Source: an uncultured Lachnospiraceae bacterium
GTDB taxonomy: Bacteria; Bacillota; Clostridia; Lachnospirales; Lachnospiraceae
Direction: 5' to 3'
DNA: 49,261 bases
Assembly (NCBI GenBank): GCA_902793845.1
Contig: CADBFE010000007.1
Coordinates: 1 to 49,261 of the forward strand
The notes below the pieces were generated by a model. The model saw nothing but the letters and a program-made list of their open reading frames with translations, had not been told where the DNA came from and searched no databases. The position numbers and the translations under genes were made by a program. This document shows positions 1-49,261 of the stretch, piece after piece; positions within the stretch are counted from its first letter, which is position 1, and each line of letters begins with the position of its first letter.

Positions 1-19
1 TTTAAACGGAGATACAAAA

Positions 20-1234
20 ATGGAATTTAAGTACAACACAATACCGGAGGCTTTGGAGGCTCTCCGAAACGGAAAACTCATCATGTGTACGGACGACCCC
101 GACAGGGAAAACGAGGGCGACCTTATATGCGCGGCTGAGTTTGCCACAAAAGAAAATGTAAATTTTATGGCCACATACGGAAAAGGTCTCATCTGCACAC
201 CTATGTCAAAGGAGATTGCAGACAGATTAAACCTGCCTCAGATGGTTTCCGAGAATACAGATAATCACTGTACGGCATTTACCGTATCCATCGATCATAT
301 TGATACGACTACGGGTATCAGTGCTGAGGAGAGAGGCTATACATGCAGGAAACTCTGTGATAAAAATACAAAGCCTTCCGACCTGCGCCGTCCGGGACAT
401 GTATTTCCCTTAACATCAAGGCATGGAGGAGTACTGGTCAGAAATGGTCATACGGAAGCTACCGTGGACCTGTGCAGACTGGCAGGACTCACAGAGTGCG
501 GACTATGCTGCGAGATAATGAGGGAAGACGGTACGATGATGCGTACCGAGGAGCTGCAGAAGATGGCTGTGGAGCACGGCCTTGTATTTATCACGATCAA
601 GGAGCTCCAGGATTACCTGCGCCGTCATGAAAATCATATGATACTGGAGGCATCGGCAAAGCTCCCGACAGCCCACGGTGAGTTTAAGATAAACGGATAT
701 GTAAATGACATAAGCGGAGAGCACCATGTGGCGCTGATCTGCGGAGAGATAGGAGACGGAGAAGATATACTTTGCCGTGTCCATTCGGAGTGTCTCACCG
801 GCGATGTATTCGGATCGGCCAGATGCGACTGCGGTCCCCAGCTGGCAAAGGCCATGGATATGGTCCAGAAGGAAGGCAGGGGCATCATCCTGTATATGAG
901 ACAGGAGGGCAGAGGTATAGGCCTCATCAATAAATTAAAGGCGTATGAACTCCAGGAAAAAGGATTTGATACGGTGGATGCCAATATTAAGCTCGGCTTT
1001 GCACCGGACCTTAGAGAATACTGGAACGGAGCCCAGATACTCCAGAATCTCGGAGTAAAATCACTAAGACTCCTCACAAACAATCCGGACAAGATATACG
1101 GACTGGAAGGATTTGATTTTGAGATAAAAGAGCGTGTACCCATTGAGATAGAGCCCGGCAAATATGATGAGTTTTATCTTGAGACAAAACAGAAAAGGAT
1201 GGGACATATATTCCAGCAGATAAAACTCGGATAA
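20..1234 (+). CDS. ribBA: Bifunctional 3,4-DHBP synthase / GTP cyclohydrolase II
   Basis: This cytoplasmic enzyme makes both riboflavin precursors: 3,4-dihydroxy-2-butanone 4-phosphate from ribulose 5-phosphate (N-terminal half) and the pyrimidine precursor from GTP (C-terminal half). The DHBP synthase domain covers about residues 1-200 and shows the acidic substrate/metal motif [11 protein letters not shown] near residue 25. The GTP cyclohydrolase II domain follows from about 205, with zinc ligands C258, C269 and C271 in the expected C-x10-C-x-C spacing, then RQEGRGIGL. The 404-residue length is normal for the fusion. The ATG follows a CGGAG site. ribH lies 53 bp downstream, so this is the tail of a rib operon whose earlier genes, and any FMN riboswitch, would lie upstream of the window. 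Confidence 0.96.
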
Positions 1235-1287
1235 TTATTAAAGTCAAACCAACATAAATACAAAACATACACAAAGGAGAAAACAAA

Positions 1288-1758
1288 ATGAGCATTAATC
1301 TGATTGAAGGAAATGTAGTAGCAAAAAAGGGGATGAAGGTCGGAATCGTGGCATCACGTTTCAACAGCTTTATCGTACAGAAACTTTTAGACGGTGCAGT
1401 TGACGGACTGGTGCGTCACGGCGTTGATGACAAAAATATTTCTGTCGTATGGGTACCGGGAGCATTCGAGATACCCCTTGCTGCAAAGAAGATGGCAGAG
1501 TCTGACAAGTATGATGCAGTCATAGCAGTAGGTGCCGTGATCCGCGGATCCACAACACATTATGATTATGTATGCGCTGAGGTATCAAAGGGTATCGCAA
1601 GCGTATCACTAAGTACCGGCAAGCCTGTACTCTTTGGCGTGATCACAACGGAAAATATCGAGCAGGCTATCGAGAGAGCCGGCTCAAAAGCAGGCAATAA
1701 GGGATATGACTGTGCACTCTCAGCTATCGAGATGGTAAATGCCCTTGAGATGATATAA
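1288..1758 (+). CDS. ribH: 6,7-dimethyl-8-ribityllumazine synthase
   Basis: Lumazine synthase condenses 3,4-DHBP with 5-amino-6-ribitylaminouracil to give the direct precursor of riboflavin. The family signatures are all visible: ASRFNSFIV near the N-terminus, [13 protein letters not shown] in the middle, and [14 protein letters not shown] containing the catalytic-region histidine, followed by the GNKGYDCA tail segment. Its 156 residues match the usual subunit, which assembles into pentamers or 60-mers. A good AAAGGAG site precedes the ATG. It lies 53 bp after ribBA in the same direction, so the two are very probably cotranscribed. The 83 bp between it and the ABC ATPase gene hold no clear terminator. 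Confidence 0.96.
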
Positions 1759-1841
1759 CAAAGATGACGAACGATCGGATGTTATGGTAATATTAGGTTT
1801 ATGAAAAATAGTTCCTACATATTTAGAGGCAGGATTGGCAG

Positions 1842-2930
1842 ATGAAGATTGTACTTAAAAATCTCACAAAAGTTTTTGAGGGAAGACGTAAAAAAGATCC
1901 CGATGTAACTGCTGTGAATAATTTTAACTTTGAGATACCTGATGGAAAGCTTGTGGCACTCCTTGGCCCTTCGGGCTGCGGCAAGTCCACAACATTAAAT
2001 CTCATAAGCGGACTTGAGGAGCCTACAAGCGGACAGATATTTTTTGATGATGAGGACGTGACAAATGTACCTCCGGAAAACAGGGGTATCGGTCTCGTAT
2101 TTCAAAACTATGCTCTTTATCCCCATCTGACGGTACTTCAGAATATCATATTCCCCCTTCAGAATCTTAAGGGCGAAGAGAGACTGTCGATGGATGAGAT
2201 GAAGAGAAAAGCGAAAGATGTCGCAAAGCTCGTCCAGATAGAAGATCTCATGGACAGAAGACCCAAGGAACTCTCAGGCGGACAGCAGCAGAGAGTAGCC
2301 ATCGCGAGAGCGCTGATAAAAAATCCGAGAGTACTGCTTCTCGATGAGCCCCTGTCAAATCTTGATGCCAGATTAAGGTTAAGGACAAGGGAGGAAATAA
2401 GGCGTATCCAGAGAGAGACCGGCATAACGACTGTATTTGTAACTCATGACCAGGAAGAGGCCATGAGTATAGCAGACGAGCTCATCCTGATGGAAAACGG
2501 CGTGATAAATCAGATAGGCGCACCCCAGACCGTATACGATGAGCCGGCAAACCTCTTTGTCGCACAGTTCCTAGGCAATCCCAAGATAAATGTGCTCAGG
2601 GGATTTGTACAGAATGAAAAACTGATCATCCGTGATGAGGTATTTATGGAGATGAAAAATACTCCTGACAAAGACCTCTTTGTGGCTATCAGACCCGAGG
2701 GATTTGTGATCGATGAAAATGGTACGCTTACATGTAATGTCAGAAACATCGAGACAACAGGCCGCGATACAAGTATAGTGGCAACCCATGATGCAAGTCT
2801 TGAGGAGAACATCCGTGTCATCATCAGTTCCGATGAGGCCCGGGGCATAGAAAAGGGACCTATAAAGTTTTCATATAAAGAGAACAAGATGTTTTTGTTT
2901 GAACTTTCAGGGGAGAGGATTCTTTTATGA
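1842..2930 (+). CDS. Sugar ABC transporter ATPase (MsmK/UgpC/MalK-like)
   Basis: ATP-hydrolysing subunit of a CUT1-family carbohydrate importer, located on the cytoplasmic face of the membrane. Residues 1-235 form the ABC domain with Walker A GPSGCGKSTT, a Q-loop FQNYALYPHLTV, signature LSGGQQQR, Walker B VLLLDEPLSNLDA and H-loop VTHDQEEA. Residues 240-362 form the MalK/UgpC-type C-terminal regulatory (TOBE/OB-like) domain, including the IRPEGF segment. The stop overlaps the start of the downstream permease (ATGA), so this gene heads a four-gene operon. In related Gram-positives one such ATPase energises several sugar importers. It is the only ABC ATPase in the window, so it could also serve the incomplete system at 27-31 kb (inference). 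Confidence 0.93.
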   Translation: MKIVLKNLTKVFEGRRKKDPDVTAVNNFNFEIPDGKLVALLGPSGCGKSTTLNLISGLEEPTSGQIFFDDEDVTNVPPENRGIGLVFQNYALYPHLTVLQNIIFPLQNLKGEERLSMDEMKRKAKDVAKLVQIEDLMDRRPKELSGGQQQRVAIARALIKNPRVLLLDEPLSNLDARLRLRTREEIRRIQRETGITTVFVTHDQEEAMSIADELILMENGVINQIGAPQTVYDEPANLFVAQFLGNPKINVLRGFVQNEKLIIRDEVFMEMKNTPDKDLFVAIRPEGFVIDENGTLTCNVRNIETTGRDTSIVATHDASLEENIRVIISSDEARGIEKGPIKFSYKENKMFLFELSGERILL

Positions 2931-3829
2931 AGAAACGTATAAAGGCCGCAGATGTGAGAGGATGGCTGTTCCTTTTGCCGTCGCTTCTCTTTCTGGCTGC
3001 GTTTTTCATTTATCCCATGGTCGACGTACTCGTCTATTCGTTTGAGGAGCAGTTTAACTTTGCTTCACAGACATATACCGGCGTGGGATTTTACAATTTT
3101 AATTATGTACTTCACGATCCGTATTTTGTCCAGGCATTAAAAAATACGTTTATCCTGGTTATCATCACTGTGCCTGTATCCACATGCATAGCCATACTGA
3201 TAGCCAGATGCATATCGTCCATAAAAAAGCTGAGGGAATTTTACCAGACCATTTATTTCCTGCCTTATGTGACAAACACACTGGCACTTGGTCTCGTATT
3301 TATGATCCTCTTTAAAAAGACTGCATATTCGGACGGCATGATAAATCTGCTGATAAACGCATTTGGAGGTCAGAGCGTCGATTTCATAGACGGACCTTAC
3401 TGGGCCAAGATTCTCGTGATGAGTATATATACGATATGGGTAGTACTTCCGTTCAAGATACTGATACTGACCAGTGCCATGGCGTCGGTTAATGAGGATT
3501 ACTATAAGGCGGCAAAGATAGACGGTACATCATCGGCCAGAATATTCTTTAAGATAACACTGCCCATGATCTCGCCTATGATCTTTTATCTCGTCATCAC
3601 AGGATTTATCGGAGCGTTCAAGGCGTACAGTGATGAGGTCGCACTGTTTGGTACTGACCTTAACGGTGCAGGCATGAATACACTGGTAGGATACATATAC
3701 GACATGCTTTACGGTGACAGTGGAGGATATCCTTCGTATGCTTCCGCAGCTGCACTTATACTCTTTACCATTATATTTACTATCACCTGCATTAACTTAA
3801 CAGTCAGCAGGAAAAAGGCTGTTTACTAA
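2927..3829 (+). CDS. Sugar ABC transporter permease, MalF-like
   Basis: Integral membrane subunit of the CUT1 importer encoded with the preceding ATPase. About six transmembrane helices are visible, beginning with the hydrophobic stretch at residues 12-33. The cytoplasmic EAA-type loop that docks the ATPase is present near residues 190-215 (DYYKAAKIDGTSSARIFF, then ITLPMISP). Length (300 aa) and the N-terminal sequence GWLFLLPSLLFLAAFFIYP are typical of MalF/UgpA-type permeases. The start codon overlaps the ATPase stop codon, indicating translational coupling; a GGAGAGGA site lies just upstream. It presumably pairs with the MalG-like permease 18 bp downstream. The substrate cannot be told from the sequence. 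Confidence 0.92.
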   Translation: MKKRIKAADVRGWLFLLPSLLFLAAFFIYPMVDVLVYSFEEQFNFASQTYTGVGFYNFNYVLHDPYFVQALKNTFILVIITVPVSTCIAILIARCISSIKKLREFYQTIYFLPYVTNTLALGLVFMILFKKTAYSDGMINLLINAFGGQSVDFIDGPYWAKILVMSIYTIWVVLPFKILILTSAMASVNEDYYKAAKIDGTSSARIFFKITLPMISPMIFYLVITGFIGAFKAYSDEVALFGTDLNGAGMNTLVGYIYDMLYGDSGGYPSYASAAALILFTIIFTITCINLTVSRKKAVY

Positions 3830-3847
3830 AATCTCCGGGTACTTGAT

Positions 3848-4687
3848 ATGGGTAAAAATAAAATTGGAATCAAAAAAATATTAATATATCTGATACTGTC
3901 GATAGGCGCGGTTATAGTACTCTTTCCCTTTTACTGGATGATACTGACATCCGTCAAGGATTACAGCCAGTACAATGCAGAGTACATACCTAAGCTGTTT
4001 ACGGCTCATCCGACTCTCCAAAACTATGTGGATGCGTTTACCACGGTGAGCCTGGGCAGATACTGCGTAAATACTTTTGTATTTACAGCCATTACGACTA
4101 TCCTCATGATCGTCGTGACCACTCCTGCGGCTTTTGCCTTTTCGAGGATGAAATTTAAGGGCAGGAACCTGGTATTTGGTCTGTATCTCTCACTGATGAT
4201 GATACCAAACGAGCTGGTAGTCATCACAAACTATGTGACGATCACAAATATGGGCATGAGAAATACATTCTCCGGACTCATACTGCCGTCTGTCACATCG
4301 GTATTTTATATTTATCTCCTTAAGGAAAATTTTGAGACTGTGCCGGAGAATCTCTACCGGGCAGCCAAGGTAGACGGTACATCAGATTTCAAATATCTGA
4401 CCAGGGTACTGGTGCCTATATGTCGTCCTACGGTTGTGACTATCATAATCCTAAAGATAATAGAGTGCTGGAATCTCTATGTATGGCCGAGACTTATCAC
4501 AGACGACTCCAAATATTTCCTGGTATCAAACGGTATCCAGGAGATCAGGGAAAACGGATTCGGACGTGAAAATATACCTGCCATGATGGCTGCCGTTGCA
4601 GCAATCTCCGTACCGCTCCTCCTGCTCTTCCTGTATTTCAGAAAGACGATAATGGAGGGTGTCATAAGAGGAGGCACAAAAGGATGA
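3848..4687 (+). CDS. Sugar ABC transporter permease, MalG-like
   Basis: Second membrane subunit of the same importer, of the MalG/UgpE type. Six transmembrane helices are apparent, the first at about residues 10-30 followed by the typical PFYWMILTSVKD. The EAA loop reads NLYRAAKVDGTSDFKYLTRVLVPICRP, with the conserved Gly and the terminal V/L-P. The protein ends with a short cytoplasmic tail GVIRGGTKG resembling the family's usual GxxxGAVKG ending. It begins 18 bp after the MalF-like gene with a weak ribosome site, and its end overlaps the start of the binding-protein gene by 4 bp, so all four genes behave as one transcription unit. Confidence 0.92.
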   Translation: MGKNKIGIKKILIYLILSIGAVIVLFPFYWMILTSVKDYSQYNAEYIPKLFTAHPTLQNYVDAFTTVSLGRYCVNTFVFTAITTILMIVVTTPAAFAFSRMKFKGRNLVFGLYLSLMMIPNELVVITNYVTITNMGMRNTFSGLILPSVTSVFYIYLLKENFETVPENLYRAAKVDGTSDFKYLTRVLVPICRPTVVTIIILKIIECWNLYVWPRLITDDSKYFLVSNGIQEIRENGFGRENIPAMMAAVAAISVPLLLLFLYFRKTIMEGVIRGGTKG

Positions 4688-6273
4688 GAAGAAAAGGAAC
4701 GATTCTTTTATATATTGTCCTGGTTGTAATGATGCTCACCGGATGCCACGGCAGAAAAGCCGGAGAAGATTTTGTCATGCCTGATTCGTTTGATGAATCA
4801 AAGCATATCGAGATTACCTTCTGGGCTAAAAATGATACAAATAAATCTCAGACCCAGATTTATCAGGATGCTATAGACGGGTTTGAAAAACTGTATCCCA
4901 ATGTCCATGTAAATATCAGACTGTACACGGATTACGGCAAAATCTATAATGACGTGATCACAAATATATCAACAGGTACGACGCCCAATGTATGTATCAC
5001 ATATCCGGATCATATCGCTACATATATTACAGGCAACAATACGGTAGTACCTCTTGATGAGATATTTGATGATCCGAAGTACGGACTCGGAGGCAGTGAG
5101 GTAAAGTTTGACTCCCCTTCAAAGGATGAGATAGTACCTAAGTTTCTCGAGGAGTGCAAAATCGGTGATTCATATTATGCAGTGCCTTACATGCGCTCTT
5201 CGGAGGCATGCTATATAAACAAGACATACGTGGAAAAACTCGGATATGAAGTACCTGATGTACTTACATGGGATTTTGTATATGAAGTATCAAAAGCTGC
5301 TCTTGAAAAAGACGATGATGGCAACTACATTGTTAACGGTCAGAAGGTAATGATACCGTTTATATATAAATCAACGGATAATATGATGATACAGATGATA
5401 AAGCAAGCCGGAGGTGAATATTCCGACGATAACGGCAATATACTTCTGTTTAACGATAAAACCAAGGAACTGCTCTTTACAATAAGTGATATCGTTAAAG
5501 ATGGAGGCTTTTCTACATTTAAGATATCCGGATACCCGGCAAACTTTTTAAATGCAGGTCAGTGTATATTTGCAATCGACTCTACGGCCGGAGCTACATG
5601 GATGGGATCGGATGCTCCCCTTGCAGACATTGATGAGGATGCATTTGTGGAGTTTGAGACTGCCGTAAGGCCTGTACCCCAGTTTGATACGCAGGATCCC
5701 AAAATGATCTCTCAGGGACCGTCGATCTGCATCTTTAATAAACCTGACAGCCAGGAGGTACTGGCGTCGTGGCTGTTTGCTGAGTATCTGCTCACAAATG
5801 AGATACAGACAGCATATGCCATGACGGAAGGATATATACCGGTCACAACAAAGGCCCAGGAAACATCAGTATATATTGACTATCTCTCAAAAGAGGGCAT
5901 GGACAACAAGATGTACTACTCTGTAAAGATACAGGCATCGAAGCTGATACTTGATAATGTCAATAATACTTTTGTCACACCTGTATTTAACGGATCGACA
6001 TCGTTAAGAGATGCAGCGGGAGCCCTTGTGGAAAATGTCACCAAATCGACCAGAAGAGGTGAGACGATTGATCAGGCATACATGGATAAGCTCTACAGCG
6101 ATATCATCAGTCTCTACAGACTGGACAGCCTGGGCGAGACGTCAGTGAGACAGGAGTTTGGAAAGATGCCTGCGGCATCAAAGCTGCTCATCGCAGTACT
6201 CTGCCTTGTATGGGGCGCGCTGATCTCGGGCTTTACACATGTAATGATGAAAAAGAGCAGGGACGAAAAATAG
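4684..6273 (+). CDS. Sugar-binding lipoprotein of ABC transporter with C-terminal membrane anchor
   Basis: Extracellular solute-binding protein (family 1 type) that would deliver an oligosaccharide to the two permeases encoded just upstream. A lipoprotein signal ends in LTGC with Cys21 as the lipidation site. The mature part starts with the family's IEITFWAKND and continues through DGFEKLYPNVHVN. An unusual feature is a second hydrophobic segment at about residues 501-522, followed by the positively charged end KKSRDEK. This predicts a C-terminal transmembrane helix with its tail in the cytosol, so the protein would be held at both ends. At 529 residues it is longer than the usual 420-450. 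Translation is coupled to the upstream permease by an ATGA overlap. Confidence 0.9.
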   Translation: MRRKGTILLYIVLVVMMLTGCHGRKAGEDFVMPDSFDESKHIEITFWAKNDTNKSQTQIYQDAIDGFEKLYPNVHVNIRLYTDYGKIYNDVITNISTGTTPNVCITYPDHIATYITGNNTVVPLDEIFDDPKYGLGGSEVKFDSPSKDEIVPKFLEECKIGDSYYAVPYMRSSEACYINKTYVEKLGYEVPDVLTWDFVYEVSKAALEKDDDGNYIVNGQKVMIPFIYKSTDNMMIQMIKQAGGEYSDDNGNILLFNDKTKELLFTISDIVKDGGFSTFKISGYPANFLNAGQCIFAIDSTAGATWMGSDAPLADIDEDAFVEFETAVRPVPQFDTQDPKMISQGPSICIFNKPDSQEVLASWLFAEYLLTNEIQTAYAMTEGYIPVTTKAQETSVYIDYLSKEGMDNKMYYSVKIQASKLILDNVNNTFVTPVFNGSTSLRDAAGALVENVTKSTRRGETIDQAYMDKLYSDIISLYRLDSLGETSVRQEFGKMPAASKLLIAVLCLVWGALISGFTHVMMKKSRDEK

Positions 6274-6312
6274 TCATATTCCGATATGGCAATAATGATA
6301 TAGAATATGACT
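6272..6312. repeat. Inverted repeat at the end of the ABC operon
   Basis: A perfect 10-bp inverted repeat (AGTCATATTC at 6272-6281 and GAATATGACT at 6303-6312) encloses 21 bases and includes most of the stop codon of the binding-protein gene. No T run follows, so it is better read as an mRNA 3'-end stabilising hairpin than as a terminator. Confidence 0.5.
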
Positions 6313-6346
6313 GATTTATAAAAAATATCGTCATTTTTGTTTATTG

Positions 6347-6375
6347 TTAACATATTGTATTTCAATTACTATAAT
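6347..6375 (+). promoter_or_regulatory. Sigma-A-type promoter for the OB-fold lipoprotein gene
   Basis: TTAACA (6347-6352), a 17-base spacer and a perfect TATAAT (6370-6375) lie about 55 bases upstream of the ATG at 6430. The -10 box overlaps the 5' arm of the terminator-like hairpin at 6371-6406. Confidence 0.6.
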
Positions 6376-6406
6376 AGCCGGATATAAAAACGGCTATTAT
6401 TTTTTT
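6371..6406 (+). terminator. Rho-independent terminator of the ABC operon
   Basis: A 10-bp perfect stem (ATAATAGCCG and CGGCTATTAT) with a 10-base loop is followed by a T7 run. It sits between the transporter operon and the next lipoprotein gene. Because a promoter -10 box overlaps its 5' arm, transcripts starting there would lack that arm and escape termination. Confidence 0.7.
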
Positions 6407-6429
6407 AGCTTTATAACGGAGGAGAAATC

Positions 6430-7212
6430 ATGAAAAAGAAGTTAGCATTCGCATTAATGCTCAGTGTGGCTCTTGCAATGACAGCATGTGGACAGAACGA
6501 GACAGCAGAGGCAGACAATAATACTGAGGCAGAGACAGTACTCAACCAGGCTGATACAGAAAAGTCAGAAGGCGTAATGACATATGAAGAGTATATGGCA
6601 GCAGACCTTGAGACACAGGTAACTGTAGAGACTTATGTACAGGCTAAACAGGGCTGGTGGGAAAATGACGGAGTAGGTATGGCTACATTCTATACACAGG
6701 ATGCAGACGGAGCTTATTTCCTCTACAATATGCCCTGCTCTCAGGAAGAGTATGACAAACTTGTGATCGGTACAAAGATCAAGGTTACAGGATACAAGTC
6801 AGAGTGGGAAGGCGAAGTTGAGATCATCGATTCAACATTTGAGATCGAGGAAGGCGGATTTGAGGCATCAGCAGTTGATGTAACAGACAAGCTCGGAACA
6901 GATGATATCATCAATTACCAGAACCAGCTCGTATCATTTAAGGATATGACTGTTGAGGCTGCAAATGACGACGGCGATGCATTTATGTACAACTGGGACG
7001 GATCAGGTTCAGACGGTGATGACCTTTACTTTAACGTATCCGTAAACGGCGAGACATATACATTTACTGTTGAGTCATACCTTACAGGTGCAGGCTCAGA
7101 AGTATACGAGGCTGTAAAGGCTCTTAACGTAGGTGATACAGTAGACCTCACAGGATTCCTTTACTGGTATCAGGGAGTAAATCCTCACATCACATCAGTA
7201 GCAGTTAAATAA
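6430..7212 (+). CDS. Lipoprotein with OB-fold-like domain
   Basis: Predicted surface lipoprotein with a signal peptide ending in MTAC (Cys20), followed by an acidic, low-complexity linker to about residue 45. The rest contains two regions resembling OB-fold beta-barrels. The first runs about residues 60-140, with VTVETYVQ, then FYTQDADGAYFLYN, then IGTKIKVTGYKSEW. The second runs about 150-260, ending in LNVGDTVDLTGFLYWYQGVNPHITSV. Such repeated 'avoid cost of a step then GTKIKVTG' patterns occur in Clostridia lipoproteins with OB domains, and no enzymatic residues are recognisable. It has its own promoter and a strong GGAGGAG site, so it is likely expressed separately from the transporter upstream. 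Exact function unknown. Confidence 0.75.
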   Translation: MKKKLAFALMLSVALAMTACGQNETAEADNNTEAETVLNQADTEKSEGVMTYEEYMAADLETQVTVETYVQAKQGWWENDGVGMATFYTQDADGAYFLYNMPCSQEEYDKLVIGTKIKVTGYKSEWEGEVEIIDSTFEIEEGGFEASAVDVTDKLGTDDIINYQNQLVSFKDMTVEAANDDGDAFMYNWDGSGSDGDDLYFNVSVNGETYTFTVESYLTGAGSEVYEAVKALNVGDTVDLTGFLYWYQGVNPHITSVAVK

Positions 7213-7246
7213 TTAAACGAAATATACAGACAGGACGGACAGACAC

Positions 7247-8098
7247 ATGTTTAAAATAGGTGAGAAGCAGACACTTAAGGTCGCAAAGAAGGTAGAGTTT
7301 GGTGTCTACCTTGAGGAATTAAAACCGGAGAGAGATGAAAACGGTAAGCCGGAGAGAGTACTCCTGCCGGAAAAGTATGTGCCGGAGGGTATAAACGTCG
7401 GCGATGAGACAGAAGTATTTCTGTATAAGGATTCATCAGACAGGCTGATAGCCACAACCGAAGAGCCGCTGCTCACCATGGAAAAGCCCGGGAGATTAAA
7501 GGTCTCACAGGTCACAAAGATAGGCGCATTCCTAAGCTGGGGACTCCCCAAAGAACTGCTCCTGCCGTACCGTCAGCAGACATGCAGGGTAAAAGAGGGC
7601 GACGAGGTACTCGTATCTCTCTACGTGGATAAGAGCGACAGACTGTGCGCTACAATGAATGTATATAAAAATCTCCGCACCGATTCTCCCTATAAAACCG
7701 GAGATGAGGTGTCCGGAGCAGTATACGAGGACAGTGACCGGTTTGGACTCTTTGTGGCTGTCGATGATATATACTCTGCGATCATTCCGAGAAAAGAATG
7801 TACCGGAGATGTAAAGCCCGGCGATAATATAAAAGCAAGAGTGACATCTGTCAGGGATGACGGAAAACTGAATCTCAGTATCAGGGAGAAATCGTATGTA
7901 CAGATGTATCCCGATATGGATAAGATCCTGGAACTCCTTGATTCATACAGCGGTGTCCTGCCATTTACCGAAAAGGCCAGCCCGGAGGTAATAAAGCGGG
8001 AGACAGGGATGAGCAAGAGTGAATTTAAGAGAGCAGTAGGACATCTCTATAAAGAGAGAAAGATAGAGATAAATGACGGTGTAATAAGAAAAATATAA
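7247..8098 (+). CDS. CvfB-like S1 RNA-binding protein
   Basis: Cytoplasmic protein of the CvfB/YitL family, which in Staphylococcus aureus binds RNA and affects virulence gene expression. The N-terminal two thirds holds three S1-like repeats. These are GEKQTLKVAKKVEFGVYLEE (about 5-65), LKVSQVTKIGAFLSWGLPKELL (about 80-135) and GDEVSGAVYEDSDRFGLFVAV through GDNIKARVTSVRDDGKLNLS (about 150-210). A C-terminal winged-helix-like segment follows, LPFTEKASPEVIKRETGMSKSEFKRAVGHLYKERKI, as in the family. The 283-residue length is typical. An AGGACGGA site precedes the ATG, and a strong terminator hairpin lies 13 bp after the stop. Confidence 0.88.
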   Translation: MFKIGEKQTLKVAKKVEFGVYLEELKPERDENGKPERVLLPEKYVPEGINVGDETEVFLYKDSSDRLIATTEEPLLTMEKPGRLKVSQVTKIGAFLSWGLPKELLLPYRQQTCRVKEGDEVLVSLYVDKSDRLCATMNVYKNLRTDSPYKTGDEVSGAVYEDSDRFGLFVAVDDIYSAIIPRKECTGDVKPGDNIKARVTSVRDDGKLNLSIREKSYVQMYPDMDKILELLDSYSGVLPFTEKASPEVIKRETGMSKSEFKRAVGHLYKERKIEINDGVIRKI

Positions 8099-8110
8099 AA
8101 TACCGGAAAT

Positions 8111-8139
8111 AAAAAAAGAACCGAAACGGTTCTTTTTTT
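8111..8139. terminator. Bidirectional terminator between S1 protein and yjfB-like gene
   Basis: The stem AAAAAGAACCG pairs with CGGTTCTTTTT around a three-base AAA loop, with an A run on the left and a T run on the right. It lies between convergent genes, so it can end transcription from both sides. Confidence 0.8.
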
Positions 8140-8338
8140 AAACGCTTAAATCAATGTTGCCTCCGACAGCAGGGTTAACACTGCGCTCCATTGCTGCTGC
8201 ATCCATCATCTTCATGAGGCCAGCGGCTTCTGTCTTTTGTGTATCAAGTGTTTTTGCAAGCATCTTCACTCCGAACTCGCCGGTGAGCTTTGATGATGCA
8301 AGTGCTGTTGAAAGAGGACCTGCAACGCTCATATCCAT
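8138..8338 (-). CDS. YjfB family protein (putative motility-associated)
   Basis: A 66-residue protein matching the YjfB family of small proteins described as putative motility proteins in Bacillus and Clostridia. The recognisable features are an amphipathic helix with LSTALASS, then GVKMLAKTLDTQKTEAAGLMKMM, and the diagnostic end SVNPAVGGNIDLSV. The ATG at 8338 is preferred to the in-frame GTG at 8347, because that GTG is part of the ribosome site GGAGGTG (8351-8345), which is then 6 bases from the ATG. A sigma-D-like promoter lies immediately upstream, which supports a link to the motility regulon. No flagellar gene occurs in the window. The molecular role is unknown. Confidence 0.85.
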   Translation of the reverse strand: MDMSVAGPLSTALASSKLTGEFGVKMLAKTLDTQKTEAAGLMKMMDAAAMERSVNPAVGGNIDLSV

Positions 8339-8361
8339 ACCAGTCACCTCCGTGTGTGTTA

Positions 8362-8389
8362 ATATCGGTCACTTAAAGTCACCCATTTA
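8362..8389 (-). promoter_or_regulatory. Sigma-D (FliA-type) promoter for the yjfB-like gene
   Basis: On the minus strand TAAA (8389-8386), a 16-base spacer and ACCGATAT (8369-8362) match the flagellar sigma consensus TAAA-N15-GCCGATAT at 11 of 12 positions. The expected start point near 8356 leaves a short leader that just includes the GGAGGTG ribosome site. Confidence 0.65.
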
Positions 8390-8465
8390 TACTTAATGAT
8401 ATTATGCGCTATTTGGTATAAAAAATCAAGGAAATATTGATATCAAAATAACGGTTAACATAAGT

Positions 8466-8492
8466 CGGAAGCCTTATTCTTTAATGCTTCCG
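8466..8492 (-). other. Hairpin overlapping the stop codon of the fusion gene
   Basis: CGGAAGC and GCTTCCG form a 7-bp stem around the stop codon of the acyltransferase/permease gene. No T run follows on the minus strand, so termination is doubtful; it may only protect the mRNA end. Confidence 0.35.
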
Positions 8493-11263
8493 AGGTTTAT
8501 CCTCGATATGATACCCGGTGAAAACAGGATATAAACCACGAGGGACGGGATGACTCCCACAAGTACCATGCAGTATAGAACAGGATCGGTGCCTGCATTA
8601 TATCCGGCAAAGTTGTTGATCACCAGAGCGATCGTCTTTTTCCTGACATCGAGGAGTACGAGTTTCTGGTAGATCGTATTGTTCCAGCTTAAGGTAAAGT
8701 TGAATATGAGCTGGAGCAGTATGGCAGGTCTGATGACAGGCAGGATGATTTTGTTAAATGTGATAAATTCATTGCAGCCGTCGATCCTGGCAGCCTCGAT
8801 GATCTGGGCCAGATTCATGGAATGGAGATACATTCTCATGAAATATACGCAGGACGGAATGGCGATGCCCACCATGATGATGGGGAAGTAATGGTTGTGG
8901 AGGCGGAGGCTGAAAACAAGCTTTAAGTATCCTACGACTCCGGCGACTCCGGGTATAAGCATTGCTGCAAATACAGGTCCCCACAGTACGTTTCGCCCTT
9001 TAAACTTATAATACTCGAAACCGTATGCACAAAGGGTTCCGATATATGTACCCACAAAAGCGCATGTAACTGATATAAAGCATGACCGGAGTATGACGGC
9101 ATATATATTGTTGCTTATATAATCCATCTCCATTTTTACACTGACCAGGTTTTCGGCAAAGCTGCCACCGGGCAGCAGAGAAAAGCCTTTGATGATCTCC
9201 TGGGTAGTCTTTGTGGAGTTTATCACGAGGACGCTGATCGGGAAGAGTGCGATGATACAAAGGCATATGCATACCACATGTCTGAACAGTATTATCAGAG
9301 TCCGTTTCGGATGACGGTAGGTAAATGTAAGGCAGAGGCGTACATTTTTCTTTAATGAATCAAAACGTTTTTTTTGATCATCTTTTATTTCAGAAATTAT
9401 CTGCCTGAAACCTTTGCCTTTTGGAATCGGCTTTTTGCAGATAAGACATATGATAAGTGTATCGATCCTGTGGATGACCGCCGCAGATATGATCGATGAA
9501 ATGATTACAAGCGTAAAATATATACCCGTTCCCTTAAAGGATGAATAAAGGCCCATAAACAGGTTGTGGATGAGATAAAGCTCAAGGGAAATCTCTCCAA
9601 GGAACTTTAGAAATCTGTTGCCGATACGGAGCTTCATGCCGATAAGGAGCACGAGCAGTACAAAGAAAAGGACCATGGGACACTGGACTATAAGGCATCG
9701 CAGCTTGTCATCATATCCTTTATCCGTGCCAAATTCACTCCAGTAGCTGTATGTATTAAGGGCATATTCCGTCGCTTTGTTTAGTGCCACAAATATTATT
9801 GTCACAGCGATGAGGACAAGGCCGTAAAAATGTTTCATGAAATCAACAATATGTTCCCTGTGTTTTGAAAACAGCATTCCGAAGGGGAATATTAAGGAGG
9901 TGTTGTACCACCATTCGCCCTGAAACCATGATTCTCCGTGGCCAAGGTAAAGCGAATATCCAACCATACCGCCGGTAAATAAAAACATCAGTATCAGGGC
10001 GAGAGTCCTGTTTTTGATGAACCTGAAAAGCAGATAGAAAATGACATACAGGATAACGATCTCGACAATATACCACATGTGGGAATTGATGAGCTTCCAG
10101 CCGGTGAGCCATGATATGAACTGGCCGGCTTTTGGGAAACCTGCAGTAACTATGTGGTGTATCAGAAAGATAATGATCGTGCAGTAAAACGGCACAAGTA
10201 CAGGGGGCAGTCTCTTTGAAAAGAATTTTTTAAGATAATCAGGTTTGTTTTTAAAACTCTCATACAGACCGTACCCTGAGAAAAAGAAAAACATGCCGAC
10301 AAATCCAACGCCGAAGTTTTCAAGGATATAGAGAATGCCCGAATCATTGCGGTCAGCCTGCTGGACGAGGTGATGGAAAACGATAAGTACGGCAAAAAAA
10401 CCGAGGATCATTTTTGATGTTTTAAGTGATAAAAAGTCATCATTCCATCCGGTGCAGCCGTCTCCCATGTAATAGTATTTTTTAAGTTCGCTGTCATAAA
10501 GCCGCTCGCTCCTGCCCATATATGTGATGCCGCAGAGCAGAGCAAATATAAACGGGACGACGATGATCCACGGCGCAAATGTGAGAGTCTTTAATCTGGC
10601 TATCAGATAATTGCCCTCCTCACCTGTGTTAGCCGGTTTGCCAAAGGAATAATCGGAGAGAAGCTTCTCATATTTACCTGTGACATCGGCGATTGTGGAA
10701 TCAAAGTCCTTCTCGGTGCCGTCCTCCACGTAGCATCTGATCTCGAGGAAAACGCCGCCATGCTCCATGAAATATGATGCGGTTACGCAGTAATCGCTGA
10801 CAGCAGGGTATTTGGTGCTGTAGCATACCCGGTGAAATGTAATATCTCCGAGGGTGATATCATCATGAACAGTCTCTCTTGTTAGCTGGTATCCGAACTG
10901 GTAATTTTGGATACGGTCTTCGGTTGAGGAATAGGAAATCTCTGAAAAGTCAGGCAGTATGTAGAATTCCTGATAATAATGATAGTCTTCTGACAGGACG
11001 ACAAACAGAGCATCGTATTTTTTCATCTCCGATGCAACCTCCCGTCTGCTGGTATCCTGAAAGTATCTTAAATAATTCTTGGGGGATGCAACATTAAGGT
11101 CAAGTTGTTTGATATATGTTTCGGCACCGCTTCTGCCAAATTTGGTAAAGCCGAATTTGGATGTTTCTTCTCCTTTGTTTCCTATGGTGATATAGACGGC
11201 GAGTGCCATCAGAATGACCAGAGATATGACAATGGTCCTGCTCCATTTTACAAGAATCTTCAA
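8474..11263 (-). CDS. Acyltransferase-3 / ABC sugar permease fusion membrane protein
   Basis: A 929-residue membrane protein joining two families. It starts with one transmembrane helix (about 10-28), then a roughly 200-residue extracytoplasmic domain of unknown type and a second helix near 232-250. Residues about 283-603 are an acyltransferase-3 domain, which acylates extracytoplasmic glycans using cytoplasmic acyl donors: VLIVFHHL, then FFFFSGYGLYESF, KKFFSKRLPPVLVPFY, and the terminal SLELYLIHN. A charged cytoplasmic linker (610-655) leads into a MalG-like permease (about 656-929). The permease has an intact ATPase-docking EAA loop, IIEAARIDGCNEFITF followed by IILPVIRP. The start is TTG: the one at 11263 lies 9 bases after GGGGG, while TTG 11269 lies only 3 after. 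It is transcribed alone, opposite to the HD-domain gene. Its cognate partner permease is not adjacent. Confidence 0.85.
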   Translation of the reverse strand: MKILVKWSRTIVISLVILMALAVYITIGNKGEETSKFGFTKFGRSGAETYIKQLDLNVASPKNYLRYFQDTSRREVASEMKKYDALFVVLSEDYHYYQEFYILPDFSEISYSSTEDRIQNYQFGYQLTRETVHDDITLGDITFHRVCYSTKYPAVSDYCVTASYFMEHGGVFLEIRCYVEDGTEKDFDSTIADVTGKYEKLLSDYSFGKPANTGEEGNYLIARLKTLTFAPWIIVVPFIFALLCGITYMGRSERLYDSELKKYYYMGDGCTGWNDDFLSLKTSKMILGFFAVLIVFHHLVQQADRNDSGILYILENFGVGFVGMFFFFSGYGLYESFKNKPDYLKKFFSKRLPPVLVPFYCTIIIFLIHHIVTAGFPKAGQFISWLTGWKLINSHMWYIVEIVILYVIFYLLFRFIKNRTLALILMFLFTGGMVGYSLYLGHGESWFQGEWWYNTSLIFPFGMLFSKHREHIVDFMKHFYGLVLIAVTIIFVALNKATEYALNTYSYWSEFGTDKGYDDKLRCLIVQCPMVLFFVLLVLLIGMKLRIGNRFLKFLGEISLELYLIHNLFMGLYSSFKGTGIYFTLVIISSIISAAVIHRIDTLIICLICKKPIPKGKGFRQIISEIKDDQKKRFDSLKKNVRLCLTFTYRHPKRTLIILFRHVVCICLCIIALFPISVLVINSTKTTQEIIKGFSLLPGGSFAENLVSVKMEMDYISNNIYAVILRSCFISVTCAFVGTYIGTLCAYGFEYYKFKGRNVLWGPVFAAMLIPGVAGVVGYLKLVFSLRLHNHYFPIIMVGIAIPSCVYFMRMYLHSMNLAQIIEAARIDGCNEFITFNKIILPVIRPAILLQLIFNFTLSWNNTIYQKLVLLDVRKKTIALVINNFAGYNAGTDPVLYCMVLVGVIPSLVVYILFSPGIISRINLGSIKE

Positions 11264-11365
11264 AAGCAAAGTCCCCCTAAACCTGTTATCCTGATTACAA
11301 TTAAATCATATTTTGCGTAGTTTGAAAATGGACGCTTTTGGCCCGGATGAGACGGGTTAAAATTA

Positions 11366-11394
11366 TTGTCCGACGTAAGAGATTTTGATATAAT
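11366..11394 (+). promoter_or_regulatory. Sigma-A-type promoter for the HD-domain gene
   Basis: TTGTCC (11366-11371), a 17-base spacer and a perfect TATAAT (11389-11394) lie 35 bases upstream of the ATG at 11430. Confidence 0.75.
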
Positions 11395-11400
11395 TGAAAA

Positions 11401-11416
11401 TGTACAAATATGTACA
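11401..11416. promoter_or_regulatory. TGTACA-N4-TGTACA operator candidate
   Basis: Two copies of the self-complementary hexamer TGTACA flank AATA, giving a 16-bp near-perfect palindrome located between about +1 and the ribosome site of the HD-domain gene. The position suits a repressor site, but no cognate regulator is known. Confidence 0.4.
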
Positions 11417-11429
11417 GGGGGTAAAAGCC

Positions 11430-12584
11430 ATGAAATTTGTAAAAACAGAAGATTTAAAGCCGGGGATGCGTCTGGCAAAGCCGGTATTTAATAAAAACGG
11501 AGTCCTGCTTTACGACCGTGATACAAAGCTCACGGGTCAGGGCGTAAACAGCATATACAATTTCGGGCTTATAGGTCTTTATATTCTTGAACAGGCAGAG
11601 CCTCTGCCGCCTTTATCCGAAGCAGACAGGGAATTTGAGAGATTCCAGACAGTAGCCGTATTTAAGGTTAAGGACATGTTTGCCCAGATAAGAAGGGGCA
11701 AGCATCCTACCCAGCTCGGGTCTCTGACTGCAGATATTATCCACGATTACGGAAACTTAAAAGAGAGAATGAACTTCATGCAGAATCTCCGTTCTGTTGA
11801 AGATAACGTATACAAGCATACCATCAATACGGCTATACTATGCGCTGCAATCTCCGGAAAGATGACGCTCTCTTTAAAGGAGCAGAATGACCTGGTGACG
11901 GCGGCCCTCCTCCATGATGTGGGCAGTCTCGATATACCGGAGAAGCTCGCCGTAAAGCAAAAGGATGAACTGACGGAGACTGATATCGCCGCCATATATA
12001 AATACAAAGAAGAAGGTATCAGAATGGTGAGAGACAGCGTGCTCTTAACCGGAGAGGTACCGAGGATAATGACCCACTTTTTAGGCGATGTCAGAAACAT
12101 AGAGGCCAAGAAGTATCATATCGAGAAAAATACAGAGACTCTCACAGAGATATTAAAGGTCGCATATTTCTACGATGTGCTCACAGCCATGAAGTTTGGC
12201 GAGGAGCCCATGTCAGACATAGCGGCATACAGATATTTAAAGCATCCGAGAAACATGATGAACAGGCAGGTGGTGGCAGCACTTACCCAGGCGATAAATA
12301 TCGCGCCTCCCGGATGTACCGTCCAGTTTGAAAACGGGGACAAGGGCATCGTCATAACGGACAATCCGGACGACATCTTAAGACCGTTTATCCTCTCATT
12401 TAAGGACAATAAGATATACAATCTGGCCGACGGACGCGTATATCAGGAATATCAGATAAAGGATGTAATGAAGACCCTCGACAACAGATATATCATGACG
12501 GACAAGTTCAAGGAATATCAGGAGCGTCTTAAGAACGGAGAGGGCCAGACCTTCAAGGTAGGCAGAAAAGCAAATAAAAAATAA
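11430..12584 (+). CDS. HD-GYP-like protein with degenerate motifs
   Basis: Cytoplasmic protein with an N-terminal segment typical of HD-GYP signalling proteins (VKTEDLKPGMRLAKPVFNKNGVLLY) and a central HD domain (about 130-280). The HD core is partly kept: HTINTAILCAAISGKM and ALLHDVGSLDIPEKL. The usual HDIGK lysine is Ser, and the HHE...GYP region that completes metal binding in cyclic-di-GMP phosphodiesterases is replaced by HFLGDVRNIEAKKYH. Catalysis is therefore doubtful and a binding or regulatory role is possible. The C-terminal part resembles the unrelated tail often found after such domains. The ATG at 11430 follows AGGGGG by 8 bases and is preferred to an upstream TTG at 11394 that lies in the -10 box. 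Confidence 0.8.
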   Translation: MKFVKTEDLKPGMRLAKPVFNKNGVLLYDRDTKLTGQGVNSIYNFGLIGLYILEQAEPLPPLSEADREFERFQTVAVFKVKDMFAQIRRGKHPTQLGSLTADIIHDYGNLKERMNFMQNLRSVEDNVYKHTINTAILCAAISGKMTLSLKEQNDLVTAALLHDVGSLDIPEKLAVKQKDELTETDIAAIYKYKEEGIRMVRDSVLLTGEVPRIMTHFLGDVRNIEAKKYHIEKNTETLTEILKVAYFYDVLTAMKFGEEPMSDIAAYRYLKHPRNMMNRQVVAALTQAINIAPPGCTVQFENGDKGIVITDNPDDILRPFILSFKDNKIYNLADGRVYQEYQIKDVMKTLDNRYIMTDKFKEYQERLKNGEGQTFKVGRKANKK

Positions 12585-12604
12585 TTTTCGGTTAAGGAAT
12601 TAAC

Positions 12605-13231
12605 ATGACTTTCGAAAATAAGAAATATACGGATATACAGGCACTTTTTGAAAACAGGTTTCTGAATTATTATCACATGGATGCCCTGACAGATTCGGGC
12701 AGGCCGTTTGATTACTATTTTGTATCAAGAAACAGGCCGGACAGTATCAAGGCAAGGACAGGCATAAACAAGCCGGAGGGCATAGTGATCTACCCCCTGC
12801 TAAAGGACGATCCGGACAAAATAGTGATGATACGGCAGTACAGATATCCAGTAGGCGATTATCTGTATGAACTGCCGGCGGGACTCATCGATGATGGAGA
12901 GGACGCAGATACTGCAGCAGTCAGGGAGATGAAGGAAGAGACAGGACTTGATTTTGAGCCTTATACCGGTGGTGAGGCCTTTTTCAGAAGGCCTTTTTTC
13001 ATGGGAGCGGGATATACCGACGAGTCTGCTTCGGCAGTATTCGGATATGCATCGGGCAGTTTTGACCAGCATCTTGAAGATACGGAGACCATACAGGTAT
13101 TTACGGCAGATAAAGATAAAGTCAGGGAGATACTTGAAAGCGGGAGCGTATCATTAAGATGTGGGTATCTGTTAATGAATTATCTGAGAAGTGACAGGAA
13201 TGAACCGTTTGCTTTTTTAAACGGCAGATAA
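12605..13231 (+). CDS. Nudix hydrolase, ADP-ribose pyrophosphatase-like
   Basis: Cytoplasmic pyrophosphohydrolase probably acting on ADP-ribose or a similar nucleoside-diphosphate compound. The Nudix box is perfect: G-LIDDG-E followed by seven residues and REMKEETGL, at about residues 97-119. The preceding PDKIVMIRQYRYPVGDYLYELPAG is the strand pattern characteristic of the ADP-ribose pyrophosphatase branch. Its 208 residues are normal. It starts 20 bp after the HD-domain gene with an AAGGA site and lies 24 bp before the beta-mannosidase gene. It could therefore be cotranscribed with either neighbour, although its role looks housekeeping. Confidence 0.88.
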   Translation: MTFENKKYTDIQALFENRFLNYYHMDALTDSGRPFDYYFVSRNRPDSIKARTGINKPEGIVIYPLLKDDPDKIVMIRQYRYPVGDYLYELPAGLIDDGEDADTAAVREMKEETGLDFEPYTGGEAFFRRPFFMGAGYTDESASAVFGYASGSFDQHLEDTETIQVFTADKDKVREILESGSVSLRCGYLLMNYLRSDRNEPFAFLNGR

Positions 13232-13255
13232 AACAGTAAAAAAGGAAGTGGAGTT

Positions 13256-15994
13256 TTGATAAGAGAAACATTTACTGACGGATGGAAATTAAAGGAGACC
13301 GGGGGAGAAAAAGTATATGATGTGAACATACCTGCATCGGTACTGTCGGTACTCCTTGAAAACGGAGATACAGAAGATCCGTTTTACAGGGATAATGAGA
13401 AAAAGTGCATGGCACTTTTTGAAAAAGATTATGAATTTACAAGGACGTTTGCGGCGTCCGGAGATATTACGAGGGAGGATGAGGTCGACCTCGTCTTTTA
13501 CGGTATAGATACCCTCGCAGATATATTCCTGAACGGAAAGCGCCTGTCATATACGAGCAGTATGCACCGGGTCTACAGATTTCCCATAAAGGATAAACTG
13601 ATATCCGGAGCAAACGAGATCAGGGTAGTCCTTCATTCACCTCTTAATTACATAAAGGAATATGTACCTGAGAAAAATAAAGAGATCAAATATGTGCCGA
13701 GCGGATGTATGTACGGCAACCAGTACATAAGAAAAGCCCACTCATCATTTGGCTGGGACTGGAGTCCGAAGCTTCCGGATATGGGGCTCTTTAGAAAAGT
13801 AGAGCTGGAGGCATATTCAAAAGTAGCCATCAAGGAAGTCTTTTTTGATCAGGAGCATGAGGGCGAGCGAGTGATCCTCTCGGTAGATCCCATATTAAAG
13901 ATAACGGATTCAGTGCCTGTGGAGATATGCATATCACTAAACGGCAAAGAGGCTGCATCAAATGTAATCCGTATGCCGGAAGAGGGTGCAAAGGAGACGG
14001 TCCGGGGCAGAAACCAGTGTGTGATAAATATCGACAAGCCCAGACTCTGGTGGCCTAACGGTCAGGGAGAGCCGTATCTCTATGATGTGAATATTAAAAT
14101 AAAAAAATCGGATACGGTCTACGATGAGAGAGATTACAAAATAGGACTCCGCACCATGTCAGTCAGCAGGAAAAAGGATGAGTTTGGCGAGGAGTTTGCA
14201 TTTGTGGTAAACGGCCGCAGGATATTTGCCATGGGAGCAAACTATATCCCGGAGGACTGTATCTATCCCAGGATAACCAGGGAGAAGATTGAGGAGACTG
14301 TAAGGAGCGCTGCAAAAGCAAACTTTAACATGCTCCGGGTTTGGGGCGGTGGATACTACCCGTCCGATGATTTCTATGACCTCTGCGATATATACGGCAT
14401 CATCGTATGGCAGGACCTCATGTTTGCATGCAATGTATATGATTTAAATCATGAATTCCAGGAGAATATAACAGAGGAAGTCCATGATAATGTAAAGCGT
14501 ATCCGTCATCATGCATGCCTGGGTCTCTGGTGTGGCAATAACGAGATTGAGTCTGCCTGGAACGGATGGGCAGGATTTAAGAATGAGACACCGTATCTGA
14601 AGGCAGATTATATAAAGATGTTTGAGCACATTCTGCCTGAGGCTTTAAGGGAAGTTGATGAGGATACATTTTACTGGCCTTCATCCCCGTCATCGGGAGG
14701 ATGCTTTGATGATCCGGATGATGAAAACAGAGGGGACTGCCACTACTGGGATGTATGGCACGGATTTAAACCCTTTAGCGACTATAATAAACATTTCTTC
14801 AGATTTTTATCCGAGTTTGGTTTCCAGTCGCTGCCCTGTAAAAAGACGACAGATACATTTACGCTGCCGGGAGATCAGAATATCTTTTCGGACATCATGG
14901 AATGTCATCAGAAAAATGACGGTGCCAACGGCAAGCTGATGTATTACATATCCCAGAATTTCCTATATCCCAAGGATTTTGTGGGACTCACATATGTGAG
15001 CCAGATACTCCAGGGACTGGCGATAAAGGCAGGCGTGGATCATCTGCGCCGAAACAGGGGCAGATGCATGGGTACCCTTTTCTGGCAGATCAATGACAAC
15101 TGGCCTGTAGTCAGCTGGTCGTCTGTGGATTATTACGGCAGATGGAAAGCTCTCCAGTATATGGCAAAGAAATTTTTCTCTCCCATAGCAGGCAGCATAG
15201 AGCGCATCATGGACGAAAACGGCAATGAGACATATCAGTACGCCGTCAGCGTAGTCAACGAATCTCCGGAGCCGGTGAGCTATAAAGTCAGACTCTCCGT
15301 ACACGGACTCGACGGCAAGGAGATCGGCCACTTTGATGAGACGGGCAGAGTGACTCCCGGCAAGGTTAACAGGCTGCGCAAACACGATTTTTCGAGATAT
15401 ATAGAAAAACGGGGCCCCGGATCGGCATATATCAGGGCTGAGTTTGCTTACTCAAACGGAATGCATGCATACGAGTATGCCACATTTGTACCGTACAAGC
15501 ATATGAACCTTAATCAGCCGAGAGTGACATTTGACGTCAGGGAATTTGACGATTACTACGAGCTTGAGGTTGAGACGGATACGTTTACACCGTTTGTGAT
15601 GCTGGACTTTAACGACAGGGATGTGATACTTGAGGACAACGCCTTTACGGCAGTGGCGGGAGAGCCATACGTGACGGTCCTCAAAAAATCGGAGATAAAG
15701 GGACCTCAGTTTGAGAGCATCGATGATCTCTGCTCTCACATAGATATATATTTCCTCCAGAGGAGCTATATGTATTTTGACGGCGACAGATCAGAAAACT
15801 ACGAGCCGGTCCGTGAGGAAAATACAGTATACGTAGACGAACTTCCGGATGACGTCATCTATGAAGATGAGGAATTCGGAGAAATATATGATGATATATA
15901 TGACGACGGAGAAGTGATCTACGAGACTGAAGAGGAACTTAAAGAGAGACTGCGGGCCGAGATAAAGGATGAACTCCGGGCAGAGATACTCTGA
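13256..15994 (+). CDS. Beta-mannosidase, GH2
   Basis: Glycoside hydrolase family 2 enzyme that removes non-reducing beta-1,4-linked mannose from manno-oligosaccharides. It has no signal peptide, so it acts in the cytoplasm on imported sugars. An N-terminal jelly-roll domain (DPFYRDNEKKCMALFEKDYEFTR is the family pattern) precedes immunoglobulin-like and TIM-barrel domains. The acid/base is E430 in GLWCGNNE and the nucleophile E520 in LSEFGFQS; the substrate pocket motif AHSSFGWDWSP is also present. The TTG start is supported by GGAAG 7 bases upstream and by family alignment. The C-terminus carries an Asp/Glu/Tyr-rich and coiled tail (about 860-912). A second frame continues similar acidic composition after the stop (see 15966-16235). 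Confidence 0.92.
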   Translation: MIRETFTDGWKLKETGGEKVYDVNIPASVLSVLLENGDTEDPFYRDNEKKCMALFEKDYEFTRTFAASGDITREDEVDLVFYGIDTLADIFLNGKRLSYTSSMHRVYRFPIKDKLISGANEIRVVLHSPLNYIKEYVPEKNKEIKYVPSGCMYGNQYIRKAHSSFGWDWSPKLPDMGLFRKVELEAYSKVAIKEVFFDQEHEGERVILSVDPILKITDSVPVEICISLNGKEAASNVIRMPEEGAKETVRGRNQCVINIDKPRLWWPNGQGEPYLYDVNIKIKKSDTVYDERDYKIGLRTMSVSRKKDEFGEEFAFVVNGRRIFAMGANYIPEDCIYPRITREKIEETVRSAAKANFNMLRVWGGGYYPSDDFYDLCDIYGIIVWQDLMFACNVYDLNHEFQENITEEVHDNVKRIRHHACLGLWCGNNEIESAWNGWAGFKNETPYLKADYIKMFEHILPEALREVDEDTFYWPSSPSSGGCFDDPDDENRGDCHYWDVWHGFKPFSDYNKHFFRFLSEFGFQSLPCKKTTDTFTLPGDQNIFSDIMECHQKNDGANGKLMYYISQNFLYPKDFVGLTYVSQILQGLAIKAGVDHLRRNRGRCMGTLFWQINDNWPVVSWSSVDYYGRWKALQYMAKKFFSPIAGSIERIMDENGNETYQYAVSVVNESPEPVSYKVRLSVHGLDGKEIGHFDETGRVTPGKVNRLRKHDFSRYIEKRGPGSAYIRAEFAYSNGMHAYEYATFVPYKHMNLNQPRVTFDVREFDDYYELEVETDTFTPFVMLDFNDRDVILEDNAFTAVAGEPYVTVLKKSEIKGPQFESIDDLCSHIDIYFLQRSYMYFDGDRSENYEPVREENTVYVDELPDDVIYEDEEFGEIYDDIYDDGEVIYETEEELKERLRAEIKDELRAEIL

Positions 15995-16235
15995 AAAAAA
16001 TGAGGAAGCAAAATCTGAGAAAACCGAATCAGATGAACTGTTTGACGATATAGGTGAAGTTGAGGAGATCGAGGAGATTGAAGAGGAATATGCACAGACG
16101 GAGATCGTCCCCGATATGCCGGGACCTGAAAAGCCGTTTTCGGAAGACGAGCGGGAAAACCTTGACGAGCGGCGCAGAAAAAAGAAAAAGAAGAGAAGAA
16201 GCGAATCACCACTTGACGGAATAAGGATAAATTAA
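15966..16235 (+). pseudogene. Acidic/basic tail ORF in +1 frame after beta-mannosidase
   Basis: An open frame of about 88 codons begins inside the last 28 bases of the beta-mannosidase gene in the +1 frame and ends 1 bp before the alpha-galactosidase start. It encodes an Asp/Glu-rich segment (EVEEIEEIEEEY), then DMPGPEKPFSEDERENLDERR and a poly-Lys/Arg patch. Its only ATG, at 15969, directly abuts AAAGG with no spacing, so independent initiation is unlikely. The composition continues that of the beta-mannosidase C-terminus. The simplest readings are a former or programmed +1 frameshift (the junction reads CTC TGA) or an assembly indel. A real small separate gene is less likely. Confidence 0.5.
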
Positions 16236-16236
16236 C

Positions 16237-18465
16237 ATGATAAGATTCCTTGAAAAAGAAAACATTTTTAAGATCGACACAGTAACAACATCATACATCA
16301 TCGGAATAGCTGACGGTAAATATCCGGGCCATGCATATTACGGAAGGAGACTGCCGGATGATGATGTGAGCTATTTGATGAGGATAAACGAGGCGCCCTT
16401 TGTGCCATCAAAAAACGGCAGGGACAAGCTCTCGTTTCTCGACTGTTTCCCTATGGAATATCCTGTCCACGGCATAGGCGATTTCAGGGAGGACTGTATA
16501 GCTGTCAGAAACAGGGACGGATACAGCGGACTGGAACTTTTATATGACGGATATGAGATAACAAATGATAAGCCCCATCTTGACGGGCTCCCTCAGACAT
16601 TTGCATCAGATACGGGAGAGTCGGAGACGTTAAAACTATATCTTAAGGATGAGATACTCGGCCTTAAGGTAACCCTCCTCTATACAGTATTTGAGGACAG
16701 CGATGCCGTTGTCCGCAGTGTCATCATGGACAATGAGAGCAGCGATCCGATATACATCACAAAGGCATTGTCGGCATGTATAGATATGGATAATAAGGAT
16801 TTTGAACTCATGACCCTGAACGGATCGTGGGCAAGAGAACGCCATATCCAGAGAAATCCGGTAGGCATCGGATTTGCAGGTGTATCGTCTGTAAGGGGCG
16901 AGACATCCCATCAGCATCATCCGTTTTTAGGCCTCCTGTCAAAAGGGGCAGACGATGACCACGGTGAAGTATACGGTATGCATTTTATCTATTCAGGCAA
17001 TTTCAAGGGCCTTGTATACAGAGGCCAGTTTGACAATGTCAGGATGATGATGGGTATAAATGATGAGGACTTTACATGGAAGCTGGAGCCCGGCAATTCA
17101 TTTATGACGCCGGAAGCAGTCACGGTTTATTCAGGTTCCGGCATCGGAAAGATGACCAGGACCTACCATGACCTGTACCGCAATCATCTGATCAGGAGTC
17201 CGTATAAAGATAAAAAGCGTCCCATACTGATAAACAACTGGGAGGCTACATATTTTGACTTTAATACAGACAAACTCCTGGATATAGCAAGGGAGTCGTC
17301 AAAGCTCGGCATCGAGATGCTGGTAATGGACGACGGATGGTTTGGCAACAGGTATGATGACAACAGGGCTCTCGGAGACTGGTTTGTAAATGAGGAAAAG
17401 ATTAAGGGCGGCCTTAAATATCTGGTAGATGAAGTAAATAAGCTCGGCATGAAATTCGGTATATGGTTTGAGCCTGAGATGATATCACCTGACTCTGACC
17501 TTTACAGAGAGCATCCCGACTGGGCCATAGCGATCCCGGGGAGGACGGCGGGCCTTTGCAGAAACCAGTATGTCCTCGATATCACAAGGGATGAGATAAG
17601 AGATTATATAGTAGAGAGAGTATGCGACATACTGTCGTCTGCAAATATTGAATATGTGAAATGGGATATGAACAGGCAGCTGGCTGACCTTGGATCTAAG
17701 AATCTGCCGTTTGATCGGATGGGAGAACTGTCCCACAGATATACCCTGGCTGTATATGATATGCAGGAGAGGATACTTGAGAGATTCCCTGACATCCTCC
17801 TTGAAAACTGCTCAGGCGGCGGAGCGAGATTTGATCCCGGTATGCTCTACTACAGTCCCCAGATATGGTGCTCGGATGATACGGATGCCATTGAGAGATT
17901 AAAGATCCAGGAGGGTACAGCACTCCTTTATCCCTTATCTACGATGGGCGCCCATGTATCGGTATGTCCAAACCATACGGTAGGCAGAAATACTCCCTTT
18001 GAGACAAGGGGATATGTAGCCCTCGCAGGTACCTTTGGATACGAACTTGATGTGACAAAACTATCCGATGAGGACAAGGCGATGATACCCGGCCAGTGCA
18101 AAATGTATCATAAGTACAGAGATCTGGTGACCATGGGTGACTACTACAGGATAGCTTCATACAGTGGCAACGGATATTTTGATGCATATATGACTGTCTC
18201 AAAGGATAGGAAAGAGGCACTCCTTACATTTGTCCAGGTGATGAACAGGCCAAATGTCCACTCAAGGATCATCAGACTTAAGGGCCTTGACCCGGATGAA
18301 AAGTATCTGATAAAGAAGTTTAACATGGAGACAGGGGAGGACGAGGTATACCTGTCATATATGGAAAAACCTTTATCGGGAGAGACTCTGATGAGCGGCG
18401 GAATCGTTATCGAGAATCTGTGGGGCGACAACCGGGGACTCCTGCTTCATATCGTTAAGGCATAG
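16237..18465 (+). CDS. Alpha-galactosidase, GH36
   Basis: Cytoplasmic enzyme that removes alpha-1,6-galactose side groups from galactomannan or raffinose-type oligosaccharides. An N-terminal beta-sandwich (about 1-320) precedes the catalytic barrel. Catalytic features are clear: MDDGWFG, the nucleophile D477 in KWDMNR, ENCSGGGARFD, and the acid/base D547 in CSDDTDA. The 70-residue spacing between the two carboxylates equals that in characterised Gram-positive GH36 enzymes. Length (742 aa) is typical, and no signal peptide is visible. It starts 1 bp after the tail ORF that follows beta-mannosidase, so the two glycosidase genes form one unit suited to galactomannan oligosaccharides. Confidence 0.94.
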   Translation: MIRFLEKENIFKIDTVTTSYIIGIADGKYPGHAYYGRRLPDDDVSYLMRINEAPFVPSKNGRDKLSFLDCFPMEYPVHGIGDFREDCIAVRNRDGYSGLELLYDGYEITNDKPHLDGLPQTFASDTGESETLKLYLKDEILGLKVTLLYTVFEDSDAVVRSVIMDNESSDPIYITKALSACIDMDNKDFELMTLNGSWARERHIQRNPVGIGFAGVSSVRGETSHQHHPFLGLLSKGADDDHGEVYGMHFIYSGNFKGLVYRGQFDNVRMMMGINDEDFTWKLEPGNSFMTPEAVTVYSGSGIGKMTRTYHDLYRNHLIRSPYKDKKRPILINNWEATYFDFNTDKLLDIARESSKLGIEMLVMDDGWFGNRYDDNRALGDWFVNEEKIKGGLKYLVDEVNKLGMKFGIWFEPEMISPDSDLYREHPDWAIAIPGRTAGLCRNQYVLDITRDEIRDYIVERVCDILSSANIEYVKWDMNRQLADLGSKNLPFDRMGELSHRYTLAVYDMQERILERFPDILLENCSGGGARFDPGMLYYSPQIWCSDDTDAIERLKIQEGTALLYPLSTMGAHVSVCPNHTVGRNTPFETRGYVALAGTFGYELDVTKLSDEDKAMIPGQCKMYHKYRDLVTMGDYYRIASYSGNGYFDAYMTVSKDRKEALLTFVQVMNRPNVHSRIIRLKGLDPDEKYLIKKFNMETGEDEVYLSYMEKPLSGETLMSGGIVIENLWGDNRGLLLHIVKA

Positions 18466-18471
18466 AATTCC

Positions 18472-18500
18472 TTGACTTAATATTAAACATAATATATTAT
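18472..18500 (+). promoter_or_regulatory. Sigma-A-type promoter for first CGN lipoprotein
   Basis: TTGACT (18472-18477), a 17-base spacer and TATTAT (18495-18500) lie in the 100-bp gap before the lipoprotein gene at 18566; five of six bases match at each box. Confidence 0.65.
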
Positions 18501-18565
18501 TGCGTTGTAATAAATTTGAAACATTTTGGAAAGGATTTGTAATTTTCTGACCGGGTGACAAATTA

Positions 18566-19951
18566 ATGCAACGCAATTTTTTTACTTTAATAAAGAGAAT
18601 AGGAATCCCTGTCTTGATGGCCGTCCTGGTCATCGCTAGCCTCACGGGATGCGGCAACAGATTAAAGACGCTGCCCGCAGTATCCACGGATAATATCACT
18701 ACCCCCGTGGCAGGCAAAAACGGAGAGGAGTATATCTCCCCTGAGAATCAGGCTATCATCAGCGCAGTCAGCAGCTATGAAACAGTATTTGGAAACCTTG
18801 AGAGTATCAGCATCTATGACAGAAAGGATAATGTCAGGACAAAGGAAAATGCCACCATCTATGCAAAGGCAGTCACCAATCTGGCTTATGCCACATATAC
18901 ATATTACCTTAAGTGCGACATGCTCTATGACAGGGATGTAAAGGCATGGACCGTATCGGCAGTATCCTATGATGAGAACAATCCTTTTAATATGGATGTG
19001 ACCCTCACATATGATACGGATATTATTAAAGAAGATATCGTAGCCAATGAGTACTCGTTTTACTTTAGCGATGTCGAGACGTATGTAAAGCCCGACAGTA
19101 TAGATGAGGTGACGATAAACAGCATCTCATGCAATACGATAGATGAGTACAGGGCAGGCAGCTATTATGACATAACATTTACCTTAAAGGACGGATATTA
19201 TTATTACGACTGTGAAGGTAAAGTTACTTATATATATTACAGACCTGACTATTACGGCGAGGAGTGCATCAATTACTACGGATGCGAGGCGACATTAACG
19301 AGCAGATATGTGGACCCGGATACAAAGGTGAGACTGTCCGATTCATCGATGCTCCAGGATCTCCTCGACTATGGATATGAGATAGGCAGTGATGATTACA
19401 AATCCCTGATCGTATCGGACCTCATCGATTCATATACATTTGATGAGCCTGTTTATACGGATACGGACTGTACGAGGCATATGTCCCTGGTGCTCGGTGC
19501 CACAGAGGGTGTCATGATGAATTATGATATCGAGTACAGGTATGTCTACAGTGACGGTGCATGGTCGATCGATTATATAAATGCGTACAGGGCAGAGGAG
19601 AGCTACACCATCACAGAGGACTTTTACGGTAATTATGAGGGACCTGTGGTAGTCGGCGAAGAGGAGGTCGGCATCATCAAGATCGCCATAGAGGATTACG
19701 ATCCGGAGGAAAATAAATTTACCGGATATGTCCAGTACACCAAAGATAATGATTTCTCCACGGCGGAGGTCGTATCGTTTACCGGCAAGTATGTAGGCTA
19801 TGACTGGCAGGTATCCCTTGATTTTGAAAAGAAGATCACGTTTTCGGGGTACATCGGTAAAAAGACGATATCTCTGTATATAGATCCCAATGACGGTATA
19901 TTAAAGACAGAGACAAAAGACTCGGCCAGTATAGATGTCTGGAAACAGTAA
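18566..19951 (+). CDS. Lipoprotein of unknown function, tandem paralogue 1
   Basis: Predicted surface lipoprotein with a long signal region ending in LTGC (Cys29). Just after the cysteine the motif GNRLKTLPAVSTDN closely matches the downstream paralogue (GNPLKSLPEVGSDN). The mature protein is rich in Tyr, Asp and Thr and shows predicted beta-structure. A repeated pattern of the type SISIYDRKDN (about 80) also appears in the paralogue as EVTVYDRKDD. The C-terminal part, with YGNYEGPVV, then IAIEDYD and GYVQYT, resembles a lipocalin- or calycin-like barrel (inference). No known enzyme domain is recognised. A GGGTGA site precedes the ATG and the gene has its own promoter. Confidence 0.7.
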   Translation: MQRNFFTLIKRIGIPVLMAVLVIASLTGCGNRLKTLPAVSTDNITTPVAGKNGEEYISPENQAIISAVSSYETVFGNLESISIYDRKDNVRTKENATIYAKAVTNLAYATYTYYLKCDMLYDRDVKAWTVSAVSYDENNPFNMDVTLTYDTDIIKEDIVANEYSFYFSDVETYVKPDSIDEVTINSISCNTIDEYRAGSYYDITFTLKDGYYYYDCEGKVTYIYYRPDYYGEECINYYGCEATLTSRYVDPDTKVRLSDSSMLQDLLDYGYEIGSDDYKSLIVSDLIDSYTFDEPVYTDTDCTRHMSLVLGATEGVMMNYDIEYRYVYSDGAWSIDYINAYRAEESYTITEDFYGNYEGPVVVGEEEVGIIKIAIEDYDPEENKFTGYVQYTKDNDFSTAEVVSFTGKYVGYDWQVSLDFEKKITFSGYIGKKTISLYIDPNDGILKTETKDSASIDVWKQ

Positions 19952-19960
19952 ATCTATTTC

Positions 19961-19989
19961 TTGAATGAGAATGTATTATAAGGTATAAT
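19961..19989 (+). promoter_or_regulatory. Sigma-A-type promoter for second CGN lipoprotein
   Basis: TTGAAT (19961-19966), a 17-base spacer and a perfect TATAAT (19984-19989) lie 64 bases upstream of the ATG at 20053. Confidence 0.75.
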
Positions 19990-20052
19990 TAACAATTGAT
20001 CGGGAAACCGGTCAGGGAGAAAATGGGATATTTTGAAAAAAGGAGAAAAAAG

Positions 20053-21423
20053 ATGAAGAAAAAGTTGATGGTGGCTTTGGCAGCTGTCATGGCTGCATGT
20101 GCACTCACAGCATGCGGAAACCCTCTTAAGTCACTTCCTGAAGTAGGCAGCGACAACCTGGTTGATCTCGTTGATGAGAATGAGGACAAGAACCAGGCTG
20201 CAGCAGCTATCCTCAAGAAGATCAAGAAGGATGACCTTGCTATCGGTGATGTTGAGGAAGTAACTGTTTATGACAGAAAGGATGATGAGGACGGCAAGGA
20301 AAAGTCTGATGTCTATGTACAGATCACATCCGAGTCAGATATGGCTTCATATACAACATATTATGTGTTTACCATGAAGTATGACAGCGATTCAAAAGAC
20401 TGGGAAGTAAAGAAGTACGAAGCAGATGATGATGAAGATATCGAGGTTGAGTTTACATCAGGTATGGACGATGAGGACATCCTCGATGATATCATCAACA
20501 AGGAATATTCAATCTATGTGGAAGATGAGGAAGGCAATTACTACTACCTCTATCCTACAACAGACACTGTAAGCGACTTTACAGTATCAGAGCCTGATAT
20601 AACAGTTGATTCATCAGAGCACCTTCTCATCGACTATGATGTGACAATGACTATCACTTCAGGAATGTACTTCTACTCTGTAGAGGGTACAGTTGAGTAC
20701 TCATTCTGGATTGACGGCGGATCAGAGGACCTTTACTTTAACTATGGTGATTACAGCCTCGTGAGCAGAGAGATCGATCCTGAGATCGGTGATACATTCT
20801 CAGAGGAAGCAATGCTTACAGATTTTGATTCATGTGAATTTGCAATCGGAGATAAGGTTGTGTCATCTGCTGATTTCGCAAGCTACTCATTCAGGGATAT
20901 CTATTTCGGAACAGATTATGCATATGATTACATTGATTATACCCTTGAGGTTATTGATGGTGTTCAGCTTGAGTATTGTGCATACCTTTACTATGATTAT
21001 GACGGAAGCTCATACTCTCTTGATAAGTACTCTTGCTACAATTCCTACAACTATGAGACAACATATACAGACGATGTGCTCGGTACATGGTCAGGTGCTT
21101 ATATAGAAAGTTATTATAATGATGACGGAAAGAAGATAGCGACAATAGATTTGGTAATCGAAGATTACAGCAACAATCAGGGATATATCTACGGTACAGC
21201 AACTATTACAGAGATTGAGTCGGGAGAGACAACTGAGGAGAGTTTTGAAGGATATTATTCTTCAAGCGGATATCTTTATATTAGTTTTGATGACACAGTG
21301 TATATTTACTTTGATAATCAGAAGCATTACGAGTATTTATATTCAATGTATCTGTATCCTCAGAACGACGGAAGCCTCGAATATGAGGGATCATATGAGT
21401 CTTGCACATTTACAAGACAATAA
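20053..21423 (+). CDS. Lipoprotein of unknown function, tandem paralogue 2
   Basis: A 456-residue lipoprotein, signal ending in LTAC (Cys21), paralogous to the gene just upstream: both share the GN-x-LK-x-LP start, a VYDRKDD segment and a Tyr/Asp-rich beta-structured body. The C-terminal domain (about 340-456, LGTWSGAYI, then IDLVIEDYS and YIYGTATI, then SFEGYYSS) follows the same order as in paralogue 1. Most likely the pair arose by tandem duplication and then diverged. The ATG at 20053 with AGGAG 7 bases upstream is preferred to the TTG at 19996, which lies just downstream of the -10 box. The protein is very acidic, and a terminator follows the gene. Confidence 0.72.
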   Translation: MKKKLMVALAAVMAACALTACGNPLKSLPEVGSDNLVDLVDENEDKNQAAAAILKKIKKDDLAIGDVEEVTVYDRKDDEDGKEKSDVYVQITSESDMASYTTYYVFTMKYDSDSKDWEVKKYEADDDEDIEVEFTSGMDDEDILDDIINKEYSIYVEDEEGNYYYLYPTTDTVSDFTVSEPDITVDSSEHLLIDYDVTMTITSGMYFYSVEGTVEYSFWIDGGSEDLYFNYGDYSLVSREIDPEIGDTFSEEAMLTDFDSCEFAIGDKVVSSADFASYSFRDIYFGTDYAYDYIDYTLEVIDGVQLEYCAYLYYDYDGSSYSLDKYSCYNSYNYETTYTDDVLGTWSGAYIESYYNDDGKKIATIDLVIEDYSNNQGYIYGTATITEIESGETTEESFEGYYSSSGYLYISFDDTVYIYFDNQKHYEYLYSMYLYPQNDGSLEYEGSYESCTFTRQ

Positions 21424-21445
21424 TACCGTTACATGAGTTTATTAA

Positions 21446-21473
21446 GGGACCGGTATAGCCGGTCCCTTTTTTA
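21446..21473 (+). terminator. Rho-independent terminator after the lipoprotein pair
   Basis: GGGACCGG and CCGGTCCC form an 8-bp GC-rich stem around TATAG, followed by T6. The remaining 164 bp to the epimerase gene are AT-rich with a TATAAT at 21544-21549 but no convincing -35. Confidence 0.85.
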
Positions 21474-21637
21474 CTTTACAAAAACAGTTAATAAAACATC
21501 ATTTTTTAAGTAATCGATACTTTATTTTAAGTTAATATTTTATTATAATTAAGTGTGTTTACAGGGAAAATTATTAGTAAATTTTTCCTATTTTGTTAGC
21601 ACATGTAATCGGTGTATTTTGAATTGGAGGTTATTGT

Positions 21638-22816
21638 ATGACGCCTGCTGTGATGAAGGAAGAGATCAGAAGGGAACTGACAGAGAATATTATCCCCTTC
21701 TGGAAGAGTTTAAGGGATAATGAGTACGGAGGCTACTACGGTTATCTTGACTATGACCTAAAGCTTGATAAGAAAGCGGTCAAGGGATGTATATTAAATA
21801 ACCGTATCACATGGTTTTTCTCAAATGCCTATATGGCACTGGGAGATGAGAGCCTGCTGGACGAGGCCCGTCACGGATATGAATTTTTAAGAGATAAATG
21901 TATAGATAAGGTAAACGGCGGTGTCTACTGGTCGATGACATACGACGGAAAGCCTGAGGATACCACAAAGCATACATACAATCAGGCATTCTGCATTTAC
22001 GCACTGTCATCCTACTATGCGGCCAGCGGAGATACGGAGGCTCTGGACCTGGCATATAAACTGTTTGATATTATAGAAGATAAATGTACAGACGACCTTG
22101 GATATATGGAAGCGTTTACCGCGGACTTTAAGCCCGAGAGCAATGAAAAGCTGTCGGAAAACGGTGTCATGGCAGACAAGACCATGAACACTCTCCTCCA
22201 TGTATTTGAGGCATACACCGAGCTCCTCAGGGTAGATGAGAGACCGGCGGTAAAGGACAGATTAAAGTGGATGATGGATGTCTTTGCTGACAAGATGTAC
22301 AATCCGTCCCTCCACAGACAGGAAGTATTTTTTGACAGAGAGTACAACTCTCTCATAGATCTCCATTCATACGGTCACGACATAGAGACATCGTGGCTCA
22401 TAGACAGGGGAGTCGATGTGGTCGACGACCCGGCATACAGAGAAAAGATGACGCCGATCACAAAAGATCTGGCAGATAATGTATACAAGGTAGCATTTGA
22501 CGGTCACTCTCTTGCAAACGAGTGCGAGAGGGGCAAAGTTGATGAAAAGAGGGTCTGGTGGGTTCAGGCCGAGACCGTCGTAGGCTTCATAAACGCATAC
22601 CAGCATGCAAGGGACAGGGAGGAATATCTCGACGCTGCCATGGCAGAGTGGGAATTTATCAGGGACAGGCAGATAGATCACCGTCCCGGCTCCGAGTGGT
22701 TTTCGGAGGTGTCACCTGACGGTGAGCCCAATCCCGCCAAGGAGATAGTAGAGCCCTGGAAATGTCCGTATCATAACGGCCGCATGTGTCTGGAAGTTAT
22801 GGAGAGAATAGTATGA
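21638..22816 (+). CDS. Cellobiose 2-epimerase family protein (AGE superfamily)
   Basis: Cytoplasmic isomerase of the N-acylglucosamine/cellobiose 2-epimerase superfamily, an (alpha/alpha)6 barrel. It would interconvert the reducing-end glucose and mannose of beta-1,4-disaccharides (cellobiose or mannobiose). Conserved features include the N-terminal FWKSLRDNEYGGYYGYLD, KHTYNQAFCIYALSSYY, histidines in TMNTLLHVFEAY and DLHSYGHDIETSWLI, WWVQAETVVGF, EWFSEVSPDG and the final CPYHNGRM. The EWF and PYHNGRM pattern points to cellobiose 2-epimerase rather than renin-binding-type epimerases. Its 392 residues are usual. A TTGGAGG site precedes the ATG. The neighbouring beta-mannosidase and alpha-galactosidase suggest a role in mannan degradation. 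Confidence 0.88.
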   Translation: MTPAVMKEEIRRELTENIIPFWKSLRDNEYGGYYGYLDYDLKLDKKAVKGCILNNRITWFFSNAYMALGDESLLDEARHGYEFLRDKCIDKVNGGVYWSMTYDGKPEDTTKHTYNQAFCIYALSSYYAASGDTEALDLAYKLFDIIEDKCTDDLGYMEAFTADFKPESNEKLSENGVMADKTMNTLLHVFEAYTELLRVDERPAVKDRLKWMMDVFADKMYNPSLHRQEVFFDREYNSLIDLHSYGHDIETSWLIDRGVDVVDDPAYREKMTPITKDLADNVYKVAFDGHSLANECERGKVDEKRVWWVQAETVVGFINAYQHARDREEYLDAAMAEWEFIRDRQIDHRPGSEWFSEVSPDGEPNPAKEIVEPWKCPYHNGRMCLEVMERIV

Positions 22817-23808
22817 TAAACAGTGTTACCATGAGTGATATCGCCAAAGAGCTTGGCGTAAGTACGGTTACGGTCTCAAAGGCCCTCTCCGACAAGGACG
22901 GAGTCAGCGAGGCTGTGCGTCAGAAGATAAAGGATAAGGCAGAGGAGATGGGATACCGATACAATTCCATGGCCCGTTCCATGAAGGACGGCGTCAGCGG
23001 CAATGTAGGTGTGCTTGTCTCTGAGAGATATTTTTCCGACAATGCATTTTATTCCAATCTGTATAAGAGGAATGTGACCGATCTGGCAGCCCTCGGGTAT
23101 TCATGCATACTTGAGATAATCACAAGGTCTGACCAGGAGGAGGGGATCCTCCCCAATATGGTGATAAATAACAAGGTAGACGGTATAATAATACTCGGAC
23201 ACCTCAGAAGTGCATATATCGCAAAGATTGCGGAGATAGGACTCCCCTATATATTCGAGGACTTTTACGATCAGAAGTCAGATGCGGACTCTGTCGTATC
23301 CGATAATGTATACGGATGCTATCAGCTGACCAATTACCTGATCAAAAAAGGCTTTACCAGGATGGCTTTTGTGGGCAGTATCAAATCCACAAGCTCCATC
23401 ATGGACAGATATTTGGGATATTACAAGGGCCTCCTTGAAAATGATATCCCGTTAAGAAAAGACTGGATAATACCGGACCGGGATGAGATATCGAGTTTTG
23501 ACAGGGTAGCACTCCCGGATGATATGCCGGAAGCTTTTGTGTGCAACTGCGACGAGGCAGCGTACAAGCTGGTCCTCCAGTTAAAGGAGTCCGGATATGA
23601 TGTACCGGGCCAGGTATCAGTAGTGGGATTTGATGATTTCATATATGCATCATTTAGCTATCCCAAGCTCACGACCTACAGGGTGGGGCTCGAGACCATG
23701 AGTGAGACTGTGGTTGATGCCATAGTAAAAAAGATCAAGGATCCCGGATACCGCATAGGACGAAAAGTCGTAGGCGGTAGCATAGTAATAAGAGAATCTG
23801 TAAAATAA
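22813..23808 (+). CDS. LacI-family transcriptional regulator
   Basis: DNA-binding regulator with an N-terminal helix-turn-helix (TMSDIAKELGVSTVTVSKAL, about residues 6-25) and hinge region, followed by a periplasmic-binding-protein-like sensor domain. The sensor carries the family's late SVVGFDDFIYASFSYPKLTTYR signature. It most probably represses or activates the surrounding glycoside genes in response to an oligosaccharide. The start at 22813 overlaps the epimerase stop (ATGA) with GGAGAG upstream, so the regulator is cotranscribed and translationally coupled with the epimerase. A longer version starting at 22786 lacks a ribosome site. No clear LacI-type CG-centred operator was located by eye. 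Confidence 0.92.
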   Translation: MINSVTMSDIAKELGVSTVTVSKALSDKDGVSEAVRQKIKDKAEEMGYRYNSMARSMKDGVSGNVGVLVSERYFSDNAFYSNLYKRNVTDLAALGYSCILEIITRSDQEEGILPNMVINNKVDGIIILGHLRSAYIAKIAEIGLPYIFEDFYDQKSDADSVVSDNVYGCYQLTNYLIKKGFTRMAFVGSIKSTSSIMDRYLGYYKGLLENDIPLRKDWIIPDRDEISSFDRVALPDDMPEAFVCNCDEAAYKLVLQLKESGYDVPGQVSVVGFDDFIYASFSYPKLTTYRVGLETMSETVVDAIVKKIKDPGYRIGRKVVGGSIVIRESVK

Positions 23809-23809
23809 T

Positions 23810-24145
23810 ATGAGTCTGTTTAATAAAAAGAAAAAAGAAGTATACGGTGAGGACTGGGTCAGCAGCGCAGTAGAGGCGGAAGGAGAGATCACATCCGTCG
23901 CAGACGAGAGACTGAAAGTAGCGGAGACAGTATCAACCACCCTATCTGAAGAAGAGGAAGAGTACTGGGCAGAGATGACAAAAAAACGTCTCGCAAGTGA
24001 GAAGGAGACAAGGATCCGTATCAGAGCTGCGATTATTATATTTATAATAATGTGTATCTCGCTGGTGGCGCTCCTCATATGGTACTCCCATACAGGCGGC
24101 GGAGTATTTCCCTGGAGATGCCCGTTTAAACACTGCCCGTTTTAA
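23810..24145 (+). CDS. Small single-pass membrane protein
   Basis: A 111-residue protein beginning one base after the LacI-family stop codon. The N-terminal 70 residues are hydrophilic and very acidic, with a charged start SLFNKKKKEVYGEDW and EEEEEYWAEMTKKR. One transmembrane helix spans about residues 74-93, leaving a short Cys-containing end (WRCPFKHCPF) outside. No family is recognised. The ribosome site is weak, so translation probably depends on coupling with the upstream gene. The two C-terminal cysteines spaced five apart could form a disulphide or bind metal (inference). Confidence 0.65.
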   Translation: MSLFNKKKKEVYGEDWVSSAVEAEGEITSVADERLKVAETVSTTLSEEEEEYWAEMTKKRLASEKETRIRIRAAIIIFIIMCISLVALLIWYSHTGGGVFPWRCPFKHCPF

Positions 24146-24175
24146 TTACAGATCATTATTTTAAGGAGAATAAAT

Positions 24176-25003
24176 ATGGCAAGAATAGTATCTGATTCGT
24201 CAGCTGACATGCTTAAGTTTGAGGGTGTTGATTTTAAGTCAGTACCCATGAGCATATCCACAAGCGAGAGGACATTTACCGACGATGAGCTCCTCGATAC
24301 AGGTGAGCTCCTCGATTATATGGAAAAGTATAACGGCAGATCGTTTACCGCATGTCCCGGTACGCAAAGCTGGCTCGATGCTTTTGAGGGAGCGGATGTT
24401 ATCTATGTAGTGACTCTTACAAGCGGCCTGTCAGGTACATACAACTCTGCACTCGTTGCGGCAGACATGTATATGGATGAGCATCCCGAGGCAAAGATCC
24501 ATGTGTTTGACTCACTTACGACAGGGCCGGAGATGCGTCTCATCATTGAAAAGATCGCCGAGTTTGACAAGGCAGGCAAGAGTTTTGAGGATATCGTGAT
24601 GCTGATCGAGGCCTATAAAAAGCAGACCGGAATATTCTTCTCGTTCAGATCGCTTCACAATCTTGCACAGAACGGAAGAGTAAAGAAACTGGCAGCGGCA
24701 GCAGTCGGAGTGCTGGGTCTGCGCATCGTGGGTACAGGCTCGCCTGAGGGAACCCTTGAGGTAAATGCCAAGAGAAAGGGCGATAATCATGCGGCAGCCG
24801 AGATATTCCACCAGATGGAGGAGAGACATTATAACGGTGGCAGGATCCGTATATGTCATACCGATAATGAAGAGCTTGCAAGGAAATATATTCATATTAT
24901 CAAAAAGAGATGGCCGGACTGCGATGTGAAGGCGTATCCTTCAAGAGGACTGATAGCATATTACGCCGAACGAGGTGGTATAATATTGGCAGCAGAGCTT
25001 TAG
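24176..25003 (+). CDS. DegV family fatty-acid-binding protein
   Basis: Cytoplasmic protein of the DegV/FakB family, which binds a fatty acid and presents it to the kinase FakA so that it can be phosphorylated for phospholipid synthesis. The N-terminal IVSDSSADM, the T-x-SGLSGTYNSA loop (TLTSGLSGTYNSALVA) and GGIILAAEL near the end are family marks. Another mark is the RSLHNLAQNGRVKKLAAAAVGVLGLRIV helix. The 275-residue length fits. A strong AAGGAG site precedes the ATG, and the GH13 gene follows 10 bp later. No FakA kinase is encoded in the window, so any partner lies elsewhere. Confidence 0.92.
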   Translation: MARIVSDSSADMLKFEGVDFKSVPMSISTSERTFTDDELLDTGELLDYMEKYNGRSFTACPGTQSWLDAFEGADVIYVVTLTSGLSGTYNSALVAADMYMDEHPEAKIHVFDSLTTGPEMRLIIEKIAEFDKAGKSFEDIVMLIEAYKKQTGIFFSFRSLHNLAQNGRVKKLAAAAVGVLGLRIVGTGSPEGTLEVNAKRKGDNHAAAEIFHQMEERHYNGGRIRICHTDNEELARKYIHIIKKRWPDCDVKAYPSRGLIAYYAERGGIILAAEL

Positions 25004-25013
25004 GAGATGTACG

Positions 25014-27122
25014 ATGCAGTTTTCAGTTAATTACGGCATGGGAAGCAACAAAAATTACATAACAGGAATGAAGCCGCTCCTTAAAAAGAAGGCACTTTAC
25101 TCGGATACCACATCAAATTATGTATCGCCCATGGAACCGTCTCCGTATGGTATAGTGACCATCAAATTCCGTACTGCAAAGAATAATGCGGACAAGGTAC
25201 TACTCGTATCCGAGGGCAAGAGCCATTACATGGAGATAGTGGAGTCAAATGAGCTGTTTGATTATTATTCCCATGATATACAGCTTGAGGATAAGATATT
25301 CTCCTACCATTTTGAGGTATATTCGGGCAATATGATGAACTGCTACGATGTCAGGGGAGTTTCAAGAGAGCCGATGGATGATTACAATTTCGTGATCATC
25401 CCCGGATTTAAGACACCGGACTGGGCTAAGGGCGCCGTCATGTACCAGATATATGTGGACAGGTTCTTTAACGGCGACAAAACAAATGATGTGGAATCAA
25501 GGGAATACAGCTATATAGGAGACTACACCTCAAGGGTTGATGACTGGAATAAATATCCGGCGGTAATGGGCGTGAGGGAATTTTACGGCGGTGACCTGCA
25601 GGGTGTGATAGACAAGATGGACTATCTTGAGGAGCTCGGTATCGAGGTCATATATTTCAATCCTCTTTTTGTCTCTCCCTCAAATCATAAATATGACATA
25701 CAGGACTATGACAATATAGATCCCCATTTCGGAAAGATAGTATCGGACGGCGGCGAGGTGCTCCCCGAGGGAGACATGGAAAACCGCCATGCCACAAAAT
25801 ATATTAAGAGAGTGACTGATAAAGCAAATCTGGACGCGTCCAACGAACTGTTTGCAAAGGTTGTGGAGGAAGCTCATAAGAGAGGTATCAAAGTGATCCT
25901 TGACGGAGTGTTCAACCACTGCGGCTCGTTTAATAAATGGCTGGACAGAGAACGCATATATGAAGACGCCGAGGGCTATGAAAAAGGCGCCTATATAACG
26001 GGAGACAGCCCGTACAGAAATTATTTTAAGTTTTATGATGAATCAAAATGGCCATACAACCATACATACGACGGATGGTGGGGCCATGATACACTGCCGA
26101 AACTCAACTATGAGGCATCACAGGATCTTTACAATTACATCCTGAATATAGGCAGAAAATGGGTATCGCCTCCGTACAATGCAGACGGATGGCGCCTTGA
26201 CGTGGCTGCGGACCTCGGTCATTCACCGGAATTCAATCATAAGTTCTGGCGTGATTTCAGACAGGCCGTAAAGCAGGCCAATCCTAACGCACTCATACTC
26301 GCCGAGCATTACGGAGATCCAAAGAGTTGGCTCATGGGAGACCAGTGGGATTCCGTCATGAACTACGATGCATTTATGGAGCCTGTCACATGGTTTTTGA
26401 CCGGAATGCAGAAGCACAGCGACGATTTCAGAAATGACCAGCTTAACAATGCTGCAAGCTTCTGGGGGGCAATGAAGCATCATAATGCGAGATTTGCCAT
26501 GCCGTCTATGATGGTAGCCATGAACGAGCTGTCAAATCACGATCACTCAAGATTCCTGACGAGGACAAACAGGCGCATAGGCCGTGTTAACAATCTCGGT
26601 CCGGAGGCTGCCAATGAAGGCGTGAGCATACCGGTAATGAGGGAGGCTGTGCTGCTCCAGATGACATGGATCGGTGCTCCTACCGTATATTACGGAGATG
26701 AAGCCGGAGTGTGCGGATTTACCGATCCCGATAACAGAAGGACATACCCCTGGGGTAATGAAAATAAAGAACTGATCGAATTCCATAAGAAGATGATCTC
26801 CATAAGGAAGAGATGCAGTGAATTTAAGACCGGATCGATCAAGTATGTCGGTGAGGATTTCGGATATATAGCATACGGAAGATTTAACAGTGACGGACAG
26901 AGTCTGATACTCATCAACAATTCAGATGAATCGATCTCAAAGGATATAACGGTATGGACATTGGGCATACCTAAGGATGCGACGATGACAAGGCTCATGA
27001 TGACCGATGATTACGGCTTTGATGATACTCCCATAGAGTACAAGCTGGATGCCGGTCACATTAATGTAATTCTACCCAAGCATAGCGGAATGGTACTGAG
27101 GCATGAGGGTACGTTATTATAA
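25014..27122 (+). CDS. GH13 alpha-amylase family enzyme, neopullulanase/cyclomaltodextrinase-like
   Basis: Cytoplasmic alpha-glucan hydrolase acting on imported malto-oligosaccharides, pullulan fragments or cyclodextrins. An N-terminal beta-sandwich (about 40-130, CBM34-like) precedes the TIM barrel, which starts at WAKGAVMYQIYVDRFFNGD. Conserved regions are DGVFNH (about 297), the nucleophile D396 in GWRLDVAAD, the acid/base E431 in LILAEHYGD, and the transition-state D510 in NELSNHDHSRFL. A C-terminal beta domain completes the 702 residues. No signal peptide is present. The ATG has AGGAGA 6 bases upstream. The gene begins 10 bp after degV and probably belongs to the same transcript. Confidence 0.92.
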   Translation: MQFSVNYGMGSNKNYITGMKPLLKKKALYSDTTSNYVSPMEPSPYGIVTIKFRTAKNNADKVLLVSEGKSHYMEIVESNELFDYYSHDIQLEDKIFSYHFEVYSGNMMNCYDVRGVSREPMDDYNFVIIPGFKTPDWAKGAVMYQIYVDRFFNGDKTNDVESREYSYIGDYTSRVDDWNKYPAVMGVREFYGGDLQGVIDKMDYLEELGIEVIYFNPLFVSPSNHKYDIQDYDNIDPHFGKIVSDGGEVLPEGDMENRHATKYIKRVTDKANLDASNELFAKVVEEAHKRGIKVILDGVFNHCGSFNKWLDRERIYEDAEGYEKGAYITGDSPYRNYFKFYDESKWPYNHTYDGWWGHDTLPKLNYEASQDLYNYILNIGRKWVSPPYNADGWRLDVAADLGHSPEFNHKFWRDFRQAVKQANPNALILAEHYGDPKSWLMGDQWDSVMNYDAFMEPVTWFLTGMQKHSDDFRNDQLNNAASFWGAMKHHNARFAMPSMMVAMNELSNHDHSRFLTRTNRRIGRVNNLGPEAANEGVSIPVMREAVLLQMTWIGAPTVYYGDEAGVCGFTDPDNRRTYPWGNENKELIEFHKKMISIRKRCSEFKTGSIKYVGEDFGYIAYGRFNSDGQSLILINNSDESISKDITVWTLGIPKDATMTRLMMTDDYGFDDTPIEYKLDAGHINVILPKHSGMVLRHEGTLL

Positions 27123-27236
27123 CCGGGACAAATATGAACAAACTGTTAACAAAGTGTAAATAGAATAAAAACAAAACGATTCTTTATGCACTTTTCATAA
27201 AAAAAAAACAATTGTGAATTATTTGTTATCAAAAAC

Positions 27237-27265
27237 TTGAAATCTTGTATTTGCTATGTTAGTAT
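27237..27265 (+). promoter_or_regulatory. Sigma-A-type promoter of the second transporter
   Basis: TTGAAA (27237-27242), a 17-base spacer and TAGTAT (27260-27265) precede the binding-protein gene; the same two hexamers with the same spacing recur at 32996-33024. Confidence 0.7.
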
Positions 27266-27274
27266 ATGCAATGT

Positions 27275-27293
27275 AGGTGGCAAGGTGCCACCT
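27275..27293 (+). promoter_or_regulatory. 5'-end hairpin of the binding-protein mRNA
   Basis: AGGTGGCA and TGCCACCT form a perfect 8-bp stem around AGG. It lies at the expected 5' end of the transcript (start near 27272) and has no T run, so it probably protects the mRNA or binds a regulator rather than terminating. Confidence 0.5.
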
Positions 27294-27331
27294 GTAATAA
27301 ACATTTTTTACACGGGAGGTAAAAAAGCAAA

Positions 27332-28807
27332 ATGAAAAAGAGATTATTAGCTCTTACAGTAGCAATGATCATGGCTGCATCTACACTTGTAGCATGTGGC
27401 GGAGAGACAACACCTGATGCAAACGCTAACACAGATGGCGCAGCAACAGATGACGGCGCAGCAACAGATGATGGCGCAACAGGAGACGGAGACGCAGCAG
27501 CAGAGCCTGTTGAGGAAGATTTCGCAGCAACAGAAGTAACAGCTAAGCTTGAGTGCCCTGACACATCAGCTTGGACAGACGCTGACAAGATCTACTTCTA
27601 CTCTTGGAACGATGAGTTCGGTTCAAGAATGCAGTACGTTCTTGATGCTTATCCTGAGCTTACAGATTACGTTGAGTACGTAAACCTTGGTGTTTCCGGA
27701 ACAGACGGAACATACCAGACAGCTATCGATACACTTATCGAGAACAACGATGAGAAGTTCCCTTCAATCATCGCAGCTGATAACGATGTAGCTAAGTACT
27801 ACACAGAGTCTGATATGACACTTCCTCTTTCAGAGATCGGTATCACAGATGAGATGTATGCAAACGCTTACAACTTCTCTAAGCAGTATGCTACATACAA
27901 CGGAGAGCTCAAGGCTCTTACATGGCAGGCTTGCCCGGGATGTTTCGTATACAGAACTGACATCGCTGAGGAAGTTCTTGGATCATCTGATCCCGCTGAC
28001 GTACAGGAGCACGTAAAGGACTGGGATGCATTCATGGAGACAGCTCAGACAATGAAGGATGCTGGTTACGCTATGGTAGCTGGTCCTGACGAGATCAAGT
28101 ATGCTTGCTTCGATCAGCAGACACAGCCTTGGATCACAGTAGCTGATGACGGAACAGAGACACTTACACTTGACTCTTCTGTAACAGACTTCTTCGAGCT
28201 TTCTAAGGAACTCTTCGATGGCGAGTACACAAACAACGCTTCTATGTGGGATGCTGCATGGAACGCTGGATACGAAGGAGATGTATTCGGATACTTCGGA
28301 TGTACATGGTCAGTATACTGGTGTATGGCATTTGATGATACTCTTGGCGAGGATTCATCAAAGGGTAAGTGGCACATCTGTGAGGGTCCTGTTGGATATC
28401 ACTGGGGTGGTACATACTGCATGGTTATGGACGGATGCCCTAACACAGAGCTCGCTGCATTCCTTGTATACTCACTTTGCTGCGATGAAGACGTTCTGTA
28501 CACACTTGCAAAAGATACAGGTGACTTCGTAAACAACAAGGCAGTTATCGAGAAGCTTATCGCTAACGACGAGGGTGGTCTTCCTGCAAGAGAGATTCTT
28601 GGCGGACAGGATCCTTTCGTAATCTGGGCTGAGTCTGTAAAGAACATCAACCTTTCAAATGCTTGCTACCTTGACGCTCCTCTTAAGGACATCATCACAA
28701 AGGCTGCTCAGGCATACAACGCTGGCGAAGTTGCTGACGTAGACGCTGCTCTTCAGTATGTAAAGGATGAAGTAGCTAAGACATATGATTACGTTGTAAT
28801 CGAGTAA
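27332..28807 (+). CDS. Extracellular sugar-binding lipoprotein of second ABC transporter
   Basis: Solute-binding protein (family 1) exported as a lipoprotein: the signal ends in LVAC with Cys22. A low-complexity Ala/Asp/Thr/Gly linker (about 27-58) follows, then the ligand-binding domain, starting near DKIYFYSWNDEFGSRM. That opening and the WD-rich middle resemble Lachnospiraceae oligosaccharide-binding proteins. Codon use is strongly biased to GCT, CTT, AAC, TAC and TTC and differs from the surrounding genes, which suggests very high expression. It has its own promoter and a 5' hairpin. A second stem-loop after the stop separates it from the permease genes. The substrate cannot be assigned. 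Confidence 0.9.
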   Translation: MKKRLLALTVAMIMAASTLVACGGETTPDANANTDGAATDDGAATDDGATGDGDAAAEPVEEDFAATEVTAKLECPDTSAWTDADKIYFYSWNDEFGSRMQYVLDAYPELTDYVEYVNLGVSGTDGTYQTAIDTLIENNDEKFPSIIAADNDVAKYYTESDMTLPLSEIGITDEMYANAYNFSKQYATYNGELKALTWQACPGCFVYRTDIAEEVLGSSDPADVQEHVKDWDAFMETAQTMKDAGYAMVAGPDEIKYACFDQQTQPWITVADDGTETLTLDSSVTDFFELSKELFDGEYTNNASMWDAAWNAGYEGDVFGYFGCTWSVYWCMAFDDTLGEDSSKGKWHICEGPVGYHWGGTYCMVMDGCPNTELAAFLVYSLCCDEDVLYTLAKDTGDFVNNKAVIEKLIANDEGGLPAREILGGQDPFVIWAESVKNINLSNACYLDAPLKDIITKAAQAYNAGEVADVDAALQYVKDEVAKTYDYVVIE

Positions 28808-28861
28808 TCTTACTACTGAATTAACTGTTAGAGTAATCTCAAACAAAAGTTAATCACTTTA

Positions 28862-28911
28862 TCTGAAAGAAACGCATCGGCACGGTTTCCGTGTCGGTGC
28901 GTGATTTCAGA
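28862..28911 (+). other. Intercistronic stem-loop between binding protein and permeases
   Basis: An inner 13-bp stem (CGCATCGGCACGG at 28873-28885 with CCGTGTCGGTGCG at 28889-28901, two G-U pairs) is extended by an outer TCTGAAA/TTTCAGA stem. No T run follows, so it fits a processing or mRNA-stability element that raises binding protein over permease. Confidence 0.6.
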
Positions 28912-28980
28912 AAAAATACCTTTTATGTTTCCAAGGGTATTAATTATCAAAACTATAAATAAGATATGGGGAGTGATGTC

Positions 28981-29928
28981 TTGAAAAACGAAACAAAAAA
29001 CAAAACAGTCGAATATGGAAGATACGGTTACATTTTCCTTGCACCGTTCTTCGTAATTTTCCTTATTTTCCAGTTCTTTCCGCTTGTTTACACATTCGGA
29101 AGCGCATTTGTACAGACCGTTAAAAAAGGTCGTAACGCTGTAGAGACCGTTGTCGGACTCGGAAACTTTTCATCATATGTATTTGTAAAAGGTTCAGAAG
29201 TCTGGTCTTCAATCGGTATCACAATTTGCTTATGGTTATTGAACTTTATCCCTCAGATTCTCCTTTCGCTGTTACTGGCTGCATGGTTTACAGATATCCA
29301 GTGCAAGCTTAAGGGTCAGGGTGCATATAAAGTTATCATGTATATGCCCAACATTATCACAGCCGCTTCAATCGCGTTCCTTTTCAACGCATTGTTCCAG
29401 GTTCAGGGTACAATCACACTTCTCTTAAAGAGAATGGGAGTTCCTATTCCTTCAAACGGTGTGCTTGACCACGGTTGGACTTCACTTTTCATCATTGCTT
29501 TCATCCAGTTCTGGATGTGGTACGGCAACACGATGATCGTGCTTATCGCAGGTATCATGGGTATCAGCCCTTCACTTTACGAGGCTGCCATGGTTGACGG
29601 TGCATCTTCAAGACAGCAGTTCTTTAAGATCACAGTACCTCTTCTTAAACCAATCCTTCAGTTTACAATGGTTACATCATGTATCGGTGGTCTTCAGATG
29701 TATGATATACCTCAGCTTTTCAACGCCGGAGGTCCGGTTGTTAATTACAAGGGCCAGCAGCTCAACTCTACTACTACAATCGTTATGACGATCAAGAAGT
29801 ACGTTGAGTCAGGTGCAGGTCAGAACGTAGGTCGTGCTTCGGCTTATTCAGTAGTGCTGTTCGTTATCACCCTCGCTGTAAGTATGGTATTCTACATACT
29901 TACATCAGAGAAAAAAGAGAAGAGATAA
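28981..29928 (+). CDS. Sugar ABC transporter permease, MalF-like (second system)
   Basis: Membrane subunit with about six transmembrane helices, the first at about residues 14-40 (YIFLAPFFVIFLIFQFFPLVY pattern shared with MalF types). The EAA loop is YEAAMVDGASSRQQFFKITVPLLKP. Compared with the permease at 2927 it is slightly longer and only similar in pattern, so this is an independent transporter. The TTG at 28981 with GGGAG 7 bases upstream is preferred to the ATG at 28966, which lacks a ribosome site. The next gene follows after 15 bp. Codon use is intermediate between the binding protein and the rest. Confidence 0.9.
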   Translation: MKNETKNKTVEYGRYGYIFLAPFFVIFLIFQFFPLVYTFGSAFVQTVKKGRNAVETVVGLGNFSSYVFVKGSEVWSSIGITICLWLLNFIPQILLSLLLAAWFTDIQCKLKGQGAYKVIMYMPNIITAASIAFLFNALFQVQGTITLLLKRMGVPIPSNGVLDHGWTSLFIIAFIQFWMWYGNTMIVLIAGIMGISPSLYEAAMVDGASSRQQFFKITVPLLKPILQFTMVTSCIGGLQMYDIPQLFNAGGPVVNYKGQQLNSTTTIVMTIKKYVESGAGQNVGRASAYSVVLFVITLAVSMVFYILTSEKKEKR

Positions 29929-29943
29929 GGAGGAGTTACACAA

Positions 29944-30828
29944 ATGAGTCAGATGCAGATAAATATGACACAGGACAAGAAGAAGGTTAAACTCACAGCT
30001 CCTTTCAGATATGTGATTTGTATATTACTTTGCTTCTTAAGTATATTCCCGTTTTATATGATGATTATAAACGGTACATTGACAAACAGTGAGGTTCAGG
30101 TAGCAAAGTATTTCCTGCCTAAGAGCCATTGGTTTGAAAACTTCAAGGGATTGCAGATCTGGTGCCAGAATGCACAGATCATCTCAATCTGGAAGGCAAT
30201 GCTCAACTCACTCATCATCACAGTGCCAGCAACAATCCTTCAGGTTTACTTTGCAGCACTTACAGCATACGCTGTAACAGTTTACAACTTCAGATTCAGA
30301 AATGCAGCATGGGCATTCATCTATGGTATCATGATGATCCCTATGCAGGTTTCAATCATCGGATTTATCAAGGTATGTAACCTTACACATATGTATGGAA
30401 CAATGTGGCCCCTCATCATTCCGGCTATGGCTGCTCCTACAACAGTTTACTTCATGAAGCAGTACATGGAGGCAGGCTTCTCAGTAGAAATCGTTGATGC
30501 TGCTCGTATCGATGGTTCAGGAGAGTTCAATACATTCAATACTATTGCACTTCCTCTCCTTAAGCCCGCTATGGCTACACAGGCAATCTTCGGATTCGTT
30601 GGTTCATGGAACAACCTTTACACACCTTCACTTATCCTTGCTACCAAGAAGAAAGAGCTCGGTACTCTTCCTCTTTACATCGAGGCTATCAAGTCAAACG
30701 ATAAGCAGAGAGACTGGGGTCAGATCTACGTAGCACTTACAATCGCGGTTATGCCTATCCTTATCGCATACCTCGTACTTTCAAAATATATCGTTGCCGG
30801 TGTTGCACTCGGTGGCGTTAAGGAATGA
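29944..30828 (+). CDS. Sugar ABC transporter permease, MalG-like (second system)
   Basis: Partner of the preceding permease. Six transmembrane segments are apparent, opening with YVICILLCFLSIFPFYMMIINGT. The ATPase-docking loop reads VEIVDAARIDGSGEFNTFNTIALPLLKP, and the tail GVALGGVKE is typical of MalG-like subunits. A strong GGAGGAG site lies 8 bases before the ATG. No ATP-binding subunit gene accompanies the two permeases. In related bacteria an unlinked MsmK-type ATPase serves such systems, and the one at 1842 is a good candidate (inference). The acyltransferase-fused permease at 8474-11263 has a similar docking loop (EAARIDG). Confidence 0.9.
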   Translation: MSQMQINMTQDKKKVKLTAPFRYVICILLCFLSIFPFYMMIINGTLTNSEVQVAKYFLPKSHWFENFKGLQIWCQNAQIISIWKAMLNSLIITVPATILQVYFAALTAYAVTVYNFRFRNAAWAFIYGIMMIPMQVSIIGFIKVCNLTHMYGTMWPLIIPAMAAPTTVYFMKQYMEAGFSVEIVDAARIDGSGEFNTFNTIALPLLKPAMATQAIFGFVGSWNNLYTPSLILATKKKELGTLPLYIEAIKSNDKQRDWGQIYVALTIAVMPILIAYLVLSKYIVAGVALGGVKE

Positions 30829-30860
30829 TTTCTTTCCATTAAGTTTATAGTTTGATAATA

Positions 30861-30915
30861 ATAAATATCCCCCTGGGTGCTGAGCTAACCGCAATGCATA
30901 CAGGGGGATATTTAT
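30861..30915 (+). terminator. Long hairpin after the second transporter operon
   Basis: A perfect 15-bp stem (ATAAATATCCCCCTG at 30861-30875, CAGGGGGATATTTAT at 30901-30915) encloses a 25-base loop, 32 bases after the last permease stop. The U tract is poor, so it is terminator-like but may be an mRNA 3'-end element or a structured RNA. Confidence 0.5.
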
Positions 30916-30976
30916 GTGTTAAAGAAATACTAAAAAATGAAAAAGTTGTGAAAACTCTTCAAAGAAAACAAAGGGG

Positions 30977-30985
30977 TGTTATAAT
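30977..30985 (+). promoter_or_regulatory. Extended -10 promoter for the PrsA-like gene
   Basis: TGTTATAAT is an extended -10 element with a perfect TATAAT (30980-30985); no good -35 is present. It would give an 75-base leader before the ATG at 31067. Confidence 0.5.
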
Positions 30986-31012
30986 ATTAAAGTCTGATAA
31001 AAGACTACTGCT

Positions 31013-31048
31013 ATTCCCAGGTAAACATACGGCATGTTTATTGGGAAT
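31013..31048 (+). promoter_or_regulatory. Leader hairpin upstream of the PrsA-like gene
   Basis: ATTCCCA...TAAACAT pairs with ATGTTTA...TGGGAAT (14 bp with small bulges) 8 bases before the GGAGG ribosome site. A second small stem, AGTCT/AGACT, lies at 30991-31006. The leader is therefore strongly structured. Confidence 0.5.
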
Positions 31049-31066
31049 CAAATTACGGAGGATATT

Positions 31067-32221
31067 ATGAGAAAGAACTTTATGAATAAATCAGCTGCTG
31101 TAATTGCTACAGTCCTGATGGCAATATCACTGACAGCATGTAACGGAGGCAATACTGTATCCGGAAATGTATCCGGCCAGGAGGTCAGTGTATCTTCAAT
31201 CGGAAAACAGGTAGATCATGACACCGCCGCATCGACAGTCCTCATGACATTTGAAGATATTGATATTACCTTAGAGGATTACTACCTCTTTATGGTACAG
31301 TATCTGTACAATTTTGAGGTTGATCCCGTGACCCTCGCTTCACCTGAGGCGGTTTCGAATGCAAACAACTCCATATTAAATGAGATAAAGCTTGAGACAG
31401 TGGAGTACAAGCTGGCTCTCGTAGAGGAAGTGACTCCGGACCCTGTAGCCATCTCAGATGCGGATGTAAAAGCCCAGTCATTTTATGATTACTTTGGTCA
31501 GGAGTTTTTTGACTCATTTGGCATAAGCAGGGAAAAGGTTAATGAACTCTTTGAGAGACAGGTTTATATAGAGGCACTCCGTCAGAAGACATTAACAGAT
31601 CTCGCTGATGATTACGAAGCTGAGTATATTGATAAATACGGGGAAATGAAGTTTTTCCAGATTTATTATGTTCTCTTCCCAAGTATAGAATATGACGATG
31701 ACAATCAGCCTGTCACCACATCTGACGGCGCTTATGTAAGCTGTAATGAAGCAAAACTTCAGGAGCAGAATAAGTTAGCCGAGGAACTTCGTGAGAAAGC
31801 CCTGGAAAATGTAGAGAACGGCGAGGCCGACGGAAATCTTGAAGAGCTGGCCATAGAGTATGGCGTGGATTTTGTATCAGGTACCGAGAGAGGATATGTA
31901 GGCGCATACTCTAAGGAACTGAATGAACTGTTAGAGAGCATGGAAAACGGTGATATCTCTGAGGTAGTCGAGACAGAAGCCGGATATATGGTAGTCCGCA
32001 TGGACAATACAGACGATACGGAATTTAAGGATTACTCCATCAGATATATGGCGGAGCAGAGTGCATCGTCCCTTTATACAACAGTTCAGGACAACTGGAT
32101 AAAGGAATCGGGTATAGCCAACGCCCCGGTGGATACGGCGGCTCTCGCAGATACAAAGATTGTAGCCATGAGCGAATATCTGACAGGCAACGGGCTGACC
32201 ATAAACGGAGGTAATAATTAA
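31067..32221 (+). CDS. PrsA-like foldase lipoprotein (parvulin family)
   Basis: Lipoprotein (signal ends in LTAC, Cys25) resembling PrsA/SurA, which assist folding of exported proteins outside the membrane. An N-terminal helical chaperone-like region (about 60-190) precedes a parvulin-type peptidyl-prolyl isomerase region. The latter begins with FFQIYYVLFPSI, continues through GNLEELAIEYGVDF and ends with MENGDISEVVETEAGYMVVRM. Not all active-site residues can be confirmed by eye, so catalysis is unproven. The ATG at 31067 with GGAGG upstream is used instead of the ATG at 31034, which falls in the leader hairpin. Its stop overlaps the start of the DUF624 gene by one base. Confidence 0.8.
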   Translation: MRKNFMNKSAAVIATVLMAISLTACNGGNTVSGNVSGQEVSVSSIGKQVDHDTAASTVLMTFEDIDITLEDYYLFMVQYLYNFEVDPVTLASPEAVSNANNSILNEIKLETVEYKLALVEEVTPDPVAISDADVKAQSFYDYFGQEFFDSFGISREKVNELFERQVYIEALRQKTLTDLADDYEAEYIDKYGEMKFFQIYYVLFPSIEYDDDNQPVTTSDGAYVSCNEAKLQEQNKLAEELREKALENVENGEADGNLEELAIEYGVDFVSGTERGYVGAYSKELNELLESMENGDISEVVETEAGYMVVRMDNTDDTEFKDYSIRYMAEQSASSLYTTVQDNWIKESGIANAPVDTAALADTKIVAMSEYLTGNGLTINGGNN

Positions 32222-32991
32222 TGGCAGAACAGGAACTTAAGCAGTCAAAACTAATACCGATAATGGAGACATTCGGCAATCTGTTTGCACTTAACATTCT
32301 GTTTCTGTTATTCTGCATCCCTGTGATCACCATCGGTGCATCTTTTACGGCCATGTATTCATACACATTAAAGATGGTCAGAAAAGAGGAGGGAACTCTT
32401 TTTAAAAGTTTCTGGGAAGCATTCAAATCAAACTTTAAACGGGCTACGGCTGTATGGATGATCGTACTCATCGCAGGAGTGGTAATAGGCGGAGAGATCA
32501 TGTTCTTTTTATCCCAGGAGAGTGCGATCTCGTATGCATATATGATCATAGCTGCCATAGAGATAATGGTCGTGGCACTGGCGCTGCCGTTTCTCTTCCC
32601 CCTGGTTGCGAGATATGACAATACTCTTGGCAATACTATTAAAAACAGTATCCTGCTCTCGGTGGGCAATCTGGGATCATGGATCAAGATATGTCTGATA
32701 TGGTTTATGCCTGTATTTTTATCGGGATGGTATATAGAGATATTTATCAGTACATGGTATCTCTGGCTCATTATCCTGCCGGCACTCCTGGCCTACTGCT
32801 CATCGTTTATCATGAGGAAAGTATTTGACAAAGTGGCCCGTACGAAAGAAAACATCGAGACCGAAAAGTCAGAAAAAGAAACAAAATTGCAGGAGCAGAA
32901 AGAGGCAAGAGCAAGTAAAATAAAAAACAAAATGAAACGCTTTGAAAACCCTGAAACAGATAACGGTGAAGGGGACGAAGACGAGGCTTAA
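32221..32991 (+). CDS. DUF624 (YesL-like) membrane protein
   Basis: Integral membrane protein of the DUF624 family, often found beside sugar ABC transporter genes in Firmicutes. Five hydrophobic segments are visible in the first 205 residues, and the family pattern NLFALNILFLLFCIPVITIG lies in the first of them. The last 55 residues are a highly charged Lys/Glu cytoplasmic tail ending in GEGDEDEA. The function of the family is not established; a role with carbohydrate uptake is inferred only from context. The start overlaps the upstream stop (TAATG) with GGAGGT 8 bases before it, indicating translational coupling with the PrsA-like gene. Confidence 0.88.
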   Translation: MAEQELKQSKLIPIMETFGNLFALNILFLLFCIPVITIGASFTAMYSYTLKMVRKEEGTLFKSFWEAFKSNFKRATAVWMIVLIAGVVIGGEIMFFLSQESAISYAYMIIAAIEIMVVALALPFLFPLVARYDNTLGNTIKNSILLSVGNLGSWIKICLIWFMPVFLSGWYIEIFISTWYLWLIILPALLAYCSSFIMRKVFDKVARTKENIETEKSEKETKLQEQKEARASKIKNKMKRFENPETDNGEGDEDEA

Positions 32992-32995
32992 AGCC

Positions 32996-33024
32996 TTGAA
33001 AATATTGGGACGTTATGGTAGTAT
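32996..33024 (+). promoter_or_regulatory. Sigma-A-type promoter for DUF4177-like gene
   Basis: TTGAAA (32996-33001), 17-base spacer, TAGTAT (33019-33024), identical in boxes and spacing to the promoter at 27237. It lies just after the DUF624 stop codon. Confidence 0.6.
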
Positions 33025-33122
33025 GAATTGGTAGGGAAAAAGGTTACAGTGCTATGGAATCAATGTCACTCGTTTATGATTCCGGTGGGGTAGCACGAAT
33101 AAATAAAGGGAAGGTAACAGGA

Positions 33123-33725
33123 ATGGTCAACACAAGTCAGATCATGGCAGACATGATCAAAAAGAGCGGCAGTATCGAGACTAACAGGATCGAGGAAATC
33201 GAGGAAGTCGTAGATTACGGTCTTGAAAAGACAGAGGAAAACATCCAGAAGGTAGCTTTGGAGTACCTTGAGGAAAAAGGCTTTGCAATGCGAGAGGACA
33301 ACCTGGTCCGCGCCAAGCAGCATGTCACAGAGAGCTCGATGTATTCGGATACCGTATGTGTGCGCAAGCGCCGTGAGATAAGTGATGATCTCCTTGCAGA
33401 TGCAGATGAGGACGATTACGCCAGAATAGCTGAGGCGGTCATAGTAGACAAGCTCACTCAGATAGACAGAAAGCTGACGATGATATCCCAGCCCAGATAT
33501 GAGTATGCAGTAGAGGTGGTTGACGATATCCTGACCGATGCCGATAAAAAGCAGGGCTCACTGGCAGAGTTTGAATCATTCCAGAGTATGCTCAACAGGT
33601 ATTCGGCTGCAGGCTGGAAGGTACAGTCGATTACGACAAAGGAGTCGGCAAAGACCAAGATCTCCATGACGGGATTTTCTTCTACACAGAAGCAGACAGT
33701 AGTCGTATTTGAGAGACAGATATAA
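33123..33725 (+). CDS. DUF4177-like protein with N-terminal helical region
   Basis: A 200-residue cytoplasmic protein. The N-terminal two thirds is charged and probably helical (NTSQIMADMIKKSGS at the start). The C-terminal 65 residues have the pattern of DUF4177: PRYEYAVEVV, then MLNRYSAAGWKVQSI, and the final TVVVFERQI. The ATG at 33123 is preferred because AAGG lies 8 bases upstream. The extra 23 codons of the longer frame from 33054 also contain several GGG and CGA codons, which are rare in neighbouring genes. Both starts remain possible. The gene is expressed from its own promoter and followed by a terminator. The function is unknown. Confidence 0.65.
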   Translation: MVNTSQIMADMIKKSGSIETNRIEEIEEVVDYGLEKTEENIQKVALEYLEEKGFAMREDNLVRAKQHVTESSMYSDTVCVRKRREISDDLLADADEDDYARIAEAVIVDKLTQIDRKLTMISQPRYEYAVEVVDDILTDADKKQGSLAEFESFQSMLNRYSAAGWKVQSITTKESAKTKISMTGFSSTQKQTVVVFERQI

Positions 33726-33746
33726 TTGCATAAAGATAAGTCGAGG

Positions 33747-33787
33747 AAGACAGTCTGTGATACATGGGCTGTCTTTTTCTTTTTTTT
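33747..33787 (+). terminator. Rho-independent terminator
   Basis: AAGACAG (33747-33753) pairs with CTGTCTT (33769-33775), with two further inner pairs, followed by a long T-rich tract. It ends the DUF4177-like gene. Confidence 0.75.
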
Positions 33788-33793
33788 AAGGGT

Positions 33794-33813
33794 AAAAGAT
33801 TTATAAATCTTTT
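33794..33813. promoter_or_regulatory. 20-bp perfect palindrome over the ddh promoter
   Basis: AAAAGATTTATAAATCTTTT is an uninterrupted palindrome overlapping the -35 region of the ddh promoter by four bases. The position is right for a repressor; the regulator is unknown. Confidence 0.5.
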
Positions 33814-33838
33814 CATAAAATAATAGTAGTGATATAAT
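33810..33838 (+). promoter_or_regulatory. Promoter for meso-DAP dehydrogenase gene
   Basis: TTTTCA (33810-33815), a 17-base spacer and a perfect TATAAT (33833-33838) lie 38 bases before the ATG at 33877. Confidence 0.6.
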
Positions 33839-33876
33839 ATCACATGGTTTTTCAAAACAGAAAGGAAGACAAAACA

Positions 33877-34860
33877 ATGGTAAGAGTAGGAATCGTAGGC
33901 TACGGAAATTTAGGAAGAGGCGTTGAGGCAGCAGTTGCAAACAATGAAGATATGCAGCTCGTTGCTGTATTTTCAAGACGTGATCCTAAGAGTGTAAAGA
34001 TCAGGACAGCAAATGTTCCCGTTTATGCACTTGATGATGCGGTAAATCACAAGGATGAGATCGATGTAATGATCATCTGCGGAGGAAGTGCAACAGACCT
34101 TCCAGTAATGACACCTGAGATAGCAAAGAACTTTAATGTCATAGATTCATTTGACACACATGCAAACATCCCTACTCATTTTGCCAATGTAGATAAATCA
34201 GCAAAGGCAGCAGGAAAGACAGCGATGATCTCGGTAGGCTGGGATCCCGGTATGTTCTCAATCGCAAGACTTTACGGAAATGCGATCCTCAATAACGGCA
34301 AGGACTACACATTCTGGGGCAAGGGCGTGAGCCAGGGCCACTCTGATGCCTGCAGAAGAGTTGAGGGTGTAGCTGATGCAAGACAGTATACAATCCCTGT
34401 ACCCGAGGCACTTGAGAGCGTGAGAAACGGAGAGAATCCCGAGCTCACCACAAGACAGAAGCATACAAGATATGCATATGTAGTCGCAAAAGAGGGCGCT
34501 GACAAGGCCAAGATCGAGAAAGAGATCAAGGAGATGCCCAACTACTTCTCAGACTATGATACAACCGTTGAGTTTATCTCACAGGAGGAGATGGACAAAA
34601 ATCATGCAAAGCTCATGCACGGCGGATCAGTATTCCGTACAGGCGTGACCGGATTAAACGGTGAGAACAAGCATGTCATCGAGTACAACTTAAAGCTTGA
34701 CTCAAATCCCGAGTTTACAGGTGCCGTACTTGTGGCATACGCAAGAGCAGTTGCCCGTATGAATAGTGAGGGCACGACAGGATGCAAGACAGTATTTGAT
34801 GTAGCACCTGCATACCTTGTAAATATGAGCGGCGATGAGATCAGAGCACATCTTTTATAA
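33877..34860 (+). CDS. ddh: meso-Diaminopimelate dehydrogenase
   Basis: NADPH-dependent enzyme that makes meso-diaminopimelate in a single step from tetrahydrodipicolinate, supplying lysine and peptidoglycan. The N-terminal dinucleotide-binding motif GIVGYGNLGRG begins at residue 4. SVGWDPGMFSIARLYGNAIL, the catalytic-region GKGVSQGHSDA and the late EGTTGCKTVFDVAP follow. The 327-residue length matches the family (about 326). The ATG at 33877 is used because AGGAAG lies upstream and residue 2 onwards fits the family start; the ATG at 33844 only adds 11 residues of non-family sequence. It lies 21 bp before asnS, probably in one operon. Confidence 0.95.
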   Translation: MVRVGIVGYGNLGRGVEAAVANNEDMQLVAVFSRRDPKSVKIRTANVPVYALDDAVNHKDEIDVMIICGGSATDLPVMTPEIAKNFNVIDSFDTHANIPTHFANVDKSAKAAGKTAMISVGWDPGMFSIARLYGNAILNNGKDYTFWGKGVSQGHSDACRRVEGVADARQYTIPVPEALESVRNGENPELTTRQKHTRYAYVVAKEGADKAKIEKEIKEMPNYFSDYDTTVEFISQEEMDKNHAKLMHGGSVFRTGVTGLNGENKHVIEYNLKLDSNPEFTGAVLVAYARAVARMNSEGTTGCKTVFDVAPAYLVNMSGDEIRAHLL

Positions 34861-34881
34861 TTACGACTGGAGTTTTTAAAA

Positions 34882-36273
34882 ATGGATTTAGTTTCAATCA
34901 GAGAGATATTCAGAAACAGAGATAAGTATTTAGGCAAAGAGATAGAAGTAGGCGGATGGGTACGCAGCAACCGTGCCCAGAAAAACTTTGGATTTATCGT
35001 CCTTAACGACGGTACATTCTTTGAGCCTCTTCAGATAGTATACGGTGACGGCCTCTCAAATTTTGATGCCATCGGCAAGATCAATGTAGGTGCAGCCCTT
35101 ATCGTAAAGGGTACCCTTGTACCCACACCCGAGGCAAAGCAGCCTTTTGAGATCCAGGCAGCTGAGGTTTTTGTGGAGGGAGATTCCACACCTGATTATC
35201 CCCTTCAGAAAAAGCGTCATACCCTTGAGTATTTAAGGACGATCACACATCTGCGTGCCAGGACAAATACATTCCAGGCAGTATTCAGAGTACGTTCGCT
35301 CTGTGCATATGCTATCCACAAATTCTTCCAGGAGAGAGATTTCGTATATGTACATACACCCCTTATCACAGGCTCTGACTGTGAGGGTGCAGGCGAGATG
35401 TTCCAGGTGACAACCCTTGATCTTAATAATGTACCTAAGACAAAAGAAGGCAAGGTTGATTTTGAGCAGGACTTCTTTAACAAGCCTACAAACTTAACTG
35501 TATCAGGCCAGCTCAACGGCGAGACTTACGCTATGGCATTTAAGAATATCTACACATTCGGACCTACATTCCGTGCAGAGAACTCCAATACTACAAGACA
35601 TGCGGCAGAGTTCTGGATGATCGAGCCCGAGATTGCATTTGCAGATCTTAAGGATGACATGATTCTGGCAGAAAGCATGATAAAGTATATCATCAACTTT
35701 GTACTTGAGAATGCACCTGAGGAGATGGAATTCTTTAACAGCTTTATCGACAAGGGTCTCATCGAGAGACTTAAGCATGTGGCATCATCAGACTTTGGTC
35801 ATGTCACATATACAGAGGCAATCGAAATCCTTGAGAAGAATAATGACAAGTTTGATTACAAGGTATCATGGGGATGCGACCTTCAGACTGAGCATGAGAG
35901 ATATCTGACAGAGGAAATCTTTAAAAAGCCTGTATTTGTAACTGATTATCCCAAGGAGATCAAGGCATTCTACATGAAGCTTAATGAGGATAACAAGACT
36001 GTTGCCGCAATGGACTGCCTCGTACCCGGTATCGGAGAGATCATCGGCGGTTCTCAGCGTGAGGACGATTACGAGAAACTCGCAAAGCGTATGGACGAGC
36101 TCGGACTAAAGAAAGAGGATTATGATTTCTACCTCGATCTGCGTAAGTACGGATCGGCAAGACATGCCGGATTTGGTCTCGGATTTGAGCGCTGCGTAAT
36201 GTACCTCACAGGTATGGGCAACATCCGTGACGTAATACCGTTCCCGAGAACAGTAAACAACTGTGATTTATAA
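34882..36273 (+). CDS. asnS: Asparaginyl-tRNA synthetase
   Basis: Class II aminoacyl-tRNA synthetase that charges tRNA-Asn. An N-terminal OB-fold anticodon-binding domain ([25 protein letters not shown], about 22-46) precedes the catalytic core. The core carries motif 2, [26 protein letters not shown] (about 231-256), the AsnRS mark [17 protein letters not shown] and motif 3 near [15 protein letters not shown]. Its 463 residues are usual. A GGAG site lies 9 bases before the ATG. The asparagine synthetase gene asnA starts 26 bp downstream, so the enzyme that makes asparagine and the one that uses it are cotranscribed. Confidence 0.96.
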
Positions 36274-36299
36274 TAAACAATAAATGGAGCTTTAAGGCT

Positions 36300-37352
36300 A
36301 TGATCGAGCAGAGTATCAGCAAAGAAAAGAAAGACACAAAAGCGTGCAACATCTATATTCCCGAAGGGTACAAGAGCCCTCAGAGCATCAGGGAGACAGA
36401 GGTTGCCATCAAGGAAGTAAAGGACTATTTCGAAAAGGCACTGGCCGATGCACTTAATCTGACACGAGTTTCCGCACCTTTATTTGTAAGACCCGAGTCA
36501 GGTCTCAATGACAACTTAAACGGTGTTGAGCGTCCCGTAACATTTGACATCCTCGAGCAGGACGGCGCGGTAGTTGAGATCGTACATTCCCTTGCAAAGT
36601 GGAAGCGAATGGCTCTTGGCAAATACGGATTCCACGAGGGAGAGGGACTCTACACGGATATGACCGCTATCAGAAGAGATGAGGTAACAGACAATGTACA
36701 CTCACTCTATGTGGATCAGTGGGACTGGGAGAAAGTCATCGCAAAATCCGACAGAAATATCGATACTCTCAGAAATACAGTCAGACGTATTTATATGGCA
36801 ATAAAGCAGACGGAATACTTCATGTGTGGCAAGTACCACTTCATGGATCCGTTCCTGCCTAACGATATCACATTTATCACCACCCAGGAGCTTGAGGACA
36901 GATGGCCCGACAAGACTCCCAAGGAGAGAGAGACACTGGCAGCCAAGGAAAACGGCGCAATATTCCTCATGCAGATAGGCGGCGAGCTTAAGTCAGGCAA
37001 GCCCCATGACGGCAGAGCACCGGACTACGATGACTGGTCACTCAACGGAGACATCATCGTATACTATCCTGTACTCTCAAGTGCATTTGAACTCTCATCA
37101 ATGGGTATCAGAGTAGACGAGGACTCACTCATGAGCCAGCTTGAAAAGGCAGGCTGCATGGAGAGAGCAGAACTTCCCTTCCAGAAGTCAGTCCTCGAAA
37201 AGAAAGTACCGTACACAATAGGCGGCGGTATCGGACAGTCGAGAATCTGCATGTTCTTTATGCAGAGAGCTCACATCGGAGAGGTTCAGTCATCAATCTG
37301 GCCTGAAGAAGTAGTGCAGAAGGCTCATGATGCGGGAATCAATTTCCTGTAA
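36300..37352 (+). CDS. asnA: Aspartate-ammonia ligase (asparagine synthetase A)
   Basis: Makes asparagine from aspartate, ammonia and ATP. The fold is related to class II tRNA synthetases. Family signatures are VSAPLFVRPESGLNDNLNGVERPVTFD (about 59-85), HSLAKWKRMAL, DMTAIRRDE, SLYVDQWDWEK, and the C-terminal TIGGGIGQSRICMFFMQ. The 350-residue length is close to the E. coli enzyme (330). It follows asnS by 26 bp with a GGAG site. Having it next to asnS suggests asparagine is made directly for tRNA charging, while ddh upstream draws on the same aspartate pool. No T-box motif was seen upstream of the operon. Confidence 0.96.
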   Translation: MIEQSISKEKKDTKACNIYIPEGYKSPQSIRETEVAIKEVKDYFEKALADALNLTRVSAPLFVRPESGLNDNLNGVERPVTFDILEQDGAVVEIVHSLAKWKRMALGKYGFHEGEGLYTDMTAIRRDEVTDNVHSLYVDQWDWEKVIAKSDRNIDTLRNTVRRIYMAIKQTEYFMCGKYHFMDPFLPNDITFITTQELEDRWPDKTPKERETLAAKENGAIFLMQIGGELKSGKPHDGRAPDYDDWSLNGDIIVYYPVLSSAFELSSMGIRVDEDSLMSQLEKAGCMERAELPFQKSVLEKKVPYTIGGGIGQSRICMFFMQRAHIGEVQSSIWPEEVVQKAHDAGINFL

Positions 37353-37367
37353 GTATTTGAGGTTTTT

Positions 37368-38849
37368 ATGAAAAAAAGTTTTAAGATAGCGGCTCTTGCC
37401 ATGTGCGCTGTGATATGTATGGCGTGTGGCAGGAAAGACGAGGCTCCGGCGGTGACCGAAACTGTATCCCAGGAACAGGTACCCCAGGTTACGGCCTCAG
37501 TCGACAAGTCGGTCATGACAATATTACAGACAGTCAACTCCCATGCAGGGCAGACAACTGCACAGGCCACGGAGAGCGAGGAGCCTGTATCATCTGCTCC
37601 CGAGGGCGCTGAGGTCATAGATCTCGGTAACACATCATGGTATGAGACTGAGCAGGCGGTATCAACAGGCAGCGATATAGACCTTAACTCATCTGACAGA
37701 CTCGATCAGCTGAGAGAACTCTATGAGAGACATAACTTCAATGAGTTTGATATACATCTCATGGCAGTCGGCGACGACCTCATGCATACAGGCGTAACCG
37801 AGACAGGCCATATGGCAGACGGCACATACAATTATGATGCACTTTATGCTGATATAGCTCCGTATCTCGCCATAGCAGATATCAAGGTCATCAACCAGGA
37901 GACGATCTTTGGTGGAGATGACAAGGAGTTTACGAGTTATCCTACATTCAACTCACCTACAGCCATGGGTGATTCGATCGTAAGGGCAGGATTCAACGTA
38001 GTCCTCCAGGCTACCAATCATATATGCGATATGGGTATCTCGGGTATCAATTACGCATACAATTTCTGGAAGACCAGCTACCCCGATCTCCTCGTCATCG
38101 GTATATACGGCGAGGACGGCAAGAGCGAGGATATCCCCATACTGGAGATAGACGGCGTGAAATTTGCCATGCTTAACTATACTTACGGTGCCAACTGGGA
38201 ATCACTCCAGAGCAACCTTGAGTATCATACAGAGATGCTGACCAGCTGGGATCCCTCATCGAGAAAGATTGATTTCAATTCGCTTAATCCCGATGTGATC
38301 GATGACATACAGAGAGCAGAGGAGATAGCAGACGTAGTTGTAGTATTTCCTCACTGGGGCATAGAGTACCAGACTACAGAAAACTCTTATCAGGACTGGG
38401 TGGCAAAAGCCATGGTAGAGGCCGGCGCAGACCTGATCGTCGGAACTCATCCCCATGTACCCCAGCCTGTTAAATGGATAGAGGCAGATAACGGCAATAA
38501 GGGACTGTGCTATTTCTCGCTGGGCAACTATTTATCAACCCAGTATTATCCGGATACACTCCTTGAGGCAATGGCATGGGTGACATTCCATGTAGGATAC
38601 GACGGTATCGAGATAGTTGAGGAGGATACGGGCGTACTGCCTATGGTGCTCCAGTACCATACAGGACCACTGCGGATAGATGGAGTCGTAGCCGTTGAAA
38701 ATTATACAGACGAGCTGGCAGCAGCCCACGGTGCACCTAACCGCGGAGGCAGCTATTGCGGCCCCGATCACTTTAAGACAAGGAGCTCGGAGATCTTCGG
38801 TGATGAGTGGATACTCACGATCGACGAGATACTGGCTCAGGGTAATTAA
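37368..38849 (+). CDS. CapA-like (PGA_cap) lipoprotein phosphoesterase
   Basis: Extracytoplasmic protein of the CapA/PGA_cap family, a metallophosphoesterase-like fold first known from poly-gamma-glutamate capsule synthesis. The signal peptide ends in CMAC (Cys20), so it is a lipoprotein with a long Ser/Glu/Thr-rich linker to about residue 115. Metal-binding family motifs are MAVGDDLMHTGV (about 126), INQETIFGG, VLQATNHICDMG, VVFPHWGIEYQ and GTHPHVPQPV near residue 360, with YFSLGNYLS. No CapB/CapC ligase genes are present, so a true capsule role is doubtful. It starts 15 bp after asnA with a GAGG site and ends at a terminator. Confidence 0.88.
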   Translation: MKKSFKIAALAMCAVICMACGRKDEAPAVTETVSQEQVPQVTASVDKSVMTILQTVNSHAGQTTAQATESEEPVSSAPEGAEVIDLGNTSWYETEQAVSTGSDIDLNSSDRLDQLRELYERHNFNEFDIHLMAVGDDLMHTGVTETGHMADGTYNYDALYADIAPYLAIADIKVINQETIFGGDDKEFTSYPTFNSPTAMGDSIVRAGFNVVLQATNHICDMGISGINYAYNFWKTSYPDLLVIGIYGEDGKSEDIPILEIDGVKFAMLNYTYGANWESLQSNLEYHTEMLTSWDPSSRKIDFNSLNPDVIDDIQRAEEIADVVVVFPHWGIEYQTTENSYQDWVAKAMVEAGADLIVGTHPHVPQPVKWIEADNGNKGLCYFSLGNYLSTQYYPDTLLEAMAWVTFHVGYDGIEIVEEDTGVLPMVLQYHTGPLRIDGVVAVENYTDELAAAHGAPNRGGSYCGPDHFKTRSSEIFGDEWILTIDEILAQGN

Positions 38850-38857
38850 AAAAACAG

Positions 38858-38895
38858 CCTTCTTTACGGTATGAATACTGTGAAGAAGGTTTTTT
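38858..38895 (+). terminator. Rho-independent terminator of the ddh-asnS-asnA-capA-like unit
   Basis: A stem of about 14 bp (CCTTCTTTACGGTA against TACTGTGAAGAAGG, two wobble pairs) with a four-base loop is followed by T6, 8 bases after the stop codon. Confidence 0.85.
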
Positions 38896-38896
38896 C

Positions 38897-38917
38897 TTTG
38901 CAACACTTTTGCAACAC
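38897..38917. repeat. Direct repeat TTTGCAACAC, one helical turn apart
   Basis: Two identical decamers at 38897-38906 and 38908-38917 (period 11) lie about 20-40 bases upstream of a TATAAT (38937-38942), ahead of the 693-residue protein gene. No -35 box is evident, so an activator site is conceivable. Confidence 0.45.
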
Positions 38918-38979
38918 ATGATAACTTATAATTGCAGCGAAAGTAAAAAATACTAATTTTATTAGAAGGAGACAAAATT

Positions 38980-41061
38980 ATGCCTAACGATTTAATTGAG
39001 ATTTCAGATGATATTTTTGATAACAAGCAGGATGTAACAGGAAAGAAGAATATTTATAATGAAAAGGGGCATTATATGTACTGGCTTTTCTATCAGATAA
39101 CATGTCAGTTACAGAGTTCTTCTGTAATTATTTCGCCCCAGTCAGCGGAAGAGGTAACCGATCTCCTTCAGAATTTAATGATCAAGGGAGACATGATTTC
39201 AAATGCAACAGAAAGAAAACCCTCAGATTATGTAGAATGCACAGGGGACATTCCTAAGATTGATGGTTTTAACTTTAGCCCGTATGTTAAAGATGAGGAT
39301 ATGGGCTGGGCAAGGGAAAACTTAAAGAAGATGCAGAATATGTATCTTGAAATTGCTGAAAAGGTAAATGAACCTGAGCTTAAGACATTTTATCGCGGAT
39401 ATGCAAGTCTTTGTGACATGACAAAGGGTAACCTTGTAAAAGCTCTCAATGAAAACAGTTTTATTTCAAGTCTTTTTGCAAGCACGATAACGGGTCTTAA
39501 AAACAGTGCTGCAATGCCGCTTGAGCAGGCTATACAGGGACTTAAGGGAACTCATCCGGATATGGCCAACCTCCCCGAAAATCAGAGGCAGGATATTTTC
39601 AGTGATTATTTGACTGAGCAGAACGGATTATTTGGCGAGCTTGAGGCTGAATATTTAAGGCAGAAGATTGAAAAGGATAACTGGAAAGATCAGGATAAAA
39701 TCCAGCAGTATATCGAAAAGATAAGATTTGAACACAGGAAAATAATAGATTCTTTTGAGAGACTTGTTAAAGTTGAAGACGTTGAACAGTATGACAAGTA
39801 TATGGATAATCCGCTTAACCATATGACAGAGCGCGTTAAAAAAGGCGCGATCCGTGGTCTTACCGCCACAACCTTTGCCATGAAAGCTGAACTCCATGCT
39901 CTTGATAACGGCTGGGGTCCCAGAGACATGGGACTGCTTGCCACACTCGGTGGTATTGAAGGTGGTTTTGACAAGTACGGAAGTCTTTACAAAAATAGCA
40001 ATGAAAATGATAAGCTTGAAGAACTTGATAAGATCTTCACCGAATATAAAGCAATTAAGAATAAATGGTGGAACAAGAAAAATCCCACATCTGAAGAAAA
40101 ACTTGAGTTTGCAAATGAAGTAAGAGGTTTCATGATCAAGTACAGCGATGTGGATGAAGTAACAGCGTCAGGTATTACGCTCTCCCGTTTTGAGGAGACT
40201 GTTAAAAACGTAAAGGCAGATATTGCACTTGAAAAAGGCAAAAACGCCAGCAGGCAGATGAATGAAGCTGATTTTGACAAAATGGTAGTTTATTACGATG
40301 CCGTAAACAGGGTTTATGACAGGACTAAAAATCTTCATAAAACTATGGAAGATGGCTTCAAGGATAATATGGTTGTCCGCGATTGGACGGTAAATAATTC
40401 ACCCGAGCGTGGTATTTACGGTGATATAATAAGTTCCCTTAAATTCCTCAAGGATGCGGGTGCGAACGCAAAACCATTGGATATCCACAAAAATCTGGAG
40501 CATATCAAAAAGTCTTCAAAGTATTTAATGGAATTAGAGGGTTATGAAGATAACGAAGATTTCAAATATTTAAAAGATGCCTTTGAACAGCTTATTGATA
40601 TTGCAGATGATTGTTTAAAGGATTTAAATGAAAACTACAAGAATTCTGTCCCTGTTAATGAAACCTTGAAGCGCACAATGGAAGTAATGTCAAAGACGGA
40701 AGTAGAAAAAGCATCCACATACAAAGCAGAATTTGTTAAAGACGGTGATGATCTGCTCGATCAGAAAGCCTCAGAATTTGAAATCGTCGGCGATGATGAG
40801 ATCCATGCAGCCAAGATTGCGACTGCTGATTATAAGCGCTTTATCAGTGATCCCGAGAATGCTGCCAAGGTTGAGGCAAATGCAAAGAAAAACCTTGAGG
40901 AACGCAAGGCCCGTGAGAAGAATAAGGGAAAGAACAAGATAAACGTAAGAGATCTTGAAATCGAGGAGAATCCCGAGAAGATCGATGAGAAGGAAATAAA
41001 GACAAAGGCTCAGGGAAGAAACTCTGTAACAAGTGAGAAGAGCAAAGGCATTGAATCATAA
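38980..41061 (+). CDS. Large soluble protein of unknown family (693 aa)
   Basis: No known domain is recognised. The protein has no signal peptide and no transmembrane segment. It is rich in Lys, Glu, Asp and Asn and appears largely helical, with charged stretches around 225-265, 395-420 and 520-560. The last 90 residues are a highly charged Lys/Glu tail (KKNLEERKAREKNKGKNK). The middle has Asp/Trp-containing segments such as ALDNGWGPRDMGLLATLGG and KNKWWNKKNP. A strong GGAG site precedes the ATG. It has its own upstream TATAAT with a spaced direct repeat. It converges on the Lon-like AAA+ gene with a shared terminator between them. A scaffold, substrate or effector role is open. Confidence 0.75.
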   Translation: MPNDLIEISDDIFDNKQDVTGKKNIYNEKGHYMYWLFYQITCQLQSSSVIISPQSAEEVTDLLQNLMIKGDMISNATERKPSDYVECTGDIPKIDGFNFSPYVKDEDMGWARENLKKMQNMYLEIAEKVNEPELKTFYRGYASLCDMTKGNLVKALNENSFISSLFASTITGLKNSAAMPLEQAIQGLKGTHPDMANLPENQRQDIFSDYLTEQNGLFGELEAEYLRQKIEKDNWKDQDKIQQYIEKIRFEHRKIIDSFERLVKVEDVEQYDKYMDNPLNHMTERVKKGAIRGLTATTFAMKAELHALDNGWGPRDMGLLATLGGIEGGFDKYGSLYKNSNENDKLEELDKIFTEYKAIKNKWWNKKNPTSEEKLEFANEVRGFMIKYSDVDEVTASGITLSRFEETVKNVKADIALEKGKNASRQMNEADFDKMVVYYDAVNRVYDRTKNLHKTMEDGFKDNMVVRDWTVNNSPERGIYGDIISSLKFLKDAGANAKPLDIHKNLEHIKKSSKYLMELEGYEDNEDFKYLKDAFEQLIDIADDCLKDLNENYKNSVPVNETLKRTMEVMSKTEVEKASTYKAEFVKDGDDLLDQKASEFEIVGDDEIHAAKIATADYKRFISDPENAAKVEANAKKNLEERKAREKNKGKNKINVRDLEIEENPEKIDEKEIKTKAQGRNSVTSEKSKGIES

Positions 41062-41074
41062 ACAGTAAATGCAA

Positions 41075-41114
41075 TAAAAAAACTCTATGCGACCCATCGC
41101 ATAGAGTTTTTTTA
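41075..41114. terminator. Bidirectional terminator between unknown protein and AAA+ gene
   Basis: AACTCTATGCGA (41081-41092) and TCGCATAGAGTT (41097-41108) form a perfect 12-bp stem around CCCA, flanked by A6 and T7, so it can end both convergent transcripts. Confidence 0.9.
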
Positions 41115-41119
41115 TTATA

Positions 41120-42610
41120 TCAGTCAATCAGGTCATGAATAGCTTTGGCATCATATACAACTCTTTTTGCGCCAATTGCTTCAATGCGGTAGAGGGCGTT
41201 GGCTGCCAGATGCTCGGCAACCTGCTCCACATCACGGATTCCGGATGTGCCGGAGCACAGGTCGACAACGGCTTCAAGACCGTCGTCTGTTATCTCTATT
41301 TCATCAGCAGTCATGCTCATTCGTTTTAATATTTTCGGAAGAGCAAATTTAGAGAAGATGATCTTCTTTTCTTCCCTTGTGTAATCAGGGATTTCAATCA
41401 CTGCAAAACGGGACATGATGGGAGCGGATATCCTGCTCTTATCATTGGCCGTGGCGATGGGATACACACCGTCTGTGGGTATCATGCACTCCATATAGTT
41501 GTCTGTAAATCCGAGATTGTCAAGGAGTGTTAAGAGTACATCGGCAGGGTTGCCGTTGCCCTTTCCTTCATTTGCTTTATCAAGCTCATTTATGATAAAT
41601 ACAAGTTTTGACTCGCCGGCATGGGCAAAAGCTTCCATGATGATACCGGGCTTTGCGTTGGCATATACTCTCGAGCTGCCGGTTAACTGCTCGGGATCGT
41701 TTATGGAGCTCATATCAAGTGTAGTCCAGGGGAGCTTTAATATCCTGGCTACTGCATATGCAACCTGGGATTTACCTGTACCCGCGGGACCTACGATGAG
41801 GAGGCCGTATGCAGGGAGTGTATGGGTTCTGTTAATCTGGATGATGGTCTCGATGACGCGCTGTTTTACCTTATCCATACCGTAGAGTTCTTCATCCAGA
41901 ATCTTTCTGGCCTCAACGGGATCGATTGCCTCAAAGTAATTATTTTTCCAGTTGATGCCCATCATGATTGATAATGCACGCTGGGCGTGGCGTCGCTCTT
42001 CGGGTGAGACTTCGTTTGACTTTGCTACAGCAAGGTTTCTTCTCGCCCAGAGCTTTATATTATCCGGGAGTGTGTTGCCTGCGCATGATATAAAATCGGT
42101 GATGGTTTGGATGCTGGTGAGCTTCATGCCATCCCCCGTCTCTTCCTTGTCATCTTCATCTATATCATCCTCGCTTGGCGGATCACTTGATAAAAGGCGC
42201 TCTATCATATACTGAAGGAAACCGTCTTCTGATGAGAGTTTCTTGCCCTCTCCGAAGGACTGCTCCCTGATCTTGTATACGGCATAGCCTTCATCTGTCG
42301 GATATCCCGAGAGCTTTACCTTTATATGATTTTCGCCGAGCCATTTAACGAGGCTTGTGAATCTCGAATCAATCTTAATGATATCGATCCAGGGACCTTT
42401 ATTATCCCCGTCATGAAATTCAAATGAAGTACGCTTTATCGGATTGATAAACATACCGTTTGAATGATGCCTTAAAATACAATCTTTATCAGCGAGTACC
42501 ATGATAGGCTTCTCTTTTGTGGGGATGCTCTCGTATGAATTGTATGTTACATATGTGCAGACAGCCTCAGCTTTGCTGCCTGATTCAGACTTAAAATCAA
42601 ATACCGGCAT
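41120..42610 (-). CDS. Lon-like AAA+ ATPase without protease domain
   Basis: A 496-residue cytoplasmic ATPase. The AAA+ module (about 230-475) is closest to that of Lon: ILDEELYGMDKVKQRVIETI leads into Walker A GPAGTGKS (274-281), then GSSRVYANAKPGIIMEAFAHAG, sensor 1 ATAND and a GIRDVEQV helix. The chain stops where Lon would begin its Ser-Lys protease domain, so it should remodel rather than degrade. In the Walker B segment FIINELD, Asn341 replaces the usual Asp, which may weaken metal binding or ATP hydrolysis. The first 160 residues are unrelated to the Lon substrate domain and end in an acidic linker. AAGGAG lies 7 bases before the ATG. The gene faces the 693-residue protein. Confidence 0.85.
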   Translation of the reverse strand: MPVFDFKSESGSKAEAVCTYVTYNSYESIPTKEKPIMVLADKDCILRHHSNGMFINPIKRTSFEFHDGDNKGPWIDIIKIDSRFTSLVKWLGENHIKVKLSGYPTDEGYAVYKIREQSFGEGKKLSSEDGFLQYMIERLLSSDPPSEDDIDEDDKEETGDGMKLTSIQTITDFISCAGNTLPDNIKLWARRNLAVAKSNEVSPEERRHAQRALSIMMGINWKNNYFEAIDPVEARKILDEELYGMDKVKQRVIETIIQINRTHTLPAYGLLIVGPAGTGKSQVAYAVARILKLPWTTLDMSSINDPEQLTGSSRVYANAKPGIIMEAFAHAGESKLVFIINELDKANEGKGNGNPADVLLTLLDNLGFTDNYMECMIPTDGVYPIATANDKSRISAPIMSRFAVIEIPDYTREEKKIIFSKFALPKILKRMSMTADEIEITDDGLEAVVDLCSGTSGIRDVEQVAEHLAANALYRIEAIGAKRVVYDAKAIHDLID

Positions 42611-42806
42611 GGTGTTACTCCTTGGTTATTTTTGATAAATATCTACTATTAGAATTTTCCACTTAATTTTACAACATTTATTAGTTTTTATATAGTGGCA
42701 GTGCATTACAGATCAACCATATTTAAGCGCGACTGATATCGGGTAAATATAACATGATTGTTTATCTGGGAAGATTGCTTTTTAAGTTACATGGCACGTA
42801 AGAAAT

Positions 42807-42835
42807 TTTACAAAAAAGTCATTTTATGATATTAT
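42807..42835 (+). promoter_or_regulatory. Promoter of the small protein / NlpC-P60 unit
   Basis: TTTACA (42807-42812), a 17-base spacer and TATTAT (42830-42835), 44 bases before the ATG at 42879. The rest of the 268-bp divergent gap shows nothing else convincing. Confidence 0.7.
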
Positions 42836-42878
42836 GTAAATCGCTTTGCAAATATTACAATTCCGGAGAGATGAATGT

Positions 42879-43145
42879 ATGTTTCGGATTTGGGGCAGAA
42901 CGTTTAAAGATAATCATCTGATAAACGATTATGTGGCTGTCATGGATGTGGAAGACACCAGGACTCATAAAGTGTTTAAAGGTCTTGAGGAGATATGCCA
43001 CGAGTTTAATATAATGCAGCCTATATGGCTCGATAAAAATGTCCGTGAGTTTAAACTGTTTTCACATACGAGATTTACTCAGGATAACTTCACGGAAGAA
43101 AACGATTTTGATTATCTCGAACTCAGAATACTCGAAGAAGATTAA
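42879..43145 (+). CDS. Small protein of unknown function (88 aa)
   Basis: Soluble 88-residue protein with mixed charge, many aromatic residues and no recognised family. It begins MFRIWGRTFKDNHLINDY and ends with the acidic stretch NFTEENDFDYLELRILEED. The ATG at 42879 has GGAGAG about 10 bases upstream and a good promoter ahead, so it is very probably real. The longer frame from TTG at 42846 starts before any ribosome site. It precedes the NlpC/P60 gene by 18 bp and is probably cotranscribed with it. Confidence 0.7.
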   Translation: MFRIWGRTFKDNHLINDYVAVMDVEDTRTHKVFKGLEEICHEFNIMQPIWLDKNVREFKLFSHTRFTQDNFTEENDFDYLELRILEED

Positions 43146-43163
43146 TATAAACAGATTTACCGT

Positions 43164-44567
43164 ATGAAGAAAAATATACTTGTAAAAAACGGCAAGGTCA
43201 TAGCTACCGTAGCCGGACTTGCTTTATTTATAATAGGACTCCCTATTCTGATCGCAATCGAAAACAAGGGTGATGCAAACAAAACAGGCGAGGCAGTTGC
43301 CGACGCTTCGTTTACTGCAGAACCTCTCTATGGCGTAGGCGCTCTCTCGGATACAGAGACCAAGGTCTATGAAATCACAGTAGTAAACAATTATAATACG
43401 AGAAACATCATGTCGGGAGTGGGTGCATTCTCCGATGAGGTTATCGGATTTACATATGACAGGGACGGAAGCCTCAGCGATGATTTCCTGATATCGTGTG
43501 AGGTGGATGAGCTGTCATCAGAATCTGTATCGGACAACGAGGCAGTCAGCTCAAACGAAGCATCGGACGATATGCTTGATGAGTATGACCACCTGGCTAT
43601 CGCAAACGTATCCGATTTTGTAAATATCAGATCGGACGCTTCGGCAGTATCCGATATAGTCGGAGTCATCTACGACGACGCAGTTGCGGATATCATCACA
43701 TTTAAGACAGACGACGCCGGCGAGGTATGGTACCAGATAACATCCGGCAATGTCGAGGGATATACAAAGGCTTGCTACTTTATAGCAGGCAATAATGCGG
43801 CCCAGGTCGCAGGCGACTACATCACTACGTATGCCACATGTAATGTTGAGACCTTAAACATCAGAGAGGAAGCTGATGCAGGCAGCAAACGTGTATCGTA
43901 CTTAAATGCCAATGAGCGCGTCAGGGTCATCGAAAACGACGGCGAATGGTTAAAGGTCAGCTACGGAGAGGGCGATGAGGGATATGTGTGTGCCCAGTAT
44001 GTATCGACTACAGAGGAGTTTACATACGCACTTACCCTTGAGGAAAAGGCGGCCAAGGAGGAGAGCGACAAGGAAATCTCAGAGAGAGTAAAACCTGTCG
44101 CAAATGATACCACTACCACAGCGACCACCGATGTAGCGGAAAACCTCACATATATAAATGTCAGCACACCTCCGTCCCAGCTCTACACCTCAAACGAGGA
44201 ACTGAGGTCGGCCATTATCAATTATGCAATGCAGTATGTGGGCAATCGTTATGTATCGGGAGGAGGCTCCCTTGCAGGCGGTACGGACTGTTCAGGATTT
44301 GTATGCTACGTATACCGTGACTTTGGATATTCCGTGAGCCGTATACCAAACGGCCAGTACACATCAAACGGACGCTACGTCAGCTACGAGGAAGCCCAGC
44401 CGGGAGACATCGTATGCTACTCATCAAACGGCAGCACATGTACACATGTAGGTCTCTATATCGGAAACGGACAGATAGTTCACTCAGCCAACTCCCGTAT
44501 AGGTGTTGTTGTATCCGATATCAACTACTGCGGCGGCGTACTTGCAATCAAGAATGTGATTGACTAA
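43164..44567 (+). CDS. SH3-domain NlpC/P60 cell-wall hydrolase
   Basis: Exported cell-wall enzyme that cleaves peptide bonds in peptidoglycan stems. An N-terminal hydrophobic helix (about 13-29, VIATVAGLALFIIGLPILIAI) without a clear cleavage site anchors or exports it. Two bacterial SH3 domains follow: about 148-210 (VSDFVNIRSDASAVSDIVGV) and about 225-285 (VETLNIREEADAGSKRVSYL, then GYVCAQYV). The C-terminal NlpC/P60 domain (about 350-467) has catalytic Cys376 in TDCSGFV and His428 in THVGLYIGNG. A third polar residue is not certain by eye. The ribosome site is weak, fitting coupling with the small upstream gene, and a terminator follows. Confidence 0.92.
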   Translation: MKKNILVKNGKVIATVAGLALFIIGLPILIAIENKGDANKTGEAVADASFTAEPLYGVGALSDTETKVYEITVVNNYNTRNIMSGVGAFSDEVIGFTYDRDGSLSDDFLISCEVDELSSESVSDNEAVSSNEASDDMLDEYDHLAIANVSDFVNIRSDASAVSDIVGVIYDDAVADIITFKTDDAGEVWYQITSGNVEGYTKACYFIAGNNAAQVAGDYITTYATCNVETLNIREEADAGSKRVSYLNANERVRVIENDGEWLKVSYGEGDEGYVCAQYVSTTEEFTYALTLEEKAAKEESDKEISERVKPVANDTTTTATTDVAENLTYINVSTPPSQLYTSNEELRSAIINYAMQYVGNRYVSGGGSLAGGTDCSGFVCYVYRDFGYSVSRIPNGQYTSNGRYVSYEEAQPGDIVCYSSNGSTCTHVGLYIGNGQIVHSANSRIGVVVSDINYCGGVLAIKNVID

Positions 44568-44595
44568 TACATAACAGAAGATATAATATTGTTTG

Positions 44596-44634
44596 AAAAA
44601 GTCGGGGGAAATAATAGTATTTTTCCCGACTTTT
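44596..44634 (+). terminator. Rho-independent terminator
   Basis: AAAAGTCGGG pairs with CCCGACTTTT, extended inward by A-T and G-T pairs, ending in a short T tract 29 bases after the NlpC/P60 stop. It isolates that gene from aspartokinase. Confidence 0.65.
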
Positions 44635-44687
44635 GTGATATTATTAGAAACGGCGCGAGCCAATCATTTTTAGTAAGGATGTAAATT

Positions 44688-46004
44688 ATGAAAAAGGTAG
44701 TAAAATTCGGCGGAAGTTCACTTGCCAGCGCAGAGCAGTTTATGAAAGCAGGCGACATCATCAGAGCTGACGAGAGCAGACGATATGTCGTACCCTCAGC
44801 ACCGGGCAAGAGATCAAGTGATGACACAAAGGTAACTGACATGCTCCTCCATGTATATGAGACGGCGGCAGCAGGCGGCGATATCGATGGAGAGATGAAG
44901 GCCATCAAGGCAAGATACGACGAGATCATAACAGGCCTTGGCCTTAAGGATTTCAGTCTTGATGCTGATATCGCAGAGATCGCATCAAAACTTAAAGCAG
45001 AGCCTGAAAAGGATTATGCAGCTTCAAGAGGCGAGTTTTTAAACGGCAAGATCATGGCTAAATATCTTGACGCCGAGTTTATAGATGCAGCTGAGGTTAT
45101 CTTCTTTAATGAAGAGGGCAACCTTAACGACTACAAGACAGACAAGACACTCTCTGCAAGACTTGAAAAGTGTGACAAGGCAGTCATCCCCGGATTTTAC
45201 GGACTTGGAAAAAACGGCAGGATCAAGACATTCTCAAGAGGCGGATCTGATGTGACAGGTTCTATCGTGGCAAAGGCTGCAAAGGCTGATGTATACGAAA
45301 ACTGGACTGACGTATCCGGATTCCTCATGGCTGATCCGAGGATCGTATCAAATCCCAAGGGTATCAGATATATCACATACAGAGAGCTCAGAGAGCTTTC
45401 ATACATGGGTGCTTCAGTTCTCCACGAGGACGCTATCTTCCCTGTCAGAAGATGTGGTATCCCCATCAATATCAGAAATACAAACATGCCTGAGGACGAG
45501 GGTACATGGATCGTTGAGAGTACAGCCCAGAAGACAGACTATGTCGTAACTGGTATCGCAGGAAAGAAAGATTTCTGTACAGTATTTGTGACAAAGGCAA
45601 TGATGAACGCAGAGATAGGTTTCGGCCGTAAAGTGCTCCAGGCATTTGAGGAAAACGGAATCTCATTTGAGCATATGCCCTCAGGTATCGATACCATGAC
45701 CATCGTGGTACATGCCGATGAGTTTATGCATAAGGAGCAGAAGGTAATATCTGCCATCCACAGACTGGCTGAGCCCGATTCCGTAGAGATTGAGTCAGGT
45801 CTCGCCCTTATCGCAGTCGTTGGACGCGGTATGAAATCTGCAAGCGGTACAGCAGGCAAGCTCTTTACCGCACTTGCAAAGCAGGGCATCAACATCCGCA
45901 TGATCGATCAGGGTTCATCAGAGCTCAATATCATCATCGGTGTAAAGAACAGTGATTTTGAAACTGCCATCAAGGCAATATATGCAACATTTATCGGAGA
46001 ATAA
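44688..46004 (+). CDS. lysC: Aspartokinase
   Basis: Phosphorylates aspartate in the first step toward lysine, threonine, methionine and diaminopimelate. The N-terminal VVKFGGSSLASAEQF is the kinase signature. The catalytic domain runs to about residue 275 and includes SRGGSDVTGSIVAKAAKADVYENWTDV and the conserved SYMGASVLHEDAIFPV. Two ACT domains follow (about 290-360 and 365-438, with ALIAVVGRGMKSASGTAGKLF), which usually bind lysine or threonine as feedback inhibitors. The 438-residue monofunctional form is the aspartokinase III-like type. The gap upstream is too short for a lysine riboswitch and none is seen. argG follows 18 bp later. Which isozyme it is cannot be fixed. Confidence 0.93.
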   Translation: MKKVVKFGGSSLASAEQFMKAGDIIRADESRRYVVPSAPGKRSSDDTKVTDMLLHVYETAAAGGDIDGEMKAIKARYDEIITGLGLKDFSLDADIAEIASKLKAEPEKDYAASRGEFLNGKIMAKYLDAEFIDAAEVIFFNEEGNLNDYKTDKTLSARLEKCDKAVIPGFYGLGKNGRIKTFSRGGSDVTGSIVAKAAKADVYENWTDVSGFLMADPRIVSNPKGIRYITYRELRELSYMGASVLHEDAIFPVRRCGIPINIRNTNMPEDEGTWIVESTAQKTDYVVTGIAGKKDFCTVFVTKAMMNAEIGFGRKVLQAFEENGISFEHMPSGIDTMTIVVHADEFMHKEQKVISAIHRLAEPDSVEIESGLALIAVVGRGMKSASGTAGKLFTALAKQGINIRMIDQGSSELNIIIGVKNSDFETAIKAIYATFIGE

Positions 46005-46022
46005 TTTTAGGAGGCTGTAAAA

Positions 46023-47249
46023 ATGGCAAAAGAAAAGGTAGTACTTGCTTATTCCGGCGGTCTTGATACCACCGCGATCATTCCCTGGCTCAAGGAGACA
46101 TACGGATATGACGTAGTATGCTGCTGCGTAGACGTAGGACAGGAGTCAGAACTTGAAGGACTCGATGAGAGAGCAAAATACTCAGGAGCTGAGAAACTCT
46201 ACATCGAAGATGTGGTAGATGAACTCTGTGACGAGTACATCATGCCTACAGTAAAGGCTAACGCAGTATATGAAAATAAATATCTCCTCGGTACATCATT
46301 TGCGAGACCTCTTATTGCAAAGAAACTCGTAGAGGTAGCGAGAAAAGAGGGAGCAGTAGCTATCTGCCACGGTGCTACAGGTAAGGGTAACGACCAGCTC
46401 CGTTTTGAGCTTTCAATCAAAGCACTCGCTCCGGATATCAAGGTTATCGCTACATGGAGACAGCCTGAGTGGACAATGCAGTCCCGTGAAGACGAGATCG
46501 ATTTCTGCAAGAAGCACGGTATCGACCTTCCCTTCGATGCGAGCCACTCATACAGCCGTGACAGAAATATATGGCACATTTCCCACGAGGGACTTGAGCT
46601 CGAGAATCCTGCATGTGCACCTAACTATGACGATCTCCTCGTACTCTCTGTTACTCCTCAGAATGCACCTGATGAGGCAGAGGATATTGAGCTTGATTTC
46701 GAGGCGGGTATCCCCGTAGCTCTTAACGGCAAGCGTATGAAGACATCTGATATCATCCGCGAGCTCAACAGACTCGGCGGCAAGCACGGTATTGGTATCA
46801 TCGATATCGTTGAGAACCGTGTAGTAGGTATGAAGTCCCGTGGTGTATACGAGACACCCGGAGGAACGATCCTCATGGAAGCTCATACACAGCTTGAGGA
46901 GATCTGCCTTGACCGTGAGACACTGGCATACAAAAAGCTCGTGGCTACGAGGTTTGCAGACCTTGTATATGAAGGAAAATGGTTCACACCTCTCCGTGAG
47001 AGTCTGTCTGCATTTGTAGATGAGACCCAGAAGACTGTTACAGGTAAGTGCAAGCTCCGCCTCTACAAGGGCAACATCATCAAGCAGGGAACCACATCAC
47101 CCTACTCACTTTACTCTGAGTCTCTTGCATCATTTACAACAGGTGATCTTTATGATCATAAGGATGCATCAGGATTCATCAACCTCTTTGGCCTCTCAAT
47201 GAAGGTAAGAGCTATGATGAAGCAGAATGTAGAAAAGAATACAAAATAA
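46023..47249 (+). CDS. argG: Argininosuccinate synthase
   Basis: Joins citrulline and aspartate, using ATP, in the penultimate step of arginine synthesis. The PP-loop ATP-binding motif [17 protein letters not shown] lies at residues 9-25. [24 protein letters not shown] and the substrate-binding [20 protein letters not shown] are also typical. The length of 408 matches the family. AGGAGG precedes the ATG. No argH is adjacent, although it often is in other genomes. Aspartokinase upstream shares aspartate as substrate. A perfect terminator hairpin follows. Confidence 0.96.
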
Positions 47250-47272
47250 TCATCGGGATTGATCCGAATATT

Positions 47273-47297
47273 AAAAGGCGCCGTCGGCGCCTTTTTT
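47273..47297. terminator. Bidirectional terminator after argG
   Basis: AAAAGGCGCC and GGCGCCTTTT form a perfect 10-bp stem around GTC, with T6 on the right and A4 on the left, between the convergent argG and lipase-like genes. Confidence 0.9.
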
Positions 47298-47321
47298 AAT
47301 GATTAAATTATTATCAGATTA

Positions 47322-48533
47322 TCACAGACCCTTTTCTTTTAATTTTGATACAAGACCTACATAGAATTCCCGGACATCAAACCCTTCGATGTTTTCACGG
47401 TTAAGGTCTATCATGTCACCGTGGGATATACCCCGGGGACCTTTGTTTTCAAGATATGTATAATCTTCTCCGAAAGGAAAAGATTTCTCTCCCACGAGAC
47501 CGTCGTTTTTGCCGTCAAAATGTTTTACGAGATGGTAGCTCATGTTTAACGGGAATGCACCGCCTGATGCTTTTTTCATACATGAACCGACGCTCTGTGT
47601 ATAAATGCCGTTTCCTTTAAAATCATACTTTGATGTGATATCCCATATCTCCCTGCATCTGCTGGCAGTCAGATCGGTAACTGCATCGATAAAGCTCGGA
47701 TTTTCATCACCAAGTTTTTTAAGGGCTGCATTGTATGTATCGGCCACTTTGTTTCGAAATCCTGCGGGAGCTTTTGAGAGCAGGTACTCTGCAAACTCGC
47801 ATCCGAGGTGGGGAGTGTTGATGGTTGTGATGGATGCAACGTACGGGGCGATATCGAGTGTCGCCGTTGCATATTTTGTATCGAGTCCTCCTTTTGAATG
47901 AGCGATGATATTTACTTTTTCACAGCCTGTTTCCTTTACGATCTGTTTGATCCTGTCGGCAAGTTCTGCAGCGCTGTTTGCAACAGATGCTGCAGACTGA
48001 TGATTGCCGTAGAAAATGGTTGCACCGTTTGTCTCAAGCTCTCCGGGTATTCTGCCCCAGTAATTAAAATATTTAAAGTCTCTGAAAAATACACCGTGAA
48101 CCATCAGGAGAGGATATTTTGTTTTGCAGATCTGTTTATCAAATCTTTTTTTGTTTACTCTGATTTTCTTTTTTTCAAAAGATGCTTCCCTGCCTGTGAT
48201 GAGGATTATTTTTATCAGCACAAAAATATTTACTATCGGGATCATTCCGCAGACTGCACCGATGATCCTCATCTTTATACCAAGCTGCACCGATGTAGAG
48301 TAAACTGCGATGATACCGATCCAGAAGATGATAAATTCTCCTATTGCGATGAGCAGTATTGTTCCCCAGTGACCGGAAAAGATTTCTTTAAAACCATCAA
48401 GATGGATCTGATATATCAGACCGCATCCGAGTATGGTCACTGAGATTAAAAATAAAGTCAGTAAAAAATTACCGAATGATAAAATATTTAATCTTGTTTT
48501 TGTGATAGGTCTTTCCGGTGAAATGTCCTGCAT
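47322..48533 (-). CDS. Membrane-anchored lipase-like alpha/beta hydrolase
   Basis: A 403-residue protein whose first 115 residues hold about three to four transmembrane helices (for example FGNFLLTLFLISVTILGCGLI). The rest is an alpha/beta hydrolase resembling triacylglycerol lipases of the LipA/PGAP1-like group. It opens with KYPLLMVHGVFF (oxyanion HG motif), carries the nucleophile Ser in NIIAHSKGGLDTKYA (G-x-S-x-G degenerate to A-H-S-K-G), and has TTINTPHLGCEFA. The catalytic Asp and His are probably in FDGKNDGLVGEKS and GISHGDMIDL. The enzyme would face lipids or esters near the membrane. AGGAGGAG lies 5 bases before the ATG. Confidence 0.82.
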   Translation of the reverse strand: MQDISPERPITKTRLNILSFGNFLLTLFLISVTILGCGLIYQIHLDGFKEIFSGHWGTILLIAIGEFIIFWIGIIAVYSTSVQLGIKMRIIGAVCGMIPIVNIFVLIKIILITGREASFEKKKIRVNKKRFDKQICKTKYPLLMVHGVFFRDFKYFNYWGRIPGELETNGATIFYGNHQSAASVANSAAELADRIKQIVKETGCEKVNIIAHSKGGLDTKYATATLDIAPYVASITTINTPHLGCEFAEYLLSKAPAGFRNKVADTYNAALKKLGDENPSFIDAVTDLTASRCREIWDITSKYDFKGNGIYTQSVGSCMKKASGGAFPLNMSYHLVKHFDGKNDGLVGEKSFPFGEDYTYLENKGPRGISHGDMIDLNRENIEGFDVREFYVGLVSKLKEKGL

Positions 48534-48722
48534 GTGTCTCCTCCTGTATCATTTATTTTTCAGATACTGTTAATTATTATTATAAGAAAGATGATTAAAA
48601 AATAAATTATTATGTTATTAAAAACAGATTAAAACTGTCTGCAAAAATATTATAACAACCGGAAATGTATAAATGAAATTTTGTTTTTAAAAAACAAAAA
48701 AATATAGACGAGAAACAAAAAA

Positions 48723-48790
48723 ATAAAATGTATAAATTAAAACAATAATATAAATAATAAAATGTATAAATTAAAACAATAATATAAAAA
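48723..48790. repeat. 34-bp tandem duplication
   Basis: Two adjacent copies (48723-48756 and 48757-48790) differ at one position near the end (TAAATA versus TAAAAA). The unit begins ATAAAATGTATAAATTAAAA. It lies within the AT-rich gap; no function is evident. Confidence 0.8.
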
Positions 48791-49032
48791 ATAAAAATAT
48801 AAAATACAAAAATAAAAATATAAAAATGAATTATAAAAACAAAAAATCTATTTTTAAAATTAAAAAAACGAAAATATTTTTTGAAAAAAATTTTTTCGGA
48901 AATTTGATTTTTGAAAAATACGCACACTCTGAAACCCTTATAAATAAAGGCTTTGCAAGCATGTGTAACATAAAAACATTTAACACACAAGGATTCGCAA
49001 ATTATTTTTTTGAAAAAATATAAAAAAAGAAA

Positions 49033-49061
49033 TTGCAAAAAAATCAAATATGATGTATAAA
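49033..49061 (+). promoter_or_regulatory. Sigma-A-type promoter of the Lys/Ala-rich gene
   Basis: TTGCAA (49033-49038), a 17-base spacer and TATAAA (49056-49061) lie 69 bases before the ATG at 49130, immediately after the AT-rich tract that could act as an UP-like element. Confidence 0.65.
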
Positions 49062-49077
49062 GAATGATATAGAGCAG

Positions 49078-49094
49078 TTAACATAAATTGTTAA
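49078..49094. promoter_or_regulatory. TTAACA-N5-TGTTAA inverted repeat
   Basis: A perfect 6-bp inverted repeat spaced by TAAAT lies about 10 bases after the predicted transcription start, upstream of the AAAAGGAG ribosome site. It may be a regulator site or a weak leader hairpin. Confidence 0.4.
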
Positions 49095-49129
49095 TCATAA
49101 TTTTGCTAAGTTAAAAGGAGTAAAAACGA

Positions 49130-49261
49130 ATGGCAGCAGCAAAGAAGACAACAGCAACAAAGACAGCAGCTAAGGCTACAACAGCAAAGAAAGCTACAGC
49201 AGCAAAGAAGACAACAGCAGCTAAGGCTACAACAGCAAAGAAGGCTACAGCAGCAAAGAAG
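49130..49261 (+). CDS. Lys/Ala/Thr-rich repetitive protein, histone H1-like (3' truncated)
   Basis: The first 44 codons of a gene cut by the window end. The product consists almost only of Ala, Lys and Thr, in repeats of the type AAKATTAKKATAAKKTT; the DNA repeats too. Ribosome site AAAAGGAG lies 9 bases before the ATG. Such tails are typical of bacterial histone-H1-like proteins and of HU proteins with basic arms, which bind and compact DNA. Only the N-terminal repeat is visible here, so an attached HU or other domain further downstream is possible. Secreted repeat proteins are less likely because there is no signal peptide. Confidence 0.7.
   Translation, partial: MAAAKKTTATKTAAKATTAKKATAAKKTTAAKATTAKKATAAKK

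Follow-up and report, generated by a model that had tools for sequence, protein, structure and literature searches.

A single gene in the 49,261-nucleotide stretch analyzed here (the window; contig CADBFE010000007.1 of an uncultured Lachnospiraceae bacterium) joins an acyltransferase-3 (AT3) membrane domain to a MalG-type ABC sugar permease, and this fusion is a real, rare and conserved architecture. We tentatively favor the view that an acyltransferase here rides on an alternative MalG subunit, which would assemble with a sister-type MalF and a shared ATPase of the MsmK/MalK type. This reading best accommodates the ancestry of the permease half, its co-occurrence with one type of MalF, and conservation of the EAA loop, the ATPase docking site of ABC permeases.

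Reading frame, domain layout and spread of the fusion

The gene occupies a single stop-free frame on the minus strand (8474-11269), encoding 931 residues from the first TTG. In an alignment of the window protein with 18 relatives, most relatives begin at the third codon of this frame, and AGGGGG precedes the TTG at 11263; the gene is therefore most likely 929 codons long, in agreement with the continuous frame 8474-11263 reported by a first-pass annotation of this DNA, whose end coordinate is the TTG with the ribosome site. Residues are numbered below with the TTG at 11269 as the first. The gene is solitary, as the preceding gene (11394, HD domain) lies on the opposite strand. Its features are as follows.

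8474..11263, minus strand: AT3-MalG fusion gene (929 aa from TTG 11263; 931 aa from TTG 11269)
11273..11278, minus strand: AGGGGG, likely ribosome binding site, 9 bases 5′ of TTG 11263, read directly
10595..11182, minus strand: predicted extracytoplasmic domain (residues 30-225 of 931) with PsbP-like fold, flanked by two membrane helices (AlphaFold2 model)
9437..10426, minus strand: AT3 domain, ten helices, model residues 280-609 (PF01757, model, residue columns)
9311..9436, minus strand: Lys/Arg-rich AT3-permease linker, residues about 612-653, predicted cytoplasmic (entropy, Lys/Arg count)
8477..9310, minus strand: MalG-type (CUT1) ABC permease domain, residues about 654-931 (PF00528, structural matches)
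8720..8815, minus strand: EAA (ATPase docking) loop, residues 819-850 (0.90 bits entropy; E825, G831 and P844 in 20/20 fused rows)

Both families named by the first-pass annotation scored above their Pfam cut-offs, PF01757 at residues 290-600 (E 5.3e-27, 95.2 bits against a cut-off of 31) and PF00528 at 740-915 (E 2.9e-9, 37.4 bits against 26.4), and the FHH and FSGYGLY motifs and EAA loop (EAARIDG...ILP) it had listed are all present in frame. An AlphaFold2 model of the fusion built from 32 rows (mean pLDDT 81.1, pTM 0.64) shows the extracytoplasmic N-terminal domain, acyltransferase and permease as separate domains; one helix is followed by a beta-rich domain, a second helix, the ten AT3 helices, the charged linker and the permease domain. 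The N-terminal domain matched no Pfam family above cut-off, its profile found solved structures with a best E of 1.2, and a Foldseek comparison gave a weak match to PsbP (2xb3, TMt 0.66, E 5.8e-3). With loops assigned from the model, the Lys/Arg content of inside loops is 0.20 versus 0.10 for outside loops, which predicts a topology in which the EAA loop and the linker are cytoplasmic and the N-terminal domain extracytoplasmic. The linker is variable, with a mean entropy of 2.08 bits over residues 613-655 and 0/43 invariant columns.

The first-pass annotation had suggested a search for homologues of the same architecture. A scan of genome contigs returned 45 loci, 19 of which (L028-L045 and L047) encode the same full order at 33-96% identity, two of them (L043 and L045) being cut by a contig end inside the permease. 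The AT3-permease junction lies in a single frame in all 19 rows of our alignment (the window protein and 18 loci), and also in L028, a near copy left out of that alignment. Three of the 19 loci come from records without a MAG label (AB2028, NC2008 and Eubacterium sp. MSJ-21). Five pairs had usable dS, and in these dN/dS stays under 0.13 for all domains and is 0.04-0.10 in the permease domain; the L036/L040 pair was saturated, and entropies were computed without L043 and L045. An assembly join, a possibility raised by the first-pass annotation, or chance read-through from one gene into the next would agree with the finding of relatives of each half as separate genes, but the same uninterrupted order in 19 loci from other assemblies, together with these dN/dS values, leaves that explanation practically no chance.

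Of 35 genomes in the window's genus, 11 have the fusion, counting one (G027) in which the gene is split over two contigs, but it was found in only 4 of 397 genomes drawn from the family Lachnospiraceae (E up to 1e-110), and it is thus rare and patchy. Scoring of the family draw took two candidates per genome, and one genome of the draw (G233) lacks the 5′ part of the fusion gene. Carriers of the fusion are some gut and rumen bacteria.

The permease half and its candidate partners

Phylogenetic analysis of 61 MalG domains placed the 20 fused rows in one clade (support 100/100), sister (97/91) to 20 standalone MalGs that include the one encoded in the window at 29944-30828. Among the fused rows L074 repeats the gene of L040, and L028, L043 and L045 were left out. 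The branch leading to the fused clade is long, at 1.25 changes per column, and the distant rows are very long-branched, so that the deep placement of the clade is less sure than the clade itself. A C-terminal -KE is shared by 19/20 fused and 19/19 sister rows and occurs in 0/9 rows of the nearer outgroup. The best structural matches in Foldseek were likewise sugar permeases, namely 8hps_B of LpqY-SugABC (E 7.5e-7) and MalG 3puv_G (E 6.7e-6), with MalG 2r6g_G also matched; the NCBIfam equivalogs for MalG, UgpE and GlcU have cut-offs that the fused permease does not reach.

Among the permease stretches compared, conservation is highest in the EAA loop, which has an entropy of 0.90 bits versus 1.34 for the whole permease domain; E825, G831 and P844 are invariant, and A826 and A827 are kept in 18/20 and 19/20 fused rows. 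This conservation makes coupling to an ABC ATPase credible. The membrane-spanning portion has fared differently. The sister MalGs have 99 conserved positions, of which an average of 59% are retained in fused domains, versus 80% in the nearer outgroup and 35% in distant CUT1 permeases, and a separate count in which fused domains kept 43 of 76 positions agrees with this comparison. The gaps between fused and nearer-outgroup domains are largest in TM3 (0.38 versus 0.71), TM5 (0.51 versus 0.93), the TM5-6 loop (0.25 versus 0.69) and TM6 (0.59 versus 0.95). As judged from these residues, the fused permease looks to have retained ATPase docking while its transmembrane path was altered.

Such a pattern is what would be expected of a transporter whose substrate had changed. 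It would speak for an ATP-driven enzyme, in which the permease half, paired with MalF or with a second copy of itself, would use ATP to bring the AT3 active site its acceptor glycan, a lipid-linked sugar or the acyl product, so that the import machinery would run for acylation and not for feeding. AT3 proteins are described as acting on the outer face (PMC9558356), but type I importers move their substrates inward, and the direction is not an easy fit. The neighborhoods of the fusion loci share no gene family that would name a substrate or acceptor. On balance we consider this explanation improbable.

A candidate importer partner is encoded 18 kb from the fusion gene within the window.

25014..27122, plus strand: GH13 enzyme, maltodextrin glucosidase-like, adjoining the importer
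27332..28807, plus strand: sugar-binding protein of the importer (matches cellobiose-binding protein 8bfy, E 5.3e-11; no Pfam hit)
28966..29928, plus strand: MalF-type permease, proposed partner in trans
29944..30828, plus strand: standalone MalG, belonging to the clade sister to the fused domains (MalG tree)

The name 'maltodextrin'-type importer is our assignment from the GH13 neighbor. The genes beside the fusion in the window are other than a MalF and a binding protein, and the first-pass annotation was correct in stating that the partner MalF is not adjacent; one is nevertheless encoded at 28966-29928. In the nine other genomes of the genus that have both, the fusion and MalF lie on different contigs.

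Despite this separation, the two genes keep company across genomes. Within the genus, a MalF of at least 59% identity was found in 10/11 fusion genomes versus 1/24 others (Fisher p 6e-7, a value that ignores shared descent), and among the 25 genomes at least 90% complete the sister-type MalF occurs in 7/7 with the fusion versus 1/18 without (p here too ignores relatedness). An rpoB tree covered 28 of the 35 genus genomes, that is, 28 of the 31 with an rpoB hit after omission of the partial G004, G008 and G023; the fusion genomes G005 and G021 gave no hit, and G022 is long-branched. On this tree the distribution of the fusion takes four or more changes to explain, so the fusion-MalF pattern does not stem from one shared ancestor; all nine fusion genomes have the sister-type MalF, and G001 alone has this MalF without the fusion. 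More broadly, a MalF of at least 55% identity is present in 19 of 22 distinct fusion genomes, six entries having been judged repeats by identical hit coordinates. The three without it are G021, G432 and G436, with a completeness figure for G021 only (72%).

The relation is one-sided. In the family draw the sister MalF type occurs in 15/397 genomes, including all four with the fusion, and 11 of those 15 showed no fusion. Moreover, such a MalF is adjoined by its own MalG in 25/25 loci examined, and hence does not need the fusion. A dedicated orphan MalF was also sought and rejected, as all five MalF relatives in G002 and G003 (E up to 1e-30) have a PF00528 neighbor; in this check single PF00528 neighbors were left unclassified, and two hits in the window's genome (G000) are short frames of 114 and 138 aa.

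The first-pass annotation had pointed to an MsmK-type ATPase in the window, which did not hold up: the ATPase gene here (1842-2930) is followed by genes for other permeases and a binding protein (2927-6273). A search for the OB_MalK domain (PF17912), which would miss ATPases that do not have it, gave one match each in G000, G002 and G003; the sole match in the window's genome is on another contig and is partial, in a 295-aa frame. Multitask ATPases that serve several importers have been described (PMC7658222), and a single match per genome is consistent with sharing of one MsmX/MsmK-type ATPase.

If the fusion does act as an alternative MalG, its C-terminal half would fill the MalG place in a heterodimer with the importer's MalF, its EAA loop and C-terminal tail would dock the shared MsmK/MalK-type ATPase, and the complex would be served by the importer's own sugar-binding protein. 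Some importer complexes would thereby carry an AT3 enzyme with its active site opening outward, which would acylate an outer-face glycan (a cell-envelope glycan or the sugar ligand) from cytoplasmic acyl-CoA, and sugar uptake would set the site of this activity or gate it. A stricter form of this proposal, an importer with a built-in acyltransferase, would make the fusion complex a second version of the maltodextrin importer in which AT3-MalG replaces MalG and one complex runs both ATP-driven uptake and outer-glycan acylation; we regard it as rather doubtful. Weighing against the alternative-MalG reading itself are the non-adjacent genes, the MalG that MalF already has, the 11 of 15 MalF genomes without a fusion, and the three fusion genomes (G021, G432 and G436) that lack a MalF of the required identity.

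The acyltransferase half and its relatives

Canonical AT3 motifs comprise a TMH1 His, FFxxSG, a TMH3 Arg, a TMH6 Gly and SxxxY (PMC7448272, PMC12423673), to which we assigned fusion residues by sequence. F328, F329, S331 and G332 (FFxxSG), R353 (TMH3 Arg), G464 (TMH6 Gly), and S561 and Y565 (TMH9 SxxxY) are present in 19/19 proteins. The TMH1 R/K-x10-H motif is absent from all 19, positions 288 and 289 being hydrophobic throughout; the His pair is present in 19/19, with K or R at position 286 (K-x12-HH) in each. The second Arg of the TMH3 RxxR motif is also missing, since, with R353 as the first, position 356 is Arg in 0/19 and Lys in two. The K/R-x12-H spacing recurs in 16/16 partner AT3s, described below, as well as in the cores of the related tandem proteins, and no C-terminal SGNH domain was matched by Pfam in the fusion at E up to 0.001. 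The AT3 domain of the fusion may still bind acyl-CoA.

A related AT3 core occurs with a second AT3 domain at the permease site in 10 Clostridiales loci and in L078 from a Lachnospiraceae genome. The proteins assigned to this tandem type are L048-L053, L055, L056, L062, L067 and L072 (Clostridiales) and L078, and Pfam detected two AT3 stretches in the four that were scanned (L051, L052, L055 and L062). Ten of 11 tandem cores fall in one clade with the fusions (97/90), in a tree calculated without L005 and without the second AT3s. Like the fusion, the tandem proteins have an N-terminal domain outside the membrane and the K-x12-HH arrangement in 11/11 cores; profiles of the two sets of N-terminal domains, compared for possible homology, gave a probability of 37 (hhalign, P 3.6e-4). 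Unlike the fusion, their second module is an AT3 domain with DxxRx10H (11/11) and not a permease. In 14 Clostridiales hosts of tandem proteins, the closest MalF relatives show 41-46% identity, a difference that taxonomy alone could explain.

Both types can also have an AT3 gene alongside. An XRE-type regulator and an AT3 gene precede 6 of 19 fusions, which is the sole recurrent neighborhood, and the AT3s beside these fusions form one clade (100/96) with those neighboring the tandem proteins, although the partner of L035 is long-branched within it. In a search of 18 genomes (E up to 1e-30) this partner AT3 gave no match in the window's genome other than the fusion itself.

Two further loci, L058 and L060, are nested in the fusion clade and keep the AT3 domain, with both permease and N-terminal domain absent. 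Loss of MalF in these hosts would have accompanied strict dependence; instead, MalF is retained at 55-68% identity. Together with the tandem proteins, these loci make the AT3 domain look like the constant part and the permease the exchangeable one.

This exchange is the main support for a different explanation, in which the permease no longer moves sugar and has been repurposed to hold or regulate the acyltransferase, for example by sensing an importer or ATPase, so that the protein is essentially a cell-surface acyltransferase. The altered positions in helices that are conserved in standalone MalGs, and the MalG that accompanies every MalF relative in G002 and G003, point the same way. A pure scaffold, however, needs none of the constraint on the EAA loop, and co-occurrence with one MalF type goes unexplained unless the module senses that importer. 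We give this scaffold or regulator real but lesser weight, ranking it close behind the alternative MalG. The alternative MalG is further burdened by the changed helix positions, permease loss in L058 and L060, and the absent R/K-x10-H motif.

Comparison with known systems

The first-pass annotation had envisaged a membrane machine coupling glycan acylation with import. That idea gains from the sister relation of the fused permease to the MalG of a maltodextrin-type importer, from a MalF of the matching type in most carriers, and from the EAA conservation that makes ATPase coupling plausible; it loses from the changed MalG helix positions, the non-canonical TMH1 motif and the second AT3 carried by related cores. 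The suggestion that the permease fold serves as a channel for the acyl donor found no specific support, and AT3 proteins are described with their own acyl-CoA pore (PMC12423673). A protein of this domain order had been called undescribed, and we likewise found no account of an AT3-permease fusion in the open-licence literature; PMC6045613, the only paper found with both Pfam accessions, names PF01757 for a separate gene.

By joining AT3 to a subunit of an ABC importer, a conserved fusion of this kind would point to a possible link between acylation at the membrane and ATP-driven transport. It is also a ready test case, as there are named candidates for its MalF, binding protein and ATPase. The swap between permease and second AT3 also bears on a question raised in review, whether AT3-only proteins need partners.

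Among AT3 proteins of PF01757, OafA/OafB, OatA and OacB share with the fusion the ten-helix fold, TMH1 His, FFxxSG, TMH3 Arg, TMH6 Gly and SxxxY. The fusion differs from them in having K-x12-HH in place of R/K-x10-H, no SGNH domain, a PsbP-like N-terminal domain and a C-terminal ABC permease. With CUT1 permeases of the MalG/SugB/UgpE type it shares fold, EAA loop and C-terminal tail, and a standalone MalG is its sister; in contrast to these, it is joined to an enzyme, is encoded with no MalF, binding protein or ATPase alongside, and is changed in TM3, TM5 and TM6. Fusion partners named for AT3 domains are SGNH, racemase and NRF (PMC9558356, PMC12423673). The nearest parallel in layout is VanT, which also links an AT3 membrane domain to a C-terminal partner (PMC9558356), but the partner in VanT is a racemase, whereas in the fusion it is a transporter subunit.

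Genes upstream of the fusion and its relatives

At six loci in other genomes that share the domain order of the AT3-MalG fusion, an XRE-type regulator gene and a standalone AT3 gene lie immediately upstream of the fusion. The family match was made for the regulator of L035, and all six regulators fall into one sequence cluster. Protein clustering also revealed a gene pair immediately upstream of the AT3 gene in one lineage, at the fusion loci L043 and L045 and the permease-free L060; by eye, one gene of the pair looks like that of an HD-domain protein, the other like that of a patatin-like phospholipase.

Upstream genes by locus
L035:6345-8050, XRE-type regulator and standalone AT3
L036:6312-8020, the same two genes
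L038:6255-8029, the same
L039:6345-8050, the same
L040:6324-8038, the same
L047:1876-3680, the same
L043:577-2026, two genes upstream of AT3
L045:5448-6993, the same pair
L060:4465-6013, the same pair

AT3 motif and further domain partners

Throughout an AT3 subfamily of these Clostridia (AT3 domains of L028-L072), the canonical R/K-x10-H motif is replaced by K/R-x12-H. Fused AT3s, tandem cores and partner AT3s belong to this subfamily, as do most solo forms; the second AT3 of tandem AT3-AT3 proteins, unlike the subfamily, has the canonical motif. The domain arrangements of two relatives are as follows.

L052:4694-8950 (+), tandem AT3-AT3 protein of 1418 aa, its extracytoplasmic domain apparently present three times in series, N-terminal to the AT3 core (repeats counted by eye)
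L069:6938-8824 (+), related AT3 domain fused to DUF6273, a further C-terminal partner (Pfam match, PF19789)

Window proteins without a Pfam match

Pfam searches returned no match for the following window proteins.

6430-7212, 260-aa protein with an N-terminus that looks lipoprotein-like by eye
18566-19951 and 19996-21423, adjoining paralogues of 461 and 475 aa in a single sequence cluster
27332-28807, binding protein of the maltodextrin-type importer

The importer binding protein is similar to a cellobiose-binding protein (8bfy, E 5.3e-11).
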